A DNA stretch of 64,000 nt from Actinomycetes bacterium (lineage in GTDB: Bacteria; Actinomycetota; Acidimicrobiia; Acidimicrobiales; Acidimicrobiaceae), in contig JAJZFV010000015.1 of NCBI GenBank assembly GCA_021805205.1, positions 1 to 64,000 on the forward strand. Direction: 5' to 3'. Positions 1 through 64,000 of the stretch are shown here, one piece after another. How positions within the stretch are numbered: position 1 is the first letter of the stretch; every line of letters begins with the position of its first letter. The translations under genes were made by a program, and so were the position numbers. The notes under the pieces are model-generated. The model saw nothing but the letters and a program-made list of their open reading frames with translations. It was not told where the DNA came from and ran no database searches.

Positions 1-1286
1 ACATTACCGTTTGGATCATACGCAGTGATGCTGTAGCTATTCACAGAAGCAGCAGATGCGCCTGCGCTGAACGAGACGGTGAGGCTATTTGCTCCACCCG
101 ATACCGTGTTTATAAAGGGAGCGGACGACGTAATGCCCTTATTGCCACCTGATCCGCCAGTACCGCCAGCTCCGCCAGTACCGCCGTTGCCAATTAAACC
201 ACCTGATCCGCCTGATCCGCCAGTACCACCTGATCCGCCAGTACCACCTGATCCGCCAGTACCACCTGATCCGCCAGTACCACCTGATCCGCCAGTACCA
301 CCTGATCCGCCAGTACCACCGTTGCCAATTAAACCGCCTGATCCGCCTGCACCGCCCGCACCACCAGCTCCGCCTGATCCGCCTGCACCGCCGTTGCCAA
401 ATAAACCGCCTCCACCACCAGCACCACCGTTGCCAATTAAACCACCTGATCCGCCTGCACCGCCTGCACCGCCCGCTCCGCCCGCTCCGCCTGATCCGCC
501 TGCACCGCCCGCTCCGCCTGCACCACCAGCTCCGCCTGATCCGCCTGCACCGCCGTTGCCAAATAAACCGCCTCCACCACCAGCACCGCCTGCTCCGCCT
601 GCTCCGCCAGCACCGCCGTTGCCAAATAAACCGCCTGCACCATTACTTAAGTCCCCGTTAGGATCTGGCTGAGTAGCTTGGGCATATCGAACTGCACTTT
701 GGGAATAACCGTTTGAGGTCGTTAGCTTGGGACCGAAATAGACATCGAAAGTAATAACGTCGCCGGCTGCAAAATTATGTGGCTCGCTATATTGGCCATA
801 CTGGTCTTGAAGGACAAACTGACTCGTAGTTGATCCAGCCGTCAACAGCAGTGGCGCTAACTCGTAAATAATGGGCTGATACTGATATGAGGCTACGGAA
901 ACAGAAACGTATAAAACATAGTTAGGGTTTGCAATAAAAATGCTCGTGAGAACACTGCTATTGAAGTTCAATGTGTCATTAAAAATCGAATAGTCCAAAG
1001 CTGAATAAGGGTCGATGGCATCGGATCGCGTAAGGCTTAACAGATTGTTATTACTACCGATTTGACTAAATAATGATGAGTCATTGCTTGAGATAGTTAG
1101 TGGTATCGAATAGCTATTTGAGGGCGTTGTTAACGTTGTACTGGAGCTGCCCATTGCACCTGCAGGGGCAGCGAAGAAGGCAACTGGAGCTACTACCACA
1201 GTTATTGCAATAGTGGAACGGACTCCACCATGACCCATTTTGCGACCCAAATCGATGAGCGAATATATCGTTTTTGACAAGGCCAT
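1..1286 (-). CDS. Secreted Gly-rich PGRS-like repeat protein with Fn3-like segment (C-terminus beyond window)
   Basis: The frame stays open from an ATG at 1286 down to base 1, so at least 428 residues are encoded and the C-terminus lies outside. Residues 1-45 form a long signal peptide: a basic n-region with GRKMG, a hydrophobic stretch, then FFAAPAGA. Residues of about 46-210 are a Ser/Thr/Asn/Tyr-rich domain that I do not recognise. Residues of about 214-380 are almost pure Gly/Ala/Ser/Asn/Thr, with GGAGG and GGSGG runs broken by GLFGNGG and GLIGNGG, as in mycobacterial PE_PGRS proteins. The last part (SLTVSFSAGASAASVNSYS) looks like the start of a fibronectin type III domain. It is probably an exported or surface-attached adhesin-like protein. 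There is no PE domain, so the PGRS likeness may be convergent. Function is unknown. Confidence 0.8.
   Translation of the reverse strand, partial: MALSKTIYSLIDLGRKMGHGGVRSTIAITVVVAPVAFFAAPAGAMGSSSTTLTTPSNSYSIPLTISSNDSSLFSQIGSNNNLLSLTRSDAIDPYSALDYSIFNDTLNFNSSVLTSIFIANPNYVLYVSVSVASYQYQPIIYELAPLLLTAGSTTSQFVLQDQYGQYSEPHNFAAGDVITFDVYFGPKLTTSNGYSQSAVRYAQATQPDPNGDLSNGAGGLFGNGGAGGAGGAGGAGGGGGLFGNGGAGGSGGAGGAGGAGGAGGSGGAGGAGGAGGAGGSGGLIGNGGAGGGGGLFGNGGAGGSGGAGGAGGAGGSGGLIGNGGTGGSGGTGGSGGTGGSGGTGGSGGTGGSGGTGGSGGSGGLIGNGGTGGAGGTGGSGGNKGITSSAPFINTVSGGANSLTVSFSAGASAASVNSYSITAYDPNGN
145..645 (-). repeat. Gly-rich coding repeat region (GGAGG / GL[IF]GNGG)
   Basis: Read on the minus strand, this stretch encodes short Gly-Gly-X units. 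Three GLIGNGG and three GLFGNGG blocks punctuate the array at fairly regular distances, giving a higher-order repeat. The plus strand of the same DNA reads as a Pro-rich frame, which is a shadow of the codon pattern and not a gene. Confidence 0.85.
211..318 (-). repeat. Six perfect tandem 18-bp repeats inside the Gly-rich gene
   Basis: The unit CCTGATCCGCCAGTACCA occurs six times head to tail without a mismatch. Each unit adds six residues (G-T-G-G-S-G on the minus strand), so copy-number change would alter protein length without shifting the frame. Confidence 0.9.
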
Positions 1287-1543
1287 CTATTTCTCTATTC
1301 CCTTCCATGAGAAGTAACATTTTTTGTTGTTTGCGTACAACTAATAGATGGTGCGACCCAATCGAATAGTTGACAATAAATTTCGAAACAAGGAGTAATG
1401 GGCGACGCAAGAAACATTAACTGCGCCCAATGAATTTCAAACCGCCCTCTGTCACCATTACACCGCAAAGCGAGACGGACATTCGGAAACCCGGAAATAA
1501 AACTAACTATCTCGAACGTACCCAATTTGGTGGTTGCGACCCT
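1150..1543 (-). repeat. Leader duplication, copy A (5' untranslated region plus signal-peptide codons)
   Basis: This segment covers about 257 bases upstream of the Gly-rich gene start and its first 45 codons. It aligns along its length with 1760-2142. Shared blocks include GGGTCGCAA far upstream, TCGC-N4-GGTGTAA in the middle and a stem-loop near the start codon. The distance from the ATG to the distal block is 257 bases here and 247 in copy B. Confidence 0.7.
1338..1372 (-). promoter_or_regulatory. Conserved stem-loop in leader copy A
   Basis: The arms CAACTA (1338-1343) and TAGTTG (1367-1372) can pair around a 23-base loop. The loop contains TTGGGTCG followed by CACCATC on the minus strand. 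The same structure with the same loop length occurs in copy B at 1952-1986, and it lies about 52 bases upstream of the start codon. The role is unknown; an RNA regulatory element or a protein-binding hairpin is possible. Confidence 0.45.
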
Positions 1544-1742
1544 AGCTTTTCGCTCCGACTTCCACTGGTGGACAACCTTTGCATTGATAGAAGTGATCTT
1601 TTGCGATCTTCGCAATGGCGCCGGTCTATACCGAATTCGAATTATCGAGCTCGTAGAGGGCCTCAAATACTTCTTGCTCTAGTTCCCCGGGATACCTTTT
1701 CATGCCCATTCCATCTTCGCCCTCTTAGAAGCATAAATCAAG

Positions 1743-1895
1743 CTAGGTAACAACAATCTTGGCATAGAGAACCGGGGCGGCGAAGAGGGCAATTGGAGTT
1801 GCGGCCGCTGGTACCACAATGGAGGAACGAAGTCCAATATTTCCTAGTTTACGACCCATTTCAATAAATGGAAAACGCTTTTTTGATCTCGCCAT
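1743..1895 (-). pseudogene. Orphan 50-residue signal-peptide frame, truncated paralogue of the Gly-rich protein
   Basis: ATG at 1895 opens a 50-codon frame ending in TAG at 1743. It matches the start of the Gly-rich protein: MA-SK, then a FIEMGRKLG / LIDLGRKMG block, a Leu/Val/Ala-rich core and FAAP. After the core it ends in KIVVT and a stop, and no Gly-rich frame follows. This is most simply a gene copy deleted after its signal peptide. A translated small membrane peptide is also possible, because the start and the signal-peptide pattern are intact despite nucleotide divergence. Confidence 0.65.
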
Positions 1896-2142
1896 TTATA
1901 CTTCAATTCCTTTTCAGAAGATGAATATCATTTTGATTGGTTGATCACTCGCAACTAATCGATGGCACGACCCAAACTAATAGTCGAAGATGGGTATCGA
2001 AAAAATGAGAAACGGCCTCTCTCGTGCAAAAGCAACTTAGCAACCTCCCGTGTCCAATTTACACCCAAGAGCGAGTCGAATATTAAAAAGCCCTAAGATA
2101 AAACAGTAGCGCGAGCGATCACAATTTAGAATTTGCGACCCT
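1760..2142 (-). repeat. Leader duplication, copy B
   Basis: This is the second copy of the leader plus signal-peptide region seen at 1150-1543, lying about 610 bases away in the same orientation. It is diverged but aligned in order. Between 2143 and the terminator at 2312 I see no gene. Confidence 0.7.
1952..1986 (-). promoter_or_regulatory. Conserved stem-loop in leader copy B
   Basis: The arms CAACTA (1952-1957) and TAGTCG (1981-1986) enclose a 23-base loop, as in copy A. One base pair changes to G-U on the minus strand, so pairing is kept while the sequence varies. TTGGGTCG is conserved in the loop. Confidence 0.45.
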
Positions 2143-2311
2143 GAGGTGTTTTTCAGCAATGACTAATAGGCGGAGCGTATCGCGATTTAAAGTCAACTTG
2201 CTGCAAAAAGACATAGCATCTATTCACTTAAAGTGAAAGCCTTACGGCGTAAAAATCTGAATGTTCAATGGTTATTATCCTGAAGTCACCCTTGGCACCA
2301 AATTATTCAAC

Positions 2312-2330
2312 AAAAAGGGCGAAATCGCCT
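2312..2330 (-). terminator. Small intrinsic terminator after pirin
   Basis: On the minus strand GGCG-ATTT-CGCC is followed by a C and five T residues, about 40 bases beyond the stop codon of the pirin gene. Confidence 0.45.
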
Positions 2331-2365
2331 ATTAAGTTCGAATTAATTCACTATTAGTGGCCGAA

Positions 2366-3214
2366 TCATCGAACGATATCGGGAGCAGGAATACGTGCAT
2401 AATTCGATTTGAAGCTTCCAAATCGACCTTCATCATCATTCCACTGGCGACGCGCCTCTACAATCTCCTCCCAAGATCTCCCAATAAAGTTCCACCACAT
2501 AAGAATCCTCTCTCCGAAGGGTTCCCCGCCCAAGAGTAAGAACTTAGAACCCAACGAACCGGTGAACCTCACAGATGTCGCATCACTTACGAATTCAGCT
2601 TTTGGAGTTGCAATACCATCCATCAGGTAATCACCGGATATGGGTATAAAAACATACTCGAAATGACCATTCAAAGGCAGTTCGAAACTGGTGGATTTTG
2701 CTGTCACTACAGCACCAAGGCAAGAGCGAGAGAGGCCGATATCTAGTCTACTTCCGAGGAGCTCTCCCGAGATTAGCTCCGCACTAAAGTCAGACGACTC
2801 CAACTCAAGCGCAGAAGGAATGTGCATAAAATCTGGTGATTCCAGATATTTTTCTTGTGGAAGTGCAGCCCAAAGCTGAAGGCCAGCGAGGGCCTCGCCA
2901 GACGTTGAAATCTCACTATGGCTAACTCCAACCCCAGCGCTCATGACGTTTATTTGGCCGGGTTTGATGCTTAGCCGATTTCCCATCGAGTCCCGATGTT
3001 CAACCTCTCCATTCAGAAGATAGGTAACCGTCGCAAGACCAAAGTGGGGGTGGGGTGCCACTTCCATGGCCGCAAGGTTCGGGGTGCTCAGATTAGACAT
3101 TCGATCAACAAAACACCATGGCCCAACCGTTCGCAGCTGTGCCTTCGGCAAAAATCTCTCTATCGATATCCCACCAAGTTCGCCAGATCGACCGGAGATC
3201 TCAATCTTTACCAT
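2366..3214 (-). CDS. Pirin family protein
   Basis: This is a bicupin protein of about 282 residues. The N-terminal pirin motif is visible: a HPHFG segment, then TYLLNGEVEHRDSMG with the later His and the nearby residues that bind iron in pirins. A second cupin half follows. Pirins act as redox-sensing regulators or quercetinase-like dioxygenases; which applies here cannot be told. ATG at 3214 (MVKIEI) is preferred over a GTG three codons upstream because it follows GAGG at a suitable distance. The gene is transcribed alone, divergently from the DUF948 gene. Confidence 0.88.
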   Translation of the reverse strand: MVKIEISGRSGELGGISIERFLPKAQLRTVGPWCFVDRMSNLSTPNLAAMEVAPHPHFGLATVTYLLNGEVEHRDSMGNRLSIKPGQINVMSAGVGVSHSEISTSGEALAGLQLWAALPQEKYLESPDFMHIPSALELESSDFSAELISGELLGSRLDIGLSRSCLGAVVTAKSTSFELPLNGHFEYVFIPISGDYLMDGIATPKAEFVSDATSVRFTGSLGSKFLLLGGEPFGERILMWWNFIGRSWEEIVEARRQWNDDEGRFGSFKSNYARIPAPDIVR

Positions 3215-3329
3215 CAAATGCACCTCGCTCCGATACTGGTTTCAAATCACCGCTAATCCAAAGCTAATGAGGAGATCTTGTCGATAGCAAATTAAGATCT
3301 AAGGTACTAACACGGCGCAAGGAGAGATA

Positions 3330-3689
3330 ATGACCATTGAGGTGATAGCTGCGATATCAGCGCTCATGTCGCTAGTGGTTACGTTCCTCGCCCTTTCAAC
3401 TATAAAAAAAGCCTCGACTATAGTGAAGTACCTCGATCGCGCAGTCCAAGAACTTCGCGACGAACTCGTAAAGGTATCTGAGAGTGCAACAGGAACACTC
3501 AAAATTACAAATCTGGAGTTAGACAAGCTCGATGACCTTATTGACACGACCATGTCTGCTACCGAAGTGCTAAACACTACTTCCAAGGGAGCACTTAGAA
3601 CCATCAATGCACCAATTCGACGGATCCGCGCCATTAGCGTGGGGTCCAAGGCAGCAGTTTCAGTCTTTAGGCGAAAGCGAGAGAGGTAA
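3330..3689 (+). CDS. DUF948 membrane-anchored coiled-coil protein
   Basis: This 119-residue protein has one N-terminal membrane segment (residues of about 3-24, ISALMSLVVTFLAL) followed by a charged helical region with heptad-like spacing and a basic C-terminus. That is the layout of DUF948 proteins, which in many actinobacteria precede a YtxH-like gene near alaS. Here the same pair is present but alaS is not next to it. A GGAGA sequence lies just upstream of ATG 3330. It probably acts at the inner face of the membrane; the exact role is unknown. Confidence 0.75.
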   Translation: MTIEVIAAISALMSLVVTFLALSTIKKASTIVKYLDRAVQELRDELVKVSESATGTLKITNLELDKLDDLIDTTMSATEVLNTTSKGALRTINAPIRRIRAISVGSKAAVSVFRRKRER

Positions 3690-3693
3690 GAAT

Positions 3694-3921
3694 ATGGCCA
3701 AGAGAACACTCTGGTTCGCCATTGGAGCGGCCGCGGGAGCCTCAGCCGGGATTTACTCCAAGATCAAGGTCGACAAGAAGATCGAGGGGTCGACTCCACT
3801 TCGCATATCTAAAGACGTTCTAGTCTCTTCAACAAAACTACTGAACGATGCTCGTCGCGCAGTCGAAGAGGGATTACGTGAGATGAAAAAGGAGTTAGAT
3901 CGCAGCCAGCAGTCAAAGTAA
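3694..3921 (+). CDS. YtxH-like small membrane protein
   Basis: This 75-residue protein starts at ATG 3694, five bases after the DUF948 stop, with GAGAGG upstream. The N-terminus (WFAIGAAAGASAGIYSKIK) is a Gly/Ala-rich membrane helix, followed by an amphipathic charged tail ending in KKELDRSQQSK. This fits the YtxH type of general-stress-linked envelope proteins. It is co-transcribed with the DUF948 gene. A longer frame beginning at 3607 would overlap that gene and is less likely. Confidence 0.7.
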   Translation: MAKRTLWFAIGAAAGASAGIYSKIKVDKKIEGSTPLRISKDVLVSSTKLLNDARRAVEEGLREMKKELDRSQQSK

Positions 3922-3940
3922 CCCCCCTTTTAATTTTTGG

Positions 3941-5086
3941 TCAATCTCTAACTTTGTCGGTCTCCTTATCGTAGAAGATAGGGGCAGCGGTAATCCCCTC
4001 TATCGGGAAAGCGTTGGCTAAAGCCCGCAAATTGTCAATCAAGTTATCGGCTAGGTCGACCCTAGCAGCAATCTTTCTGCCATTGGCGATTATTCGTTGT
4101 CGCAAAGATTTATCAGTTAGGAGAATGTTCCACGCAGTGGCCATCGCCACGGGATCATTGTCAGATAGCGTCAGGGCTCCGTCCTCAACCGTCTCCGGAA
4201 TTGCACTGGTCGCGACGGCTACACTTGGTAAATCATTTCGCATCGCCTCAATAAAAGGAAAACCGTAGCCTTCGTGATGGGAAGAACAGACAAATAAGTC
4301 CGACTCTCGGTAAAGCTGCGCCAGTGCGTTATCGTCGACATTCGATATGAACTCCACCTCGGAGGCGAGCCCAAGTTCTCTAACTAGATCCCTAAGATAC
4401 TTTACATAACCTTCGATTACTTCACTCCCAACGATCTTTAGTTGTGCTCTAGGAGAAAAGTTCTGGTTGTAAACGCCTAGCGCACGTATTAGATCTTCCT
4501 GTGCCTTATTGGGTGCCAGGCGACCTACGAAGAGAAATGTAGGTGAAGAAGTTTCAGATTTAGCCATCGTTGAGCTGTTCAGACTAGGTAAGTGCCTTAT
4601 CAAAGGGGGCGACAAAACAATCTTACGGTAGTCAGCTTCGATGAGATCACGGGCATTATATGGAGAAATGGCGAGCGCTAGATCGACCCGTTGACTCAAA
4701 AGCTCCAACTGCCTACGACCTAAAGCCATCGCCGAGGCGATACCAGGCTCCCACATCACAAACTCCCGTCGTGGAGTAATGTTGTGAAATTGCGCAAGCA
4801 GCGGCTCTCTCCTGCTTTGAATAAACCTAAAAATATTTGAACCCGTCGCTAGTTGATACAGAAAGTACCTTCTGGATGAGTATGGGCGAAGCATCAGGCC
4901 CCGATAGCCGCGGGCTTCATCTTTTACCTGGGGCTTTATCTCGTCGGCATAGACTACAGCCTCGATCCCGTGGCGCCTTAGACCGTCACGCAACTCAATA
5001 ACGTGGGTAGAGATAGCATCGTATTGAGCCAAAGAGGGAACCAAGATCGGCACCTCTATTCGCTTCGACGCATTTACTAAATTCAA
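3941..5086 (-). CDS. Glycosyltransferase family 4 (GT-B fold)
   Basis: This 381-residue protein transfers a sugar from a nucleotide donor, probably during envelope polysaccharide synthesis. The C-terminal Rossmann half shows the family signatures TFLFVGRLAPNKAQEDLI near residue 185 and SSHHEGYGFPFIEAM near residue 272, the latter holding the E-x7-E type donor motif. The N-terminal half is the acceptor side. It lies 18 bases downstream of the GT2 gene on the same strand, so the two are probably co-transcribed and act on the same glycan. The acceptor is unknown. Confidence 0.85.
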   Translation of the reverse strand: MNLVNASKRIEVPILVPSLAQYDAISTHVIELRDGLRRHGIEAVVYADEIKPQVKDEARGYRGLMLRPYSSRRYFLYQLATGSNIFRFIQSRREPLLAQFHNITPRREFVMWEPGIASAMALGRRQLELLSQRVDLALAISPYNARDLIEADYRKIVLSPPLIRHLPSLNSSTMAKSETSSPTFLFVGRLAPNKAQEDLIRALGVYNQNFSPRAQLKIVGSEVIEGYVKYLRDLVRELGLASEVEFISNVDDNALAQLYRESDLFVCSSHHEGYGFPFIEAMRNDLPSVAVATSAIPETVEDGALTLSDNDPVAMATAWNILLTDKSLRQRIIANGRKIAARVDLADNLIDNLRALANAFPIEGITAAPIFYDKETDKVRD

Positions 5087-5104
5087 CTTCGTCCGCCTTT
5101 GAAA

Positions 5105-7156
5105 CTAGTCAATATTTGGCCAATATAAATCTTGCGAAAAGCGATCGTCCCACCGCGCCACCATATACGCACGCTCGTTAGCATTTCTCTTTATCTTTTC
5201 GAGCGACAGTCCATCTTGGCCCCTGCTCTTTGACTCAAAGTGCACCACCTCGCAAAAGGGATTGTTCACAATCATCCTTCCACTTTCTGCGATTTTCAGG
5301 CAGAGGTCGATGTCGTTATAGGAGACTTTAAGGTGTACCGCATCCATTCCGCCCACCTCTAAATAGGTTGACTTTGCCACCATCAATGCAGCCCCCGTTA
5401 CCGCCGAGAATTGAGTTGGAACAAGATACTGTCCAAATTCAGGCTGGTTATCCAGCTTCTGGAAGTGCTCTACTTGAGCTTCACCAAAACCCAGCCTTAT
5501 CCCACAGTGCTGAATATCGGAGTCTGGATAGACCAACCTCTGTCCGACCACACCAACGCCCTCCAGTGTAGATAGCGCGACCATATCGGCTATGAAGTCC
5601 CCTTGGCGAACTTCAATATCGTTATTTAGAAGAAGTACAAAATCTGTGGTAATTCGATCAACTGCAAAGTTTGCAATCGCAGCAAAATTAAAGTCAAAGG
5701 GGTAGGCGATCACTTCAACTCCACCGTTCTCGAGTTCTCTCAAGAGGTCGATGGATTCTTCTTCAACAGATCCGTTGTCAACGACTACGATCCTGTAGTT
5801 TTCGTAGCTACAACTATTCTTCAATGACTCAATGCAGTTGCGCGTCAAGTCAGCCATATCGCGCATTGGAATAACCACAGCCACAGATGGCGTCGACTTC
5901 GACCTTCGGTGAACAACTTTGTATGCGGATTGATCGGAAATTTCATGTATGACCGTAGCTTCATTCGCCGACAAAAGCTCTCGGTACCTATCGTTATCAA
6001 ATAGACAACTAAATCGGGAAAAAGCCACATTAGCGTGGGGTTCGAAGAGGGCCAGTGGTTGCTTGGCGAGCTCGATGGCACCTTTATCCAGCTGAGAGAC
6101 CTCAAAGTAAATATCGGTAATTGGAGCACCTAAAAATTGCCTCCATCCATCAAATCTTTCCGCCATTCGGCCTACATCAAAGATCGCTAACTCCGCATAG
6201 ATGGGGGAGGCTATTGCCAGGTGCCTCTGGAACTTAGGTGGATTTTCAATGGTCACCGATCCACCAGTGACATCACGAACAAGACACGGGCCATATACAG
6301 CCACCGTTGCCTCAGTAAATTGCGGCGCTACCACATATTTAAGATCGGGCCGATACTCTCTCGGTGTAGAACAGATTAACATCGCGGTTTGATCTAGGTT
6401 TCCTTCGATCGGAATGTCGAACGATACCTCTTTGCCGTACAACCTTGCCATTCGCGTGGAGAAAGTTAAAGCCTCACTGCGAGGCACCGACTGTCCAGAT
6501 ACGACCAGTTTCACATCGCCAAAGCCAATCAACGCCATTATTGATCCGAGGCTTCTTCGCCAACTATCGTCGAAGATACCTTCGATTGAAATATGGACGA
6601 TAAGGGTATTCCACCCTCCAGTAGCGCTGCCAAGTTGCAGCAAATGGATAAGATCGCCGTCGAGGCGACCGTCAAAGAGGGTCCTTGCAGAAAGGGTCTC
6701 GACCTTGGTAGAGATCTGAGTCTTTACTTTAAGTCCAGCGGCCTTTACATCTTCTAGAGACCTTGCGCGCTTGGAGTTTATAACAATCTCTTTTAGAGCG
6801 GAGCGACCTTCCTCAGAGCGAAGAGCGGTGATCGAGGATCGTGCAATTGCCGTCATACGCTGAACTTGGAAGACGTTGAGCGAGATAGACACCAACACCA
6901 CTCCCTGAGTGGCAAGAGAGATCAGTACTCGCTCACCTTCATTAATGAAGATTTGCCCCACGTAAGTATTTTCGCCGCTCGAATTTAAAGCTGTGATCCG
7001 CCCCGCCTCTACCGAATGAGAAACCACGATCAAAGCAGGTTCGAGAAGTGCGTCATTTGCCACAATATAGATCTTTGCCGACGACCAACCACCTTTGAAA
7101 AAAGGTGTCACGTCGATGAACGAGTGGGGTGCCATATAAACAGAGCCCTGGCTCAA
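5105..7156 (-). CDS. Two-part protein with C-terminal family 2 glycosyltransferase
   Basis: This is a 683-residue protein. The C-terminal GT2 domain (residues of about 424-660) is clear: VAVVIPMRDMADLT, then VVVDNGS for nucleotide binding, LLLNNDIEV as the metal-binding motif, and SYNDIDLCLK as the acceptor-side motif. It resembles rhamnosyl- and galactosyl-transferases of the WbbL/GlfT type. The N-terminal 420 residues do not resemble anything I can name. They start with a beta-rich segment (FFKGGWSSAKIYIV) and may form an additional glycan- or lipid-recognising domain. The gene precedes the GT4 gene in a likely operon. Confidence 0.8.
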   Translation of the reverse strand: MSQGSVYMAPHSFIDVTPFFKGGWSSAKIYIVANDALLEPALIVVSHSVEAGRITALNSSGENTYVGQIFINEGERVLISLATQGVVLVSISLNVFQVQRMTAIARSSITALRSEEGRSALKEIVINSKRARSLEDVKAAGLKVKTQISTKVETLSARTLFDGRLDGDLIHLLQLGSATGGWNTLIVHISIEGIFDDSWRRSLGSIMALIGFGDVKLVVSGQSVPRSEALTFSTRMARLYGKEVSFDIPIEGNLDQTAMLICSTPREYRPDLKYVVAPQFTEATVAVYGPCLVRDVTGGSVTIENPPKFQRHLAIASPIYAELAIFDVGRMAERFDGWRQFLGAPITDIYFEVSQLDKGAIELAKQPLALFEPHANVAFSRFSCLFDNDRYRELLSANEATVIHEISDQSAYKVVHRRSKSTPSVAVVIPMRDMADLTRNCIESLKNSCSYENYRIVVVDNGSVEEESIDLLRELENGGVEVIAYPFDFNFAAIANFAVDRITTDFVLLLNNDIEVRQGDFIADMVALSTLEGVGVVGQRLVYPDSDIQHCGIRLGFGEAQVEHFQKLDNQPEFGQYLVPTQFSAVTGAALMVAKSTYLEVGGMDAVHLKVSYNDIDLCLKIAESGRMIVNNPFCEVVHFESKSRGQDGLSLEKIKRNANERAYMVARWDDRFSQDLYWPNID

Positions 7157-7231
7157 TTCATCACAGATCGCCTCGAATGAGAGTATTACTTCGGAAACTT
7201 CAGACTCCTCTGTACGCCGTACGTGTACAGA

Positions 7232-9454
7232 TTACTGTTTCGCCGCTACCGACTCCGCCTCGCTACCTGCTCCTTCAACAACACGGTAGGCGTCATAAAC
7301 GCTATCTAACCGCCTCAAAGCAGTGAGGACCGAATCCAGATGCGATGGATCTGCAAGTTCAAATTCGAATCTCATCCTAGATATTCGGTCAACACCAGCT
7401 TGGGTGCTTGATGACAAGATATTTAGATGGTGTTCAGCCAATACTCGAGCGACATCTGCCAATAGGCGCGCCCTGTCTAGAGCCCGGATTTCAATCTTGG
7501 CAGAAAAAACTGAGTTGGAGATGTCGGTATCCCACTCAACGTCGATCATTCGTTCGTTTGATGAAGCCGCCAGTGCTACTGCATTCGAACAAGAGGCGCG
7601 ATGAACCGACACTCCCCTGCCCCGAGTAACAAAACCAATTATTTCATCGCCTGGTACTGGAGAGCAGCATCGAGAAAAGCGAATTACTACATCGTCGAGG
7701 CCCTCTACATAGACTCCAGGAGTTTTACGCTTCCGATTCGTCCGACGATTAGTGTTCACCGTGGTTGGGATCTGGACTTCGGTCTCCTCTACAGAGAACT
7801 CTCGAAGCATCTTTTGGACCACACCCTTGGCAGATGTATGACCCTCCCCAACCGCAATGTAGAGTGCGTCTACCTCGGTAAAGCCCATGCTGGTGGCGAT
7901 CTTATGGAGTTGTTCGGCACCTGAGATCTTTTGGACCGGAAGTCCCTCTTTGCGCATCGCCTTGATCATTTCATCGCGTCCTCGATCGAGAGCGTCTTCA
8001 CGACGTTCGCGAGAGAACCAATGACGGATCTTACTCTTAGCCCTGGGGGTAACTACGATAGACTGCCAGTCACGCGACGGACCAGCACTTTCCACCTTCG
8101 AGGTAAATATCTCGACAGTATCGCCAGACTTGAGAGTGGAGTCGAGGGGAACGAGCCTTCCGTTTACCTTAGCTCCGATACAGCGGTGTCCAACTTCGGT
8201 GTGGATGGTATAGGCAAAGTCGATTGGGGTTGCCTTTGCTGGAAGTGAGACCACCTTCCCCTTAGGCGTAAATACATACACTTCATCGAGTTCGAGATCG
8301 AGCTTTAGATTCTCCAAGAATTCAATTGGATCTGGAGTGTCCTTTTGCCAATCTAAAATTCGACCAAGCCAAGCCATCTCAGCCGATGAATTTCCTTCTT
8401 TGTAACCCCAGTGGGCAGCAATTCCAAATTCAGCCCGCTGGTGCATCTCAAACGTCCTCAATTGCACCTCCAGAGGATTTCCTCCGGGAGCTATAACAGT
8501 GGTGTGGAGACTCTGATACAGATTGAACTTGGGGGTATTTATGTAGTCCTTAAATCTTCCTGGCACCGGATTCCAAAGGGCGTGTACCACTCCCAAAGAG
8601 GCCCAGCAATCCTTTTCCGATTCACAAATTATCCTCAAACCGATGATGTCGTAGATGTCATCGAACTCTTTGGTCTTAACGACCATCTTTTCGTAGATCG
8701 ACCAAAGGTGTTTGGGGCGACCTTTGATTTCGGCAACTATCCCAACGTCAGCCAGCCTCTTCTTTAATCCTTCTAGAAGCTGCTGGATAGAGGTCTCCCG
8801 CTCTGGATTTCGGGTCTGCACCATCTGTTCAATCTCAGCGTAACGACGAGGCTGCAAGGTAGCAAAGGCCAAATCTTCGAGTTGCCACCTTATCTCTTGG
8901 ATGCCTAGGCGGTGAGCAAGTGGGGCATAGATGTCCATGGTCTCTTGGGCTATACGCCGCTGCTTCCATTCAGGCAAGACCGCAAGGGTTCTCATATTGT
9001 GAAGACGATCAGCAAGCTTGATGATCAGCACCCGTGGATCTTTGGCCATCGCAATAATCATTTTGCGAACCGTCGCGGCCTGCTGCTCCTCTTTTGATTC
9101 GAAAGATAGGCGATCCAACTTTGTGACTCCGTCGACGATCGCAGCCACGTCGGGTGAGAATCTCTCTGATATCTCATCCAAATTCATGGGCGTATCTTCT
9201 ACGGTATCGTGAAGGAGTGCTGCACATATAGTCGTCTCGTCAACACCTAGCTCGGTGACGATCCTCGCTACTGCTATTGGATGCGTTACGTAGGGTTCGC
9301 CGGAGCGACGAAACTGGCCGTCGTGCATCTTGACTGCGGTCTTGAAGGCCTCTTGGATCATAGAAACATCGCTATTTGGCCTACGTGCCAAATAGGAGTC
9401 AACTATGCCGGCGAGAAGACCGGCCTCAAAGTCAGCGGTTACGCCAGGTACCAT
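7232..9454 (-). CDS. rel: Bifunctional (p)ppGpp synthetase/hydrolase RelA/SpoT
   Basis: This 740-residue protein makes and degrades the alarmone (p)ppGpp in the stringent response. Domain order is standard. The HD hydrolase domain has H58 and the HD pair at residues 82-83 in LLHDTVEDT. The synthetase domain follows (KGRPKHLWSIYEKM near residue 245, and RIICESEKDCWASLG). Next come a TGS domain (DEVYVFTPKGKVVSLP, near 390), a conserved-Cys/helical linker (SRCCSPVPGDEIIGFVTRGRG) and a C-terminal ACT domain. Length and layout match the single Rel enzyme of actinobacteria. It lies 53 bases downstream of secF, the usual actinobacterial neighbourhood. Confidence 0.96.
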   Translation of the reverse strand: MVPGVTADFEAGLLAGIVDSYLARRPNSDVSMIQEAFKTAVKMHDGQFRRSGEPYVTHPIAVARIVTELGVDETTICAALLHDTVEDTPMNLDEISERFSPDVAAIVDGVTKLDRLSFESKEEQQAATVRKMIIAMAKDPRVLIIKLADRLHNMRTLAVLPEWKQRRIAQETMDIYAPLAHRLGIQEIRWQLEDLAFATLQPRRYAEIEQMVQTRNPERETSIQQLLEGLKKRLADVGIVAEIKGRPKHLWSIYEKMVVKTKEFDDIYDIIGLRIICESEKDCWASLGVVHALWNPVPGRFKDYINTPKFNLYQSLHTTVIAPGGNPLEVQLRTFEMHQRAEFGIAAHWGYKEGNSSAEMAWLGRILDWQKDTPDPIEFLENLKLDLELDEVYVFTPKGKVVSLPAKATPIDFAYTIHTEVGHRCIGAKVNGRLVPLDSTLKSGDTVEIFTSKVESAGPSRDWQSIVVTPRAKSKIRHWFSRERREDALDRGRDEMIKAMRKEGLPVQKISGAEQLHKIATSMGFTEVDALYIAVGEGHTSAKGVVQKMLREFSVEETEVQIPTTVNTNRRTNRKRKTPGVYVEGLDDVVIRFSRCCSPVPGDEIIGFVTRGRGVSVHRASCSNAVALAASSNERMIDVEWDTDISNSVFSAKIEIRALDRARLLADVARVLAEHHLNILSSSTQAGVDRISRMRFEFELADPSHLDSVLTALRRLDSVYDAYRVVEGAGSEAESVAAKQ

Positions 9455-9507
9455 AAGTTAAAGATACACCCGATCATCACTAATTTGTTTTGGTGTGATT
9501 TAGTTAA

Positions 9508-10872
9508 CTATCTTCTTCGGCGTGAAGTAGACCGAAGTTGACGGCTTCCAGGTTCAATCAACTTAGGACGGACCCTATTTGGATCGTCGCCTTCGTTTAC
9601 TTCGCCTTCTACTCCAGCTACACCTGCGCCAGAGTCTTCATCGGCGTCATCCCCATCAAAATCGATATCATCGAAGTCTTCATCGACTTCAGTTGTCATT
9701 TCGTCAACCACAGTAATTTGAGCGCTTGAACTTCTGTCAACGATGACTTGTCCTAGTTGGGATACATCACCATCGCCGCTGGTCGCCTTGGAGCTCCTCT
9801 TTTTTCCTCCTCGAGACTTTGGATCGGAGGCTGAATTCTTTGTCTTAGCACGTGCAGCCTTTTCAGCCTTCGCCTCTCTGGATGCGACGCGGCTTGCAAT
9901 CTGCTGGTACTTCACCTCGCGCTCCTTCAACGATGCCAATATTGGAGATGCAACGAAGAGCGATGAGTAGGCTCCGGTGGTCAACCCAATAAAGAGCGCT
10001 AGACCAAATTGTTGCAAAGTCGTAGCACCTAGGATCTCGGCACCGATTATCAAGATTGACAAGATCGGAATAATGGCAACGATAGAGGTATTCATCGAAC
10101 GCATTAGGACCTGGTTCATTGATCGGTCGACCCCGTCACTGTAGCGCATCTTTCCGCTGTCAACGAGTTCTTTGACGTTCTCTTTGACTCGGTCAAATAC
10201 TACGATAGTGTCGTAGAGGGAGTACCCCAAGATCGTCAACAAGGCGATAACCGTAGCTGGTGTCACGTCAAAGCCAACGATGGCATAGATGCCAATGGTC
10301 ACCAAGATGTCGTGAACCACGGCGACAAGTGCCGCAAGTGCCATCTTGACTTCAAAACGCAGAGCTATGTAGAGCGAGATCGCTATGAAGAAGCCGATCA
10401 AAGCACGAATCGCCTTCGAAGTTATCTCGCCACCCCAGGTCGGACCGACATCGTTCAAAGAGATCTTGGTCTGGGAAACGTTTGCAGCCTTGGCAAGGTC
10501 TGCCGTAACCTCGTTTTCAACAGTTGACCGTTGCGAAACTGGGTAACGAGACAGATCGGCTTGAACCTCTATGGTGGTGTTCTTCCCAGATCCAAGCGAC
10601 ACAATTACGGCTTGGTGAAGTCCAAGCGCCGAGATCGCGCTCTTAGCCTTTGAGACTGTTAGGGAAGAGTTCGTCACTTGCCACGAGGTGCCACCCTTAA
10701 ATTCAATTCCGAAGTTAAGGCCCCTAACGAAGAGTGCGCCAATGCCAACCAATATCACTATCGACGAGACGGTGTACCAGCGCCGACGATTCTTCACGAA
10801 GCTGTAATTGGTGTGGCCATAGTAAAGGCGCGACCAGAGAGACTCTTTTTCTAGTACAACTTGACTTTCCAT
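9508..10872 (-). CDS. secF: Protein translocase subunit SecF
   Basis: This 454-residue membrane protein works with SecD to drive late steps of Sec export. It has a first membrane helix, the GIEFKGGTSW motif of the periplasmic domain near residue 55, and the five-helix RND-type core with the DTIVVFDRVKEN motif. The last 130 residues are an extension beyond usual SecF: a Lys/Arg-rich stretch (AKAEKAARAK, KSRGGKKRSSK), a strongly acidic stretch (DEDFDDIDFDGDDADED) and a basic end. Such charged cytosolic tails occur in actinobacteria but this one is long. It follows secD by 32 bases. Confidence 0.95.
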   Translation of the reverse strand: MESQVVLEKESLWSRLYYGHTNYSFVKNRRRWYTVSSIVILVGIGALFVRGLNFGIEFKGGTSWQVTNSSLTVSKAKSAISALGLHQAVIVSLGSGKNTTIEVQADLSRYPVSQRSTVENEVTADLAKAANVSQTKISLNDVGPTWGGEITSKAIRALIGFFIAISLYIALRFEVKMALAALVAVVHDILVTIGIYAIVGFDVTPATVIALLTILGYSLYDTIVVFDRVKENVKELVDSGKMRYSDGVDRSMNQVLMRSMNTSIVAIIPILSILIIGAEILGATTLQQFGLALFIGLTTGAYSSLFVASPILASLKEREVKYQQIASRVASREAKAEKAARAKTKNSASDPKSRGGKKRSSKATSGDGDVSQLGQVIVDRSSSAQITVVDEMTTEVDEDFDDIDFDGDDADEDSGAGVAGVEGEVNEGDDPNRVRPKLIEPGSRQLRSTSRRRR

Positions 10873-10904
10873 TTGGTTCCCTAAAACTTTGCGCAGCTAG
10901 CGAC

Positions 10905-12332
10905 TTAGACGTTACTTACAGCCAATCCTCTTGCAACACCCAACCAACGCGCTCGAGTAAAGGTCTCACTTCGACCGAGCAAAATCACCAGCGGGCGAGT
11001 AAACGTATATGAGGTAACGACGTCAAGAAGAGTTGAGAGGCCCAAGAAAAATGCAAAACCACGCACCGGACCAATCGACAAGAGGTAGAGAAGAAGTGCA
11101 CCGATAAAGGAGACCAAGTCGGCTGCAACGATAGTCCTAAATGCCTTTTTGAAGCTTCGATCGATAGAGGCCCGAATAGATCGGCCATCACGAACGTCAT
11201 CTTTCAAGCGTTCAAAGAAGACGATGTATGAGTCGACGGTGACACCAATCGACACGATAAGGCCCGTAACCCCAGATAGATCAAGCGTCAATCCGCTGGT
11301 GTGGCCGATATATGAGATTATCGCCCAAAGAAGAGCCGCCGTTGTGGCAAGTCCGGTGACTACAACAACTCCTAGTGCGCGGTAGTAGAAGATGGTATAG
11401 AGCATTACTGCAATAAGTCCAATTAGACCTGCAAAGACTCCAGCCTTCAGCGATGCTGCTCCTAGCGTCGGCGATACAGTTTGGACTGTTTGCTGAACCA
11501 ACTGCACCGGAAGAGCACCATAGCGAAGCACCAAGGCAAGGTTGTCGGCTTGCGACTGATTGAACGAGCCAGAGATCTGACCATGGCCGCCATAGGACGT
11601 AGAGTTGATCGTTGGCGCACTGATAACATTTCCGTCCAAGACAATAGCGATGTTTCTCTGGTAGTACTGTTTTGCTATCGAATCAAAGAGGGGCGAACCG
11701 GTCTTAGTGAGCGTGAACTGAACGATCCAGTTGCCTGTCGAATCCAAGCCAGCGACGGCGGTCTTCAACGACGAACCGGTCATCAACGTCGGCCCCAATA
11801 CGTACCGTGCCGTGACTACATTGTTGGTAATTTGAGGTAACAGCACATTCGCCTTAGCAGTATCATTTTGCGCTGACGTTGTCGGTACGTACGACAAGAG
11901 ATTGGAGTTAGTCGCCGAAGTGGGACAGGTTGGTGTAAGTTCAGCCGCAGTTAGATGCAGCGACTTAGGCGGTGCGACATAAGCAGTAGTGGAACAAAGT
12001 ACTGGACGGAAGCGTAGTGTTGCAGTTTGGCCGACGACTTTTAGCGCAGCCTGGGGGTCTTTGACGCCTGGCAACTGGACGACGATATTGTGGCCTTGCG
12101 CAGAGATGTTTGGCTCAGCCACACCAAGACCATTGACTCGGTTTGAGATGATCGAAATAGTCTCATTCAAAGTCGCCTGACTCACTGGGTGGGCCGGTGC
12201 GTACACGACAGATAGACCGCCCTGAAGATCGAGACCTAAGACCGGTTTGTAGTTGAGTGCCAGGACTGCAAAAAAAGCACCCAGAGATATCACTACAGTT
12301 GCAAGGACCATGATCAAAGATGATCGTTTCAT
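10905..12332 (-). CDS. secD: Protein translocase subunit SecD
   Basis: This 475-residue partner of SecF has an N-terminal membrane helix, the diagnostic GLDLQGG motif (D35), ISNRVNGLGVAEP, the large extracytoplasmic P1 region, and the six-helix RND core (VTGLIVSIGVTVDSYIVFFERLKDDV). In this protein the P1 region is Ser/Thr/Asn-rich and lacks part of the usual length. The cluster yajC-secD-secF-rel runs in one direction and is probably one operon. Confidence 0.95.
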   Translation of the reverse strand: MKRSSLIMVLATVVISLGAFFAVLALNYKPVLGLDLQGGLSVVYAPAHPVSQATLNETISIISNRVNGLGVAEPNISAQGHNIVVQLPGVKDPQAALKVVGQTATLRFRPVLCSTTAYVAPPKSLHLTAAELTPTCPTSATNSNLLSYVPTTSAQNDTAKANVLLPQITNNVVTARYVLGPTLMTGSSLKTAVAGLDSTGNWIVQFTLTKTGSPLFDSIAKQYYQRNIAIVLDGNVISAPTINSTSYGGHGQISGSFNQSQADNLALVLRYGALPVQLVQQTVQTVSPTLGAASLKAGVFAGLIGLIAVMLYTIFYYRALGVVVVTGLATTAALLWAIISYIGHTSGLTLDLSGVTGLIVSIGVTVDSYIVFFERLKDDVRDGRSIRASIDRSFKKAFRTIVAADLVSFIGALLLYLLSIGPVRGFAFFLGLSTLLDVVTSYTFTRPLVILLGRSETFTRARWLGVARGLAVSNV

Positions 12333-12399
12333 TTACCATTCCTAGTAGAAAACGCAACGCCGACCCATATCGGCTGCGACTCATTTGACCATAAGATTT

Positions 12400-12819
12400 T
12401 TACTTGACGTCGCCCTCATTGGACGATCCTTCACTCTTCTCGTGGAAGTCGTCATTTGGTTCCTCATCGAGATTATCATCGACTTCATCTTCACTATTGT
12501 CAGGATCAAATGCAACGTAAAGTGGATCGGTCTCATCTAGACGACGGCTGATCGCCCTCTTGGCGAAGGTGAGGACGAGGTCTGGGGAGACTTCAACCGC
12601 AACAGTCTCATCGTTCATTCGAACGACGCGCCCCAGCATTCCCGAAGTCATCATGACACGATCGCCAACTTCAGCCAATCTCGCCTGGGCCTGGGCTGCC
12701 TTTGCCTTATTTGCCCTTGGGCGAAGTACGAGGAAGTAAATTCCGGCGAATAGGACTAGTGGTAAAAGTAAGGAGAATGAACTCCCACTGCTTGTAGTAG
12801 CGGCTGCTAAAAACAACAT
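12400..12819 (-). CDS. yajC: Preprotein translocase subunit YajC
   Basis: This 139-residue SecDF-associated protein has one N-terminal helix (SFSLLLPLVLFAGIYFLVLRP) ending in the family motif LRPRANKAK, then the small DUF219-type domain (GDRVMMTSGMLGRVV) and an acidic tail. ATG 12819 is chosen because GGGAGAGG lies just ahead of it; a TTG seven codons upstream would put that sequence inside the gene. It is first of yajC-secD-secF, 68 bases before secD. Confidence 0.92.
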   Translation of the reverse strand: MLFLAAATTSSGSSFSLLLPLVLFAGIYFLVLRPRANKAKAAQAQARLAEVGDRVMMTSGMLGRVVRMNDETVAVEVSPDLVLTFAKRAISRRLDETDPLYVAFDPDNSEDEVDDNLDEEPNDDFHEKSEGSSNEGDVK

Positions 12820-12897
12820 TGCCGGCCTCTCCCAAAACAAAAATACGAACGACGTTTAATAGAGCCATCGAAAAATGAATAATTAACCCAAATAAGA

Positions 12898-13998
12898 CTA
12901 GTTGGCAAATGCATTTCGAATGTTTGCAACATAGCGATCGAGGGAATTTTCGCTAATCGCCGTCCGGGCGCCGTCTACCAAGCGGTACATAAAGGTCAAA
13001 TTATGAATCGTCAAAAGCGTTCCCGCTGTCGCCTCTCCCACCAGCAATAGGTGGCGTATCAGCGCGAGGGGAAAATGCTTACACGCAAGACATGGACATC
13101 CATCCTCAATTGGGGCGTCGGATACCTCATATTTTTTATTCTTAACGTGAAGTTTGCCTTGAAAGGTCAGCGCACCACCATGACGAGCAAGGCGCGAGGG
13201 GGCGACACAGTCAAACATATCAACGCCGCGCGCAATCGATTCAACCACACCAATCGGGTCACCAACACCCATTAGGTACCTAGGACGGTCATCAGGCAGG
13301 AAAGGAGTAGACGCCTCGATGGAACGTAGCATGTCGTCCCTGCTCTCCCCCACGGCTAAACCGCCAATTGCATACCCTTCAAAACCAATATCAACTATCG
13401 CCTGGGCGCTCTCTCGACGCAGATCATCTTCGGACCCCCCTTGGACGATCCCAAACTGAGCTTGATCGTCGCGAACTTTAGCCGCACGCGAGCGCTTTGC
13501 CCAAGAGTGAGTAAGGTCCATGGCACGTTGAAGTTGGTCACGAGTAGCTGGAAGGTTGGTACAAACATCTAAAACCATTGCGATGTCAGCGCCAATCTCC
13601 TCCTGGGTTAGAACTGCATCTTCTGGCGTGAGGTATATGTTCGCACCGTCGTAGATGGATTTGAAGTGAACTCCGCCCTCGTCAAACTTGGCACCGAGAG
13701 ACATCACCTGGAATCCACCTGAATCAGTCAACATGAGTCGATTCCAACCGGTAAAACCGTGAAGACCCCCGAGGCTTTGAATCACCTTCGAGCCCGGTCG
13801 AAGCATCAGATGATACGTGTTGCCCAGTACCACATCGAAGCCAATTTCGGCAACATCTCGAGCTGTAGCCGCCTTTATGGTGCCTCTCGTTCCAACCGGC
13901 ATGAAGACTGGAGTTCGATAACTTTTAGAACCTATAGTTACAACTGCGTTGCGAGCGCTTCCATACGTATTCAATTGTTCGAAGTTTAATATTGACAT
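12898..13998 (-). CDS. tgt: tRNA-guanine transglycosylase
   Basis: This 366-residue enzyme exchanges guanine-34 of certain tRNAs for the queuosine precursor preQ1 (or queuine). Visible are the catalytic Asp92 in LTDSGGFQVMSL, the nucleophile region GVDMFDCVAPSRLARHGG, and the zinc site CPCLACKH followed by a later His. The family motif is normally PTRxARxG; here it reads PSRLARHG. Many actinobacteria lack Tgt, so its place just upstream of yajC recalls the proteobacterial tgt-yajC-secDF order. No preQ1 synthesis genes are in the window. Confidence 0.95.
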   Translation of the reverse strand: MSILNFEQLNTYGSARNAVVTIGSKSYRTPVFMPVGTRGTIKAATARDVAEIGFDVVLGNTYHLMLRPGSKVIQSLGGLHGFTGWNRLMLTDSGGFQVMSLGAKFDEGGVHFKSIYDGANIYLTPEDAVLTQEEIGADIAMVLDVCTNLPATRDQLQRAMDLTHSWAKRSRAAKVRDDQAQFGIVQGGSEDDLRRESAQAIVDIGFEGYAIGGLAVGESRDDMLRSIEASTPFLPDDRPRYLMGVGDPIGVVESIARGVDMFDCVAPSRLARHGGALTFQGKLHVKNKKYEVSDAPIEDGCPCLACKHFPLALIRHLLLVGEATAGTLLTIHNLTFMYRLVDGARTAISENSLDRYVANIRNAFAN

Positions 13999-14028
13999 CT
14001 AATTTCCCAAAACCGCTCAACTTGGCGA

Positions 14029-14403
14029 TCAAGTCCTCGATCTTTCCAATTTGCGATCGATTAGCCCAAGAACGATACGCGAGCCAAGCAGAAATAGCCC
14101 CAAGAAAGCAAGGGAGACCAAAATGAATGGCAAAGCCGTCCCCTGACCTACGATAACCCTCAGTATTTGGCCCAAGGCGACAGTTAGAAGCCAAACAATA
14201 ACGCCAGTTGGAAGGACCTGAGTGGGACTCTTCCAATCCCGCGATACCAACCAACCACCGATTAGACCTACCAGAAACGGCCAAGATGTAGAGAAAATAC
14301 CGCGGACACTTTCGCCGTGGCCATGGCTTTTTCTCCCTATCACTACAAAGGCCACCACAAATACGAAGTCAGCGGCCGCTGCTCTGACAGCCTTTATCTT
14401 CAA
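14029..14403 (-). CDS. DUF3054 membrane protein
   Basis: This 124-residue protein has four predicted membrane helices and the DUF3054 hallmarks: an AAAADFVFVVAFVVIGRKSHG start, FSTSWPFLVGLIGGWL, and ILRVIVGQGTALPF. DUF3054 is common in actinobacteria and its function is not known. It ends 30 bases upstream of tgt on the same strand and may be co-transcribed with the tgt-yajC-sec operon. Confidence 0.85.
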   Translation of the reverse strand: MKIKAVRAAAADFVFVVAFVVIGRKSHGHGESVRGIFSTSWPFLVGLIGGWLVSRDWKSPTQVLPTGVIVWLLTVALGQILRVIVGQGTALPFILVSLAFLGLFLLGSRIVLGLIDRKLERSRT

Positions 14404-14468
14404 AACTATTCTCCTAGATGGGCTGCGACCAATAAGTCGCTTACCAAAAGATTCTAACTAGCAGAGCA

Positions 14469-14501
14469 CAAAGAGGCTCAAGTGTTACCTGAGCCTCTTT
14501 G
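14469..14501 (-). terminator. Strong hairpin across the stop codon of the hydrolase-acetyltransferase gene
   Basis: CAAAGAGGCTCA (14469-14480) and TGAGCCTCTTTG (14490-14501) form a perfect 12-bp stem with a 9-base loop that contains the TAA stop. There is no long T run after it, so termination strength is uncertain. It may also protect the mRNA end. Confidence 0.5.
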
Positions 14502-15606
14502 ACATCCAAAGTTGGCACCGCTCGTTACTGTTGTATGGCGCGTCCTCTTTGTACCCAAGAGAGCGATAGAGGCCAACGGCGGCAACGAGGTCGTTATGGG
14601 TGTCGAGCAATATGCGCTCACATCCAATTGAAATCGCCGCGGCTTCAAGGCGTTCCATCAATCGTCTGCCTATCTTTAGTCCTCTCGATGAATCCTCGAC
14701 CCACAATCTTTTGACTTCAAAATCAGTGCCATTGAGCGGCGCAAGAGTCACTGTACCTAAAGGAAGATCTCCCTTTTTGGCCAAAAAGATGTGGCTATTG
14801 CCCTTTTTACAAAATTCTTGCCACTCGATATCAGTGACCGGATCGACCCCAATCTGTAAGAACAACTCCTGACGATATCTTTGAGTACAGTAAGTAACAC
14901 TAGGGTCGTCCAGGCTCGTCTCGATAATTACGACCTCCCCGCCAGGGGCAGGAGTTGATTCGCCTAGATCTCCAATAACTTTGCCACCTAGCACCTCTAA
15001 GATTTTGAAGATCGTAATATCGGTCATAGCTTGAGAGAATTCTTCCCTTGAATCGTCGATAAAGAAGTGAGATTCTCCCGCGAAGAGATACAAATTGCTC
15101 TCGGGATGAGCGCTTTGAAACTCCAGAAAAGACGAGTGATCCTCTTCGGCAAAGAATGGGTCGTCCTTAGATGCGATCACCGTAACGCGGGGACCAAAGT
15201 CGTCGCTTCGACCAAGTGGTGGAGGGACAAAAGATGCGATGTATATGAGATCTTCCACTTCCGAAAGTTTTTCTTCGCTTAGTCCCGCCACTGCCATTGC
15301 CCCATATGAGATAGCTATTACGGCGTCGAATCGAGGTAGGGAGTAGGGTGATTTAGCCAGTTCACCACCTAAGAATCCATGTCGTTCTTCAGCGTAGGCT
15401 TGACCGGCTTCGACGTCTTCAAAAGTCCTTCCATCAAATAGATCGGGCATTACTACCTCGATATTCAATCTCTCGAGGCGCTCTTTGAAACTAACCATTC
15501 CAGGGGTAACTCCAAGAATGTGGTGTAAAAGAAGTACTCTCGCCATAGGAGTACTGATTCTAGGTTGACAGATCACTCCCATCAACTTAAGGCCACTCTG
15601 GATCAT
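14485..15606 (-). CDS. Dienelactone-hydrolase-like domain fused to GNAT acetyltransferase
   Basis: This protein has about 373 residues. The first 210 residues are an alpha/beta hydrolase of the dienelactone hydrolase type: VLLLHHILGVTPGM, PDLFDGRTF, a nucleophile elbow AISYGAM with Ser in place of the usual Cys, the Asp in ASKDDPFF and the His in GESHFF. From about residue 218 a GNAT domain follows, with VKRLWVEDSSRGLKIGRRLM as the acetyl-CoA loop and LYRSLGYKE at its end. The start at ATG 15606 follows GCGAGG; an upstream frame extends to 15651. Substrates are unknown. It is divergent from the M13 peptidase gene, 61 bases away. Confidence 0.8.
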   Translation of the reverse strand: MIQSGLKLMGVICQPRISTPMARVLLLHHILGVTPGMVSFKERLERLNIEVVMPDLFDGRTFEDVEAGQAYAEERHGFLGGELAKSPYSLPRFDAVIAISYGAMAVAGLSEEKLSEVEDLIYIASFVPPPLGRSDDFGPRVTVIASKDDPFFAEEDHSSFLEFQSAHPESNLYLFAGESHFFIDDSREEFSQAMTDITIFKILEVLGGKVIGDLGESTPAPGGEVVIIETSLDDPSVTYCTQRYRQELFLQIGVDPVTDIEWQEFCKKGNSHIFLAKKGDLPLGTVTLAPLNGTDFEVKRLWVEDSSRGLKIGRRLMERLEAAAISIGCERILLDTHNDLVAAVGLYRSLGYKEDAPYNSNERCQLWMSKRLR

Positions 15607-15667
15607 CAGTAAACCTCGCTCCCATTCCTCAAAAAAATTGACCGTGCGCATCGACTAATATGGCCTC

Positions 15668-17641
15668 ATGGTAGAGAACTCAGGAATTCGCAAAGAAGGC
15701 ATGGATCGGTCGGTCCTAGCAAAGGATGATCTATTTCTACACATGAATGGAGAATGGATCAAAAATAGTGAGATTCCCGCTGACAAGGCCCGTTACGGAT
15801 GGTTTGCCCAGCTCGCTGAAGATGCAGAGTTAGCAGTACAGCAAATAGCAGAGGAGTGCGTCTCGACCCCTTCCGATGATGAAGAAGCCAAGATCGGAAA
15901 ACTCTACTCATCTTTTATGAACGAGACCCTGATAAACCAACTGGGCAAGGATCCGCTATTGCCGATAATCGAAGAGGTCAGCGCCATAAGCAACATTGAG
16001 GAGTTCTTTGAATTTCTCGCAAAACAAATTTCGACAAACATTCCATCGTTCTTCGGCGCCTTTGTCGACAACGATCCAGGTGATCCGAGTAGATATATTC
16101 TTTTTTTGGAGCAAAGTGGAATCGGACTTCCCGACGAACAGTACTACCGCGAGGATCGATTTGCACCGATCATAGAAGCATATAAGAAGCACATTGCCCG
16201 AACGTTAGAACTTATTGGGGAGGACCAAAGTGGAGAGGTCGCTTCAACCATAGTTGACCTCGAACGGCGGATAGCAAGATGTCACTGGGACAACGTTACT
16301 TGCCGCGATCAAAATAAGACATACAACTTAACCAATTGGGGCAAGCTCGAAGAACTCATTGTCGCAGCGAATCCTGTACTCAAAAAAGCAATCGAAAGAT
16401 ACTTCAAAGAGATTTCGTCGATTATATCCAAGATGGATGAAATCGTAATAAGACAGCCAAGCTTCTACCGCGATGTTGCAATGGTCCTAGGCCAAACGCC
16501 ACTTGAAGATTTAAAGTCGTGGCTCAAGTGGGGAATCGCACGATCCATGTCACCTTATCTAAGTGACGATTTTGTCCAAGCTCACTTCGACTTTTATTCA
16601 AAGACCCTCACAGGAACACCAGAACTTTCGCCAAGGTGGAAACGTGCAGTGAGCCTACTAAATGGAGCTCTAGGCGAAGCAGTTGGAAAGAGCTATGTCA
16701 AAAGGCACTTTGACGAAGATGCCAAACGTGCCATGGACGAATTGGTCGCAAATTTGATTGAGGCGTACCGCCAAAGTATCAACGAACTTAACTGGATGAG
16801 TAAAGAGACCAAGATAAAGGCGATCGAAAAGCTTGAGCAGTTCACTCCGAAGATCGGATATCCGAAAAAATGGCGCGACTACAGCGGTCTCGAAGTCGTA
16901 TCTACATCACTTGTCGCTAACATCTTTGCAATTTCGCGTTTCAGTCACGACTATGAGATGTCAAAGATTGGAAGCCCTATAAATCGAGACGAATGGTTCA
17001 TGAATCCTCAGACGGTAAACGCTTATTACAATCCAGGATTCAATGAGATCGTCTTCCCCGCTGCGATCTTGCAATTCCCTTTCTTTGATAAAGACCGTGA
17101 CGATGCTGCCAACTACGGAGCAATTGGTGCCGTAATTGGACATGAAATCGGACATGGATTTGACGATCAAGGTTCAAAGTTCGACGGAAACGGAAAGATG
17201 GAAAATTGGTGGTCCGATAGCGACCGAGAAGCATTCGAACTTCGCGCCAAGAAACTAATCGACCAATACAATGCCTTATCTCCCAGGCAAACACCACACC
17301 TCAAGGTAAATGGCGAGCTTACTGTTGGTGAAAATATAGGAGACCTGGGTGGTCTTGGAATAGGTTGGAAAGCATACCTAATCTCACTGAAGGGCCAGGA
17401 GGCGCCCGTAATCGATGAACTCACCGGTGCTCAGCGATTTTTCCTATCATGGGCTCAAGCCTGGCGCGAAAAACGACGCGACGCTGAGATGGAGCGCCTC
17501 ATAACAATCGATCCACACTCTCCAAGTGAGTTCAGGTGCAACCAAATCGCGAAAAACCTCGACGCCTTTCATGAAGCCTTTGGAACCGATGAGGCATCTG
17601 GGATGTGGCTGGACCCCAACGAGCGAGTTTCGATCTGGTAA
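15668..17641 (+). CDS. M13 family metallopeptidase (neprilysin/PepO type)
   Basis: This 657-residue zinc endopeptidase has the zinc motif HEIGH (H492, E493, H496) and the downstream ligand Glu in GENIGDLGG (about residue 555). NAYYNPGFNEIVFPAAILQ precedes the zinc motif, and the C-terminal SIDPHSPSEFR-like segment and short VSIW end are typical. No signal peptide or membrane anchor is seen, so it is probably cytoplasmic, as in bacterial PepO. The N-terminus (DLFLHMNGEW) matches the family start. It heads a plus-strand group with the Smr and DinB-like genes. Confidence 0.95.
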   Translation: MVENSGIRKEGMDRSVLAKDDLFLHMNGEWIKNSEIPADKARYGWFAQLAEDAELAVQQIAEECVSTPSDDEEAKIGKLYSSFMNETLINQLGKDPLLPIIEEVSAISNIEEFFEFLAKQISTNIPSFFGAFVDNDPGDPSRYILFLEQSGIGLPDEQYYREDRFAPIIEAYKKHIARTLELIGEDQSGEVASTIVDLERRIARCHWDNVTCRDQNKTYNLTNWGKLEELIVAANPVLKKAIERYFKEISSIISKMDEIVIRQPSFYRDVAMVLGQTPLEDLKSWLKWGIARSMSPYLSDDFVQAHFDFYSKTLTGTPELSPRWKRAVSLLNGALGEAVGKSYVKRHFDEDAKRAMDELVANLIEAYRQSINELNWMSKETKIKAIEKLEQFTPKIGYPKKWRDYSGLEVVSTSLVANIFAISRFSHDYEMSKIGSPINRDEWFMNPQTVNAYYNPGFNEIVFPAAILQFPFFDKDRDDAANYGAIGAVIGHEIGHGFDDQGSKFDGNGKMENWWSDSDREAFELRAKKLIDQYNALSPRQTPHLKVNGELTVGENIGDLGGLGIGWKAYLISLKGQEAPVIDELTGAQRFFLSWAQAWREKRRDAEMERLITIDPHSPSEFRCNQIAKNLDAFHEAFGTDEASGMWLDPNERVSIW

Positions 17642-17675
17642 TACCTAAGAGCCACCATTCGAGAGGGAGTTAGGG

Positions 17676-17936
17676 TTGGCATCAAAGATAAAAGTAGATC
17701 TTCATCCGATCTACAACAGCTCAAGAGCAATCGACGCAGCCCTTAACGATGCCTTCGCTGAAGCGGAACGAATCAAGGCGGCATCGATCGAGATAATTCC
17801 CGGCAAGGGAAGTGGTCAACTCAAAAAACACGTCATTCGATTCTTAGAACAAAAAGAGATAAAAGCCAAGTACCACCGTCTAGAAAAGGACTCCGATAAT
17901 TTCGGCCGACTCTTCGTTCACTTCAAATGGAAGTAA
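17676..17936 (+). CDS. Smr domain protein
   Basis: This 86-residue protein is almost entirely a Smr (MutS2 C-terminal) domain, a nuclease or nucleic-acid-binding fold. The DLHP motif is present near residue 8. The usual HGxG loop reads GKGSGQLK, so the His is replaced by Lys, which may reduce nuclease activity. TTG 17676 is the start, with GAGAGGGAG six bases ahead. It lies 34 bases after the M13 peptidase and is probably in the same transcript. Confidence 0.82.
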   Translation: MASKIKVDLHPIYNSSRAIDAALNDAFAEAERIKAASIEIIPGKGSGQLKKHVIRFLEQKEIKAKYHRLEKDSDNFGRLFVHFKWK

Positions 17937-17985
17937 GCAGCTGCAAGTATGCCTAACAACGTGACCCGATCTACTAGGAGGCCAA

Positions 17986-18522
17986 ATGCCCCAAGATGAA
18001 ATTATTCCAGACGACAAAGATTGGACCTTCGTAATCACCGAAGGTTGTAGCGAATGCTCTTTCGCGCCATTTCCCGCCATAGAGACCAGCTCTAGGATCG
18101 TAAGTGCTGCAAAATACTTTGAGGGAGCACTAGCACAACCAAACGTATCGTTGCGACCTGCACCGGGGGTCTGGTCGCCCCTTGAATATTCATGCCACGT
18201 ACGTGACGTCTTTGAACTATTTGAAGAGCGCCTTTCCAAAATGATCCAATTTGACAACCCAGAGTTTGACAACTGGGACCAAGACCAGGCTGCAATCGAG
18301 AGAGACTATCAAAATCAAAGGCCTGAAGAAGTTCTAAAGGAATTGCAACGCAACGCCGAAGGTATCGCAAAGTCCTTCGCTTCTGTAACCGACGACCAAT
18401 GGCAAAGAAGCGGCTTGCGCAGCAATGGATCGTACTTTACGATTGAATCTTTTGCAATCTACTTCATTCACGATATCGAGCACCACATCCACGACATTGA
18501 ACTGCAACTTCAATTGAGTTAG
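17986..18522 (+). CDS. DinB-like four-helix protein
   Basis: This 178-residue protein resembles the DinB_2 / YfiT fold: a helical bundle with metal-binding His residues. Candidate ligands are the His in EYSCHVRDVFELF and the cluster in FIHDIEHHIHDIE. WSPLEYSCHVRDV corresponds to the family's W-x3-E-x2-x-H block. Members include mycothiol- and bacillithiol-dependent enzymes, but no particular reaction can be assigned. AGGAGG sits just ahead of ATG 17986. A short hairpin (AGTGAT-TG-ATCACT) follows the stop. Confidence 0.8.
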   Translation: MPQDEIIPDDKDWTFVITEGCSECSFAPFPAIETSSRIVSAAKYFEGALAQPNVSLRPAPGVWSPLEYSCHVRDVFELFEERLSKMIQFDNPEFDNWDQDQAAIERDYQNQRPEEVLKELQRNAEGIAKSFASVTDDQWQRSGLRSNGSYFTIESFAIYFIHDIEHHIHDIELQLQLS

Positions 18523-19333
18523 ATCAGTGATTGATCACTAAAGGTGTAGCCCCCAACGGAGATCGCCATCGCGAACTAAGATTAGAAGGTGGAGTAGGGT
18601 ACTGATTCGTGCAATTCTATCGATTTTGTTGCTAGTTGCGATCGACGCATCCATCAGAAACATCAAAACGACGCTGATCCAAATAAGGTCATCAGTACCT
18701 ATACGAGTGGACTGTCGCTACCGCGTGCTGGAATAAGTGTGGATTAGAACCCGTTACTTTAGGACCATACCCCCCAAATTGGCAATTGCCAATGACTACA
18801 TCGTTTAGTTAGATCTCAAGCACCTTATGTGGGCAATTTCGGTCCAACATTTCCGGAATAGTTTTGAGAGTACCTTGCCAATGAGATCTGAATTCCGACC
18901 GATAAGTCTCTGTGCCGCTAGCACTTAATACCGTAATAACGCAGAAGAGGTGCGGTAGTGCACCGACCTGGCACCTCGTGATCTCAGAGTCGCATCAATG
19001 ACGGAGAGCCATCGAATGCGCCAACCCAGTAAGAGACCTTCGGCGGACTTGCATGGATTTATCGATCCGATAAGCCGCTGCGAAATGGTCTGTCGTTGCG
19101 AACTTCACCCACTTGGTATCCACGAGCAACGCTTGAAGCATTCTCTGGGGTCAACTTCTTCAGCAACAGCGCGAAAGGGTGAGAATTACTCACTTCGATT
19201 CTCATGGAAACCTTCGTCACAAAGCTCGAAGAGCCGCGGCCTCTCCCCGTGTCTCTTCACTTCGCACTGAAATTTGTTACCTTAACTGATATTTCTTTCG
19301 CCAACTCTGAAAACCGTCCAGAAATGTTGCAAG
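18523..19333. other. Gene-poor stretch
   Basis: I see no credible gene here on either strand. The longest frame (about 90 codons from 18998, plus) has no recognisable motif and a random-looking composition. No transposase remnant is evident. Codon-like structure is absent, unlike the dense coding on both sides, so this may be decayed sequence or the flank of the structured RNA that follows. Confidence 0.5.
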
Positions 19334-19493
19334 ACCCCGTCGAAAGCTGAGGAGCCAGGTACGCCGGCGATCAAACAAGGGTCATACCAAATGGAAATTT
19401 GGATATGTCACTCCGCTAGAAACGGAGGAGCCACGTCGGGAGATTCAAAACACACGTAAAAAAGGGCCGATCCTTTCGAACCGGCCTTTTTCT
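19334..19493 (+). ncRNA. Candidate structured RNA ending in an intrinsic terminator
   Basis: Several helices can form in order on the plus strand. GACCC (19334-19338) pairs with GGGTC (19380-19384). Immediately inside, CGTCG (19339-19343) pairs with CGGCG (19366-19370). CATACCAAAT-GGAA-ATTTGGATATG (19384-19408) is a 10-bp hairpin with one bulge and a GNRA-type tetraloop. CTCCG (19412-19416) pairs with CGGAG (19424-19428). The sequence GAAA-N3-4-GAGGAGCCA appears twice (19343-19358 and 19420-19434). A terminator hairpin closes the unit. I could not match it to tmRNA, RNase P RNA, SRP RNA or a riboswitch class. No plus-strand gene follows, so it may be a free small RNA or an orphan riboswitch. 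Confidence 0.45.
19457..19493. terminator. Bidirectional intrinsic terminator between tRNA-fMet and the candidate RNA
   Basis: GGGCCG and CGGCC arms with a 12-base spacer are flanked by an A run on the left and a T run on the right. It can therefore terminate the tRNA transcript (minus) and the candidate RNA (plus). Confidence 0.8.
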
Positions 19494-19502
19494 CACTTTA
19501 CT

Positions 19503-19579
<77 letters not shown>

Positions 19580-19645
19580 ATGTGCGTTATAACATCATAG
19601 CGGCAGAATACAGCAATCAAGCCGATCGGATCAATGATTATTGCA

Positions 19646-22591
19646 CTATGCCGAAGTTGCCGCTCCAGCCTTTGGAGTAGTTACCGTTGTTGTAGATGTA
19701 GAGGAAGACTTGCTAGTACTTGAACTCGATGAATTCGACGAATTCAATTGAGAAAGTATCGATCCAATCTGGTTTACATAGTTTTGATAGGACCCAAGGT
19801 TTCCAGCTTTCAAAGCTGCTTGAGCCTGAGAATACAACTGCTGGGCTTGAGTGACTAACGGAACGTTGGAGTTCGAGCCAGTCCCCGTTGAGGTTGAAGA
19901 GTTAGAGGATGATGATCCGCCTGCAGTGACGCTACTCGCCCCTTCAACGTTAGGAAGCACCGTACCAAAGATGTCGTTCAACGCTCCAGCTAAAGTTGGC
20001 TCCATTGCGGCCTGAGTGCCATAGACAACAATCACTTGCTTGATCTCCGGCAACGAGTTTTGCACCGATGCAACGTAAAGCGGCCGAATATAGAGGAGAG
20101 ATTGACCGACCGGGACCATCAGCGTTGTCCCAAAGCTAACTTGAGAACCGTGCTGATCCAAAAGGCTAATCTGCTGCGAGATTGCGGTTGTAGCGTTGAT
20201 ACGGGCATTTATCAGGGCAGGACCGTCGAGCTGCTGTCCTCTCGGCGTCACATAGTCATACAACTTGCCATAATTACTAGGATCACTTCCTGCGACCAGA
20301 AAACCAGTTAAGTTCTGCTGTGCCCCTGATTGAGAAACCGGAACAAAGGGCTCCAGGAGAGTAAAGGTAGGTTGACTTTGGCCGGGAAGCTGAAGCATCT
20401 GGTACTCAGGTGCAAACTTGGCTGCATTTCCGTTGTTGACCGAATTAGCTAGAGCTTGGTTCACCGGTCCAGTTCCTGGATCTTGAGCTATAGTCCAGGC
20501 ATCTCCCGCGTTGTAAAAGCTCGTAGCATTCGTAATGTGATAGTAGCCATACATGCTTGCTTGGACATTGAGGAGGTCCTCAGGGTACCTAAAGTGCGCG
20601 GCCAAGGTTGAAGGTACTTGGCTCGCTGGGGTAAACATTCCTGGGAAGATCTTTTCGTACGCCTGAATTATAGGGTCCGACGGATCGGTTACGTAAAAGT
20701 CCATCGAACCGTTGTAGGCGTCAATTACGATCTTTACTGAATTACGCACGTAATTGAAGTTGGTGTTAAGTCCACTCGAGGATGGGAGTGCCGGCGCATT
20801 CACCTCTTGAGAGTAAGGGTAAGAGTCGCTAGTGGTATATGCATCCGCGATCCAAACGATTCGACCATTCACGATCGCAGGATACGGATCGCCGTCTAAC
20901 TTCAAGAATGGAGCAGCTTTGGCGATTGCGCTCTGTATGTTCCGGTAGTACATGATTCGCGAATACGGTTGGATCAGCCCCGAAATCACCAAGTTGAAGT
21001 CAGAGAATCTCAACGCATATGCGCCACGACGTATGAACGATGTAAGAGGAACACCACCGGTACCGTTGTAGTGAGTTTCAACCGATGTTCCGTTTTGAGT
21101 TTGAAAGTCAATCTCCGGCTGAGAGGTGTTGCTTACCACGTACCCAGACTCACCTAGACCATAGTAGACCTGAGGCTGAGTTATGGTTGGGGCACCGTTA
21201 GTTGAAACCGGCGGGACGTCACTGATCGAGAACGAGGGATTGCCATCCGCGGTTATGTTATTTGCCGGAGCAAGAACGGCTCCGTAGCCGTGGGTGTACT
21301 GAAGGTGAAGGTTGACCCAAGACTGCGATGGAAGATCGGCTTGGTTGAGCTCACGCACGCCGATAATCGTTGGAGTTTCAGTCCCGGCGATCGAGTAGCG
21401 GTCCACGGCCAAAGCGTTGAATTGGAAGTACGATCGAATTGCTTGAAGCTTATTAAAGGTATTGATTGGAGAGATTGGATCCCAGAGGCGAACGGCTGCA
21501 AGAGTTGCATCTGCCGACTTCAGCGTTGAACTGGTAAGGTTTTGAGAGTAAGCGAAGTTGACCTGATTTATGCCATTCAAGCCGTATGCGTATCGGGTCG
21601 CTGCAATGTTTCGAGCGATGTACGGCGATTCCTTAGAGACCTGCGAAGGCTGCACGATGAATTGCTGCATAACTGCGGGGTAAATACCGCCCAAAATCAC
21701 CGACATCAAAGCCCAGAGACCCACTGCAATAATTGGAAGTACCCAACCCTGCCTACGTATGTTGTAGATCAGAATTCCAGCCGAGGCGATAGAAATGACC
21801 ACTAAGAGCGATAGGGCGGGGAGAACTGCATGGACGTCGGTGTATCCAGCACCTTCAACGAAGCCTCGCGTCGAAGTAACCAAATGATACCTCTGGTAGT
21901 AATAACCGGCCGCCTTGTCCAGGGCCATCAACGCCACGAGAAGCGACAGATGTGCCTTGACCTTTGAACCTACTCTCGGCCCTTGACCCTGTACCTTTAT
22001 TCCACCGTTGAAGTAGTGAAACGCCAGTGAAGCCAGAAAAATGACCATTAAGGCCAAGAATATCCAACCGATTACAAAGGTGATAAACGGCAATTTGAAG
22101 ACGTAAAACGAAGCGTCTTGATGAAACAAGGGATCCGTTTGGTGGAATGGGACTGAATTTTGGAAGAGTAACCAATTTTGCCACTGTGAGGGAACACTCG
22201 ATCCCACGATCAATGCAAGCGCCGCCGAGACCGCTAACCGCCCAAAAACTCGAACCCTAACTCGTGATGCACGAAAACGTCTTATCAATTCCTCTTCAGG
22301 TGACGCTATCGACTCAGAGAGGCTCAGACGTTCGGCAACCGTCAAACTGACGAAGCAGCCAGCAAAAAATACCACATCAAAGATAACCCCTAAGATCACC
22401 TTCGTCGAAAGCGTGGTACTCCACACATTAGAGAGGTTGACAGACGAGAACCAAAGATAATCTGTGTAAAAGATTGCGATACTTCTGAGCGAAAGAATCA
22501 AAATAATAATTACCGCTACGACTACGAGCAGAATAATCTGACGTCGTGATAGGCGCTTGCGTGCTATGGGTAGGTCCGATGGTCGTTTCAT
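19646..22591 (-). CDS. UPF0182 family large membrane protein
   Basis: This 981-residue protein has seven N-terminal membrane helices (residues of about 20-310) followed by a large extracytoplasmic domain, the arrangement of UPF0182/COG1615 proteins common in actinobacteria. Family blocks visible include ERPYIARNIAATRYAYGL-type sequence (here ESPYIARNIAATRYAYGLNG), VRLWDPISPINTFNKLQ and FRYPEDLLNVQASMYGYYH. The last 110 residues are a low-complexity Ser/Thr/Gly region with a helical piece (AQQLYSQAQAALKAGNLGSYQNY). Function is unknown. It starts 14 bases after the stop of the DivIVA-type gene, so the two are probably co-transcribed. Confidence 0.93.
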   Translation of the reverse strand: MKRPSDLPIARKRLSRRQIILLVVVAVIIILILSLRSIAIFYTDYLWFSSVNLSNVWSTTLSTKVILGVIFDVVFFAGCFVSLTVAERLSLSESIASPEEELIRRFRASRVRVRVFGRLAVSAALALIVGSSVPSQWQNWLLFQNSVPFHQTDPLFHQDASFYVFKLPFITFVIGWIFLALMVIFLASLAFHYFNGGIKVQGQGPRVGSKVKAHLSLLVALMALDKAAGYYYQRYHLVTSTRGFVEGAGYTDVHAVLPALSLLVVISIASAGILIYNIRRQGWVLPIIAVGLWALMSVILGGIYPAVMQQFIVQPSQVSKESPYIARNIAATRYAYGLNGINQVNFAYSQNLTSSTLKSADATLAAVRLWDPISPINTFNKLQAIRSYFQFNALAVDRYSIAGTETPTIIGVRELNQADLPSQSWVNLHLQYTHGYGAVLAPANNITADGNPSFSISDVPPVSTNGAPTITQPQVYYGLGESGYVVSNTSQPEIDFQTQNGTSVETHYNGTGGVPLTSFIRRGAYALRFSDFNLVISGLIQPYSRIMYYRNIQSAIAKAAPFLKLDGDPYPAIVNGRIVWIADAYTTSDSYPYSQEVNAPALPSSSGLNTNFNYVRNSVKIVIDAYNGSMDFYVTDPSDPIIQAYEKIFPGMFTPASQVPSTLAAHFRYPEDLLNVQASMYGYYHITNATSFYNAGDAWTIAQDPGTGPVNQALANSVNNGNAAKFAPEYQMLQLPGQSQPTFTLLEPFVPVSQSGAQQNLTGFLVAGSDPSNYGKLYDYVTPRGQQLDGPALINARINATTAISQQISLLDQHGSQVSFGTTLMVPVGQSLLYIRPLYVASVQNSLPEIKQVIVVYGTQAAMEPTLAGALNDIFGTVLPNVEGASSVTAGGSSSSNSSTSTGTGSNSNVPLVTQAQQLYSQAQAALKAGNLGSYQNYVNQIGSILSQLNSSNSSSSSTSKSSSTSTTTVTTPKAGAATSA

Positions 22592-22604
22592 TACGATTTT
22601 AACC

Positions 22605-24731
22605 TTATGCGAAATAGGGGACTAAGAGACATCTACACCCAATATGGGCAGGTGGGGCCGGGTTTCCGGTTGGGAAGTTGCTCCCTACATCAATAATGCC
22701 TTCTAACTCATTATCTTCACAATCCGCGCATCCGCCTTCGCCACTACGCACCCAAGTCACCTTGGCAACGTCGGTACAAGTAATCAGCCAAGTTGATACG
22801 AGGATCGAGATCATATCCGATACAAGCGTCTCGACGAATTCGGTTTTTAGTTCCCTAAAAGTGGCACCGAGACGCGTCGATAGCGCAGCCAAATCATCAC
22901 CCATTCCAGTCCCGATAACACTTTGCACCCTTGAAGCAACCTCTTCGGCTAGTTCAAGTGCAAGCTCATCGACGGCTGCCCTCATCTCAACGCTCGGCTT
23001 TACCGAGACATTCCACTTTCCATCGCCAGCACCTTGAATGAGCTGAATCTGAGAGAAGTATCTCGAGGATTGTTCCACGATTGGTTGAACGAAAGAGGCC
23101 ATTACATCTGAGTACGCTCGAGCAATCTCTTGAGTTTCAGAGACGATACGCCTAGCTTCATCGGCGCCACCGATCCTCAAACCTTCGAGTAAAGCGTTTT
23201 GGTCATCTTGAACCACGCGCTTTATGCGCCTTGTTGCTTGGCTTCTTAGCGAAGAGAAGGCGTCCCCGTACATTGCAGAGATCGCCTCTTGCAAACTCTC
23301 TGGCCTTTGAGTTGACGATCCATCGAAGTCCGAGGCAACGACATCATCCGAAGCTTCGACCTCTTCTTTTATTTGAGAATAAGTTTGATCAGCTACATCG
23401 ATGACATCAACTTCAACGACCTTCACATTTCTGGGTGTTTCCAACTCGTTCTCTGAACGCTCCAAAAGCCGACTAAAAATATCCTCAACCACAAAGTGGT
23501 CACCGTGACGCTTATCGTTTGCGCTATCAGAGTTGGAGCTCGTTATTGAGGGTTCACTTTGTTCCAAAGCATCGGTATCGAAGAAATCGGCACCTAGGTC
23601 GGTGAAATCGCCATCACCTGCGATATCGTCGGCCCTAATTTCCGCTTCCTCCACTGGATCAGATCTATCTGGTTCGGCGCGCAAAGAGGGCCAACGACCT
23701 AGCCCACCCCTTCCAGCGCTAACTTCTTTCTCGACCACTTCATCTCTAGGGGTCTCACGGCTAACTTGCTCTTCAATAGAAGTTTCATGAAGACCGTCTG
23801 TATCATCAAAATAGAGAACCTTAGCAGAAGACTTACTGGCTAAATCTTCGCCAGGCGGTTGATCAATTGAGTTCGAATCCTCTTCTGCAAATGCCTCCGA
23901 TACCACGATTTGACCATCCTTGGAATCTTCATCAGGGATCTCGTCAACTACTGAGACGGATTCGTCGAGTTGAGATTCCTCCATCCGTATAGAAGAGGGT
24001 GTGTCTTCAAAAGTTGGATCCACCTGACCAAGGAGCGCATCGAGAGCAAGTTTTACCCCTCGAAGTTCCCCTGTAAGTTGCTCTTTTTGCGCCTCGATGA
24101 GTTGGAGAACTTCACGAGCTTCATTAGTTCTGCGGTCTATTTCGGCGTATACCTCTGCTCTTACCTCCTTGGCCTTTCGAACAATAGAGTCAGCATCATA
24201 TCGGGCCTCCTGAACCAGAGTTCTTGCAAGCTCTTCGGCCCTTTGAACCTCGCTGGTGATCTTAGTGTTGGCCTCTTGGGTTATTCGATCAATCTCTTCC
24301 CTATGGATCCTCAGCTCCTCAGACATCTCGAGACGATGGGCTGCCTCTTTCTCAGCGACCGCGATATCAGCTGCCTCGCGAACTGAACGCGAATACTCGT
24401 TAGCCTTCGCACGAATCGAGTCGCTCGCAGCCGTAGCACTCTTTAGAATCTCTGCCGCCTCTTCACCTAAGGCCGATGTAATCGAAGCTAGATCAAGCTT
24501 TGGCGTGGGCGCGATTTCTGTCGGAGGCGGCGTACTAATATGACTCTTCATCTTCGCCGCTAGAAGGTCATATAAGCGATGCTGCTCAGCGACGTAGGTT
24601 CCAATGAGCGCAAGGTAACGATTGACTTCTTCTGGCTTGAAGCCTCGCCTCGTAACCGTAAAAGTTTTAGATGCGATCTCATTGGGAGAGAGTCGCTCGC
24701 TTGACTGCGGTATCAGGGGGTTATCACTCAT
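22605..24731 (-). CDS. DivIVA-domain coiled-coil protein with phage-MuF-like Cys C-terminus
   Basis: This is a 708-residue protein. Residues of about 12-60 are a DivIVA-type domain (FTVTRRGFKPEEVNRYLALIG), which binds curved membrane at poles or septa. Residues of about 95-235 are a long Ala/Glu/Arg coiled coil. Residues 240-470 are acidic and probably disordered. Residues 480-665 are helical again. The last 43 residues hold CADC, then PPAHIGCRC, the pattern seen at the end of phage MuF/SPP1-gp7-type head proteins. The combination suggests a polar scaffold with a small metal-binding or transferase-like end domain. That second role is inference. Confidence 0.75.
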   Translation of the reverse strand: MSDNPLIPQSSERLSPNEIASKTFTVTRRGFKPEEVNRYLALIGTYVAEQHRLYDLLAAKMKSHISTPPPTEIAPTPKLDLASITSALGEEAAEILKSATAASDSIRAKANEYSRSVREAADIAVAEKEAAHRLEMSEELRIHREEIDRITQEANTKITSEVQRAEELARTLVQEARYDADSIVRKAKEVRAEVYAEIDRRTNEAREVLQLIEAQKEQLTGELRGVKLALDALLGQVDPTFEDTPSSIRMEESQLDESVSVVDEIPDEDSKDGQIVVSEAFAEEDSNSIDQPPGEDLASKSSAKVLYFDDTDGLHETSIEEQVSRETPRDEVVEKEVSAGRGGLGRWPSLRAEPDRSDPVEEAEIRADDIAGDGDFTDLGADFFDTDALEQSEPSITSSNSDSANDKRHGDHFVVEDIFSRLLERSENELETPRNVKVVEVDVIDVADQTYSQIKEEVEASDDVVASDFDGSSTQRPESLQEAISAMYGDAFSSLRSQATRRIKRVVQDDQNALLEGLRIGGADEARRIVSETQEIARAYSDVMASFVQPIVEQSSRYFSQIQLIQGAGDGKWNVSVKPSVEMRAAVDELALELAEEVASRVQSVIGTGMGDDLAALSTRLGATFRELKTEFVETLVSDMISILVSTWLITCTDVAKVTWVRSGEGGCADCEDNELEGIIDVGSNFPTGNPAPPAHIGCRCLLVPYFA

Positions 24732-24776
24732 AGTTAGATACAGCTTAGGAGGCCAAGGTCCAACAGTTATAACTGT

Positions 24777-25784
24777 TTAGGGGTGTGTAGGAAGTAAAAC
24801 CTTATACCTTCGAAGTTGATCTATGGCCTGTGCCAGACTTTTTACTCCCACGACCTTCAAATTCGTTAATCCCGCAGATTTAGCGGCCGCCACCTCAACC
24901 GGTGGAACTAAAAACAGGCGAACGCCCGCATCATAGACTGCAACTGCCTTTTGCTTTACTCCACCGACGTCACCGACTGTACCGTCGGCCGAGATCGTCC
25001 CCGTAACGGCCACCTTTGCGCCCGGCGCTACCTTAATGACCCCCAACTGCTGAAGGATCCCAAGGGTAAAGGCCAAGCCTGCCGAAGGGCCGCCAATCTG
25101 ACCCGTCTCTATCGAAAATGGATGCGCTAATTGAACCGTTTCAGATGGTGCTAGGGTAACGCCAACGACACTTCGTCCGTTATCGGAAAATTTCCTTACG
25201 TCGACCACCTTCCGAATCGGAGCGCCCACCTGTGCCGAGCTGCGAAGAACCGTTAGAGTCAGCGATTTTCCAGCAGATTCGATTCCACTTACCACAGCCG
25301 GCAGAGTCGTAGCGCTCTTTCCATTAACTGCAACGATAAGATCGCCAGGAAGAATCGACGACGATGTATTGGGGAGGGTTGCGACAACTTCAACTCCTGG
25401 CACCAAAGTTAAATTGCGCCCCGCAAAAGAGTAGGCAGCAATAACCGCGGCACTCTTAGCATCAATCATTTGTCCTACTTGCTGAGTAACAATTTGACCT
25501 GGATTGGTAGAGCCAAAGATAGCTGAAGCAGGGTAAACATCGATGTTCTTGTTGAAAGAATCAATCACCTCTAGACCAAGTGTTAGTTGCATCAGATTGA
25601 CGTCAGTCATATATATGTGACCTTGGTTGGCCAACGAAGAGTCATTCAAATGAATTTGCCCTTCAACGGCTATGGCATCACCTGGAGAAAACGAGTAGTA
25701 CGAGATAGGTACAAATGCCACCAGTAGAAGCGCAATGAGCACTACTACCGCTCCTCCCAAAACAAACCTTCTTTTTAGCATCAC
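24777..25784 (-). CDS. YlbL-type PDZ and Lon-like (S16) membrane protease
   Basis: This 335-residue protein has an N-terminal membrane anchor (residues of about 6-30), an extracytoplasmic PDZ domain (ILPGDLIVAVNGKSATTLPAV) and a C-terminal Lon proteolytic domain. The catalytic Ser lies in GGPSAGLAFTLGILQQLG and the Lys in GGVKQKAVAVYDAG, the Ser-Lys dyad of the S16 family. It probably cleaves membrane or secreted substrates. GTG 25784 or ATG 25781 starts it; GAGG lies ahead of both. It lies 45 bases upstream of the DivIVA-type gene and is probably in the same transcript. Confidence 0.92.
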   Translation of the reverse strand: MMLKRRFVLGGAVVVLIALLLVAFVPISYYSFSPGDAIAVEGQIHLNDSSLANQGHIYMTDVNLMQLTLGLEVIDSFNKNIDVYPASAIFGSTNPGQIVTQQVGQMIDAKSAAVIAAYSFAGRNLTLVPGVEVVATLPNTSSSILPGDLIVAVNGKSATTLPAVVSGIESAGKSLTLTVLRSSAQVGAPIRKVVDVRKFSDNGRSVVGVTLAPSETVQLAHPFSIETGQIGGPSAGLAFTLGILQQLGVIKVAPGAKVAVTGTISADGTVGDVGGVKQKAVAVYDAGVRLFLVPPVEVAAAKSAGLTNLKVVGVKSLAQAIDQLRRYKVLLPTHP

Positions 25785-25962
25785 TACTGAACCTCACAAG
25801 AGAGCTGCCGATCGCGGGGTGCCGAAGTTGCACCGACAACTACGATTTAAAACTAGGGCCAAAAGCCTCGCTAGTAACGCGCATCCACGTAGATCAAGGT
25901 GAAAGTTCCCGTGGAACTCTGTATACGCCTGGATGCAGCGAAAATTTCTCGGGGAGAGCCAA

Positions 25963-26610
25963 TTGTCGTCAGGTAAGGAATCGTTTCGATTCAACATCAG
26001 TCCTTTAGACCAGGATGAACTAAGTGCAGCTGCCGAATGCGTAGAAGCTTTTCATACCGGCGACGTCGAAATGGCTAGAAAGCACATCAAACACAACAAC
26101 CCTAGAGTTAGGGCCTTCGCTATCGAAGCGCTCTCAAAATATAACGAAATTACCGTCGACGACATCAAACGAGAGATTGATTCAGGTGAAGTAGAGAGCT
26201 CGATAGCCGTGGTACGAGCCGGCAAGAATCTTGGATACACCTTCGATGAATTCATCTCCAGAAAAGACCTTCACCCCCTAGTTCGAGAATCGATCATCTT
26301 TGAAGTGGGTGAAGCCAAAGCGATCTCTCATCTGCCCGTATTGAATGAGTTGGCATCGAAAGATGATGATCCGATGATAAGAGAGGCTGCCGTAGTAGCA
26401 ATAGGCAACATAGGCGACCCATCTTCTCTACCCGTGATCCTCGCTGCGACAAGAGATAAGACGAACATCAGAAGAAGGGCCGCCGTTGCACTCTCTCAGT
26501 ACGAAGAAGAGGAGTCGCTCGAAAGGCTACGCAAATTAGCGGTGGAGGATAGAGACTGGCAGACCAGGCAAATTGCACAGGCAATTATCGAAATTGAAGA
26601 GGGCGACTAA
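25963..26610 (+). CDS. HEAT-repeat protein
   Basis: This protein of about 215 residues is built from helical repeats of the HEAT/PBS-lyase type: NPRVRAFAIEALSKY, DPMIREAAVVAIGNIGDPS, KTNIRRRAAVALSQYEEEES and DWQTRQIAQAIIEIE. Such proteins are binding scaffolds, and the partner cannot be told. TTG 25963 is preferred as start because GGGGAG lies six bases ahead; an ATG ten codons upstream (25933) has no such site. It is convergent with the MreB-like gene, with only four bases between the two stops. Confidence 0.85.
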   Translation: MSSGKESFRFNISPLDQDELSAAAECVEAFHTGDVEMARKHIKHNNPRVRAFAIEALSKYNEITVDDIKREIDSGEVESSIAVVRAGKNLGYTFDEFISRKDLHPLVRESIIFEVGEAKAISHLPVLNELASKDDDPMIREAAVVAIGNIGDPSSLPVILAATRDKTNIRRRAAVALSQYEEEESLERLRKLAVEDRDWQTRQIAQAIIEIEEGD

Positions 26611-26614
26611 CCTT

Positions 26615-27607
26615 CTAATTTCTAACCTGACCAAGTATTTTGGCTGCTCCTAAAACCACCGCACGTTCAACCACGGGAGGATGATGAGCCGGAATTCGAA
26701 CCAACGACTCAATCAGTTCATCGAAGCCCCGCAAAAGACTAGCCCTACCAACAAGGTGAATACCCTGCTTCGATAAGTCGTTCGAGATCTCAGCCGGTGC
26801 TTGTTTCAATGTATTCAAGACTACGTCACATATTGATCCGACGGCGCTTCGCACCGCACTCGTAAGCTCTGATGACTCCACTTCGACTGTGTGATCGGCG
26901 CCAGTATCGACGTGTCGCCCCTTCAACGTTGCAACTACCGATGTAGCACCATCGGTTAGATCTACTAGAGCAACTTTGAGCTCCTCTATATCCGAGTCAA
27001 ACATAATCAATTGATAGACGTCACGAAGATACCGGCTTATTGCTTCGTTAAGACTTTCACCACCTACGAAACCATTTTGCGTCTCGATTGAGTCACCGAG
27101 TGCAAGAATCCCGGCGAATGTAGTTTGAGCCCCAATCGATGCAACCATTACACCATCGGGGCCTTGAATATCGGCTCCAGCCCCGACCGCCGCTGCTACC
27201 GTTGAGTCAACGAAGATTACACTCGCAGCTCCGGCTTTCGAGAGGGCTGACGCCATCACGCGCTTTTCAGCCGTAGTCAAGAACGAGGGGGTGGCCAACG
27301 CAATATGGGGCTTTCCTCTCCGAGAGGACGAAATACGTTTGATAACCGCACGAAAGTAGCGCTCAGCCAGTCGAACGTCATCAAGTCTTCCACCGCGGAT
27401 TGGCCTTAGTACTATTAGATTTCCCTCGGCACGACCCTCCATGCTCGCTGCCGACAGACCGACGTCCATCACTTTCCATCGTTTTTGATCTACGACAATT
27501 AGGTTTGGCTCCGACACGACCTCTTCTGTAGATAGATCACACCACGAGATTGAAGAGCTTCCTAAATCCAACGAGACATACCTAGACAGCCTGCTTCCTT
27601 TCATCAT
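26615..27607 (-). CDS. Divergent MreB/actin-like protein
   Basis: This protein of about 330 residues has the MreB family layout: a phosphate-1-like start (SLDLGSSSI), RPIRGGRLDDVRLAERYFRAVIK, PSFLTTAEKRVMASALSKAGA and FVDSTVAAAVGAGADI. The second phosphate loop, normally DIGGGTT, reads SIGAQTT, and the connecting motif is weak, so ATP handling may be altered. The C-terminal adenosine motif region GIHLVGRASLLRGFDELI is degenerate too. It overlaps the small membrane protein gene upstream, which suggests translational coupling. It is probably a cytoskeletal or scaffold protein; a pseudo-actin role is possible. Confidence 0.75.
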   Translation of the reverse strand: MMKGSRLSRYVSLDLGSSSISWCDLSTEEVVSEPNLIVVDQKRWKVMDVGLSAASMEGRAEGNLIVLRPIRGGRLDDVRLAERYFRAVIKRISSSRRGKPHIALATPSFLTTAEKRVMASALSKAGAASVIFVDSTVAAAVGAGADIQGPDGVMVASIGAQTTFAGILALGDSIETQNGFVGGESLNEAISRYLRDVYQLIMFDSDIEELKVALVDLTDGATSVVATLKGRHVDTGADHTVEVESSELTSAVRSAVGSICDVVLNTLKQAPAEISNDLSKQGIHLVGRASLLRGFDELIESLVRIPAHHPPVVERAVVLGAAKILGQVRN

Positions 27608-27770
27608 CAAAGGAAGCTGAACGGTTCAAACTAGATATTGCAGTCATGCGAGCACTGAAAGATTCAATGCTGGAGTGGTTGCGGCGAGGAATTTTTTCTA
27701 CGAGCGTGATGAGAAGCCCGAGGACAAAAACCCCTCCAAGGGGTATACCGACATATAAAAGATTCGACAT
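27582..27770 (-). CDS. Small single-pass membrane protein upstream of the MreB-like gene
   Basis: This 62-residue protein starts at ATG 27770 after a strong GGAG at ideal distance. Residues 3-24 (LLYVGIPLGGVFVLGLLI) are a membrane helix, followed by a basic cytoplasmic tail (KIPRRNHSS). Its end overlaps the MreB-like start by 26 bases in another frame, so the two are likely translated together. It may anchor the actin-like protein to the membrane. I know of no named family. Confidence 0.7.
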   Translation of the reverse strand: MSNLLYVGIPLGGVFVLGLLITLVEKIPRRNHSSIESFSARMTAISSLNRSASFDDERKQAV

Positions 27771-27802
27771 CCCAGCTCCTTTCAAATTAGGAATAAAAAC
27801 TT

Positions 27803-28279
27803 TTACAACTGCTCTATAACAGAAGAATTTTTTGACCAGTCGCTACCTTCGCTCCAAGTCTCTTTTTTCCAAATTGGAACTGAGCGCTTGAGGGTATCTA
27901 TGGCAAACTTTCCGGCTAGGAAAGCTGCCTCACGATGCTCGGAGGAAACCGCAATTACCACAGTTGACTCTCCGACCTCGCAGGGTCCGAGACGATGGCC
28001 AATTGCGACTTTAACTATCCCGTCAAAGTCGAACGAAGTTGAAAAGGCGACTTTACTTAGTTCATTAATGATGACTTCTTCGTACGTTTCGTAAGAGAGT
28101 GAGGTAACTCCGTCGCGACCATCCGAATGATTGCGGACGTTGCCACTGAAAAAGACGACTGCACCGGCTCGCGGATCTTCAACGAACCTTACGGCAGCGT
28201 TGAAATCGAGTTGGTCTCTAGTGACGTAGACCCAGTGACGACCGTCTTTAAAATCACGTACGCCCGAATTTTCCGACAT
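27803..28279 (-). CDS. moaE: Molybdopterin synthase catalytic subunit MoaE
   Basis: This protein of about 158 residues inserts the dithiolene sulfurs into precursor Z together with MoaD. Family blocks are clear: AGAVVFFSGNVRNHSDG, ISYETYEE-like LSYETYEE, IGHRLGPCEVGESTVVIAVSS, HREAAFLAGKFAIDTLKRSVPIWKKE. ATG 28279 is chosen over a TTG at 28297. MoaD and other molybdenum-cofactor genes are not adjacent. It lies 32 bases upstream of the small membrane protein gene on the same strand. Confidence 0.94.
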   Translation of the reverse strand: MSENSGVRDFKDGRHWVYVTRDQLDFNAAVRFVEDPRAGAVVFFSGNVRNHSDGRDGVTSLSYETYEEVIINELSKVAFSTSFDFDGIVKVAIGHRLGPCEVGESTVVIAVSSEHREAAFLAGKFAIDTLKRSVPIWKKETWSEGSDWSKNSSVIEQL

Positions 28280-28451
28280 TTTTAGACGACACCTCAACGA
28301 CTATTGGTTCCTAGTCTACTACGAACCTTGAATATTGCCTGAAGGTTGCAGTCAAGGTTATATAAAAGGAAAAGTGCCCATCTTTTTGGTAATACATGTG
28401 ATGGGTGCTTTGAAGTCAGACCTCCACTCAGGTACCCTTTATTAGGAACTT

Positions 28452-29639
28452 ATGAGCGATTACTCCGACTGGAACAGCGAAGACGACGATGAAAATTCAG
28501 CCGGTTATATTCCGCCTGACGATCGTATCTGGCTTCACCCAAGCGAAAGTGGGCGCATCGCATCGGGTCAAACCTACCAACGGAAAAACAACTGGCAAAG
28601 ACTCTGGGCAACTTTTCTAAAACGTCCAATTACGATGGCGGCATTGTTTCTAATGATTGGCCTCGGAATCGGAGGAGCTTCCACTTCGATATCTTCAAAT
28701 CCAAAGACCGTTCCTGCGACATCGAGCGCAACAGCAATTGAGCTTCCGTCTGGATTGTCATCAAAGATCAACTCAATATCCCAAGCTGTGACAACGATGA
28801 AGACAACCAAGGGAGGAATGTGGGAGGCTGCAACCTACGTCGGCAGCTCAAATCTCTTAGTCACTACTGCGGAATATTTAAAGTTATACCAAGACGTATT
28901 GCTTCAAAACACCTCTAAAAAAGGTAAAAGTACCTGGATCACAGCCAACGTGACTGCCATCGATCCCTTGACAAATGCTGCAGTTCTCACCATTGGAAGT
29001 AGCTCACATGCGTTCGTTCCTACGTTCTCAACCGACACACCACCCACCGGTGCCTTGGAAGAGATCGTGACACCGAACTTAAGCGGTAGTAAAAAGCTCG
29101 TTTCGGCCGAGATAGTCTCACGTTCAACTGCAATTTCAGTTTCGAATCAGATCTACATTCCCAACGGGATCGCTCTTTCGATTGGGCGACAAACCGTCCC
29201 CTTGGGTTCTCTAGTCTTAGACCCCGAGGGTGATCCAGTCGGAATAGTAACCGACGTTCGGACCTCGTCTCAGGGCAATACCGCCTATGCGACTCCAATG
29301 CCCTCGCTTATAAACGTAGCCAACCTCGTAAATAGCCATCAAATTGTCGCACACGGCTACCTTGGCATCGTCGGCGTTGCCGATGTAACTGAACTCAAAG
29401 GATCAACGATCTTCGGTATCAAAGTTGAGTCCATCGACCAAAACTCACCTGCCGACAATGCCGCAATTGCAGTTGGAGCCTTCATCATCTCTGTCGATGG
29501 CATTAAAGTAACCTCCATGCAGCAACTACAGACGATCCTCCAATCAAAGACGCCAGGTACCACCGTTTACCTTGGTCTAATCCAGGGTGGCCAAGAGCGA
29601 GAGATGAAGGTAGTTCTTTCTGCGCATCCAAATAATTGA
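28452..29639 (+). CDS. HtrA-like membrane protein lacking the catalytic triad, with PDZ domain
   Basis: This is a 395-residue protein. An acidic cytoplasmic N-terminus with DDRIWLHPSE, as in actinobacterial HtrA/PepD proteins, precedes one membrane helix (residues of about 58-78). A trypsin-like domain follows. Where active HtrA has a His (TNNHVV) this has LLVTTAEYL. The Asp region DPLTNAAVLTI is kept. The GNSGGP nucleophile loop reads LGSLVLDPEGDPVGIV. A C-terminal PDZ domain (HGYLGIVG, SPADNAAIAVGAFIISVDG) is intact. It is probably a binding or sensing pseudoprotease on the outer face of the membrane. Confidence 0.8.
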   Translation: MSDYSDWNSEDDDENSAGYIPPDDRIWLHPSESGRIASGQTYQRKNNWQRLWATFLKRPITMAALFLMIGLGIGGASTSISSNPKTVPATSSATAIELPSGLSSKINSISQAVTTMKTTKGGMWEAATYVGSSNLLVTTAEYLKLYQDVLLQNTSKKGKSTWITANVTAIDPLTNAAVLTIGSSSHAFVPTFSTDTPPTGALEEIVTPNLSGSKKLVSAEIVSRSTAISVSNQIYIPNGIALSIGRQTVPLGSLVLDPEGDPVGIVTDVRTSSQGNTAYATPMPSLINVANLVNSHQIVAHGYLGIVGVADVTELKGSTIFGIKVESIDQNSPADNAAIAVGAFIISVDGIKVTSMQQLQTILQSKTPGTTVYLGLIQGGQEREMKVVLSAHPNN

Positions 29640-29825
29640 AAGCCGAACTTCATAGCAATATCTAAGATTTCGGTGTTATTGTTCAAGCCGTAGAGAAAAT
29701 GTTTAGATCTCCACCGCGCAAGGGTTGTATCGCCAAATAGTGATTGCTCGGAATAACTCGAATGCGGTCCTTGGTGAATGACGCATAAGATTCTACAAAT
29801 TAATGCTTCTGATAGGAACTGCGAG

Positions 29826-30983
29826 ATGACGGAAAATCCATTTGGCTTCAATCCACTCGAGACTGTGTTCAAAGATTTGATGAACATGCTTTCTGGACAA
29901 CGTGACGTTCACAAGATGGTTGCGCTCCAGATGGCAACCTCAATCGCATCGTCTTCAGACGGAGAAAATGTCGACCCATCCCTTCGAATGAAAGTCGAAA
30001 GCATGGTCGATATCGCTAGGAACGAATTGCTCTTAAATTCCCCCCTTGGAAGCTCCGCTCCACTTTCGTCAGCCAAGATTATTTCGGCAAACGGAGTTGC
30101 CAGAGTAGAAAACCTCTTAGCGCGAATAAAGCCGCTAACCGACATTTTGACGACTCAGACAGAGTCATCACTGACCAACCCGCCGTCGACAGCTCCAGAA
30201 CTTAGCGGCATACCCCTGGGACAGATAATGGCGATGACTGGGCCGATGATGATAGGAGTGAACATAGGTTCAGCCGTGGGTCATCTCGTCTCCGAGATTC
30301 ATGGTGACTCAGATATCCTTTGGCCGAGATACGGCGACGAGATTGCCATTTACCCCCATCGCTTGCGACAATTCGCTCAGGATTGGTCACTCGATCTAGA
30401 TGCATACCTTATGTGGACGCTTATAAATCAGCTCGTCTCCAACACCGTAATCGAATCCTCTCACATCTCAACGGAGCTAAATGCAATAGCTAAGCGCCAC
30501 ATCACTTCGATGTCAAGCGCCGCAGATGCACTCACCAATCAACTGGGAGAGATGGATCTTTCCGATCCAACGGCACTAGAGCGGTTAGGGCAAGATCCGT
30601 CGCAACTATTTTCGGTCGCGAAGAACGACGAGCAGGATCGCTTGGTAGCCGAGTCACAGCCCTTCCTGGCAGTGGTGGTAGCCCTCATCGACTGGTTTAC
30701 GCTCACGTCGGCAAAGCGCCTAATCGGCCCAACGGAATCAATAAATGAAGCCCGCGTCAGAGTACGACGGGAAAGATTTGAAGGATTAGATCTCTTTGAA
30801 GCCCTCTTTGGGATCGGAGTCTCTTCGGCAACTTACGAAGTTGGCAACCACTTCATCTTCGGAGTTGTTGAAAGAGATGCAGAAGAGAAGCTAATAAAGA
30901 TCGTTGAGGATCCCAATTACATGCCTACACCTAGCGAAGTTGAAGCTCCTGGATTGTGGTTGGCCCGTATCGAAACTATCTAG
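29826..30983 (+). CDS. DUF2342 / zincin-like family protein without HExxH
   Basis: This protein of about 385 residues matches the actinobacterial DUF2342 family: PFGFNPLE start, SGQRDVHKMVALQMA, LGQIMAMTGPMMIGVNIGSAVG, a central helix, and the end APGLWLARIETI. The family's metalloprotease-like helix (HExxH, often weak even in relatives) reads MWTLINQLVSNTVIESS here, so zinc binding is unlikely. ATG 29826 fits the family start; a frame from 29778 adds 16 unlikely residues. It lies between the HtrA-like gene and an acidic protein on the same strand. Confidence 0.75.
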   Translation: MTENPFGFNPLETVFKDLMNMLSGQRDVHKMVALQMATSIASSSDGENVDPSLRMKVESMVDIARNELLLNSPLGSSAPLSSAKIISANGVARVENLLARIKPLTDILTTQTESSLTNPPSTAPELSGIPLGQIMAMTGPMMIGVNIGSAVGHLVSEIHGDSDILWPRYGDEIAIYPHRLRQFAQDWSLDLDAYLMWTLINQLVSNTVIESSHISTELNAIAKRHITSMSSAADALTNQLGEMDLSDPTALERLGQDPSQLFSVAKNDEQDRLVAESQPFLAVVVALIDWFTLTSAKRLIGPTESINEARVRVRRERFEGLDLFEALFGIGVSSATYEVGNHFIFGVVERDAEEKLIKIVEDPNYMPTPSEVEAPGLWLARIETI

Positions 30984-31038
30984 TGGAATAGCCGAATTAC
31001 ATCTATAGAACTATCTAGGTCATGACGATAAGCGTCAT

Positions 31039-32205
31039 ATGGAATGGTCTTTTAAAGATGATGAAGATAACGCATTCGCTCAATTCTTTGCCCCCAAACC
31101 GACTCCCGAATGGACGCTCGACGAGGAAGAGGTAGCGGACGATACCGTCGTCGATAGCGATGCGGTTAGGAATGAGTATGAAGGTTTCGAAGCAGCTCTT
31201 CTAAAGATTGCAGCCCTCGACCCGATCGATGATGAGGTGGTTGCTCCACTACCTTCGACGCACTTTGTATTTGACTCATTTGGGAGCACCTCCTCCTCAG
31301 AGCCCTTCGATGATGAAGAAGACATAATTGATATACCTTTCAATCCTGATCCAAACTTTTCCTTCGAATCAATGCAGTTCGAGAAGAAGCCAGTGGTTGA
31401 ACCAATAGAGATCTTCGACTATGAGAAATTCGCCGAAGAAGCTACAGAGGATGAGGAAGTCGCGCCAGTTCTTCCTGAAATTGAAGTCAACTTCGACGCC
31501 GAGCGAAGATTTATGGGAGCGCGCAGAAACGAGCTGATCTTCGGTAATAATGCGCCGGCTAGGCGCGAAGGTTATGGAATTAGCAACGAACTCTTCGAGG
31601 TTCTGAGGCAGACAGCACTTCTTACAGCTTCAACAAAGGATGTCAGGAGCTCATACTTCACGATCGTCGAAGATCCTTCACCTGCGAAGTTACAGCCTGA
31701 AGAGAAAATCTCAGTTCCTCTAGAGGTTGAAGACCTCGAAATCATGCAACTACGTCCGGTACCTCGAAATAGCGTCGGGGTCATGGACCGAGTTTCCATA
31801 GCACCCAAAGAAGGGGCAGCCAACACGGTTGTTACTGAAGCTCAGGTGGAGTCGATCGTTGATCGCGCTCGAAAGAGAGAGATCGAACCAGCCCTCGATC
31901 CAGTAATCGACGTAGAGGAAGATAGCGAAGATACCCCATTCTTTAGAGATCTATCAACTAAAAACAACATATTCGGTTCATCGATGGAGATCGAATCCAA
32001 GAGGTCTCGCAAGCGAGACAAGGATAACTCTAAGTGGGAGAGTGCGGACGACGACATCTTCGTGGCAAAAGAAGAGAGGCATCACCACCGCAGAGGGCGC
32101 AAAGCCGCTCGCAACGACGTCTCTGATCCGATCACAATGGAGATAATGATTGAAGAGGGCAAGAAAAAGAGCCGCCTGATGGAGATCCTCACCAAGAAGC
32201 TCTAA
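31039..32205 (+). CDS. Acidic protein of unknown function with basic C-terminus
   Basis: This 388-residue protein has no family I recognise and no membrane segment. The first 150 residues are very rich in Asp, Glu, Phe and Pro (DDEEDIIDIPFNPDPNFSF), suggesting a disordered region with repeated FxFE-like short motifs. The middle (residues of about 155-200) is more ordered. The last 70 residues are basic (KRSRKRDKDNSK, HHHRRGRKAAR) and end in a helix (IEEGKKKSRLMEILTKKL). This polarity suits a partner-binding adaptor. It follows the DUF2342 gene by 55 bases and ends before a strong terminator. Confidence 0.7.
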   Translation: MEWSFKDDEDNAFAQFFAPKPTPEWTLDEEEVADDTVVDSDAVRNEYEGFEAALLKIAALDPIDDEVVAPLPSTHFVFDSFGSTSSSEPFDDEEDIIDIPFNPDPNFSFESMQFEKKPVVEPIEIFDYEKFAEEATEDEEVAPVLPEIEVNFDAERRFMGARRNELIFGNNAPARREGYGISNELFEVLRQTALLTASTKDVRSSYFTIVEDPSPAKLQPEEKISVPLEVEDLEIMQLRPVPRNSVGVMDRVSIAPKEGAANTVVTEAQVESIVDRARKREIEPALDPVIDVEEDSEDTPFFRDLSTKNNIFGSSMEIESKRSRKRDKDNSKWESADDDIFVAKEERHHHRRGRKAARNDVSDPITMEIMIEEGKKKSRLMEILTKKL

Positions 32206-32228
32206 TCAAAACTAGGTTTGCTTAACCA

Positions 32229-32266
32229 AATAAAGGGCAAGGGGTAACTTCCTTGCCCTTTATTTA
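32229..32266. terminator. Strong bidirectional intrinsic terminator
   Basis: AAAGGGCAAGG (32232-32242) and CCTTGCCCTTT (32251-32261) form a perfect 11-bp stem with an 8-base loop. AT-rich flanks lie on both sides, between two convergent genes. Confidence 0.85.
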
Positions 32267-32275
32267 TGGGTCTTT

Positions 32276-32542
32276 CTAGTCCTCGCTAATACCAAGGTCC
32301 CAGACAAGGGTAACTCTTTCGAGTTCAGCATCCTTTATGATCCTTTCACGGTTTCTCTTGAACTGAGGATCGTGAGGTGGAAGAAGTAGCAATCGTGCAA
32401 GCACCCGCTGACGGAAGGTATCAACTACCTTCCTCTCTCCACCTGTGTGGTACACCTCCCAATGCGGCGCAACCGGACCTAGGTAAACTATCCTTGCACT
32501 GGCGATCGGAAGGGTGTTTGCATCGGTTTCTGTATATGACAT
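32276..32542 (-). CDS. Small conserved-looking protein of unknown function
   Basis: This protein of about 88 residues starts at ATG 32542 (MSYTETDANTL); a GTG at 32578 would add 12 residues. The first half looks beta-rich (ARIVYLGPVAPHWEVYHTGG). The second half is a charged helix (VDTFRQRVLARLLLLPPHDPQFKRNRERI) ending in VTLVWDLGISED. No catalytic motif is seen. It is transcribed alone from the side facing the first whiB gene. Confidence 0.6.
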   Translation of the reverse strand: MSYTETDANTLPIASARIVYLGPVAPHWEVYHTGGERKVVDTFRQRVLARLLLLPPHDPQFKRNRERIIKDAELERVTLVWDLGISED

Positions 32543-32708
32543 GGTCTTCTCTGAATCCTGAAATCTGGCCTTAGCCACCTACCTACAATCTACATTCGCA
32601 ACGCTCTATTTAGTTCATAGTCCCGTGCCTGATACGAAATAACTAGGCCTAGTAATGACGTTGACATTGTTGTAACTCTGGGGCTCTAGGTCTCACTACC
32701 GCACTAGA

Positions 32709-32730
32709 TTACAAAGTAAATCTTTTGTAA
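32709..32730. promoter_or_regulatory. Palindromic operator candidate upstream of whiB
   Basis: TTACAAA (32709-32715) and TTTGTAA (32724-32730) form a perfect 7-bp inverted repeat with an 8-base spacer, 27 bases before the WhiB start. The position suggests a dimeric regulator site overlapping the promoter. Confidence 0.5.
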
Positions 32731-32756
32731 ATATAGGATTACGAGTCAGGTAGAGC

Positions 32757-33017
32757 ATGCAAGATACCTCATGGATGGCAGACGGAAACTGCAAAGACGT
32801 TCCCGCCGACCTCTTCTTCCCGACCGACGGTGCCGGAGTCGAGATCGCCAAGCGTATTTGCCAAGATTGCCCGGTTATAGAGCGCTGCTTAACCTACGCC
32901 ATTGAAAATAAGATTGACCATGGAGTTTGGGGGGGCGAGTCCGAGCGCGCTCGACGTCGCATCGCCCGCGCTAGAAGAAGTAGGCCAAGAACTGTCGTTA
33001 GAGATGTAGCGAAATAG
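32757..33017 (+). CDS. WhiB-family iron-sulfur transcription factor
   Basis: This 86-residue protein has the four Cys that bind a [4Fe-4S] cluster at residues 12, 35, 38 and 44, in the pattern C-x22-C-x2-C-x5-C. The turn GVWGGESE near residue 56 is followed by a basic DNA-binding tail (RARRRIARARRSRPR). WhiB proteins sense redox state or NO and bind the main sigma factor. Which WhiB class this is cannot be fixed by eye. The next gene begins ten bases later on the same strand. Confidence 0.94.
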   Translation: MQDTSWMADGNCKDVPADLFFPTDGAGVEIAKRICQDCPVIERCLTYAIENKIDHGVWGGESERARRRIARARRSRPRTVVRDVAK

Positions 33018-33027
33018 GGGCAAAGTT

Positions 33028-33843
33028 TTGTTGAGAAGCTCTCTTGAGTGCGTAGTCAACATTTCCACCGGAGATCCCTCCAAAGTCAAAGAGCTCTCTG
33101 AGAACTGCGAGAAATCATTACTCGACACCCATAGCGATCCTGACCACAACAGAAGCGTCTTCACTTTGTTCGGGGACAATCTAGAGAAGGATCTGAAGGG
33201 TCTTTGTGAAAGCGCCTTCTCCTCCATAGATCTAGCACAACACACCGGAGTTCACCCTAGGTTTGGCGTTGTAGATGTAGTACCATTCGTCCCCTATCAG
33301 CTTGGACAATCGGCCTATCCCCTAGACCTCGATGATGCCTTAGTGGCTCGCGATCAATTTTCCTCTTTTGCGGCTGAGGCTTATTCGGTCAACGTATATA
33401 CCTATGGACCCGATCGCAGTCTTCCAGAGACTCGTCGGGCGATCAAGGAGGGGGGTTTACCCAACTACAAAGCGAACGAGGCGAACCCTCACCGCGGATC
33501 AATTTGTGTTGGAGCTCGAAACCCTCTCGTTGCCTACAATTTGATCGTCGACACAGATCTGGTGGAAGCAAAAACGATTGCTGCTAGCCTACGAAGTGAA
33601 GAGGTACGAACTCTAGTATTCGAAGTTCGAGACGGAATACAGATTTCTGCGAACCTTGTAGCTCCTTGGATGGTAGGACCAATCGAATTTTACGAAATGG
33701 TGGCTGCTAAAACCACAATTGCAAATTCCGAGCTGGTTGGTCTCGTGCCATCGTACTGTATTAAACAAAACCGTCGAACCCTTGAAACCTACGGCTTATC
33801 AAGCTCCTCAACTATTGAGGCTCAATATAGTTCAAGGGCGTAG
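33028..33843 (+). CDS. Formiminotransferase-domain protein
   Basis: This 271-residue protein matches the glutamate formimidoyltransferase N and C subdomains: ECVVNISTGDPSKV at the start, AQHTGVHPRFGVVDVVPFVP near residue 70, and NEANPHRGSICVGARNPLVAYN. The family transfers a formimino group to tetrahydrofolate in histidine breakdown. No other hut genes are near, so another folate-linked role is possible. It starts at a TTG (33028, or 33031), ten bases after the whiB stop, with AGGGGC ahead. The size fits the stand-alone enzyme without cyclodeaminase. Confidence 0.85.
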   Translation: MLRSSLECVVNISTGDPSKVKELSENCEKSLLDTHSDPDHNRSVFTLFGDNLEKDLKGLCESAFSSIDLAQHTGVHPRFGVVDVVPFVPYQLGQSAYPLDLDDALVARDQFSSFAAEAYSVNVYTYGPDRSLPETRRAIKEGGLPNYKANEANPHRGSICVGARNPLVAYNLIVDTDLVEAKTIAASLRSEEVRTLVFEVRDGIQISANLVAPWMVGPIEFYEMVAAKTTIANSELVGLVPSYCIKQNRRTLETYGLSSSSTIEAQYSSRA

Positions 33844-33913
33844 TTAGCCTCAATCGAGGAAAAGCATAATCCAAAAACATGGCCATTATTTGAGTCGGCC
33901 AAAGATCGAAATG

Positions 33914-33971
33914 AAAAAGAGCGGCGACCGTAATCTCAAACGAGATCGTAGTTACCGCTCTGACAATTTTT
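33914..33971. terminator. Bidirectional terminator between formiminotransferase gene and second whiB
   Basis: AGAGCGG (33918-33924) pairs with CCGCTCT (33955-33961), with a further inner stem around TCTC-AAAC-GAGA. An A run lies to the left and a TTTTT to the right. Confidence 0.7.
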
Positions 33972-33983
33972 AGCTGCAGTTTA

Positions 33984-34256
33984 CTACTGCAGGTGAAGCC
34001 TCAAACGAGCTCTTTGGCGATGAAGTTTTCTACGCTCGCGTTCGGAAAGTCCTCCCCAAATTCCGAACCGCTCATCTCGCCTAAGTGCATACTCCAGACA
34101 ATCTCTCTGCACCGGGCACTCGTTACAGACTGCCTTCGCAGATGCGGAGGGCACTCCGCGGTCTGGATAAAAAACTTCGGGATCCCAACCCTTGCAGCTG
34201 GCAAACTCCTGCCACTTCTCTTTACCAACAGAGAGATCGTTGCCAACAATGGTCAC
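33984..34256 (-). CDS. Second WhiB-family transcription factor
   Basis: This 90-residue protein has cluster Cys at residues 21, 44, 47 and 53, and GIWGGLSERERRKLHRQRARLR as the turn and basic tail. GTG 34256 follows GGAGGGGG. It differs from the first WhiB by a longer N-terminus and GIWGGLSERER, the more typical form of WhiB1/WhmD-like members. It is convergent with the formiminotransferase gene. Confidence 0.94.
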   Translation of the reverse strand: MTIVGNDLSVGKEKWQEFASCKGWDPEVFYPDRGVPSASAKAVCNECPVQRDCLEYALRRDERFGIWGGLSERERRKLHRQRARLRLHLQ

Positions 34257-34336
34257 CGTCCCCCTCCTTCCCCCAAGGTAACGCTTTCCAACGCTTGACG
34301 CCTTGACTGTATTAGCTACGGCTCAATTAGAAATCT

Positions 34337-34364
34337 TATATAGAGGCCGACCGATTTCGTTCAA
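34337..34364 (-). promoter_or_regulatory. Sigma-70-type promoter for the second whiB
   Basis: On the minus strand TTGAAC (34359-34364) and TATATA (34337-34342) are separated by 16 bases. This leaves a leader of about 75 bases before the GTG start. Confidence 0.5.
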
Positions 34365-34403
34365 TTCCAAACTAAATATTTTTTACAAGTTAGATAGTAA
34401 AAT

Positions 34404-36401
34404 TTACCTAAGGTCGCTCCTCCGATTCATAAAGTCAACGATCACAAAATCTCCCAGGTTATCGGGGTTGCAAAAGTAATTCTTGCCACCGTTGATCGAT
34501 GAGAGTCGATTCATGAATGACATAAGTCGATCATCTGCATCAAGGACAAAAGAAGTTATCAATAGGTTCTCTCGGGTGCAACGACGGACCTCCGCGAAGG
34601 TGGCTTCGATAGTCTCGTAGGCAGGTGGGTACGAAAAAAATGGAGTCCCATCTTCGAGAATGTGTGCTGTAGGTTCTCCATCTGTAACCATAATTATCTG
34701 TTTGGTTCCAGACTTTCCGGCTAACATCGTCCGAGCTTTTCGCATCGCATCTTCCATATTGGTGCCGTAGACGTAATCCCAGGCAACCGAGGGAAGGTCG
34801 TTGATCTTTATTTCGTGAGCCGCCTCAGAAAATCCCACAATACCGAGATAATCCCTGGGGTAACTGGTCCGAATCAATGTCGCAAGTGCCATAGCCACCT
34901 TCTTGGCAGCTAGAAAGTTATCCCTCAGTGGCATCGAGAGCGATAGATCGAGAAGGAGTACCGTTGAAGCAGTAACGCTTCGTTCTTTAAGCTCAACTTC
35001 GAAGTCCTCTACGGAGAGCTTAATGGGAACACCTCCGCCTTCGCGAAGAATTGCATTTTTCAGGGTAGCGTTTAGATCAATCTCGAGTGGATCACCAAAT
35101 TCATATCTTTTGGTCTCATAGTTGCGATCTACGCCGGCACCACTACCCCTACTCACGTGGGCACCAAATTTAGACTTGTCGAGGTTGCTGAAGAGATCCC
35201 TCAGAACCTTTGCACCTATCTTGCGCATACCCGCCGGCGTCAACTCCAGCGTCGCTCCATCTCGACCAATCAAACCGGCCTTTTCTAGTTCGGCAACTAT
35301 CTCTGATAGACGTCGAATGGAATTTGCTGAATCTTTACCGAGGAGCTTCTCCACCGCCTCTAAATCTACCTTGGATAGGTCTGACGGAGAGGAGGCAGAT
35401 CTTAGAAAACTCTCTAAAGAATCGATATCAGAGAGAGACGATAGAGCTTCGGTTGCTTCACCCATCGACATCGACTGACTTCCTCGAAACCTCATGGAGT
35501 TGAATTGAGACTGATCGATTAGGGGCGAAAGTGCAGAGGAGAATCGATTCATCTGCCACGCAAGATCCATATCGTCCATCATCATCGAGAAGAGCTCACC
35601 CAATTGCCCCTGCTGCTCGGGTGTAAGAGCTCCAAAGGCAAGCTGAGCCGCTGCCATCTGCTCGACTAGATAGTCAAGTAGCTCCTGGGTATTTTCTATC
35701 CCAGGGGGGATAGAGTCACCATACTTTTCTTTGAATTGAGCGAACTGATCCTCAGTGTTCTCTCCGCGGAGATGGGACTCGATCAGGTCGTTCATCGCAC
35801 TCATCATCTCACGATAGGCTTCTCGATTCGCTCCAGAGAGAGACTCAAGTGACTGTTTTGTACCTTGGAAAAAGTTATCGAGTACCTCTTGCCTAAGCTC
35901 GCCAACTATCTTCTCAAAGTTCTCTCGAGCGGTCTCGGATTCAAATTCGTAATTTGACAGAGATTCAAAGATGGACGGTAGGGTCGAGCCAATATTATCG
36001 AGCTCCATGTTGCCTTCGAAGAATCTGTCTTCGTTGGTCCTTGAAATTTCACCCCTCGAAGCGTCCACCAACTGGTCAAGTTGCTGGCGCTCGACATCGA
36101 CAACCTCACGCTCGATCCGATCCCTTATCTCTGAGCTCTTTCCACTTGGATCGAAGCGATTCAATATATCGCTTCTCTCCTGTCGCAGACGCTCTAGGAT
36201 CTCTCTCAAACCCACCAACGACCTCCCGTCAGGAAGGTCGAGGCCATCAGCCATGAGCTGCCTCAACGCCGACGAGGGGTCACCGTGATACAACAGGGAG
36301 TCCGATATCGCATCGAAGATCTCATCTTCCTCGAATTGGGCCTCTTGGCTTCCGTCCCATTTGGCAAAGCGCTTGACACTCTGACCGTACAGCGGTCTCA
36401 T
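34404..36401 (-). CDS. VWA-domain protein paired with MoxR-type ATPase
   Basis: This is a 665-residue protein. A long helical, Glu/Gln/Arg/Ser-rich region (residues of about 60-400) leads to a C-terminal von Willebrand A domain. Its metal site is LLLDLSLSMPLRDN (DxSxS, near residue 482), with the downstream Asp in MVTDGEPTAH. No membrane helix is seen. It overlaps the AAA+ ATPase gene by four bases. Such MoxR/VWA pairs act as chaperones that insert metals or mature protein complexes; the client here is unknown. Confidence 0.9.
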   Translation of the reverse strand: MRPLYGQSVKRFAKWDGSQEAQFEEDEIFDAISDSLLYHGDPSSALRQLMADGLDLPDGRSLVGLREILERLRQERSDILNRFDPSGKSSEIRDRIEREVVDVERQQLDQLVDASRGEISRTNEDRFFEGNMELDNIGSTLPSIFESLSNYEFESETARENFEKIVGELRQEVLDNFFQGTKQSLESLSGANREAYREMMSAMNDLIESHLRGENTEDQFAQFKEKYGDSIPPGIENTQELLDYLVEQMAAAQLAFGALTPEQQGQLGELFSMMMDDMDLAWQMNRFSSALSPLIDQSQFNSMRFRGSQSMSMGEATEALSSLSDIDSLESFLRSASSPSDLSKVDLEAVEKLLGKDSANSIRRLSEIVAELEKAGLIGRDGATLELTPAGMRKIGAKVLRDLFSNLDKSKFGAHVSRGSGAGVDRNYETKRYEFGDPLEIDLNATLKNAILREGGGVPIKLSVEDFEVELKERSVTASTVLLLDLSLSMPLRDNFLAAKKVAMALATLIRTSYPRDYLGIVGFSEAAHEIKINDLPSVAWDYVYGTNMEDAMRKARTMLAGKSGTKQIIMVTDGEPTAHILEDGTPFFSYPPAYETIEATFAEVRRCTRENLLITSFVLDADDRLMSFMNRLSSINGGKNYFCNPDNLGDFVIVDFMNRRSDLR

Positions 36402-37807
36402 CGGCTTCGCCTAGCGTAGAGCATCATTCCTCCATCTTCATATTTGTTTAGACGTTTACTTTGATGCATCCCGTCAAGAATGAACTCAACTGCAGCAACC
36501 TTTGCATCCTGGGCTGGGCTCGGCTCGATTCCATCAACGGCATTCTTCAAATCAGGAATTGCACTATAGAGTGCGAGCAGATCATTGTCCGAATTTTCAG
36601 CACCTACACTGACTTCCGTTCCACTATCGAAGTACTGGGTAACTCCCTTCACCTGATCGAGGGAGATATGCCGACGGAAAACTTCAAGAACTGCCCTTGA
36701 GATTAACTTTGGAATCACACTTATTGAGTCGCTATCGTCGGAGGCATCGATCTCAATCTTGCCAGCCATCGACGATACGATAACCCAGAAGTCGCTCAAA
36801 CGACAGACTGCTTTTTCTGCTTCACTTATAAGGGATCTACGAATCGCCGCGGCCTCAATCGCCTCGTAGTTAGCTATCGTCGCACGTACAGAGACACCCG
36901 ATCTTTGACTTATAAACGAAGCCTCACGTGCCACCTGAGAGATAGTAGCTACCAGCTCTCGCAGGTACGGAGGGAAGTACGGCTCTTCTCCCCTGTAGGC
37001 GACCGAGTTAGTCTCGAAGTCGACGATCGCCAACTCAACGTCAACACTCTGCGGATAGTGCGTCCGAATCTGAGAACCAAACCGATCCTTTAGAGGAGTT
37101 ATAAGCCTTCCTCGGTTTGTATAGTCTTCGGGGTTTGCTGTTGCTATCAAAACGATATCAAGTGGCATCGAAACTCGATAGCCACGGATTTGAACATCTC
37201 GCTCCTCCAAAATTGAAAGGAGGCCGACTTGGATTCTTTCAGAGAGGTCGGGAAGCTCATTGATGGCAAAGATTCCACGGTTGGTACGCGGCACAAGGCC
37301 AAAAGCGATAGTCAACTCGTCACTCATGTACCGACCCTCGGCGATTCGAATCGGGTCGATATCGCCAATTAAGTCCGCCATCGATGTATCTGGGGTAGCA
37401 AGCTTCTCCGAATATCGTTTGCTTCTGTGAAGCCACTCTATAGCAGTATTATCTCCGTTTTCGGCGATCAATTGTGTCGCATACTTCGAGACAGGATTGA
37501 ACGGATCGTCGTATATCTCAGAGCCTGCTACGTAGGGGATGTACTCATCCAACAAAGAGACGAGAGACCTCACAATTCGGCTCTTTCCCTGACCCCGCTC
37601 ACCGAGAAGGATAATATCGTGGCCGGCAATTAGAGCTGCTTCGATCTGGGGAAGCACCGTTTCGTCGTAACCAGCAATCTTTGGAAAAATACTCTCGCGC
37701 TTCGCAATCTTATCTATGACGTTGTCTCTAAGTTCTTGGCGAATTGACTTCGGGCTCCAACCACTGGCTTTGAGCTCTCCAAGCGTTCCAATCTTTTCAA
37801 TGTTCAT
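36398..37807 (-). CDS. MoxR-type AAA+ ATPase (magnesium-chelatase subunit I-like)
   Basis: This is a 469-residue ATPase. Walker A is GERGQGKSRIV near residue 67, Walker B is IFAINELPDL, sensor 1 lies in VLIATANPEDYTN, and PLKDRFG follows as the arginine-finger region. This is the helix-2-insert AAA+ class that works with VWA partners. It is the first gene of the pair, and the ATGA overlap suggests coupled translation. It is divergent from sdhA. Confidence 0.92.
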   Translation of the reverse strand: MNIEKIGTLGELKASGWSPKSIRQELRDNVIDKIAKRESIFPKIAGYDETVLPQIEAALIAGHDIILLGERGQGKSRIVRSLVSLLDEYIPYVAGSEIYDDPFNPVSKYATQLIAENGDNTAIEWLHRSKRYSEKLATPDTSMADLIGDIDPIRIAEGRYMSDELTIAFGLVPRTNRGIFAINELPDLSERIQVGLLSILEERDVQIRGYRVSMPLDIVLIATANPEDYTNRGRLITPLKDRFGSQIRTHYPQSVDVELAIVDFETNSVAYRGEEPYFPPYLRELVATISQVAREASFISQRSGVSVRATIANYEAIEAAAIRRSLISEAEKAVCRLSDFWVIVSSMAGKIEIDASDDSDSISVIPKLISRAVLEVFRRHISLDQVKGVTQYFDSGTEVSVGAENSDNDLLALYSAIPDLKNAVDGIEPSPAQDAKVAAVEFILDGMHQSKRLNKYEDGGMMLYARRSR

Positions 37808-37977
37808 TTCTATAACGATAGGTCAATTTAGAGGCGTATGTAACCTCAATAACCGACTAACGCATGCCGGCGAAATTTGGTGATTTCGGTCACAAAGAGC
37901 TACTCTGCCAGAGAAATTGGCAAAAATTCTTCATTTCGGATTTCCAAAAGCGTGATATTCGTGCGAAGCTATATGGT

Positions 37978-39729
37978 GTGAAAGTCCATTACCACAGTTA
38001 CGATGCAGTTATTGTTGGAGCCGGTGGTGCCGGTCTCCGTGCGGCTATCGAGGTAGCCGGCAAGGTCAAGACAGCGGTTATAACCAAGTTGTATCCGACC
38101 CGTTCTCACACAGGGGCGGCTCAAGGTGGGATGTGCGCTGCTCTAGCGAACGTCGAGGAAGACTACTGGGAGTGGCACGCCTTCGACACAGTCAAAGGCT
38201 CTGATTACCTCGGCGATCAGGACGCTATCGACATAATGTGCCGCGAAGCCATCGATGCCGTAATCGACCTAGAGCACTTCGGCATGGCGTTTTCTCGAAC
38301 TCCCGAGGGACGTATCGACCAACGCCGCTTCGGGGGCCATACTCGTAATCACGGCGAGGCACCAGTTCGCCGATCCTGCTATGCGGCGGACCGCACCGGT
38401 CACATGATTCTCCAAACCCTCTACCAGCAATGCGTAGCTAGGGAGGTCAACTTTTTCAATGAATTCCAAGTCTTCGATATCATATTTGACGAAAAAGATG
38501 GGGAAAGGCGAGTAGCAGGCGTCGTCGCCTATGAACTTGCAACTGGAGATATTCACGTCTTTGCCACTAAAGGCGTCCTCTTCGCTACTGGTGGATTCGG
38601 AAAGATGTTCAGGATCTCATCGAACGCCCACACTCTAACGGGTGACGGACCAGGGCTACTCTTCCGTAAGAATATCCCCATGGAAGACCTCGAGTTCTAC
38701 CAATTCCACCCAACTGGGATCTATGGATTCGGAATTTTGCTCTCTGAAGCAGCAAGAGGTGAGGGTGGAATCTTGCGCAACGTACACGGTGAAAGGTTCA
38801 TGGAACGCGTAGCGCCTACAGTAAAAGACTTAGCCCCTCGTGACATGGTTGCCCGCGCTATCCACGCAGAGATCCGAGAAGGAAGAGGCGCCGGTCCCGA
38901 TAAAGACTACGTCTACCTCGACCTTACTCACCTTCCCCCAGAACAGATCGACGCGAAACTACCTGACATTACCGACTTTGCTCGGACCTATCTTGGTATT
39001 GAGCCCAAGCAGCAGCCAATTCCAATCCAGCCAACCGCCCACTACGCAATGGGGGGAATACCCACCAACGTTGAAGGCGAAGTCATCGCCGACGGAAATG
39101 GAACTGTCATAAAGGGTCTCTATGCTGCAGGCGAATGTGCTTGCGTGTCAGTACATGGCGCAAACCGACTAGGAACCAACTCCCTCCTAGACATCGTCGT
39201 CTTCGGTAAAAGAGGTGGCCGATCAATGGCAAACTACGTGAGCCAGACCGACCACATCGACCTAGCAAGAGGCGTCGAACAAGATGTTCTCGATCGGATC
39301 AGCGCAATCAAGAGTGCTACTGGTTCCAAGAAGGTCTCTGATATCCGTACCGAACTTCAATTGACCATGACCGACAATGCATCAGTGGTCAGAACCGCAG
39401 AGAGTCTCGACGCCGCCCTTACCACCATCAACCGACTAAAAAGCGAGTACAGCAACATCGCCATCGATGACAAGGGAGAGGTCTTCAACTACGATTTGGT
39501 CGAAGCCATGGAGCTAGGGCACCTTCTAGATCTTGCAGAAGCCTTTGTGATCGGAGCTCAAGCCCGTAAAGAGAGTCGTGGCGCTCACTGGAGAGACGAC
39601 TATCCAACCCGCGACGATTCCAACTGGATGAAACACACCCTTGCATATAAGGACGCCGACGGTACGGTACGCCTGGAGTACAAAGAGGTAGTATCTGGCC
39701 GGTATGAACCAATGGAACGAAAGTACTAA
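37978..39729 (+). CDS. sdhA: Succinate dehydrogenase flavoprotein subunit
   Basis: This FAD-linked subunit (583 residues from GTG 37978) oxidises succinate to fumarate. Visible motifs are AVIVGAGGAGLRAAIE for FAD, RSHTGAAQGGM with the His that carries covalent FAD, the active-site segments EFYQFHPTGI and RDMVARAIHAEI, and HGANRLGTNSLLD. GTG 37978 fits family N-termini. An ATG at 37864 would add 38 residues without homology, and neither start has a strong ribosome site. sdhB follows two bases later. No sdhC or sdhD precedes it. Confidence 0.95.
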   Translation: MKVHYHSYDAVIVGAGGAGLRAAIEVAGKVKTAVITKLYPTRSHTGAAQGGMCAALANVEEDYWEWHAFDTVKGSDYLGDQDAIDIMCREAIDAVIDLEHFGMAFSRTPEGRIDQRRFGGHTRNHGEAPVRRSCYAADRTGHMILQTLYQQCVAREVNFFNEFQVFDIIFDEKDGERRVAGVVAYELATGDIHVFATKGVLFATGGFGKMFRISSNAHTLTGDGPGLLFRKNIPMEDLEFYQFHPTGIYGFGILLSEAARGEGGILRNVHGERFMERVAPTVKDLAPRDMVARAIHAEIREGRGAGPDKDYVYLDLTHLPPEQIDAKLPDITDFARTYLGIEPKQQPIPIQPTAHYAMGGIPTNVEGEVIADGNGTVIKGLYAAGECACVSVHGANRLGTNSLLDIVVFGKRGGRSMANYVSQTDHIDLARGVEQDVLDRISAIKSATGSKKVSDIRTELQLTMTDNASVVRTAESLDAALTTINRLKSEYSNIAIDDKGEVFNYDLVEAMELGHLLDLAEAFVIGAQARKESRGAHWRDDYPTRDDSNWMKHTLAYKDADGTVRLEYKEVVSGRYEPMERKY

Positions 39730-39731
39730 TC

Positions 39732-40481
39732 ATGACAATGACTATGGATAAGTCGCCTCAGATCGACTCGCATGAAAAAGAGGTTAAGGTTACACTTCGC
39801 ATCAAGCGATATAACCCTGAGGTAGATACTCGCCCTCGGTTCCAAGAGTATGAAGTGATGCTCAAGCCGGGAGACAGAGTTCTCGATGCATTGCATGCCG
39901 TAAAGTGGAAGATCGATGGAACATTGAGCTTCCGACGATCTTGCGCTCACGGAGTCTGCGGTTCAGATGCAATGGTTATTAATGGCGAAAACAAACTCGC
40001 TTGCGTCAACCTTATTCGTAATGTTGGAACCGACTTAACGATCGAGCCAATTCGAGGGCTACCGGTAATCAAGGACCTAGTCGTAGATATGGAGCCATTC
40101 TTCGCTCAATATCGATCTGTTCTACCATACCTGATCGCCAATGACGATCCTGGATATAAGGAAAGGCTCCAGTCTCAAGACGATCGCGAGCGCTACGACG
40201 ACACCACCAAGTGCATCCTCTGTGCCTGTTGCACTACCTCGTGTCCGGTCTATTGGGCCAACGACGAGTATGTAGGGCCCGCAGCGATAGTGAATGCACA
40301 CCGCTTTATCTTCGACTCCCGCGATCAAGCAGCTAGCGAAAGGCTAGACATCTTGAATCAAAAGTCTGGAGTTTGGCGTTGCCGAACCTCATTTAACTGC
40401 ACTGAAGCCTGCCCAAGAGGAATTTCGGTTACCAAGGCGATCGAAGAGGTAAAGCGCGCAATACTATATGACCGTGTCTAA
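39732..40481 (+). CDS. sdhB: Succinate dehydrogenase iron-sulfur subunit
   Basis: This 249-residue subunit passes electrons from FAD to quinone. The [2Fe-2S] ligands are in RSCAHGVCGSDAM and a later Cys (KLAC). The [4Fe-4S] ligands are in CILCACCTTSCP, and the third cluster uses RCRTSFNCTEACPRGI. The start is two bases past the sdhA stop. The membrane anchor genes are not in the window, so the complex must draw them from elsewhere. Confidence 0.96.
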   Translation: MTMTMDKSPQIDSHEKEVKVTLRIKRYNPEVDTRPRFQEYEVMLKPGDRVLDALHAVKWKIDGTLSFRRSCAHGVCGSDAMVINGENKLACVNLIRNVGTDLTIEPIRGLPVIKDLVVDMEPFFAQYRSVLPYLIANDDPGYKERLQSQDDRERYDDTTKCILCACCTTSCPVYWANDEYVGPAAIVNAHRFIFDSRDQAASERLDILNQKSGVWRCRTSFNCTEACPRGISVTKAIEEVKRAILYDRV

Positions 40482-40806
40482 TCTACAAGTTGCGGAAGAG
40501 GTAGGTAATCTACGAGCGTCGATCGAAAAGAAGCTTGAAAACCTCCAAGTCGGATCCTCATTCGGCTTGGAGGTTGTAGTCGACTCTTCTACGAAATATG
40601 GCTTCGAGGTAGTAACCAGAGATTCGACCGTATTCATAACTGACCTTGACGGAAATGCTGGCCTTTATGTCACTATTGGCGCCAAATCTTTCCTCATGGC
40701 AAGGGAAGGCGAAGCCAATATAGCTACACTATTGTCAGCGGGAGAGATAAAGATTCGGGGAGACATCTCCCAGCTCGATAACTTCCAAAACATATCGCTT
40801 TCCTAG
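40468..40806 (+). CDS. Small protein overlapping the end of sdhB (SCP2-like?)
   Basis: This 112-residue protein starts inside sdhB with a 14-base overlap, so translation is probably coupled. The layout (charged helix, beta strands FGLEVVVDSSTKYGFEVV, GLYVTIGAKSFLMAREGEANI, then AGEIKIRGDISQLDNF) resembles the end of SCP2 sterol-carrier domains. That match is weak. A role with succinate dehydrogenase is suggested only by position. Confidence 0.65.
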   Translation: MTVSNLQVAEEVGNLRASIEKKLENLQVGSSFGLEVVVDSSTKYGFEVVTRDSTVFITDLDGNAGLYVTIGAKSFLMAREGEANIATLLSAGEIKIRGDISQLDNFQNISLS

Positions 40807-40822
40807 GGGGGTCGGTCGGCAA

Positions 40823-41611
40823 ATGAGTCGATCAAAGGGTAAGAGGCGTCGACCATCGGCAGCTGGTTGGTACCAAGTCCAGACCAAGGCTTCTGACGAA
40901 CTTACACTCCGCTACTTTGACGGATATATGTGGACCGATCGATTCCGCACTGCTCAATACCTTTCAAACACATACGAGTGGCACGACGTCTTCGGATTGG
41001 TAATCGAGATCGACGCTTCAAATCCATCTTCGGTAATGCGCTCCAATAATTACCTAAATGGCCTTCCATCGATCAGCTCCCGAAGGAACAAAGGAGGACG
41101 AAGGTCCAGAAAAGCTCTGATCTTCTCCCTTCTGTTATTGGCAGTCCTCTCTTCTTTCTCGTATGTTGCTGCAATGTTCATGCACGATTCGAATCGTGTA
41201 GTTGGCCCCTCGTCGAAGACTCCACTGAGAGCCGATCCAAAGCTGATCAAAGCCTTTAGTCAAGTCTGTATCACCAACATCACCCCTCAAGGTCCAATTC
41301 TCGCAACCTTGGCCTCTGCTGGAACTAATGAGTCAAAGAAGCTGATCTACATTCGCCAGCTTCAGATGTCTTTGACAAAAGCAGATGCAGGGATGCACTC
41401 GATTATTGCCCCTTCATCGCAAGCCGGAAATATGGCTGCGTGGCTATCACTTTGGGATGATGCCGCCTCTTCGGCTCAGCTAACTCGATCCGACCTCGAG
41501 CAAGGGGTAATGTCTCAGACCACCTTCGACAACCTGGTCAACGACCTCCGTGAGATCAATGCAATCTCTTCTTCCAATGCAATTGATGGTTGTTCCACTT
41601 TCAAGATTTGA
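40823..41611 (+). CDS. DUF2510-containing membrane protein
   Basis: This 262-residue protein has a DUF2510 motif at residues of about 10-40 (AAGWYQVQT, RYFDGYMWTDRF), a basic stretch (RRNKGGRRSRK), a membrane helix near residue 95 (ALIFSLLLLAVLSSFSYVAA) and an extracytoplasmic helical domain with two Cys that may form a disulfide. DUF2510 is an actinobacterial membrane-adjacent module of unknown role. It follows the previous gene by 16 bases. Confidence 0.8.
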   Translation: MSRSKGKRRRPSAAGWYQVQTKASDELTLRYFDGYMWTDRFRTAQYLSNTYEWHDVFGLVIEIDASNPSSVMRSNNYLNGLPSISSRRNKGGRRSRKALIFSLLLLAVLSSFSYVAAMFMHDSNRVVGPSSKTPLRADPKLIKAFSQVCITNITPQGPILATLASAGTNESKKLIYIRQLQMSLTKADAGMHSIIAPSSQAGNMAAWLSLWDDAASSAQLTRSDLEQGVMSQTTFDNLVNDLREINAISSSNAIDGCSTFKI

Positions 41612-41666
41612 ACGCGCAACATAGAGTGATATACTTGCGCAATCACCTCGCAAAAGGGAGGTCCAT

Positions 41667-41885
41667 TTGAACCCCAAAGTTATAGTTGACGACCAACTCC
41701 TGGCCAAGTACCGGGCCCTTCTCGATGAGGAAGAGAATGCCTTCAATATGGCCGAGCACTTTTTCGAAGAGGGAAATAGGCGCGGCTTTGAAGAACAGCT
41801 CGAACGTATGGCGATAGCCTCAAGCAAGAAGGGACTCCTCATTGAAAAATTGGGAGGACCTAAAGCTCTCGTCTCTCTAAGCTAA
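41667..41885 (+). CDS. Small helical protein of unknown function
   Basis: This 72-residue protein starts at TTG 41667 with a strong GGGAGG five bases ahead. It is predicted helical and charged (LLAKYRALLDEEENAFNMAEHFFEEG), with no membrane segment. No family is recognised. It ends 11 bases before the kynureninase stop on the other strand. Confidence 0.65.
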   Translation: MNPKVIVDDQLLAKYRALLDEEENAFNMAEHFFEEGNRRGFEEQLERMAIASSKKGLLIEKLGGPKALVSLS

Positions 41886-41896
41886 GTCAACCTCTG

Positions 41897-43132
41897 TTAG
41901 CTCAGGCTTTTTACAACCTCTTCTACGACCTCGGCTGCCCCACAGAGATCGGAGTACGAGAGGTAGCTAGCGGCAAATCCAAATCTAATCAAATCAGGGG
42001 TTCTAAAGTCCGGGACCACACCCCGCTCGATGAGCGCTGGGACTAATTGGCGGGCTTTGATGTGGCCCAGTGTCACGTGGGACCCCCTCACGAACCTCTC
42101 TCTTGGCGATTCAAGGCTAAATCCCAACTTTTCGAAGTGGTCGTCGAAGAGACTTATAAAGAAGTCCCCTAGCCCTCTCCCCTTTTCAGCAAGGTTACTC
42201 AATCCAGCTTCGGAGATAAGTTCTATGCCCTCTCGAACCAGGTACGTTCCAATTACATTCGGTGTACCGTTTGAAAACTTGCCAACACCTTTGCGCGGTC
42301 GATAGGTTGTCTCCATCTCGAACTGATCTGCCTGAGAGAACCACCCCTTTATGGGAGACTCCACTTGATCTACTACCTCGTGGCTTACATAGATGAAAGC
42401 AGGGGCGCCTGGCCCACCATTTAGATACTTATAGGTACATCCAACCCCAAAGAGTGATCCGCTATCATTCAAATTAACTTCAGTTGCTCCAACCGAGTGA
42501 CTCAAATCCCATACGACAATCGAGTCTCTCTCTGTTGCCAAGGCGTTTACAGCCTTCATGTCCACCTTTGCGCCACTTTTGTAAGAGACGTGAGATAGGC
42601 AGATCAAAGAGGGCCCCGCCGCAAGGTAATCTTTGAGTTCATCAAGGTCAACCCCCAAGCTCGAAGTGGTACGGACCATATGCCACGGTACTTCGAATCT
42701 CCTAGCGAGATCCGCTGTCAAATAAAGGTCAGTGGGAAAGTTATCCTCTTCGGTAACGATTTGTACACATTTACTACCCCTCGAGGCCATCAGGCCAACT
42801 GCTGCGTTGAGAGCCTTGTAAAGATTGGTGGTGGTGGAGTCAGCAATAAGAACTTCGCCCACGCCTGCGCCAAGGATAGTAGTAGCCAACAGATCTCCAA
42901 CCTCCATCGGAAGCCTCTGCCAATGCTCCCAGGAAGCTATAAGATCCTCACCCCACTCCCTGGCAACCACTCGATTCACGATCTCAATTGCATGCTTAGA
43001 AGGGCGCCCCAACGAGTTGCCGTCGAGATAGAACTTTCCATCGGCGTCGAAGTGAAATCGGTCTCTAAATCTAGCCAAATCGTCTAAAGCATCGAGATCT
43101 TGAGCCTTACTTAGACTGCTTGTTGCGCCCAC
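41897..43132 (-). CDS. kynU: Kynureninase
   Basis: This 411-residue PLP enzyme cleaves kynurenine to anthranilate and alanine. The PLP lysine is in GCTYKYLNGGPGAPAFIYVS. Other family blocks are FYLDGNSLGRPSK, WDLSHSVGATEVNLN and the C-terminal GSHVTLGH. It lies near a kynurenine-formamidase-like hydrolase gene (43984-44748) on the same strand. Together they would give steps two and three of tryptophan breakdown; no tryptophan dioxygenase is in the window. Confidence 0.94.
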   Translation of the reverse strand: MGATSSLSKAQDLDALDDLARFRDRFHFDADGKFYLDGNSLGRPSKHAIEIVNRVVAREWGEDLIASWEHWQRLPMEVGDLLATTILGAGVGEVLIADSTTTNLYKALNAAVGLMASRGSKCVQIVTEEDNFPTDLYLTADLARRFEVPWHMVRTTSSLGVDLDELKDYLAAGPSLICLSHVSYKSGAKVDMKAVNALATERDSIVVWDLSHSVGATEVNLNDSGSLFGVGCTYKYLNGGPGAPAFIYVSHEVVDQVESPIKGWFSQADQFEMETTYRPRKGVGKFSNGTPNVIGTYLVREGIELISEAGLSNLAEKGRGLGDFFISLFDDHFEKLGFSLESPRERFVRGSHVTLGHIKARQLVPALIERGVVPDFRTPDLIRFGFAASYLSYSDLCGAAEVVEEVVKSLS

Positions 43133-43196
43133 AAAGTGCCTTTCTTATCGTATTTCGACAAACTCTCCTAAAGAAGCTATGCAATTCAATTTAGAC

Positions 43197-43224
43197 TTGA
43201 CATCGATCATGGTGTCTATATGCT
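43197..43224 (+). promoter_or_regulatory. Sigma-70-type promoter of the lipoprotein gene
   Basis: A perfect TTGACA (43197-43202) is followed after 16 bases by TATGCT (43219-43224), 25 bases before ATG 43250. The leader would be short. Confidence 0.5.
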
Positions 43225-43249
43225 CATCTTTGCCCGTAAGCTTTGATCA

Positions 43250-43981
43250 ATGAAGACTTTGAAAATTCGGACTATCACGCCAATCGCATTAGCACTCGTC
43301 GCGAGTGCCTGCGGATCCGCGGCGACATCGGCAAATAGCATTACATCCCTCAACGCCGTCACGGCTGAGTCACAGGTAACCAAAGCGATCCTTGCCGAAT
43401 CAGGTGTTCATATGGACATCAAAGTAACACAAAATGGTGTGACCACCGAACAAGGGCTAGATGCGACAAAGACCATCTCCCAAAGAACGATAACCATCAA
43501 TGGCCAAACCGCAAAGATAATCATCACGCCGACCGCAGCTTATATCAACGCTCCGGAATCGATCCTCACTACAAACTTTGGCTTCACCGCTCAAGCCGCG
43601 GCCAACTTTGCCTCAAAGTGGCTATCGGTGGCAGCTGGAAACTCGGAGTACAGTGCTCTTTCAGCGGGGTCCACCATCACCAATATCGCACAAGCAGTCG
43701 CCTTGAGCTCACCGGTAAAACGTAGCCACTCTCCAATAAACGGAGTAAATGTGACCGAACTCTACGGGCAATCCATCGGAGGAAAGTTGGCACTTGAGGT
43801 ACCCAACGGGAGCGACCTACCTCTTATAGGCACTATCGCCAACTCAACGCTTGACGTTACTCTCACATTTTCAAATTGGGGCACAGCCGCCAAGATTACG
43901 CCGCCAACATCGGCGATTCCCCTAGCGGCCCCCACAGCTCCTACGGCATCTGCAGCACCGACGACTACTCCTGCTGGCTAA
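43250..43981 (+). CDS. Secreted lipoprotein, LppX/LprG-like fold possible
   Basis: This is a 243-residue protein. The signal peptide ends in a lipobox VASAC (Cys near residue 21), so the mature protein should be lipid-anchored. The body alternates beta strands (AKIIITPTAAYINAP, GVNVTELYGQSIGGKLALEV, STLDVTLTFSNWG) and ends in an Ala/Pro/Thr-rich tail. This recalls the LppX/LprG lipid-carrier family, but conservation is too weak to be sure. It ends two bases from the convergent hydrolase gene and is flanked by the two kynurenine genes. Confidence 0.75.
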   Translation: MKTLKIRTITPIALALVASACGSAATSANSITSLNAVTAESQVTKAILAESGVHMDIKVTQNGVTTEQGLDATKTISQRTITINGQTAKIIITPTAAYINAPESILTTNFGFTAQAAANFASKWLSVAAGNSEYSALSAGSTITNIAQAVALSSPVKRSHSPINGVNVTELYGQSIGGKLALEVPNGSDLPLIGTIANSTLDVTLTFSNWGTAAKITPPTSAIPLAAPTAPTASAAPTTTPAG

Positions 43982-43983
43982 AG

Positions 43984-44748
43984 CTACCTTTTAGTGATGT
44001 ATTCGACAACTTTTGCAATTGAAGACGAAGTTGTTGCAATAAGGTCCATATGATCCTCACCAGGGAAGTCAGCAAATTCGAGATCGACCCCTAACTCAAT
44101 AGCTCTTTCGATAAACGAAGTTGCAATGGAGGCCGGAACTACAGTATCTTGGCCTCCAGTTATAACCAACATAAACTCATCCCCTGAAAGGCGATGCCTT
44201 GGCGAAGAGGCCGACAAGAGCTCGGCCGAAGGATCATTTGTTACTCCCAAAAAGTCGCCAACTACGCCATCGCCAATTCGCTGCTTGAAGCCAATCTCGA
44301 GATCGAGAACTCCACCCAATGAGATGCCGTAAAACTTAGCGGGGATACTTTGCTTGGAAAAGTAAGAGGCAGCAAGAGCAGCCAGGTGTCCACCTGCAGA
44401 GTGGCCAACTATAAAAACATCGATAGGATCGGAAAAATCAAATCGCCGATCAAGGTCTTCAAAGATCTCATTGACAGCAGAAATAACGTCTTCAAAGGTG
44501 GTTGGCCAACCCCCACCACCACTCAAGCGGCGATATTCTATGTTGTATAGGGCATCAACGCTAGGCTTCAAGAAGTAACCAAGCTCTTTCATAAGCGATA
44601 AGTCGTAGGTTCCACGCCAAAATCCACCATGAATTAAAACAGCGACCTTGCGAACCGAGGTTGAACCCTCGTTATCTCCTTCAACGGCATCAATGAATTC
44701 GAAGTACTGACTCGAATCTGTACCATAGCTCGCCTTTACATAGTTCAT
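43984..44748 (-). CDS. Alpha/beta hydrolase, likely kynurenine formamidase
   Basis: This 254-residue hydrolase has the oxyanion motif HGGFWRGTYD and the nucleophile elbow GHSAGGHLAA. The catalytic Asp is in VITGGQDTVVPA and the His in FPGEDHMDL. HGGxW and the GHSAGGHL elbow are typical of the alpha/beta kynurenine formamidases and related esterases. Proximity to kynU supports that assignment, but substrate choice is inference. It starts 150 bases from a broken GntR-type regulator that may once have controlled it. Confidence 0.8.
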   Translation of the reverse strand: MNYVKASYGTDSSQYFEFIDAVEGDNEGSTSVRKVAVLIHGGFWRGTYDLSLMKELGYFLKPSVDALYNIEYRRLSGGGGWPTTFEDVISAVNEIFEDLDRRFDFSDPIDVFIVGHSAGGHLAALAASYFSKQSIPAKFYGISLGGVLDLEIGFKQRIGDGVVGDFLGVTNDPSAELLSASSPRHRLSGDEFMLVITGGQDTVVPASIATSFIERAIELGVDLEFADFPGEDHMDLIATTSSSIAKVVEYITKR

Positions 44749-44901
44749 AACAGAAATCTCCTACCTGACTGCACGATTCGATCCATACCTGGTGGCAATT
44801 GCCACACCATTATTTCACAATTGTATTAATTGGTTATAGGAAAAGCTCTTAGTTAAACAACCCTTGCCGACTTCGAAAGTTTCAAAAATGAGCTGTATAA
44901 A

Positions 44902-45560
44902 ATGCCATCCCTAAGTGATGAAATATACCGTAGACTTCGCGACGAGATTGTCGATGGCATATTTCCCGAGGGTGAGGCTTCGCGAGCAGTATCTAGCCGC
45001 CAGATACGGCACTTCACGAACCCCGGTCAGAAACGTGTTGCGGCGACTCGAAGGAGAAGGGGTCCTCTTAATCCAACAAAACCGAGGGGAACAGATACTC
45101 AATTGGGATAACAACGAGATCTCTGATATCTACGACCTACGGGCGGATATCGAGTCGCAGATGGCACGCATTGCTGCGACTAAGGCAAACGCTTGGCAGA
45201 TCGATACATTAAAGTCGATCTCGTCGCAGCAATCAAAAGCGGTAGCGACTAGCAGTCGCTACTTGGAAAACGTAGCTCAGCTCAACTACCGATTCCACAG
45301 CGCCGTGGCTCAGATTGCAAAGAGCAAGACGCTTTCGACGTGTCACGATAGCCTCATGCACAATAGGTCATCAAGGCAACGCTTCAAAAGATGGACGACG
45401 ATAAAGTCGTAAGATCGCCAGACCAACACATCGAGATAATCGAAGCTTTTGAAGCCCACGATCCCAAATGGGCCGCCTCCATCGCACGTGCCCAAATCTT
45501 AGGTGCAAAGCGCTTTTTTGATTCAAAGACTCGAGGTACGTTAGCCGCCCAGATAGGAGC
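44902..45560 (+). pseudogene. Broken GntR/FadR-type regulator
   Basis: Three frames together give a GntR regulator. The first (from 44902) gives SLSDEIYRRLRDEIVDGIFPEG. The second (44970-45412) gives LREQYLAARYGTSRTPVRNVLRRLEGEGVL and the start of the FCD ligand domain (EISDIYDLRADIESQMAR, NYRFHSAVAQIAKS). The third (from 45391) gives DQHIEIIEAFEAHDPKWAASIARAQI, the FCD end. Two frameshifts, near 44970 and 45380, break it. The last frame stays open to 45705, antisense to mdh. Sequencing error at both sites is possible but two independent events make decay likely. Confidence 0.75.
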
Positions 45561-45574
45561 AAAAGAAGGGGGAG

Positions 45575-45612
45575 CAAAAAAGTTGAGAGACCCCTTGCGA
45601 GACCTCTCAACT
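45575..45612 (-). terminator. Intrinsic terminator after mdh
   Basis: On the minus strand AGTTGAGAG and CTCTCAACT form a 9-bp stem followed by six T residues, 35 bases beyond the mdh stop. Confidence 0.85.
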
Positions 45613-45646
45613 CCACTTGAATCAGCGATCGGCTGCCTTGTGTCGA

Positions 45647-46639
45647 TTACGCTCCTAAGATTGCCTCAACTTCAGCTCTCTCGCCAATCAATTCATCGCG
45701 AGTAACATCGATCTTGGAACGAGCAAAGTCGTTTACCTCAAAGCCCTCAACTACACTCCAACTCTCGCCGTCGCTTCGAATTGGAAACCCAAATTGCAGC
45801 CCCTCTGGAATTCCGTATTCGCCATGCGAAACAACGGCGAGTGAAACGCAACCTCCATCTTGGGTTGGATTTACAACAGAACGCACTGAGTCGATGGCTG
45901 CGTTCGCAGCAGATGCCGCCGAAGAAGCACCTCTTGCCTCAATGATCGCAGCTCCACGCTTTTGCACAGTCGAGATAAAGCCATCGTGAAGCCATTCATG
46001 ATCACTGATGACCTCAATTGCACTCTTTGAGCCGATCTTGGCGTTGAAGAAGTCAGGAAATTGAGTAGCTGAGTGGTTTCCCCAAATCGCTACGTTCGAC
46101 ACCTCAGAGATGTCAACCCCCGCCTTGGTCGCGAGTTGGCTCACTGCCCGATTCTGATCGAGTCGCGTCATTGCGAAGAAGCGCTCTGCAGGAATATCCT
46201 TTGCCGCACTGCGTGCGATATAAGCATTGGTATTGCAGGGGTTTCCAACTACGAGCACTCGAACGTCAGATGCCGCGTGGTCATTGATAGCAGCTCCTTG
46301 GGGTCCGAAGATCTTGCCATTTACCGAAAGCAGATCTCCACGTTCCATACCCGCCTTGCGTGGCATTGCGCCAACCAAGAGGGCCCAATTTACTCCGTCA
46401 AAACCAGTAGCTAGATCACTCGTCAGCGTCATACCCGAAAGTAGAGGAAATGCGCAGTCGTCAAGCTCCATAGCAACGCCTTCAAGTGCCTTCATTGCCG
46501 GCTCAATCTCAATTAGTTTGAGATGAACCGGTTGATCGTCGCCGAAAAGAGCGCCGGATGCAATCCTAAAGAGCAACGAATAGCTTATTTGTCCAGCGGC
46601 GCCGGTTACAGCCACAACCTTTGGTGCCTTCTTTGTCAC
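45647..46639 (-). CDS. mdh: Malate dehydrogenase
   Basis: This 330-residue NAD-dependent enzyme interconverts malate and oxaloacetate. It has [19 protein letters not shown] at the nucleotide site, [17 protein letters not shown] with the substrate Arg, [12 protein letters not shown], and the catalytic His in [11 protein letters not shown]. Length and motifs match the cytosolic-type (MDH2-like) bacterial enzyme. It is followed by a strong terminator and lies 44 bases downstream of icd, so the two are probably co-transcribed. Confidence 0.96.
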
Positions 46640-46683
46640 CGATTTACTCCTATTTTTTCAACCAAAAAACCAATAGCGACGGG

Positions 46684-47880
46684 CTACAGACGGTCAACGA
46701 TCGCTGAGGCGAACTCTGAGCACTTCACTTCAGTTGCACCTTCCATGAGGCGCGCGAAGTCGTAGGTAACGATCTTGTCTGCGATCGTCGCCTCAAGAGC
46801 GGTGACGATATCATCGGCAGCCTCTTGCCACCCTAAGTGCTCGAACATCATAACTCCGGAGAGGATCACAGAGCCAGGATTGACCTTGTCTTGTCCTGCA
46901 TATTTTGGAGCAGTTCCGTGCGTTGCTTCGAAGATGCCATGCCCGGTGATGTAGTTGATATTTCCACCTGGAGCGATTCCGATACCACCCACCTGGGCCG
47001 CAAGGGCATCAGATAGGTAGTCGCCATTCAAGTTCATAGTTGCTATAACATCGAACTCATCCGGACGGGTAAGGACTTGCTGTAGGGTGATGTCGGCGAT
47101 TGCATCCTTTACGAGAATCTTGTCGCCAGGCTTTCCACCGCAATCATCCCAACCAACCGCAACATCGCTGTATTCGTTACGGACTAACTCATAGCCCCAG
47201 TTTCTAAATGCGCCTTCGGTGTACTTCATGATGTTGCCCTTGTGGACCATGGTAACGCTCTTTCGCCCACGTCGAATGGCGTACTCGATGGATGCACGGA
47301 TCAACCTCTCGGAACCGGTCTTGGATACAGGCTTTACGCCGACTCCTGAATCACTTCGAATATCCCACCCAAACTCATCGCGAAGAAATCCGAGTAACTT
47401 CTTAGCGTTAGCGCTCTCAGCCTCGAACTCATATCCGGCATAGACATCTTCAGTATTTTCCCTGAATATGACCATGTCCACTTTTTCGGGATGAACCACT
47501 GGAGAAGGTACTCCCTTGAACCATCGCACTGGCCTCAAGCAGACGTAGAGATCTAATATCTGCCTCAGGGCCACATTTAGAGATCTGATTCCTCCGCCGA
47601 TCGGGGTGGTAAGTGGTCCTTTGATGCCGATCAAAAGGTCGCGAAAGTCCTCGACAGTCTGCTCTGGAAGCCAACTGCCTGTCTCCTTGAAGGCCTTCTC
47701 GCCTGCAAGTACTTCCTTCCAAGCAATGTTCTTGCCATACTTTTTGGCAGCTGCATCCATAACTAGCTGGGCAGCGGGCCAGATATCTACACCGGTGCCG
47801 TCCCCTTCGATAAAGGGGATAATTGGCTCATCGGGAACGTTTAGGGTGCCATCAGGCGACATAGTAATTTTTTCAGCCAT
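46684..47880 (-). CDS. icd: Isocitrate dehydrogenase
   Basis: This 398-residue enzyme makes 2-oxoglutarate from isocitrate. Motifs are [16 protein letters not shown] at the start, [19 protein letters not shown] with the substrate-binding Ser that is phosphorylated in some bacteria, [11 protein letters not shown], and the C-terminal [19 protein letters not shown]. The homodimeric E. coli-like form is indicated. Use of NADP is probable from the overall type but I did not fix it by residue. It heads the icd-mdh pair. Confidence 0.95.
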
Positions 47881-47937
47881 AGATGGTGATATTACTAGTT
47901 ATTTCTCCGCAACGCTAAACGAAGCCCTACGCACGCA

Positions 47938-48810
47938 TTAGCGAAGTAAGTTGCCCTTGACTGCCTCGAAGATATCCAAGGTTGTGGAGGCTTGATTCAT
48001 CGTAAATATATGCACCCCAGGAACTCCGGCCTCTAGGAGAGTCAGACTTAGCTCTATCGCGACCTCAGTCCCGGCCTTCTTGAAGTCTTCAGGAGAATCT
48101 TCATAGGGTTGAAGACGTTCGACGACGGTCGCAGGGATCTCGGTTCCCGAGAGTTGGGCCATCTTCTGCAAAGTAGAGTACGACGTGGGAGCCATTATCC
48201 CCGGTATCACTGGTTTATCCACCCCAAGGTGCATCAGATCGTCGACCAGTCTCAAATAGTCGCTAGAGCGATAGAAGAACTGAGTAATCGCAAAGTCGGC
48301 AACCCTCAACTTCTCCGCAAGATGCTTACGATCCTCTTCCAATGAACAGGAGTCGGGATGCCCACCTGGATGCGCCGCAACTCCAACGCACATCGAAAAT
48401 TCGTCCTTTGCAAACTCCGCGAGTTGAATTGCTCGTGAGAACTCTCCGACTTCAAAGCGACCGCTACCTTCAATTGGAGGATCGCCCCTTAGCGCCAGCA
48501 AATTCTCAATTCCATGGTCACGGTAACGGCCAAGAATGGCCCGAAGTTCAGCTTCGCTGTGGGAGGCAGTAACTAGATGGGCGACTGGATTGAGGTTGAA
48601 TTGTCTGTCGAGCTTGATAACAAGATCATGGGTATTATCCCGGGTAGATCCCCCTGCGCCGTAGGTAATGGAGGCAAAGTCTATATCAACGTGGGAAAAG
48701 ACGCTAAGCGCCTCGGCGAGCTTCCTCTCGGAGGTGGAGGTGCGAGGTGGCCATAGTTCAATGGAAAATAGCGCTCCCGAACTTCTTTTGATCAGATCAT
48801 TAATCTTCAA
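47938..48810 (-). CDS. metF: Methylenetetrahydrofolate reductase
   Basis: This 290-residue flavoenzyme reduces 5,10-methylene-THF to 5-methyl-THF for methionine synthesis. Blocks visible are FSIELWPPRT with the catalytic Glu, ITYGAGGSTRD, HLVTASHSEAEL, LALRGDPP, AHPGGHPDS and ITQFFYRSSDYLRLVDD. It lies 23 bases downstream of folD, which makes its substrate's partner form, so the run purN-purH-folD-metF is one coherent one-carbon operon. Confidence 0.95.
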   Translation of the reverse strand: MKINDLIKRSSGALFSIELWPPRTSTSERKLAEALSVFSHVDIDFASITYGAGGSTRDNTHDLVIKLDRQFNLNPVAHLVTASHSEAELRAILGRYRDHGIENLLALRGDPPIEGSGRFEVGEFSRAIQLAEFAKDEFSMCVGVAAHPGGHPDSCSLEEDRKHLAEKLRVADFAITQFFYRSSDYLRLVDDLMHLGVDKPVIPGIMAPTSYSTLQKMAQLSGTEIPATVVERLQPYEDSPEDFKKAGTEVAIELSLTLLEAGVPGVHIFTMNQASTTLDIFEAVKGNLLR

Positions 48811-48833
48811 CGTCTCTTCATTTCGTCATATCT

Positions 48834-49688
48834 CTAATGGCGCTTTTGCGCTGCGCTTACAGTATTTTTCAAAAGCATTGCACGGGTCATGGGCCCCACG
48901 CCACCGACGCGCGGCGTAACAGCACTTGCAACTTCAGCGACGTCATCAGCGACGTCTGAAGCCAATTTTCCGTTAACGAAGGGTGTTCCTGCACCAACTA
49001 CAACAGCACCGCCCTTGATCATCGAGGCGTCGATCAAATTCGCCACTCCTGCAGCCGCCACGACCACGTCACCCTCTCTAACAACAGAAGCCATATCTTT
49101 GCTCCCGGTGTGACAGACCGTAACGGTAGCGTTACAGTCAGGTCGCTTTGAGGCAAGCAGGAGGGCAAGTGGCCTTCCAATCGTAAGTCCCCGGCCGACA
49201 ACAACTACGTGTCGTCCTTCAACCTCAATTTCATAGTGCGCTAGCAACCGCACAATGCCTGCAGGGGTGCATGGAAGGGGCGCCTCTTCAGACATTACAA
49301 GCTTCCCAAGGTTGACAGGATGAAGTCCATCTACGTCCTTTTGTGGATCGATCGCAAGGAGGGCCTCAAGTTGATTTAAGTGCTTTGGAATTGGAAGTTG
49401 GAGCAAGATCGAGTCCACTTCAACGTTGTCGTTGAATGAGGCGATCACATCGAGGAGACTGTCAAAGGTCGAATTGGCCGACAGGTGTCTGTGGTGCGAG
49501 ACAATACCCACCTCCTCGCAGTCGCGGTGCTTCATCGCGACATACTTTGAGCTCGAAGGATCATCGCCCACCAATATTGTTCCAAGTCCCGGAACGATAC
49601 CACGCGTCTTCAACTTCAGGACCTCTTGAGCTACCTCTTCCTTGACCGCTGCCGCTACTAAATTGCCATCCAGGACTCTTGCCGACAT
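48834..49688 (-). CDS. folD: Methylenetetrahydrofolate dehydrogenase/cyclohydrolase
   Basis: This 284-residue bifunctional enzyme interconverts methylene-, methenyl- and 10-formyl-THF. Motifs are YVAMKHRDCEEVGI with the catalytic Lys, ILLQLPIPKHL, DVDGLHPVN, VVGRGLTIGRPLALLL and the end TPRVGGVGPMTRAMLLKNT. It supplies 10-formyl-THF for PurN and PurH encoded just upstream (17 bases from purH). Confidence 0.96.
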   Translation of the reverse strand: MSARVLDGNLVAAAVKEEVAQEVLKLKTRGIVPGLGTILVGDDPSSSKYVAMKHRDCEEVGIVSHHRHLSANSTFDSLLDVIASFNDNVEVDSILLQLPIPKHLNQLEALLAIDPQKDVDGLHPVNLGKLVMSEEAPLPCTPAGIVRLLAHYEIEVEGRHVVVVGRGLTIGRPLALLLASKRPDCNATVTVCHTGSKDMASVVREGDVVVAAAGVANLIDASMIKGGAVVVGAGTPFVNGKLASDVADDVAEVASAVTPRVGGVGPMTRAMLLKNTVSAAQKRH

Positions 49689-49705
49689 TGAATCTCCTTA
49701 TATGA

Positions 49706-51214
49706 TCAGTGCTTAAAGTGACGCTCACCGGTAAAGATGAGGGTTACACCCACTTCGTTAGCAGCATCAATAACTTTTTGATCGTTTATGGAACCACCGG
49801 GCGAGACGATGGTCGAAATTCCAGCATTGGCGAGTGTAAGCATTCCGTCAGGAAACGGGAAAAATGCATCGCTCGCTGCTACCGCGCCGCGGACGTTTTC
49901 GCCGGCTTTTTCGATGGCAATCCGCGAGGAGTCGAGGCGATTCTGCTGTCCCGCTCCAATCCCGACTGCCATTCGATCCTTGGCGATAACAATCGCATTC
50001 GAAGAAGTTCTAGCACAAACCTTCCAAGCGACCTCAATATCACTCCAGTTGAGATCAGCGGCCGAAGAAGCGGTAACGACCTTCCACGACTCTACCTGAG
50101 ATATGAACCTATCGGCCTCTTGTACCAGGGCAGCGCCTCCGAGGGTTCGAATCTGAACTTCGATCTCATCGGGAGCTTCAGCTTGTACAAAACGGGTATT
50201 TTTACGCTTTGAGGAGAGGAGTGCCAAGGCTTCTGGGCTGTAGCCGTAGGCTATTACTACATCAGCTTTAGGATTGGCGACGATCGCCTCAGCAAGTTCC
50301 AAATCCACGACTCGGTTGATTGCAACGATTCCACCAAAGGCGGAGACGGGATCGCACTCGAAGGCTCGCCTGTAGCTCTCAGAGGCACTTGATGAGATCG
50401 AAAATCCGCTGGGGTTAGCGTGTTTGATTATCGCTACGGTGGGATCGCTATTGAATTCATGCACCAGCCTCCAGGCAGCATCCGCATCGTAGATATTCAA
50501 GTAGCTAAGTTCGATACCGCTCAAGAGCTCCATAGAGTCAAGCCAGCTCTTCTTGCCAGCGATCTTGTAGAGCGCTCCCACTTGATGCGGATTTTCGCCA
50601 TACCGAAGCGACTTACTCTTTTCGAGAGATAAGGTCATGCGCGTCGGCGGAAACTCATCGGTGGTAAGCCAACTAGCGATCAGTGAATCGTATCGGGAGA
50701 GGTGAGAAAAAGCCTTGGCCGCAAGGCTCTTCTTGAATTCATAGTCATCGACACCTGCGCTAATCTGAGATAAAACTCGGCCGTAGTCGCTTGGATCGAC
50801 CACCACAAAGACGTGCTTATGGTTCTTTGCCGCAGCTCGAACCATCGTTGGTCCACCTACATCGATCGTCTCGATCGATGGGCTATCTTCAAATGGATAG
50901 AGGTTACAAGCGACTAAGTCGATCGTCTCAATTTGGGCCGACTCGAGATCTTCAAAGTGGCTCTGTAGATCTCGATTGGCAAGAATCCCTCCGTGGATCT
51001 TAGGATGCAATGTCTTTACTCGGCCATCTAACATCTCCGGAAACCCAGTAACGTCCTCAACCGTTAGGTGAGAGACGTTCGCATCCTCCAAGGCAACCGA
51101 GGTTCCTCCAGATGCGACAACCTCAAAACCTAGTTCGATTAATCCCCTAGCGAATTCTACAATTCCGTCTTTTTTATATACCGATAGAAGCGCCTTCAAA
51201 GCGATTCCTTTCAT
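49706..51214 (-). CDS. purH: Bifunctional AICAR formyltransferase/IMP cyclohydrolase
   Basis: This 502-residue enzyme does the last two steps of IMP synthesis. The N-terminal MGS-fold cyclohydrolase shows VVASGGTSVALEDANV and DGRVKTLHPKIHGGIL. The C-terminal AICAR transformylase shows LRYGENPHQVGALY, IIKHANPSGFS and DAFFPFPDG. A TTG five codons inside (51199) follows AAAGGA and may be the true start. purN lies ten bases upstream. Confidence 0.96.
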   Translation of the reverse strand: MKGIALKALLSVYKKDGIVEFARGLIELGFEVVASGGTSVALEDANVSHLTVEDVTGFPEMLDGRVKTLHPKIHGGILANRDLQSHFEDLESAQIETIDLVACNLYPFEDSPSIETIDVGGPTMVRAAAKNHKHVFVVVDPSDYGRVLSQISAGVDDYEFKKSLAAKAFSHLSRYDSLIASWLTTDEFPPTRMTLSLEKSKSLRYGENPHQVGALYKIAGKKSWLDSMELLSGIELSYLNIYDADAAWRLVHEFNSDPTVAIIKHANPSGFSISSSASESYRRAFECDPVSAFGGIVAINRVVDLELAEAIVANPKADVVIAYGYSPEALALLSSKRKNTRFVQAEAPDEIEVQIRTLGGAALVQEADRFISQVESWKVVTASSAADLNWSDIEVAWKVCARTSSNAIVIAKDRMAVGIGAGQQNRLDSSRIAIEKAGENVRGAVAASDAFFPFPDGMLTLANAGISTIVSPGGSINDQKVIDAANEVGVTLIFTGERHFKH

Positions 51215-51223
51215 CTAGGAGTG

Positions 51224-51826
51224 CTACTCATTAATCTTTGGATAGTTGCGATACTGCCCGATCGAACCGCGATCTAGAAAGTCGTTGTAGAGCTTTATCG
51301 TCTCGGGATAGAGGGATCGCTCAACCTCTTTAATCCGTTCGTGCAACGTCGCAGCCGAATCGTCTTCATATACTTCTACTGCCCTTTGAGCCAAAATGGG
51401 CCCCGCATCTACCTCAACCGTGGCAAGATGCACAGTGCACCCCGTTACCATAACCCCAAAGTCGAGAGCAGCTTCAACCGCGTGCCACCCCGTAAATGAC
51501 GGAAGCAATGATGGATGGGTATTTAAAATGCGAGCTTTGTAGTGTCGGTGCAGCTCTTCAGTGACGATTGTTCCAAATCCTGCCATGGCAATCAATTCAA
51601 TCCCCTCGTCTAAAAGAGATTTAGCCAAACCCTCGCTGTAGTTCCGTCTATCGAACGAAGCACCCCATTCGGAGCGGTACATCGAGATGACCTTAATCCC
51701 CGCAGATTTAGCGACTTCTTCGGCGCGACAGGGCCGATCCACTACCACTAGGGAAACTTGAACATCGCTTGCGACGATTGACTCTAATATCGTGCCACTA
51801 CCCGAGGCTAAAACAGCGATTTTCAC
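51224..51826 (-). CDS. purN: Phosphoribosylglycinamide formyltransferase
   Basis: This protein of about 200 residues formylates GAR with 10-formyl-THF. The family motifs are ASGSGTILESI at the start, YSEGLAKSLLDEGIELIAMAGF, ILNTHPSLLPSFTGWHAVEAAL with the catalytic Asn and His, and VTGCTVHLATVEVDAGPILAQ with the catalytic Asp. GTG 51826 is chosen because AAAGGA lies ahead and homologues start with KIAVLASGSG. It is first in the purN-purH-folD-metF run. Confidence 0.93.
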   Translation of the reverse strand: MKIAVLASGSGTILESIVASDVQVSLVVVDRPCRAEEVAKSAGIKVISMYRSEWGASFDRRNYSEGLAKSLLDEGIELIAMAGFGTIVTEELHRHYKARILNTHPSLLPSFTGWHAVEAALDFGVMVTGCTVHLATVEVDAGPILAQRAVEVYEDDSAATLHERIKEVERSLYPETIKLYNDFLDRGSIGQYRNYPKINE

Positions 51827-52008
51827 GTTGATACATCCTAAAGGCTCAAAGGCTCGCAACTACTTAGTGAAAAGCGATTCCCTAATCGCCCGCTGTCAGA
51901 TCGATGCTAGGCCACAATGAACACATGGGATAAGTGGTCGCTCAAGCAAGTAAACAACTAGCCCATTACTGCCATACGACTCTATGAGACACTACCTTTT
52001 CCCCGTCC

Positions 52009-52036
52009 ATAAATGTCCGTACATTGGTACATTTAT
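52009..52036. promoter_or_regulatory. Extended palindrome upstream of sqr
   Basis: ATAAATGT (52009-52016) and ACATTTAT (52029-52036) are a perfect 8-bp inverted repeat with a 12-base spacer. The spacer itself begins with CC and ends with GGT, adding near-symmetry. It lies 52 bases before the sqr start and looks like an operator for a dimeric repressor such as ArsR or CsoR types; the regulator is not in the window. Confidence 0.55.
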
Positions 52037-52087
52037 AGATACGGAGCAATAGAGACTCGGGACGAGATTTAGGACACTGGAGACAAG

Positions 52088-53548
52088 ATGGCTAAGGTAG
52101 TAGTTCTTGGTGGTGGAGTTTCAGGACATACAGCAGCTCTGTATCTGGAACGAATGCTCAAAGACGACCACGAAGTAACGGTGGTTACCCCAAACTCAAA
52201 GTGGAATTGGATCCCATCCAACATATGGGTTGGCGTAGGCAAGATGACCACCAAACAGGTGACCTTTGACCTCGCACCGATCTACAAAAGAAAAGGGATC
52301 AAGTTTATTCAAGGTCTCGCAACCGAAATCTATCCCGAGGGCACCTCGAACCATGGCAATCCATTCGTCAAAGTAAAGATGACTAGCACCGCCCAAAATG
52401 GCCAGCTAGACGATGTTGAATACGACTTTCTTATCAACGCAACTGGACCAAAGCTCAACTTCGGGGCCACTCAGGGTCTAGGACCAGCAGCAAACTCACT
52501 TTCGGTATGCACAGCGAAGCATGCAGCGGAAACTGCGGATCAATTAGAGAAGCTGATCTCCGAGATGAAGAACGGGGAACAAAAGACCCTGGTTGTCGGT
52601 ATGGGCCACGGCACGTGTACCTGCGAGGGAGCGGCATTTGAATATACTTTCAACGTTGAACATGAACTTCGACGTCGTGGAGTCCGAGAGAACGCTCGAG
52701 TTGTGTACCTAACCAACGAAGCCGAACTTGGTGACTTTGGAGTTGGAGGGATGGTATTCGAACAAAAAGGGCGCAAGGTAACAAGTGCGCAATGGACTGA
52801 GTCGATCTTCAATGAACGCGGCGTGGAGGCGATCCTCGGGGCACATGTCGAAGAGGTAACAGAGAATGAAGTCCGCTATGAGCAGTTAGATGGAAGCAGG
52901 TCATCTATAAAATTTGACTTCGCCATGTTGCTTCCTCCGTTTAGGGGCGTCGACCTTAAGGCCTTCGACCATGAAGGAAATGACATAACCGAACTACTCT
53001 TCATGCCCAATGGATTCATGAAGGTCGATGCCAACTACACGTCAAAGAGCTACGATGAGTGGTCGAGCGAAGATTGGCCAAAGACTTATCAAAACCCAAG
53101 CTTCGACAACATATATGCAGTTGGAATCGCTTTCTCGCCACCGCATCAGATCTCAAAGCCAATGACAACGCCCAACGGCACCACGATCGCACCCGCACCA
53201 CCTAGGACTGGAATGCCCTCTGGGGTCATGGGACGCGTTGCGGCAGAGTCGATAGTTGATCGAATACGAAATGGCCGCATTACAAAAGATCATGAAGCAT
53301 CGATGGCCGCAATGGGTGCAGCCTGTATCGCCTCGGCAGGAACCGGATCTTTGAAGGGTACCGCAGCAGCAATGACGATGTATCCGATCGTTCCTGATAC
53401 CAAAAAGTACCCAGCTGGGGGAGGCAGAGACTTGAAAAATACCACTGGGGACATTGGTCTTGCTGCCCACTGGACCAAAGCGATGCTCCACTTTCTCTTC
53501 ATCTACAAGGCAAAAGCTCTTCCATTCTGGTACTTGATTCCAGAGTAA
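52088..53548 (+). CDS. sqr: Sulfide:quinone oxidoreductase-like flavoprotein
   Basis: This 486-residue protein has KVVVLGGGVSGHTAALYLE for FAD, NWIPSNIWVGVG, a second Rossmann part KTLVVGMGHGTCTCEGAAFEY and a C-terminal YIVP-type membrane-contact region ending in LHFLFIYKAKALPFWYLIP. Cys candidates for the redox site are in SVCTAKHA, GTCTCEG and GAACIASAG. The CEGAAFE block is like SQR. SQR oxidises sulfide and feeds quinone at the membrane; FCSD-like proteins are the alternative. A signal peptide is absent, as in SQR. GGAG lies eight bases before the ATG. Confidence 0.85.
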   Translation: MAKVVVLGGGVSGHTAALYLERMLKDDHEVTVVTPNSKWNWIPSNIWVGVGKMTTKQVTFDLAPIYKRKGIKFIQGLATEIYPEGTSNHGNPFVKVKMTSTAQNGQLDDVEYDFLINATGPKLNFGATQGLGPAANSLSVCTAKHAAETADQLEKLISEMKNGEQKTLVVGMGHGTCTCEGAAFEYTFNVEHELRRRGVRENARVVYLTNEAELGDFGVGGMVFEQKGRKVTSAQWTESIFNERGVEAILGAHVEEVTENEVRYEQLDGSRSSIKFDFAMLLPPFRGVDLKAFDHEGNDITELLFMPNGFMKVDANYTSKSYDEWSSEDWPKTYQNPSFDNIYAVGIAFSPPHQISKPMTTPNGTTIAPAPPRTGMPSGVMGRVAAESIVDRIRNGRITKDHEASMAAMGAACIASAGTGSLKGTAAAMTMYPIVPDTKKYPAGGGRDLKNTTGDIGLAAHWTKAMLHFLFIYKAKALPFWYLIPE

Positions 53549-53580
53549 TTATCGATTTGATCCCTGAAAGGCTCCATAAG

Positions 53581-53715
53581 ATGACAGGAAACCCAAAGAC
53601 TGCAGTAGCTTCCTCGAAGCGAGAGATAAAAGCTAGGAGCAACATACTGCGCCAAATCGTCAAGTTCATTCAGCTCAATCTGAAGATGGCAAAGATGACG
53701 AAGATGCACGGATAA
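53581..53715 (+). CDS. Small basic protein downstream of sqr
   Basis: A 44-codon frame runs from ATG 53581 to TAA 53715, 32 bases after sqr and before the shared terminator, with GAAAGG nine bases ahead. It is strongly basic and likely a single amphipathic helix (SNILRQIVKFIQLNLKMAKM). It may be a membrane-surface partner of SQR. It has no known family, and coding status rests on position, start signal and composition. Confidence 0.5.
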   Translation: MTGNPKTAVASSKREIKARSNILRQIVKFIQLNLKMAKMTKMHG

Positions 53716-53731
53716 AAGCTCGCCCTATATA

Positions 53732-53768
53732 CAAAACCCCCCTTCGACAAAGGTCGAAGGGGGGTTTC
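53732..53768. terminator. Strong bidirectional terminator between sqr and sucD
   Basis: CCCCCCTTCGAC and GTCGAAGGGGGG form a near-perfect 12-bp stem around a four-base loop. An A run precedes it and TTT follows. Confidence 0.9.
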
Positions 53769-53811
53769 ACCAAGTAATTAGGTGCTAACTTAAAGGTGCC
53801 TCCAACCCGGA

Positions 53812-54696
53812 CTAGAAGGCTCGAACAATATCAACCATCATCTGACCTGCTACGGTCGGGTTCGGCGCAACATGAACACCTGCGGCCGTAAGGGCTTCCA
53901 TCTTAGCTGAAGCCGTTCCTTGCGATCCGGAGATGATGGCGCCAGCGTGGCCCATCTTCTTTCCCGCAGGAGCGGTCTGTCCAGCGATGTAGGCAACAAC
54001 TGGCTTGGAGAAGTGATCAGCGATAAACGCCGCGGCCTTCTCCTCCTCGCTACCACCAATCTCACCGATCATGAGTACCGCCTTAGTCTCAGGATCCGCC
54101 TCAAATGCGGCGAGGCAGTCGATGAAGTTTGTCCCAGGGACCGGATCTCCACCAATTCCAACACAAGTCGTCTGGCCAACATTTTGCTGGGATAGTTCGT
54201 GGATCGCTTGATAGGTTAGGGTTCCCGACCTCGATACAATACCGACTGGACCGCCAGGTAGAGCTATGGAACCCGAGGTGATCCCGATATTACACTTGCC
54301 AGGGGAGATGATTCCTGGACAGTTTGGACCGATCAATCTCGTACCAGGAAAATCATTAGCCAGCAAATTATAGAAGTAAGCCTCGTCCTTGGCTGGGATA
54401 AATTCGGTGATGCATACTACGAGCGAGACACCAGCTCGAGCAGCCTCGAGAACGGCGTCTCCAGCGAAACGAGGTGGCACCGAGACAAAACTAGCGTTGG
54501 CACCAGTTATTGCCACCGCCTCTTCCATGGTGTCAAAGACGGGTATACCATCTACGTCGGTTCCACCCTTGCCTGGAGTTACTCCAGCAACGACCTTTGT
54601 ACCGTAATCTCTGTTCCTAAGACCATGGAAGCGTCCTTGTCCACCGGTAAGGCCCTGAACGATGACCTTGGTGTTTTCGTCGACAAAAATACTCAA
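53812..54696 (-). CDS. sucD: Succinyl-CoA synthetase alpha subunit
   Basis: This 294-residue subunit carries the phosphohistidine of succinyl-CoA ligase. Motifs are [12 protein letters not shown], the CoA site [56 protein letters not shown] and the catalytic His in KMGHAGAII. The stop of sucC and the start of sucD are directly adjacent, so both are translated together. Confidence 0.96.
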
Positions 54697-55845
54697 TTAG
54701 GCACCCCTATTTGCAAGTTCTACGGCGCGCTTTGCCGCCTGTAACATGGTTGGTTCAACTATTACTGAATCGGAGCCCTGCTCAGCCAAGATCTCGCGAG
54801 CTAGTTCTGCGTTAGTTCCGTCCAATCGAATAACGATCGGAGCACGCAATTCGACGCGCTTTAGTGCCTCGATGATTCCCTTCGCAACCTCGTCGCAGCG
54901 GACGATTCCGCCGAAGATGTTGACTAAAACGGCTTGGACCTTATCGTCGGTATTTATAACCTCGAGAGCTGCCGACATAGTGTCGGCACTTGCGCCACCG
55001 CCAAGATCAAGGAAGTTAGCAGCTGAACCACCGACTTGGTTAACAACGTCGAGAGTCGACATCGCCAGACCCGCGCCATTGGCTATGATTCCAACGGTTC
55101 CGTCAAGACCGATGTAGTTCAATCCCTTGGATTTGGCCAACTTCTCGCGACCGTCGTATTCGACCGTTGCCTGCCAATCTGCCCACTCGCTATGTCGGTA
55201 AGCAGCGTTATCGTCGAGAGAGACCTTGGCGTCTAGGGCGTGAACCTTTCCATCTGTATTCAAGATCAGTGGATTGATCTCTGCTAGATCTGCGTCGCCC
55301 TTTAAAAAGGCATCGTAGAGAAGTTCGAGGACGTCGGCCACGCCGCTTCGAGCCTCTTGATCGATCTTGGCAGCTGCTACCGCATCTTCAATCTCGGCGC
55401 GTGATATTCCTTTGGTGGGATCAATATGACGGTAGACGATCGCATCAGGATCGGTCTTAGCAACCTCTTCGATCTCGACACCACCTTGAGCAGAGAGCAT
55501 CAAGAGGTACTTCTTCGCACCCCGGTCAAGGGTATAGCTTGCGTAGTACTCCTTCTTGATGTCGCTACTTCTTTCCACCCAAACCCTCTTGACGAGGTGA
55601 CCCTTTATATCCATCCCTAAGATGGCCGAAGCGTATTGACGTGCTTCATCAGCGTTGTTTGCGATCTTGATTCCGCCAGCTTTTCCTCGACCCCCAACTT
55701 GAACTTGGGCCTTGATTACTGCGGGATAGCCTGCGGCGTCTGCTTGAGCTACCGCTTCATCTACGGTGTCGGCGACGCCACCTGGCGAAGTTGCGATTCC
55801 ATATTGAGCAAAAAATTGCTTACCTTGATATTCGAAAAGATCCAT
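54697..55845 (-). CDS. sucC: Succinyl-CoA synthetase beta subunit
   Basis: This 382-residue ATP-grasp subunit has MDLFEYQGKQFFAQYGI at the start, VKAQVQVGGRGKAGGIK-like sequence (AQVQVGGRGKAGGIKIA) for nucleotide binding, AEINPLIL for metal binding, LDLGGGASADTM and VNIFGGIVRCDEVAKGI at the subunit interface. It is first in sucC-sucD. A short gap separates it from the B12-binding protein gene upstream. Confidence 0.96.
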   Translation of the reverse strand: MDLFEYQGKQFFAQYGIATSPGGVADTVDEAVAQADAAGYPAVIKAQVQVGGRGKAGGIKIANNADEARQYASAILGMDIKGHLVKRVWVERSSDIKKEYYASYTLDRGAKKYLLMLSAQGGVEIEEVAKTDPDAIVYRHIDPTKGISRAEIEDAVAAAKIDQEARSGVADVLELLYDAFLKGDADLAEINPLILNTDGKVHALDAKVSLDDNAAYRHSEWADWQATVEYDGREKLAKSKGLNYIGLDGTVGIIANGAGLAMSTLDVVNQVGGSAANFLDLGGGASADTMSAALEVINTDDKVQAVLVNIFGGIVRCDEVAKGIIEALKRVELRAPIVIRLDGTNAELAREILAEQGSDSVIVEPTMLQAAKRAVELANRGA

Positions 55846-55914
55846 TCTCGACTTTCCTAAAGCGTTGACAACAACGAGAGTATTACGTAATTACTAAAAA
55901 ATGCAAATACGGCC

Positions 55915-56331
55915 CTAAGAGTGCTGTGCGCGCTCGCGCTCGTCAAGGGCTGTTTCAAGCCAAGACGATACCTCAAGTAGTGGCGTTCCCGGCGTAAAGA
56001 CGCGAGCAACACCAACCTCTGATAACTTAGGCACATCGTCCTCGGGGATGATCCCACCCACCATGACCAGAACATCTTCCAAATCGTTTTCTCGTAGTGA
56101 GTCAACGATTCGTGGCACAAGAGTCATGTGAGCACCCGAAAGAAGTGACAGACCAAGCGCATCGGCGTCTTCTTGAGCCACTGCTTGAACTATCTGCTCT
56201 GGGGTCTGATGTAGCCCGGTGTATATAACTTCGAATCCTGCATCTCGAAGAGCCCGAGCAATTACTTTTGCACCGCGGTCGTGACCATCCAACCCCGGCT
56301 TTGCAACGATAACTCTGTAAGGTCTATCCAC
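55915..56331 (-). CDS. B12-binding subunit of methylmalonyl-CoA mutase type
   Basis: This protein of about 138 residues is a stand-alone cobalamin-binding domain. It has RVIVAKPGLDGHDRGAKVIARALRDAGFEVIYTG with the His that ligates cobalt (DxHxxG), then SGAHMTLVP and VGGIIPEDD. Such small subunits pair with a separate catalytic subunit (methylmalonyl- or isobutyryl-CoA mutase), not present here. GTG 56331 is favoured; an upstream ATG at 56373 adds 14 unlikely residues. Its place beside sucCD fits propionate or C4 acyl-CoA flow into succinyl-CoA. Confidence 0.88.
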   Translation of the reverse strand: MDRPYRVIVAKPGLDGHDRGAKVIARALRDAGFEVIYTGLHQTPEQIVQAVAQEDADALGLSLLSGAHMTLVPRIVDSLRENDLEDVLVMVGGIIPEDDVPKLSEVGVARVFTPGTPLLEVSSWLETALDERERAQHS

Positions 56332-56446
56332 GGAGTCTAAGCATAGGCAAAAAGTGGGAAGCGGGTGGCTCAAATTGCCCGACCTTACTCAAAAAGTAGC
56401 ACTGTGTGACTATTGTCTCGTAGTTTATTGTCACTACCCTCTACAG

Positions 56447-56923
56447 CTACGAAAACTTTGCCTCAATTGCATCGTTGATCAACTTTGGAACCAAACCGGC
56501 GACCGAACCACCATAAGACGCAACTTCACGCAAGAGGCGGGAAGCCACAAACGAATACTCGGATGACGTCGGAATGAATACTGTGTCGATTCCCGAGAGT
56601 TGATGGTTCATTTGGGCCATTTGCAGTTCATTTTCAAAGTCCGACACTGCCCTCAGGCCACGAATTATAACCGTGGCACCAATAGTTTTGGCGAGATCAA
56701 CGACCAACGACGAGAGGGAAACGATCTCCACGTTGGGAAGGTGCTCCACGACGCTCTCGATCATCGCTTGGCGCTCTTCAAGTGAAAAAAGGGCAGAGGC
56801 CTTTTGCGGATTACGCATCGCAGCAACTACCACCTTGTCAAACAAGACTGAGGCGCGCTCGACGATCTCCATGTGTCCATTGTGGAAAGGATCAAATGAT
56901 CCTGGAAACAAGGCAACCTTCAC
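56447..56923 (-). CDS. coaD: Phosphopantetheine adenylyltransferase
   Basis: This 158-residue enzyme makes dephospho-CoA from pantetheine phosphate and ATP. It shows FPGSFDPFHNGHMEIVERAS with the HxGH nucleotide motif and VIIRGLRAVSDFENELQMAQMN. The end, TSSEYSFVASRLLREVASYGGSV, is the family's second signature. It is 13 bases downstream of rsmD; this order (rsmD-coaD) is common in many bacteria. Confidence 0.96.
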   Translation of the reverse strand: MKVALFPGSFDPFHNGHMEIVERASVLFDKVVVAAMRNPQKASALFSLEERQAMIESVVEHLPNVEIVSLSSLVVDLAKTIGATVIIRGLRAVSDFENELQMAQMNHQLSGIDTVFIPTSSEYSFVASRLLREVASYGGSVAGLVPKLINDAIEAKFS

Positions 56924-56936
56924 AGCAAAAACCCTT

Positions 56937-57488
56937 CTATCGATCCGCCTCTTCGTCTAACAGTTGTTCGAGGAAAGAAACGTACGTATCTCCGTATTTT
57001 TTGAACTTTATTCTCTCATATCTAATCGCCTGTGGCAGCTCTCTATTAGTCTCGGCGACCACAATTTTGGCATTTAGGTTTTCAAAGATCTCAGTCCACC
57101 CTTCAAAGACGTAGGGGGGATCCACAAATGCGAGGTCAAAGTCAGAATTTGGATTTCGCTTCAGATACGTCAATGCATCAGAGTTCACTACCTTGAAGTC
57201 GCAGCCGAGATCGCTCAAATTGAGAGCCGCTAACGACTTTGACAACGCCTTCGAGGTCGCAATATTGGCCTCTACGAATACGACTGAAGCCGCCCCTCGA
57301 GATGCACATTCAAAGCCAAGAGCACCGGTTCCGGCAAAGATGTCCACAACTTTAGCTCCTTGAAGGTCGACCAAATTGTAGAGGGTGTCGAAGATAGACT
57401 TCTTTACCCTCGCGGTAGTTGGCCGAACGTTGGTCCCAATGCTGCCACTTAGCTTTCTACCCTTTGCGTTACCGCCTTGAACTCTCAT
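56937..57488 (-). CDS. rsmD: 16S rRNA (guanine-966-N2) methyltransferase
   Basis: This 183-residue methyltransferase has RVQGGNAKGRKL at the start, RPTTARVKKSIFDTL, the AdoMet loop VVDIFAGTGALGFECASRGA and the catalytic FVDPPYVF (DPPY). It modifies G966 of 16S rRNA. It forms an operon with coaD. Confidence 0.94.
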   Translation of the reverse strand: MRVQGGNAKGRKLSGSIGTNVRPTTARVKKSIFDTLYNLVDLQGAKVVDIFAGTGALGFECASRGAASVVFVEANIATSKALSKSLAALNLSDLGCDFKVVNSDALTYLKRNPNSDFDLAFVDPPYVFEGWTEIFENLNAKIVVAETNRELPQAIRYERIKFKKYGDTYVSFLEQLLDEEADR

Positions 57489-57602
57489 ATCGTAAAGATC
57501 CTAGAAACTAAGCGGATATTTTTTCCGTAGAAGAGGTTATCTATCGCCACTTCAGTCTTCAAACTAATCAACCGTGGCGCAAAAGTCGAGGCCAACAAGG
57601 AT

Positions 57603-59819
57603 CTAGGCCAACTTCAAAGGAGCGTGTGAGATCATAACTTTCTTGGCGCCAAGGCCCCTGAACCTAATCACTGCGGTCATGGAACTACCAGATCCCGATA
57701 CCTCCTCGACGAAACCCTCGCCCCAACTACCGTGAACCACCTTAATCCCAACCTTTACTTGACTTGGCTCTAGTCGTGGTCCTGGATTTGACTGTCGCTG
57801 GGAAAACTTAGCCAATTGAGTGGGAGAGATCCCCGACGAGGTGCTATTTCTGTCGCTATCGTTACTTCGGCTCCTATCGAAGTAACGGGAACGAAGCTCA
57901 TCATAAGACTTAGGTTGAGATACATCTTCGATCAATGACGGTGGAAACTCGTCGATAAACCTAGAGGGGACCGAGGCACTCTCGGAACCGAAGACAAAGC
58001 GCTTGCTCGCGCGCGTGACAAAGAGCTTCTTTCTAGCGCGGGTCACCGCGACATAGCAGAGGCGTCGCTCTTCTTCAAGTTCAGACTCGTCGTAGAGCGA
58101 ACGCGAGTGCGGAAAGATCCCATCTTCAAAGGCGGTCAAGAATACTAAGTCAAATTCAAGTCCCTTGGCAGTGTGGACTGTCATCAAGGTTACGACGTTA
58201 TCGTCTTGAATTTGATCTGCTTGAGCAACAAGTGCCACTGAGTCTAAGAACTCCTCGAGACTTTGGTGTTCGCTTGCGACGCCGATCAGTTCAGTAATGT
58301 TATCCAATCGGGCCAAATCGTCCACCTGTCCGCTCGCCGAAAGTTCCTCACGATATCCAGACTTCTCCAAGAACTGCTCGATTATCGCCATCGGAGGCGT
58401 CTGATCGGCGACAAGTTTAGTTAGGTCGTCGATCAAATTGATGAACGAAGCGATACCCGTCAAAGCACGCCCCGAAACTCCAGCCTCGCTTGCACGTCGG
58501 AACGCCTCAAAGGCGGGGAGCGACTGAGATTGGCTAAATTCAAAGACCCTCAGAACACTAGCGTCACCCACACCCCTCTTGGGGGTATTGCATACCCGCC
58601 TAAGTGACATCTCGTCGTTCGGATTTACCAGGAGACGTAGGTAGCTTACGACATCGCGGATCTCCTTGCGATCGTAGAATCGTGTACCTCCAACGACTCG
58701 ATAGGGTATCGCCCTCCTGATCAAAGCTTCCTCTATTGAACGGGAGTTGGAGTTGATGCGATAGAAGACTGCCATATCGCCAAAGCGCGTTCCTTGAGCG
58801 TTCTCCTTGTGAATCGTTGTCGCAACAAAGTTGGCTTCTTCGTCTTGGTCTGAGCCGACGAACATCTTTACCTTATCGCCATCACCCTGATCTGACCATA
58901 GGTTCTTCTCCAGACGATTTGAGTTTTGTGCGATAATCGCGTTTGCGACTTTGAGAATATTTTGGGTTGAGCGATAGTTTTGCTCGAGTTTGATTACTTT
59001 AGCGTCGTCGAAGTTCTTACTAAATTCAAGGATGTTTCGCATGTCGGCGCCGCGAAAGCCATAGACACTCTGGTCAGAGTCGCCAACTACAAAGACATTG
59101 CGATTCTTATCGCCAAGTGCCATAACGAGGCCATTTTGGGCGACGTTTGTATCCTGATATTCGTCAACCAGTAGGTGGACAAAGCGACGCTGGTAGTAAT
59201 CCAATACTGCTGGGTGCTCATCGAAGAGGAGGTAGGTATTGACAATTAGATCATCAAAGTCCATTGCATTTGCGGCCTTTAGGCGCTCTTCATAGATGCG
59301 ATAAACTTCGGCGACACGCCTCTCCATAATGTGTGAAGCTCGGTCCGCCAACTTTGCTGGAGACACAAGTTCGCTCTTAGCGTTAGATATTTGTCCGGCT
59401 AATGATCGAGCTGGGAACCTTTTAGAGTCCAAACCAAGCGATCCGATAACCAAGGAGATTAGCTTCTCGGAGTCATCCGAGTCATAGATTGCAAAGTTTT
59501 TACCGTACCCTAGAGCATCTCCGTGGCTTCGAAGGATTCTAACGCAAGCAGAGTGAAAGGTCGAGACCCACATCCCTTTGGCCTCGGGTCCAATCAGGTC
59601 TGCGACTCTGACCTTCATCTCGGCCGCCGCTTTGTTGGTAAAGGTGATTGCAAGAATTTGAGACGGGTGAATTGACTCTTCTTCAATCAGATATGCGATA
59701 CGACGAGTAAGTACGCGAGTCTTTCCGGATCCAGCGCCCGCTATTACTAGAAGAGGACCCTGCCCGTGCGTAACAGCTTCGAGCTGTTCTTGATTCAATC
59801 CATCCAACAAAGGACTCAT
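57603..59819 (-). CDS. pcrA: UvrD/PcrA-type superfamily 1 DNA helicase
   Basis: This 738-residue 3'-5' helicase for repair and replication fork processing has motif I VIAGAGSGKTRVLTRRIAYL, motif Ia ITFTNKAAAEMK, motif II LVDEYQDTN, motif III VVGDSDQSVYGFRGAD, motif IV EQNYRST, motif V MTVHTAKGLEFDLVF and motif VI EERRLCYVAVTRARKKL. The C-terminal Tudor-like part VKVGIKVVHGSWGEGFVEEV is typical of PcrA. The start at ATG 59819 (LLDGLNQEQLEAV) matches homologues. Confidence 0.96.
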   Translation of the reverse strand: MSPLLDGLNQEQLEAVTHGQGPLLVIAGAGSGKTRVLTRRIAYLIEEESIHPSQILAITFTNKAAAEMKVRVADLIGPEAKGMWVSTFHSACVRILRSHGDALGYGKNFAIYDSDDSEKLISLVIGSLGLDSKRFPARSLAGQISNAKSELVSPAKLADRASHIMERRVAEVYRIYEERLKAANAMDFDDLIVNTYLLFDEHPAVLDYYQRRFVHLLVDEYQDTNVAQNGLVMALGDKNRNVFVVGDSDQSVYGFRGADMRNILEFSKNFDDAKVIKLEQNYRSTQNILKVANAIIAQNSNRLEKNLWSDQGDGDKVKMFVGSDQDEEANFVATTIHKENAQGTRFGDMAVFYRINSNSRSIEEALIRRAIPYRVVGGTRFYDRKEIRDVVSYLRLLVNPNDEMSLRRVCNTPKRGVGDASVLRVFEFSQSQSLPAFEAFRRASEAGVSGRALTGIASFINLIDDLTKLVADQTPPMAIIEQFLEKSGYREELSASGQVDDLARLDNITELIGVASEHQSLEEFLDSVALVAQADQIQDDNVVTLMTVHTAKGLEFDLVFLTAFEDGIFPHSRSLYDESELEEERRLCYVAVTRARKKLFVTRASKRFVFGSESASVPSRFIDEFPPSLIEDVSQPKSYDELRSRYFDRSRSNDSDRNSTSSGISPTQLAKFSQRQSNPGPRLEPSQVKVGIKVVHGSWGEGFVEEVSGSGSSMTAVIRFRGLGAKKVMISHAPLKLA

Positions 59820-60300
59820 TTAACTCCACATTCAAAATAGCCACAGAAGAATCTCAAATTGCTTTAACGCACTTTCAAATTCAACTTTGTCGCGCCTCGC
59901 CATCAACTGCTCGCGCCACAACTCAAACAAAGGGTAGGTCACCGAAACAAATTGCAAGCATCTCGCATCCAAGACCCAGAAGGATCACGGCTTCAACCAA
60001 AAACACAGAGAACCAGGCAGGTAAGCCGAAGGACCAACAAGCCAATCCATGCCATTCGCACTCCGTTAAAAATCGTAGCCAACTTAGGTAGTGGCCAATT
60101 CAACTCGCCTTAGGTGGAACTTAGGCAGATACGTATATCACCAAGCGACTGCTCCGGACGACAAATTAGTATTATCCCTTACTACGATGCCATAAGATAT
60201 CCGATTTAGATCTTCACAACAGTGTTTTGACAAGCCTAGATTATCCGAACAACCGTCTTCCAAAATGCGAGGAGTTGCGAAAGTGGTTGCAGGAAGTTAC
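59820..60300. other. Intergenic stretch without a supported gene
   Basis: These 480 bases lie between the helicase and guaA on the same strand. I see no convincing frame on either strand, no tRNA and no clear terminator. Promoter sequences for pcrA should lie in it, but no good pair of hexamers stands out. Confidence 0.5.
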
Positions 60301-61845
60301 CTACTCCCACTCAATGGTTGCAGGCGGCTTAGACGTGATATCATACACCACCCTGTTTACACCGACCACCTCGGCTACGATACGGGAGGAGATTCGCTCT
60401 AGAAGGTCATAGGGAAGGCGTGCCCAATCAGCCGTCATTGCGTCAGATGATTCAACTGCCCGCAAGATAATAGGGTAAGCGTACGACCTTTCATCACCCA
60501 TTACTCCCACAGATCGAATATCTGCCAAAACGGCGAAGGCCTGCCAAATTGCTCGGTGATCGAGGTCAGACTTGGCGAACTCCTCTTGAACTATTCGATC
60601 TGCATCCCTTACTATGTCGGCCCTCTCCCGGGTTACCTCTCCAACGATCCTAACCGCTAGACCAGGACCTGGAAATGGTTGACGCCAGACGATGGTATCG
60701 GGTAGCCCCAGCTCTGACCCTATAGCTCGTACCTCATCTTTAAATAGCTCTCTGAGGGGCTCCACTAATTCAAAGTCCATATCGTCAGGGAGGCCCCCTA
60801 CATTATGGTGTGACTTGATCCGGGCCGCCGACTTGGTCCCAGATTCGATGACGTCAGGATAGAGGGTGCCTTGAACTAAATACTTAGCACCCTTGATATC
60901 TCGTGCGGTCTTTTCGAAGATTCGAATGAATCTCTCACCAATTAGTTTTCTCTTGCGCTCCGGATCAGTAACACCTGCGAGGTCGTTGAAGTACTCCTCG
61001 CTAGCATCGATCGATATCAAATCAATCTCGAATTGCTCGCGAAAGGTGCGCTCTACGATCTCTGCCTCTCCGTGGCGCATAAGTCCAGTATCGACAAAGA
61101 CGCAGTGGAGCTGATCACCGATCGCTCGATGCACCAACGCAGCTGCAACAGAAGAGTCGACACCGCCTGACAAAGCACAGATAACTTGCTCATCGCCGAC
61201 CTGCTCCTTGATGCGAGCAATTGAATCCTCGATTATGGAAAATGAGGTCCACGACGAGTCGGCTCCAACGATTGAGTGTAGAAAGTTTTCAAAGATCTTA
61301 TTACCGAACTCGCTGTGCTCTACTTCGGGGTGGAACTGAACGGCATATATCCCTCGACTAGGAGATTCGAAGGCTGCCCCATAGGCCTCTCTAGTTGACG
61401 CAAGAAGGTCGAATCCCTCTGGAAGTTTGGTAACGGAGTCGAAGTGGCTCATCCAAACTGTCGAAGATGACCTAAGGCCGTCGCAAAGGAGTCCCGAATC
61501 CGACAACACTAGCTCACTTTTACCATACTCTCCCGAAAGGCCACTAGAGACTTCTCCGCCCAAGTCGGAGGCGATCAATTGCGCACCATAACAGATTCCA
61601 AGAATTGGAATACCAAGGTCGTAGATATCCTTGTCGACTCTCGGCGCTCCTTCGACATTTACACTCTTTGGTCCACCCGAAAAGACGATGGCCACTGGTG
61701 CCTTATCTTTCACCTCTTGAGCGGTAATGTCACTCGATACGATCTCAGAAAAGACGTGGTGTTCCCGGATCCGTCTAGCTATCAGCTGTGCGTACTGTGC
61801 ACCGAAGTCAAGAACTAAAACTCTAGATGAACGAAGTTGGTGCAT
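60301..61845 (-). CDS. guaA: GMP synthase (glutamine-hydrolysing)
   Basis: This 514-residue enzyme aminates XMP to GMP. The class I glutaminase half shows [20 protein letters not shown], the nucleophile Cys in [11 protein letters not shown] and the His in [10 protein letters not shown]. The synthetase half shows the ATP loop [14 protein letters not shown] and the end [12 protein letters not shown] 61845 follows GGAG and gives the family's normal length; a frame from 61977 adds 44 residues without homology. guaB3 lies about 700 bases away on the same strand. Confidence 0.96.
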
Positions 61846-62033
61846 GGTACTCCATTGATTCTCGGGGTCTTCGAAAAGAGGTCGAACGCTAACCATCCTA
61901 GTTTCCGCATCGAAGGGCCGATTCAATTGATTCTCGCCGAGAGCAATCCTTCGATGCCCAAACCTTTGCCGCACCATTACCCTCTCATAACTTTGGTTAG
62001 GTAAGTTGAGGGTCTAATGCGAGGGTTGACGAA

Positions 62034-62177
62034 ATGAATAGCCTATTTTCAAGGATGATCTATGGAGTGGCTGGCTTGCTTGCCGGTATAGGGGTATACC
62101 TATACGTTCGTACGACCGCAATCTTTGAGGTCTTCGCAAAATCTCTCCATGCTCGCTTTCACAAAGGGCGAAGATAG
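62034..62177 (+). CDS. Small single-pass membrane protein
   Basis: A 47-codon frame starts at ATG 62034 with GAGGG eight bases ahead and ends in TAG 62177. Residues of about 9-25 (IYGVAGLLAGIGVYLYV) form one membrane helix, followed by a short basic tail (HARFHKGRR). It is the only plus-strand gene in this part and lies between guaA and the DUF3039 gene. It is not a known family; the hydrophobic helix with positive ends looks selected. Confidence 0.55.
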   Translation: MNSLFSRMIYGVAGLLAGIGVYLYVRTTAIFEVFAKSLHARFHKGRR

Positions 62178-62182
62178 AAGGT

Positions 62183-62425
62183 CTAAGAGGTTGGAATCTT
62201 CCATCCCTTTGACTCTGCGATCTCTTTGCAGGTCGGACACAAGGGGTACTTCTTTGGATCACGAGTTGGGACCCAAGTCTTGCCACACAGCGCCGTACAA
62301 GGGGTTCCCATTATCAGTGCCTCTGTGACAGCTGAGGCAGGAACGACGATATGAGACATCCTGTCCCTATCTTCGCCGTCGTTCAAGTCTATTTTCGACT
62401 CGAGAGTTGTATCAATTTGGGTCAT
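62183..62425 (-). CDS. DUF3039 zinc-ribbon-like protein
   Basis: This 80-residue protein matches DUF3039, which is confined to actinobacteria. The conserved parts are HIVVPASAVTEALIMGTP, ALCGKTWVPTRDPKKYPLCPTC with four Cys that can bind zinc, and KGW near the end. Function is unknown. It follows guaB3 by about 100 bases on the same strand beyond a terminator. Confidence 0.9.
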   Translation of the reverse strand: MTQIDTTLESKIDLNDGEDRDRMSHIVVPASAVTEALIMGTPCTALCGKTWVPTRDPKKYPLCPTCKEIAESKGWKIPTS

Positions 62426-62471
62426 TTCAGTAACCTGCCATATTGCGCGAATCTTCTTCGTTTACAACAAT

Positions 62472-62507
62472 AATAAAAAACGAGGGGCGGCAAAAGCCGT
62501 CCCTCGT
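62472..62507 (-). terminator. Intrinsic terminator after guaB3
   Basis: On the minus strand GAGGGACGGC and GCCGCCCCTC pair around TTTT, followed by six T residues, starting 24 bases past the guaB3 stop. Confidence 0.9.
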
Positions 62508-62530
62508 AAATACAACTCACTAAAAAACTA

Positions 62531-63694
62531 TTAGTGACCCATTCCAACTCTCTGGGAGTGCTGAAGTTGCTTTCCTTCGGTCTGAAGCGAAGGTGCAACC
62601 ATAACTTCAGCCTTTTGGAACTCTTTGATGGTCTCGTATCCACAAGTTGCCATAGAGGTCTTGAGGGCTCCAAATAGATTCAAACGGCCATCGTTCTCTT
62701 TTGCAGGGCCAACCAAGATCTCCTTGAGCGAACCTCTTTGTGATACCGCCACACGAGCGCCTCGAGGAAGAGTTGGGTGGAACGTAGCCATTCCCCAGTG
62801 GTAACCCTTTCCGGGAGCCTCATACGCAGTAGCGAGCGGAGATCCAACCATTACGGCGTCAGCGCCACAGGCGATCGCCTTTGCGATGTCGCCGCCCTTG
62901 CTCATCCCGCCATCTGCAATAACGTGGACATATACACCGGTCTCATCCAGGTGACGCATCCGGGCTCCAGCGGCATCCGCGATAGCCGTAGCCTGAGGTA
63001 CGCCAATACCGAGGACGCCTCGGGTAGTGCAAGCATTTCCTGGACCAACACCAACTAATACGCCGACGGCGCCGGTTCGCATAAGGTGCAGGGCAGCTTG
63101 ATAGGATGCGCAGCCACCAACGATAACTGGGACTTCAAACTCGCGAATGAACTTCTTCAGGTTGAGTGGTTCGTGGTTCTTGGATACGTGCTCCGCAGAT
63201 ACCACCGTACCTTGAATCACTAAAAGGTCGAGCTCTCCGGCAAGGGCCGCTTTAGCCAATTCTGGGGTTCGCTGCGGAGTAAGCGAGGCCGCCGTAGTTA
63301 CTCCTGCTGCCTTGATCTGCTTAATGCGCTCTGTTACGAGCGTTGGCTTGATTGGCTCAAGGTAAATCTCTTGCATCCGCTCGGTTGCCTTCTCCGGAGG
63401 AAGGGTAGCAATCTCAGCCAAAAAGGGTTCGGGGTCTTCGTAGCGAGTCCAAAGTCCTTCGAGGTTTAGAACGGCCAAACCACCGAGGCGGCCGATCTCA
63501 ATTGCAGTCGCCGGTGATACTACGCCATCCATAGCAGAGGCTAGGAGGGGTAGGTTGAACTTGAATGCGTCTATCTCCCAGGAGATATCCACATCCTCTG
63601 GATCACGGGTTCTTCGTGAGGGTACAATCGCTATGTCGTCGAAGCCGTAGGCTCTACGCCCAGACTTTCCGCGACCGATTTCAACTTCTGCCAT
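62531..63694 (-). CDS. guaB3: GuaB3-type IMP dehydrogenase family protein
   Basis: This 387-residue TIM-barrel protein lacks the CBS domains of classic IMP dehydrogenase. The start RGKSGRRAYGFDDIAIVPSRRTRDP is typical of the actinobacterial GuaB3 group. The catalytic loop GPGNACTTRGVLGIGVPQ keeps its Cys, and VHVIADGGMSKGGDIAKAIACGADAVMVGSPLA binds phosphate. GuaB3 proteins have been linked to purine nucleotide balance (some act on GMP) but the reaction is not certain. It is near guaA, on the same strand. Confidence 0.92.
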   Translation of the reverse strand: MAEVEIGRGKSGRRAYGFDDIAIVPSRRTRDPEDVDISWEIDAFKFNLPLLASAMDGVVSPATAIEIGRLGGLAVLNLEGLWTRYEDPEPFLAEIATLPPEKATERMQEIYLEPIKPTLVTERIKQIKAAGVTTAASLTPQRTPELAKAALAGELDLLVIQGTVVSAEHVSKNHEPLNLKKFIREFEVPVIVGGCASYQAALHLMRTGAVGVLVGVGPGNACTTRGVLGIGVPQATAIADAAGARMRHLDETGVYVHVIADGGMSKGGDIAKAIACGADAVMVGSPLATAYEAPGKGYHWGMATFHPTLPRGARVAVSQRGSLKEILVGPAKENDGRLNLFGALKTSMATCGYETIKEFQKAEVMVAPSLQTEGKQLQHSQRVGMGH

Positions 63695-63811
63695 CAGAAC
63701 CCCCTTACCGAGGATAAGGTGCTAGAATTTGCACGGATTGAGCTTTTCATGTATACAGTCTAATCACTGAACAGTGGCTAACCCTTTTAACTAAAGAGAC
63801 AATCGCCACAA

Positions 63812-64000
63812 CTATAGTCCAATAATTTTCAGAACTCCTCTGGCTACGGCTTGGCTCATCTCGTAAAGTGCTGCGTCACGTGCTTTATCTACCTTTTCCA
63901 CGATCCCAATTCCGTCATCGGTAGCTAGGGTATCTAAAGTCGAAGTCACAGTTTTTTGTGCGCTCTCAGTGACCTCGTATCCAAGTTGAGTTAGCTTTTT
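63812..64000 (-). CDS. C-terminal fragment of an unidentified protein
   Basis: The frame is open from the right edge to TAG at 63812-63814, giving 62 residues. The sequence (KLTQLGYEVTESAQKTVTST, then VEKVDKARDAALYEMSQAVA) is helical and has no motif I know. The N-terminus is outside the window. It lies about 115 bases upstream of guaB3. Confidence 0.5.
   Translation of the reverse strand, partial: KKLTQLGYEVTESAQKTVTSTLDTLATDDGIGIVEKVDKARDAALYEMSQAVARGVLKIIGL

Follow-up and report, generated by a model that had tools for sequence, protein, structure and literature searches.

A probable giant secreted Fn3 surface protein with a PGRS-style GGX spacer in the Acidimicrobiaceae

INTRODUCTION

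Papers on PE_PGRS proteins, PMC6016250 among them, treat the PE/PPE/PGRS family as restricted to mycobacteria. Published models of the PGRS domain fold GGX triplets into polyglycine-II sandwiches in which each helix takes 3-5 triplets and the loops at the turns are hydrophobic; within PE_PGRS33 the segment GGILIGNGGAGG resembles the GGLIGNGG/GGLFGNGG blocks described below (PMC9436101, PMC10216338).

The window analysed here is a stretch of 64,000 nucleotides that begins with the first base of contig C46 (171,189 bp), in an assembly of 2.62 Mb that comprises 55 contigs and is 89% complete. Its host was originally suggested to be a free-living relative of the mycobacteria; it belongs instead to the Acidimicrobiaceae, a family of iron-oxidising acidophiles in the class Acidimicrobiia, which is not the class of the mycobacteria and is not close to them. 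We describe a partial gene at the contig end whose product is, we think with moderate confidence, a giant secreted Fn3 protein of the cell surface or matrix, probably adhesive, that carries a GGX spacer of PGRS style. A spacer of this style in an Fn3 surface protein is an unusual design.

RESULTS

The partial gene and its product

The reading frame begins with an ATG at position 1286 of the minus strand, downstream of a plausible ribosome-binding site (GGAAGGGAA), and extends over 428 codons without a stop up to the contig end. Since window and contig share their first base, the gene is truncated by the assembly itself, whatever window is chosen, and its 3' flank and end are therefore not readable in the host genome. 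The flanking sequence that was to complete the gene ends where the contig begins, but a homologue in the related genome G010 allows the far side to be read in that genome. The long signal peptide, the Ser/Asn-rich domain and the Gly array of about 165 residues with GL[IF]GNGG blocks that had been read originally are all present in this frame (Table 1). The earlier description of a secreted Gly-rich surface protein is supported, and the Sec-type signal peptide, recognised by inspection, would direct its export.

Searches of the 428-aa protein with Pfam and NCBIfam profiles gave no match above cut-off. Apart from the host, no genome in a sample of 298 from the order (one that does not include G010) had a match to the N-terminal domain, and none was found in the named genomes searched.

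Table 1. Features of the partial gene and its surroundings, with related loci; positions are those of the window unless a locus is named
Feature	Position	Strand	Remarks
Secreted Gly-rich/Fn3 protein, partial gene	3..1286	-	At least 428 aa; contig end cuts gene
Long Sec-type signal peptide, residues 1-44, MALSKTIYSLIDLGRKMGHGGVRSTIAITVVVAPVAFFAAPAGA	1155..1286	-	By inspection; residue boundary approximate
Ser/Thr/Asn-rich N-terminal domain, residues about 45-215	642..1154	-	No Pfam match; weakly similar to G010 protein
GGX triplet array, residues 216-381	144..641	-	Unbroken register
GGLFGNGG block 1	613..635	-	DNA pattern for GGL[IF]GNGG
GGLFGNGG block 2	550..572	-	DNA pattern for GGL[IF]GNGG
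GGLIGNGG block 3	424..446	-	DNA pattern for GGL[IF]GNGG
GGLFGNGG block 4	388..410	-	DNA pattern for GGL[IF]GNGG
GGLIGNGG block 5	316..338	-	DNA pattern for GGL[IF]GNGG
GGLIGNGG block 6	181..203	-	DNA pattern for GGL[IF]GNGG
Perfect 18-bp tandem repeat within array	211..320	-	6.1 copies; encodes GGTGGS
Fn3 domain, N-terminal half, residues about 385-428	3..134	-	53% identity to G010 domain
Degenerate second copy of gene start	1746..1895	-	50-aa ORF with related signal peptide, then stop
Pirin-family gene	2366..3223	-	Upstream of Gly-rich/Fn3 gene; conserved neighbour anchoring synteny
PGRS-like lipoprotein (G216)	L129:6418-8595		Lipobox VSAC
PGRS-like lipoprotein (G192)	L130:6543-8792		Lipobox VSAC
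Conserved small ORF after rarA	L108:5039-5200	+	Cut
Conserved small ORF after rarA	L101, about 6330-6520	-
Conserved small ORF after rarA	L109, about 7720-7930	-

The DNA around the start of the gene and that around the degenerate copy upstream are 67% identical over 242 bp, and the region upstream of the G010 gene shows 72-73% identity to both. The simplest reading would be a tandem duplication of the gene start, followed by decay of one copy.

Synteny with G010 and the missing 3' part

Genome G010, of the same genus as the host, carries a homologous gene that likewise lies directly after a pirin gene; glycosyltransferase genes (named by inspection) accompany pirin on the upstream side in all three of the window, G010 and G011. 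The first 64 residues of the two proteins are 50% identical (E 3e-8), with similar signal peptides, and beyond the signal peptide the N-terminal domains show a weak relationship (local score 57 versus 36.6 +/- 6.4 for shuffles, p about 0.007). Contig C30 of G010 stops 320 codons into the homologous gene. The first bases of the G010 contig C61 already belong to an open frame, 2505 aa long, whose end lies about 520 bp from rarA, beside aspS (both genes named by inspection, with rarA used as a landmark); judging from synteny, the two pieces appear to be one gene interrupted by an assembly gap. In G011 rarA and aspS come immediately after pirin, and the Gly-rich/Fn3 gene is missing. In the host, 270 bp separate rarA from the end of contig C20, so that the unassembled 3' part of the gene belongs to the gap that separates C46 from C20.

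No other piece of the gene was found in the host assembly with the C-terminal Fn3 sequence of G010 as query. Two candidate joins were rejected: the Fn3 frame at the start of host contig C42 belongs to a different protein, on the minus strand near suf genes and itself running off the contig start, and the overlap of the first 140 window bases with another contig consisted of chance matches only. A scan of the named genomes for pirin returned distant relatives only. Just after rarA, three genomes of the genus share a small conserved reading frame that encodes about 63-65 aa (MNVSATTTPPVAPQ...KKDGDGDHG[IV]EP...LASGGKVYA).

The Fn3 domain and its giant relatives

The Fn3-like character proposed for the C-terminal part is supported through the homologue. 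Taken alone, the window fragment falls below Pfam fn3 and gives a sub-threshold match to CBM_X2 (E 0.04). Its last 43 or so residues match residues 2033-2075 of the G010 protein with 53% identity over 43 aa (E 6e-12), at an alignment score of 120 versus a shuffle maximum of 56; the complete G010 domain reaches 26.6 bits against a cut-off of 25 for Pfam fn3 (PF00041), and it is because this homologue passes that the fragment is identified as Fn3. Profile searches had been proposed for both ends of the protein, and neither the N-terminal domain nor the C-terminal fragment scores directly, but the G010 counterpart of the latter does.

The 2505-aa piece of G010 holds ten Pfam fn3 stretches, with one domain above the fn3 cut-off, and closes with six DGGVF-type repeats of about 42 aa each (such as GYYLVGKDGGVFAFGDAQFYGS) that occupy the last 260 or so residues of the frame (3-7520 of L109). 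Repeats of this type and length are common to giant surface proteins of the family; those of G010 have no significant Pfam or PDB match, the best being CshA_repeat, below cut-off, and they possibly form a propeller. Relatives in related genomes, for which a search had been advised, were thus found, both as the syntenic G010 gene and as giant Fn3 proteins in G018, G019 and G030; these last are 2172-2463 aa long and combine a signal-like N-terminus with numerous fn3 domains and with DGG repeats at the C-terminal end, and the G030 protein has short poly-Gly linkers after the signal peptide and before the C-terminal repeats. A second Fn3 protein of the host, that on contig C42 (L014:3-2777, minus strand, cut by the contig start), combines NGGGINNSGTLSATNDTI repeats with C-terminal DGGVF repeats, and its gene shares the suf neighbourhood of the giant Fn3 protein gene of G030.

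The layouts of the two syntenic genes differ strongly: the matching domain of G010 comes after some 2000 aa that consist mostly of Fn3 repeats, whereas the window gene reaches that domain right after its array, and the readable G010 gene contains no GGX array. By transfer from G010, we infer that the gene continues in the host genome into a stack of Fn3 domains and C-terminal repeats.

The location of the gene at a contig start, and the perfect repeats within it, are what might be expected of an array produced by misassembly or chimera formation. Both flanks of the array, the signal peptide on one side and the Fn3 piece on the other, are however homologous to the same locus in G010, and the frame is unbroken through all 428 codons; such an artefact is very unlikely.

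The GGX triplet array

The array comprises 166 aa, 64% of them Gly, and keeps one register throughout. GG-X accounts for 48 of its 54 triplets (19 GGA, 13 GGS, 8 GGT, 6 GGL and 2 GGG), the other six being [F/I]GN, every one directly after GGL; in 2000 shuffles of the array residues the number of GG-first triplets averaged 25 and never exceeded 32. Within the array the 18-bp repeat is free of mismatches, a sign of recent slippage; the length of the array therefore probably varies, and the number of copies in the assembly is not certain. Successive GL[IF]GN blocks are spaced 7, 14, 4, 8 and 15 triplets apart; four of these five spacings would fit pairs of helices of 3-5 triplets, a suggestion that rests on six blocks. 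Third codon positions in the array are 31% GC. AlphaFold2 returned two models of low confidence (mean pLDDT 40 and 41, the array being at about 41), which did not confirm a polyglycine-II fold, and PDB matches of the array were to collagens and were discounted as reflecting composition.

It is possible, though on the unlikely side, that the array is a flexible low-complexity linker, grown by slippage and lacking a specific fold, in an otherwise ordinary Fn3 surface protein. The perfect 18-bp repeat with its 6.1 copies, the absence of the array from the readable G010 gene, the low pLDDT and the short poly-Gly linkers of the G030 relative are all in keeping with such a linker, but a register unbroken over 54 triplets and six L[IF]GN blocks placed always after GGL represent more order than a linker needs. 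Between a packed polyglycine-II module and a slippage-grown linker, we favour the packed module as the probable nature of the spacer.

An ice-binding role like that of the polyglycine-II domains of springtail antifreeze proteins, which follow the same GGX triplet rule (PMC10235112), is scarcely credible: the match of the array to one of them (2pne) is weak (E 0.94) and worse than the composition-driven collagen matches, such matches reflect composition, and there is no pointer to a cold habitat.

Relation to PE_PGRS proteins

As originally noted, a PE domain is absent; Pfam (PF00934) finds none in the 428-aa protein or in 42 genomes of the family, the named controls including no mycobacterium. 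Residues 8-9 are Tyr-Ser in place of Pro-Glu, and the GRPLI motif is missing from the 428-aa sequence, while a GGA/GGX triplet array of the kind seen in PE_PGRS proteins is present. Given the lack of the PE domain, of Pro-Glu at positions 8-9 and of GRPLI, and given a Sec-type signal, the protein is not a PE_PGRS, and the resemblance is one of repeat style only; the PGRS style proposed at the outset holds for the repeats and their blocks, and does not extend to domain, motif or signal. That a true PGRS domain was gained from mycobacteria by gene transfer is extremely improbable, for although the GGLIGNGG/GGLFGNGG blocks resemble segments of PE_PGRS33, the third-position GC of the array (0.31) is unlike that of a GC-rich donor, no PE domain accompanies it, and descent cannot be read from triplet sequence alone.

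Similar arrays elsewhere

Only two of the 42 family genomes contain long coding GGX or GGS runs: the host, in the window, and G038, in an unrelated protein. The G038 protein (L083:3677-4684) is secreted and has a GSG/GGS array at its end. GGX pattern matches in G012 and G015 were rejected as other-frame or antisense readings and not GGX proteins. The DNA pattern for GGL[IF]GNGG, applied to 397 genomes of the order, gave six matches in the window and one in each of four other genomes; GGLFGNGG matches in G377 and G249 were dismissed as other-frame noise. G192 and G216, which belong to one genus of another Acidimicrobiales family (f53), encode lipoproteins with about 550 PGRS-like residues, with no Pfam or NCBIfam match and no PE domain. 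By inspection, these lipoprotein genes lie near cytochrome-P450-like genes. The f53 lipoproteins are unrelated to the window protein, so that PGRS-like arrays lacking a PE domain have more than one occurrence outside mycobacteria. Because such arrays break easily in assemblies, their absence elsewhere is weak evidence.

DISCUSSION

The reading we prefer, a giant Fn3 surface protein with a PGRS-style spacer, would have the following mechanism. A Sec-type signal peptide would export the protein; the GGX array that follows the N-terminal domain would be a spacer grown by slippage, probably packed as polyglycine-II helices, in which the six L[IF]GN blocks would form hydrophobic turns. A binding surface would be held or presented by the part after the array, at least one Fn3 domain and probably also a domain of DGGVF repeats at the C-terminus. 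Adhesion of cell to cell or of cell to mineral in biofilm or streamer growth would be the likely role, and the adhesin or matrix function suggested originally is accordingly best called plausible.

A broader proposal, which we advance tentatively and consider doubtful as yet, is that PGRS-like polyglycine-II arrays may be a surface module of general use, with more than one origin in the Actinomycetota: on PE domains in mycobacteria, on lipoproteins in one Acidimicrobiales family and, here, in a giant Fn3 protein, where the array, stiff and hydrophobic along an edge, would take the place of the Fn3 stack as spacer. With its triplet rule and hydrophobic blocks found both on an Fn3 protein and on the f53 lipoproteins, the PGRS-like array is separated from the PE domain; non-pathogenic acidophiles offer systems in which the fold and surface role of such arrays could be studied.

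Among known systems, the snow-flea antifreeze proteins (2pne) share the GGX triplet rule that gives polyglycine-II bundles, but they are eukaryotic, ice-binding and 81 aa long, and their similarity to the array is at the level of composition. The f53 lipoproteins are alike in having a GGX-rich array with a GGLFGNGG block and no PE domain; they differ in their lipobox signal, in register shifts among all three phases, in a Gly content of 47%, in the lack of Fn3 and in a different N-terminal region. The giant Fn3/DGGVF proteins of the Acidimicrobiaceae (G010, G018, G019 and G030) are connected to the window protein through the syntenic gene in G010, the related signal peptide and the homologous Fn3 domain, whereas in the sequences read they have no GGX array and Fn3 domains occupy its place. 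With PE_PGRS proteins such as PE_PGRS33 the window protein shares a long GGA/GGX array, hydrophobic L-I/F-G-N-G-G blocks, repeats of variable length and a presumed surface exposure; it differs in having neither PE domain nor GRPLI, in its Sec-type signal peptide, in the Fn3 domain that follows the array, and in coming from a different bacterial class, with AT-rich third codon positions.

Follow-up and report, generated by a model that had tools for sequence, protein, structure and literature searches.

The window, a 64,000-nucleotide stretch of an Acidimicrobiaceae genome (class Acidimicrobiia, phylum Actinomycetota), contains a minus-strand locus in which the gene of a membrane microprotein, smTM, lies directly upstream of, and overlaps, the gene of an MreB-fold protein, here called MreB2 (Table 1). 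The smTM frame opens with ATG 27770, closes with the stop TAG at 27584-27582 and encodes 62 amino acids. The gene order around MreB2 is zincin, PDZ membrane protein, moaE, smTM, MreB2, HEAT, LonC/PDZ and DivIVA-like, and parts of it recur across the order. An earlier note on this DNA had described an actin-like gene with an altered loop, overlapping the frame of a 62-residue membrane protein with a ribosome site; both frames are present as described, and the loop SIGAQTT corresponds to residues 158-164 (27139-27119), where the canonical MreB of the same genome has DIGGGTT. In a promoter and terminator scan the number of sites was not above that in shuffled sequences. Concerning the neighbours, 22605-24731 (minus strand) encodes a 708-aa protein with a DivIVA domain at the N-terminus and a CxxC...PPAHxGCRC stretch at the C-terminus, which we take to resemble the zinc motif of phage minor head proteins, and 28452-29639 (plus strand) encodes a membrane protein with a C-terminal PDZ domain, whose protease part looks degenerate, with a partial match to the HtrA/DegP models far under the cut-offs.

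Table 1. Features of the smTM-MreB2 locus, in window coordinates.
Feature	Positions	Strand	Remarks
MreB2, MreB-fold protein with degenerate ATP site	26615..27610	-	331 aa from TTG 27610; 324 aa from the probable start CTG 27589
smTM, 62-aa single-pass membrane microprotein (stop codon included)	27582..27770	-	predicted cytoplasmic tail
smTM ribosome site GAAAGGAG	27776..27783	-	sequence reading
Probable CTG start codon of MreB2	27587..27589	-	comparison of start position across relatives
AAAGGA, possible MreB2 ribosome site, 6 nt before CTG	27596..27601	-	
MreB2 phosphate-1 loop, residues 15-23	27542..27568	-	DLGSSSISW instead of DLGTANTLV
MreB2 Ser136 at the catalytic Glu place	27203..27205	-	Caulobacter E140
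MreB2 phosphate-2 loop, residues 158-165	27116..27139	-	SIGAQTTF instead of DIGGGTTE
MreB2 adenosine motif, residues 288-291	26738..26749	-	GRAS instead of GGGA
MoaE-family protein, upstream neighbour	27803..28297	-	Pfam 110 bits
HEAT-repeat protein, convergent neighbour	25933..26610	+	

MreB2 is an MreB by fold, and not by catalytic motif or locus. It matches the Pfam MreB_Mbl profile (PF06723) with 217.7 bits against a cut-off of 27, over profile positions 3-322 of 327, and its AlphaFold model, obtained from 23 aligned sequences, has a mean pLDDT of 91.2, with MreB or Mbl entries making up all of the 25 best PDB matches (TM up to 0.93). The structure matches also include a PDB integrative model pairing an Mbl with YtxH, on which our literature search found no paper. 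The same genome encodes a canonical MreB (493 bits) on contig C5, where mreB is followed downstream by mreC, mreD and a PBP2-like gene (names read from translations), and to which MreB2 is 30% identical. The separation of the pair from mreCD proposed in the earlier note is therefore borne out, since mreC and mreD adjoin canonical mreB and not MreB2; moreover, neither was found beside smTM-linked MreB2, and no locus had both smTM and mreC, within the fetched flanks (only about 1.5 kb for search-derived loci). Whole-length fold and domain order are the same in the canonical protein encoded with mreCD, which has the catalytic Glu, the phosphate-2 Asp and the GGG adenosine motif, whereas the window MreB2 lacks all three and, unlike canonical MreB, lies apart from mreC and mreD and falls below the NCBIfam cut-offs for MreB models (207.1 of 293 and 170.6 of 365.75).

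In Caulobacter MreB the attacking water is held by E140 and T167, according to the available part of PMC4051119, and these positions were transferred via the T. maritima alignment, both with an offset of nine. Residues were counted over 118 proteins, 139 having been collected and 21 short, identical or repeated rows dropped. The E140 position is Glu in 40/40 canonical MreBs and Gln in 44/44 class-type MreB2 proteins; other classes have Glu in nine and Gln in two rows (n = 11), and the window's family never has Glu (Ser 10, Ala 7, Thr 4, Pro 2; n = 23). Both the phosphate-2 Asp and the Thr at the T167 position are kept throughout the canonical (40/40), class-type (44/44) and other-class (11/11) rows, and in the family the Asp is kept in 1/23 and the Thr in 11/23, with the window retaining this second catalytic residue as T163. 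The hydrolysis motif E...T-X-[D/E], given in the available part of PMC9597168, is absent from the window protein, which reads S136...T163-T164-F165. As for the adenosine GGG, the first Gly is kept in all rows, and the second is Arg in 9/23 family rows including the window. The membrane-loop residue is hydrophobic in 16 of the 23 family rows (Phe 12, Leu 4) and is lost in the window trio, with Arg in 3/23.

Class-type MreB2 has intact phosphate loops despite the Gln at the catalytic place; the phosphate-1 Asp appears as a gap in the class and phylum rows of the count alignment from trimming, and other alignments show DLGTANT or LGTANT. Actin also has Gln at the place of the catalytic Glu, hence Gln in class-type MreB2 need not abolish hydrolysis. 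In other families the MreB2 proteins corresponding by synteny retain most of the ATP site. G016 looks intermediate. The site thus looks to have decayed in two steps, from Glu to Gln in the class and then by a wider loss in the family, an order that we only infer, since the tree does not place the family (see below). Because most of the ATP site is lost, the family MreB2 is, as judged from sequence and model, very probably a pseudo-ATPase.

The microprotein measures 53-85 aa in the aligned set and consists of one hydrophobic helix, followed by Arg/Lys and then by a tail with near-invariant Phe and Ala. Its model shows helices at 3-25 and 33-61, the second of low confidence (mean pLDDT of the whole 72), and by the positive-inside rule for membrane protein topology the tail should be cytoplasmic. 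The window smTM gave no match to any Pfam or NCBIfam family. As assigned by register pattern, its start codons are ATG in 19, GTG in 10, TTG in 3 and CTG in none of 33 sequences, with one out of register.

The MreB search gave a match in 40/41 genomes and two or more in 36/41. Within the window's family smTM stands beside MreB2 in all 24 loci read (23 genomes, G024 twice; of the 25 family genomes searched, G007 gave no match and G022 only a canonical copy), and in the other families of the order it is present in 15/17 MreB2 loci, missing in L052 and L055. A plain search finds smTM solely in the window's family, and reading the gap between moaE and MreB2 reveals it in other families; a profile of 18 smTM sequences then has matches in 75/247 class genomes and 33/296 phylum genomes. 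The class-type MreB2 set (n = 100) is made up of the class genomes with at least 436 bits among the matches listed, together with a partial gene in G235; family-type copies, with their lower scores, lie outside it, and a few diverged copies (e.g. G262) were possibly missed. Among the matches listed, 78 of these 100 genomes have smTM immediately upstream of MreB2, usually beside moaE: 68 show an smTM match 32-242 nt upstream on the same strand, and 10 of the remaining 32 gave one with all filters off. The earlier note had suggested searching for the pair in other genomes, its reading depending on the small frame being conserved; the pair recurs across the class, and the frame is kept both throughout the family loci and across the class. 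No smTM was found in 22 of the 100 class-type genomes among the matches listed (G059 lies outside the filters-off check, and G082 and G203 end near the gene), so that smTM is not an obligatory component in the class. Of these 22 genomes, apart from the three named, about ten have a MoaE-like frame that, as judged visually, extends to MreB2.

Seen from the side of the microprotein, smTM adjoins an MreB in 30/30 loci of the class search (best 30 of 75 matches), and at least 72 of the 75 class matches adjoin MreB2 (68 class-type and 4 family loci), the remaining three being G125, G078 and G059. Among the additions from the phylum search it adjoins an MreB in 17/23 loci; L143 has an MreB fragment only, and the matches in L132, L138, L139, L146 and L148, where no MreB is present, could be due to chance. 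In some further actinobacterial classes, too, a second MreB is preceded by smTM. In L128, L129, L133, L134, L136, L145 and L147 an smTM-like protein lies beside a second MreB with the Glu intact (Gln in L128), and no moaE was found near these pairs in the short flanks, which suggests that the pairing of smTM with MreB is older than the moaE linkage. Two assemblies carry two moaE-smTM-MreB2 loci each (L053 and L056 in G040; L071 and L072 in G024), possibly through duplication or mixed strains.

The N-terminus of class MreB2 reads x-A-R-D-L-A-I-D-L-G. In 105 unique contexts, drawn from 104 genomes, position x is occupied by CTG in 43, ATG in 37, GTG in 18, TTG in 6 and TTC in 1, that is, NTG in 104/105 loci, the sole TTC being that of L137 from another class; counted by genome, CTG occurs in 42/104. 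This set comprises 46 rows identified through their Gln in the catalytic position and 59, mostly short stretches, identified through the N-terminal motif, and omits seven rows fitting neither description (ATG 4, TTG 1, TTC 1, CTC 1, the TTC and CTC rows carrying the canonical motif). It should be noted that the rows are related and their counts are not independent events. CTC, CTT, CTA and TTA are found at x in 0/105, and inside these genes Leu is encoded by 963 CTC and 752 CTG codons. At 34 of the 43 CTG loci there is no in-frame ATG, GTG or TTG back to the previous stop, which in 14 of them is at most five codons away; in the other nine a standard start is present upstream. A ribosome-site word of at least 4 bases precedes 33/42 CTG and 29/43 ATG codons, in a slightly different set. 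As a control, the same column was read in 49 rows of the Glu type, which are mostly canonical and have longer N-termini; it holds 19 different codons, with NTG in 16/49.

Among 24 family loci, the start position is CTG in 15, ATG or GTG in six and neither in three (L071, L072 and L074). Just ahead of its CTG the window retains TTG and ATG codons, of which L005 (about 90% identical) has none as far back as the stop. Starts at 27610, 27607 or 27604 were considered and are less likely for the window itself, as those codons are not common to L005 and the CTG is. Comparison with L005, which shares the CTG and lacks any standard start back to the stop, thus makes CTG 27589, with AAAGGA six bases before it, the probable start of the window MreB2. 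The overlap of the two frames is then probably only 8 nt, the likely start being CTG 27589-27587 and not 27610. More generally, the recurrence of CTG points to natural CUG initiation as a possible explanation.

Regarding selection, the window smTM differs from that of the nearest relative, G001, by 27 synonymous and 5 nonsynonymous changes (94% identity, dN/dS 0.03). The two MreB2 genes show 204 synonymous and 39 nonsynonymous differences at 91% protein identity, with no dN/dS ratio given because dS is saturated. After smTM, MreB2 is the protein of the locus most conserved against G001, the others being 84% (MoaE), 75% (HEAT), 82% (LonC), 83% (PDZ) and 84% (zincin) identical. Against G002 it is 56% identical and canonical MreB 96%, and within the family its identity to the window falls to about 20%. 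By these sequence comparisons MreB2 evolves much faster than canonical MreB, yet under purifying selection. The dN/dS of smTM and its recurrence upstream of MreB2 across the class indicate that the pair is more than chance.

In the tree the family rows lie on one side of a branch with an SH-aLRT of 100, with very long branches. When the 12 most divergent rows were left out, constraining the family to group with class MreB2 yielded a likelihood 22.3 above that of the free search (p-AU 0.86), and the constraint to canonical MreB one 16.6 above (p-AU 0.77), both constrained placements being accepted; orthology of the family MreB2 is therefore argued from synteny. The earlier note had set its protein apart from normal MreB with working loops; as regards the loops, which are altered in the window, this stands, and as regards phylogeny the trees are compatible with either group.

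We read the locus as encoding a pseudo-actin that is anchored at the membrane and turns over ATP slowly or not at all, an evenly balanced proposal in which we infer the anchoring, the filaments and the function. MreB2 would be an old second MreB of deep-branching Actinomycetota, encoded apart from mreBCD and usually paired with a membrane microprotein. The class-wide replacement of the water-activating Glu by Gln, with the phosphate loops kept, would have slowed ATP turnover, and in the window's family most of the ATP site would then have been lost and the actin fold retained. With its membrane helix, basic stretch and conserved cytoplasmic helix, smTM most likely holds MreB2 at the membrane, and the frame overlap together with the weak CTG start may limit the amount of MreB2 in relation to smTM. 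Instead of a dynamic filament, the product would form a static scaffold at the membrane or modulate canonical MreB, and the DivIVA-domain and PDZ neighbours hint, as a guess, at growth or envelope work. A wider proposal is rather doubtful: an actin system outside the elongasome, widespread in Acidimicrobiia, would have lost the Glu class-wide and then, in one family, the greater part of the ATP site, would assemble free of nucleotide on a dedicated microprotein, and would have its dose set by a conserved CUG start overlapping the microprotein stop.

Bacterial MreB paralogues such as Mbl act jointly with MreB, and MreB2 could likewise be a subunit without catalytic activity, tuning the ordinary elongation machinery by co-assembling with canonical MreB, capping it or titrating it, with smTM only bringing MreB2 to the membrane. 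Such a role would suit the presence of a canonical MreB in the same genome and of multiple MreB matches in most genomes searched; it is nevertheless somewhat unlikely, given that MreB2 shares no locus with mreC or mreD within the fetched flanks and is so distant from its own canonical MreB. The lost ATP site would equally fit a protein that no longer polymerises and, bound to the membrane, acts as an adaptor or regulator with an actin fold, perhaps for the PDZ, Lon-like or DivIVA-domain neighbours; the PDZ membrane, Lon-C/PDZ, zincin and DivIVA-domain genes are partly kept across the order, but most of them also flank intact class-type MreB2, and we regard this role as improbable. Quite unlikely too is that smTM is an independent small membrane protein merely on the same transcript as moaE and MreB2: the class-type genomes with MreB2 and no detected smTM (22/100, among the matches listed) and moaE as the usual upstream neighbour speak for it, whereas outside the class smTM adjoins an MreB with no moaE found near (e.g. 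L128, L129, L133, L136, L145 and L147) and nearly all class smTM matches, 72/75, adjoin MreB2. Pseudogene decay of MreB2 into a functionless paralogue in the window's family, as the lost catalytic residues, very long branches and low family identities might suggest, is highly improbable and was rejected on the excess of synonymous differences to G001, the high conservation of MreB2 within the locus and the fact that, among the family matches listed, an internal stop occurs only in G021, where it is in fact the smTM stop, located immediately ahead of the MreB2 start.

The pseudo-actin reading can be set beside known systems. RodZ has a cytoplasmic helix-turn-helix domain, a membrane helix and an outer domain, an architecture absent from smTM with its 62 aa, two model helices and lack of a family match. 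Streptomyces has, besides Mbl, a further MreB-like protein, SCO6166. Streptomyces Mbl is itself an extra MreB homologue in Actinomycetota (available part of PMC4255298). RodZ, MreC and MreD are membrane proteins proposed to connect MreB with the wall machinery (available part of PMC3296230), from which smTM differs in its small size across the aligned set, single helix and short tail. In the available part of PMC9597168, Spiroplasma MreB3 is described as a natural MreB without E...T-X-[D/E] that releases Pi very slowly and still forms filaments; it binds nucleotide, its authors propose a stable membrane-anchoring role, and that part mentions no smTM-like partner. Compared by this description, MreB3 has lost the Thr too, whereas the window MreB2 keeps the Thr and has lost the phosphate-2 Asp; by analogy, and as far as that part of the source goes, MreB3 is the best working analogue of MreB2. 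Distinctive features are the partner microprotein of MreB2, in no Pfam or NCBIfam family, and the recurrent CTG start; among the matches listed in the open-licence literature, no paper on the MreB2-smTM locus or its CTG start was found.

As comparative evidence for natural CUG initiation in bacteria the recurrent CTG is strong, and it suggests that start predictions for the MreB2 gene are often wrong. The microprotein points to an MreB-linked membrane microprotein family absent from Pfam and NCBIfam. Since a single locus offers a natural series, from Glu to Gln and then to little ATP site, it would allow the role of ATP turnover in a bacterial actin to be tested. The gene pair is old and widespread in one bacterial class, where it may provide a membrane-tethered actin-like scaffold.
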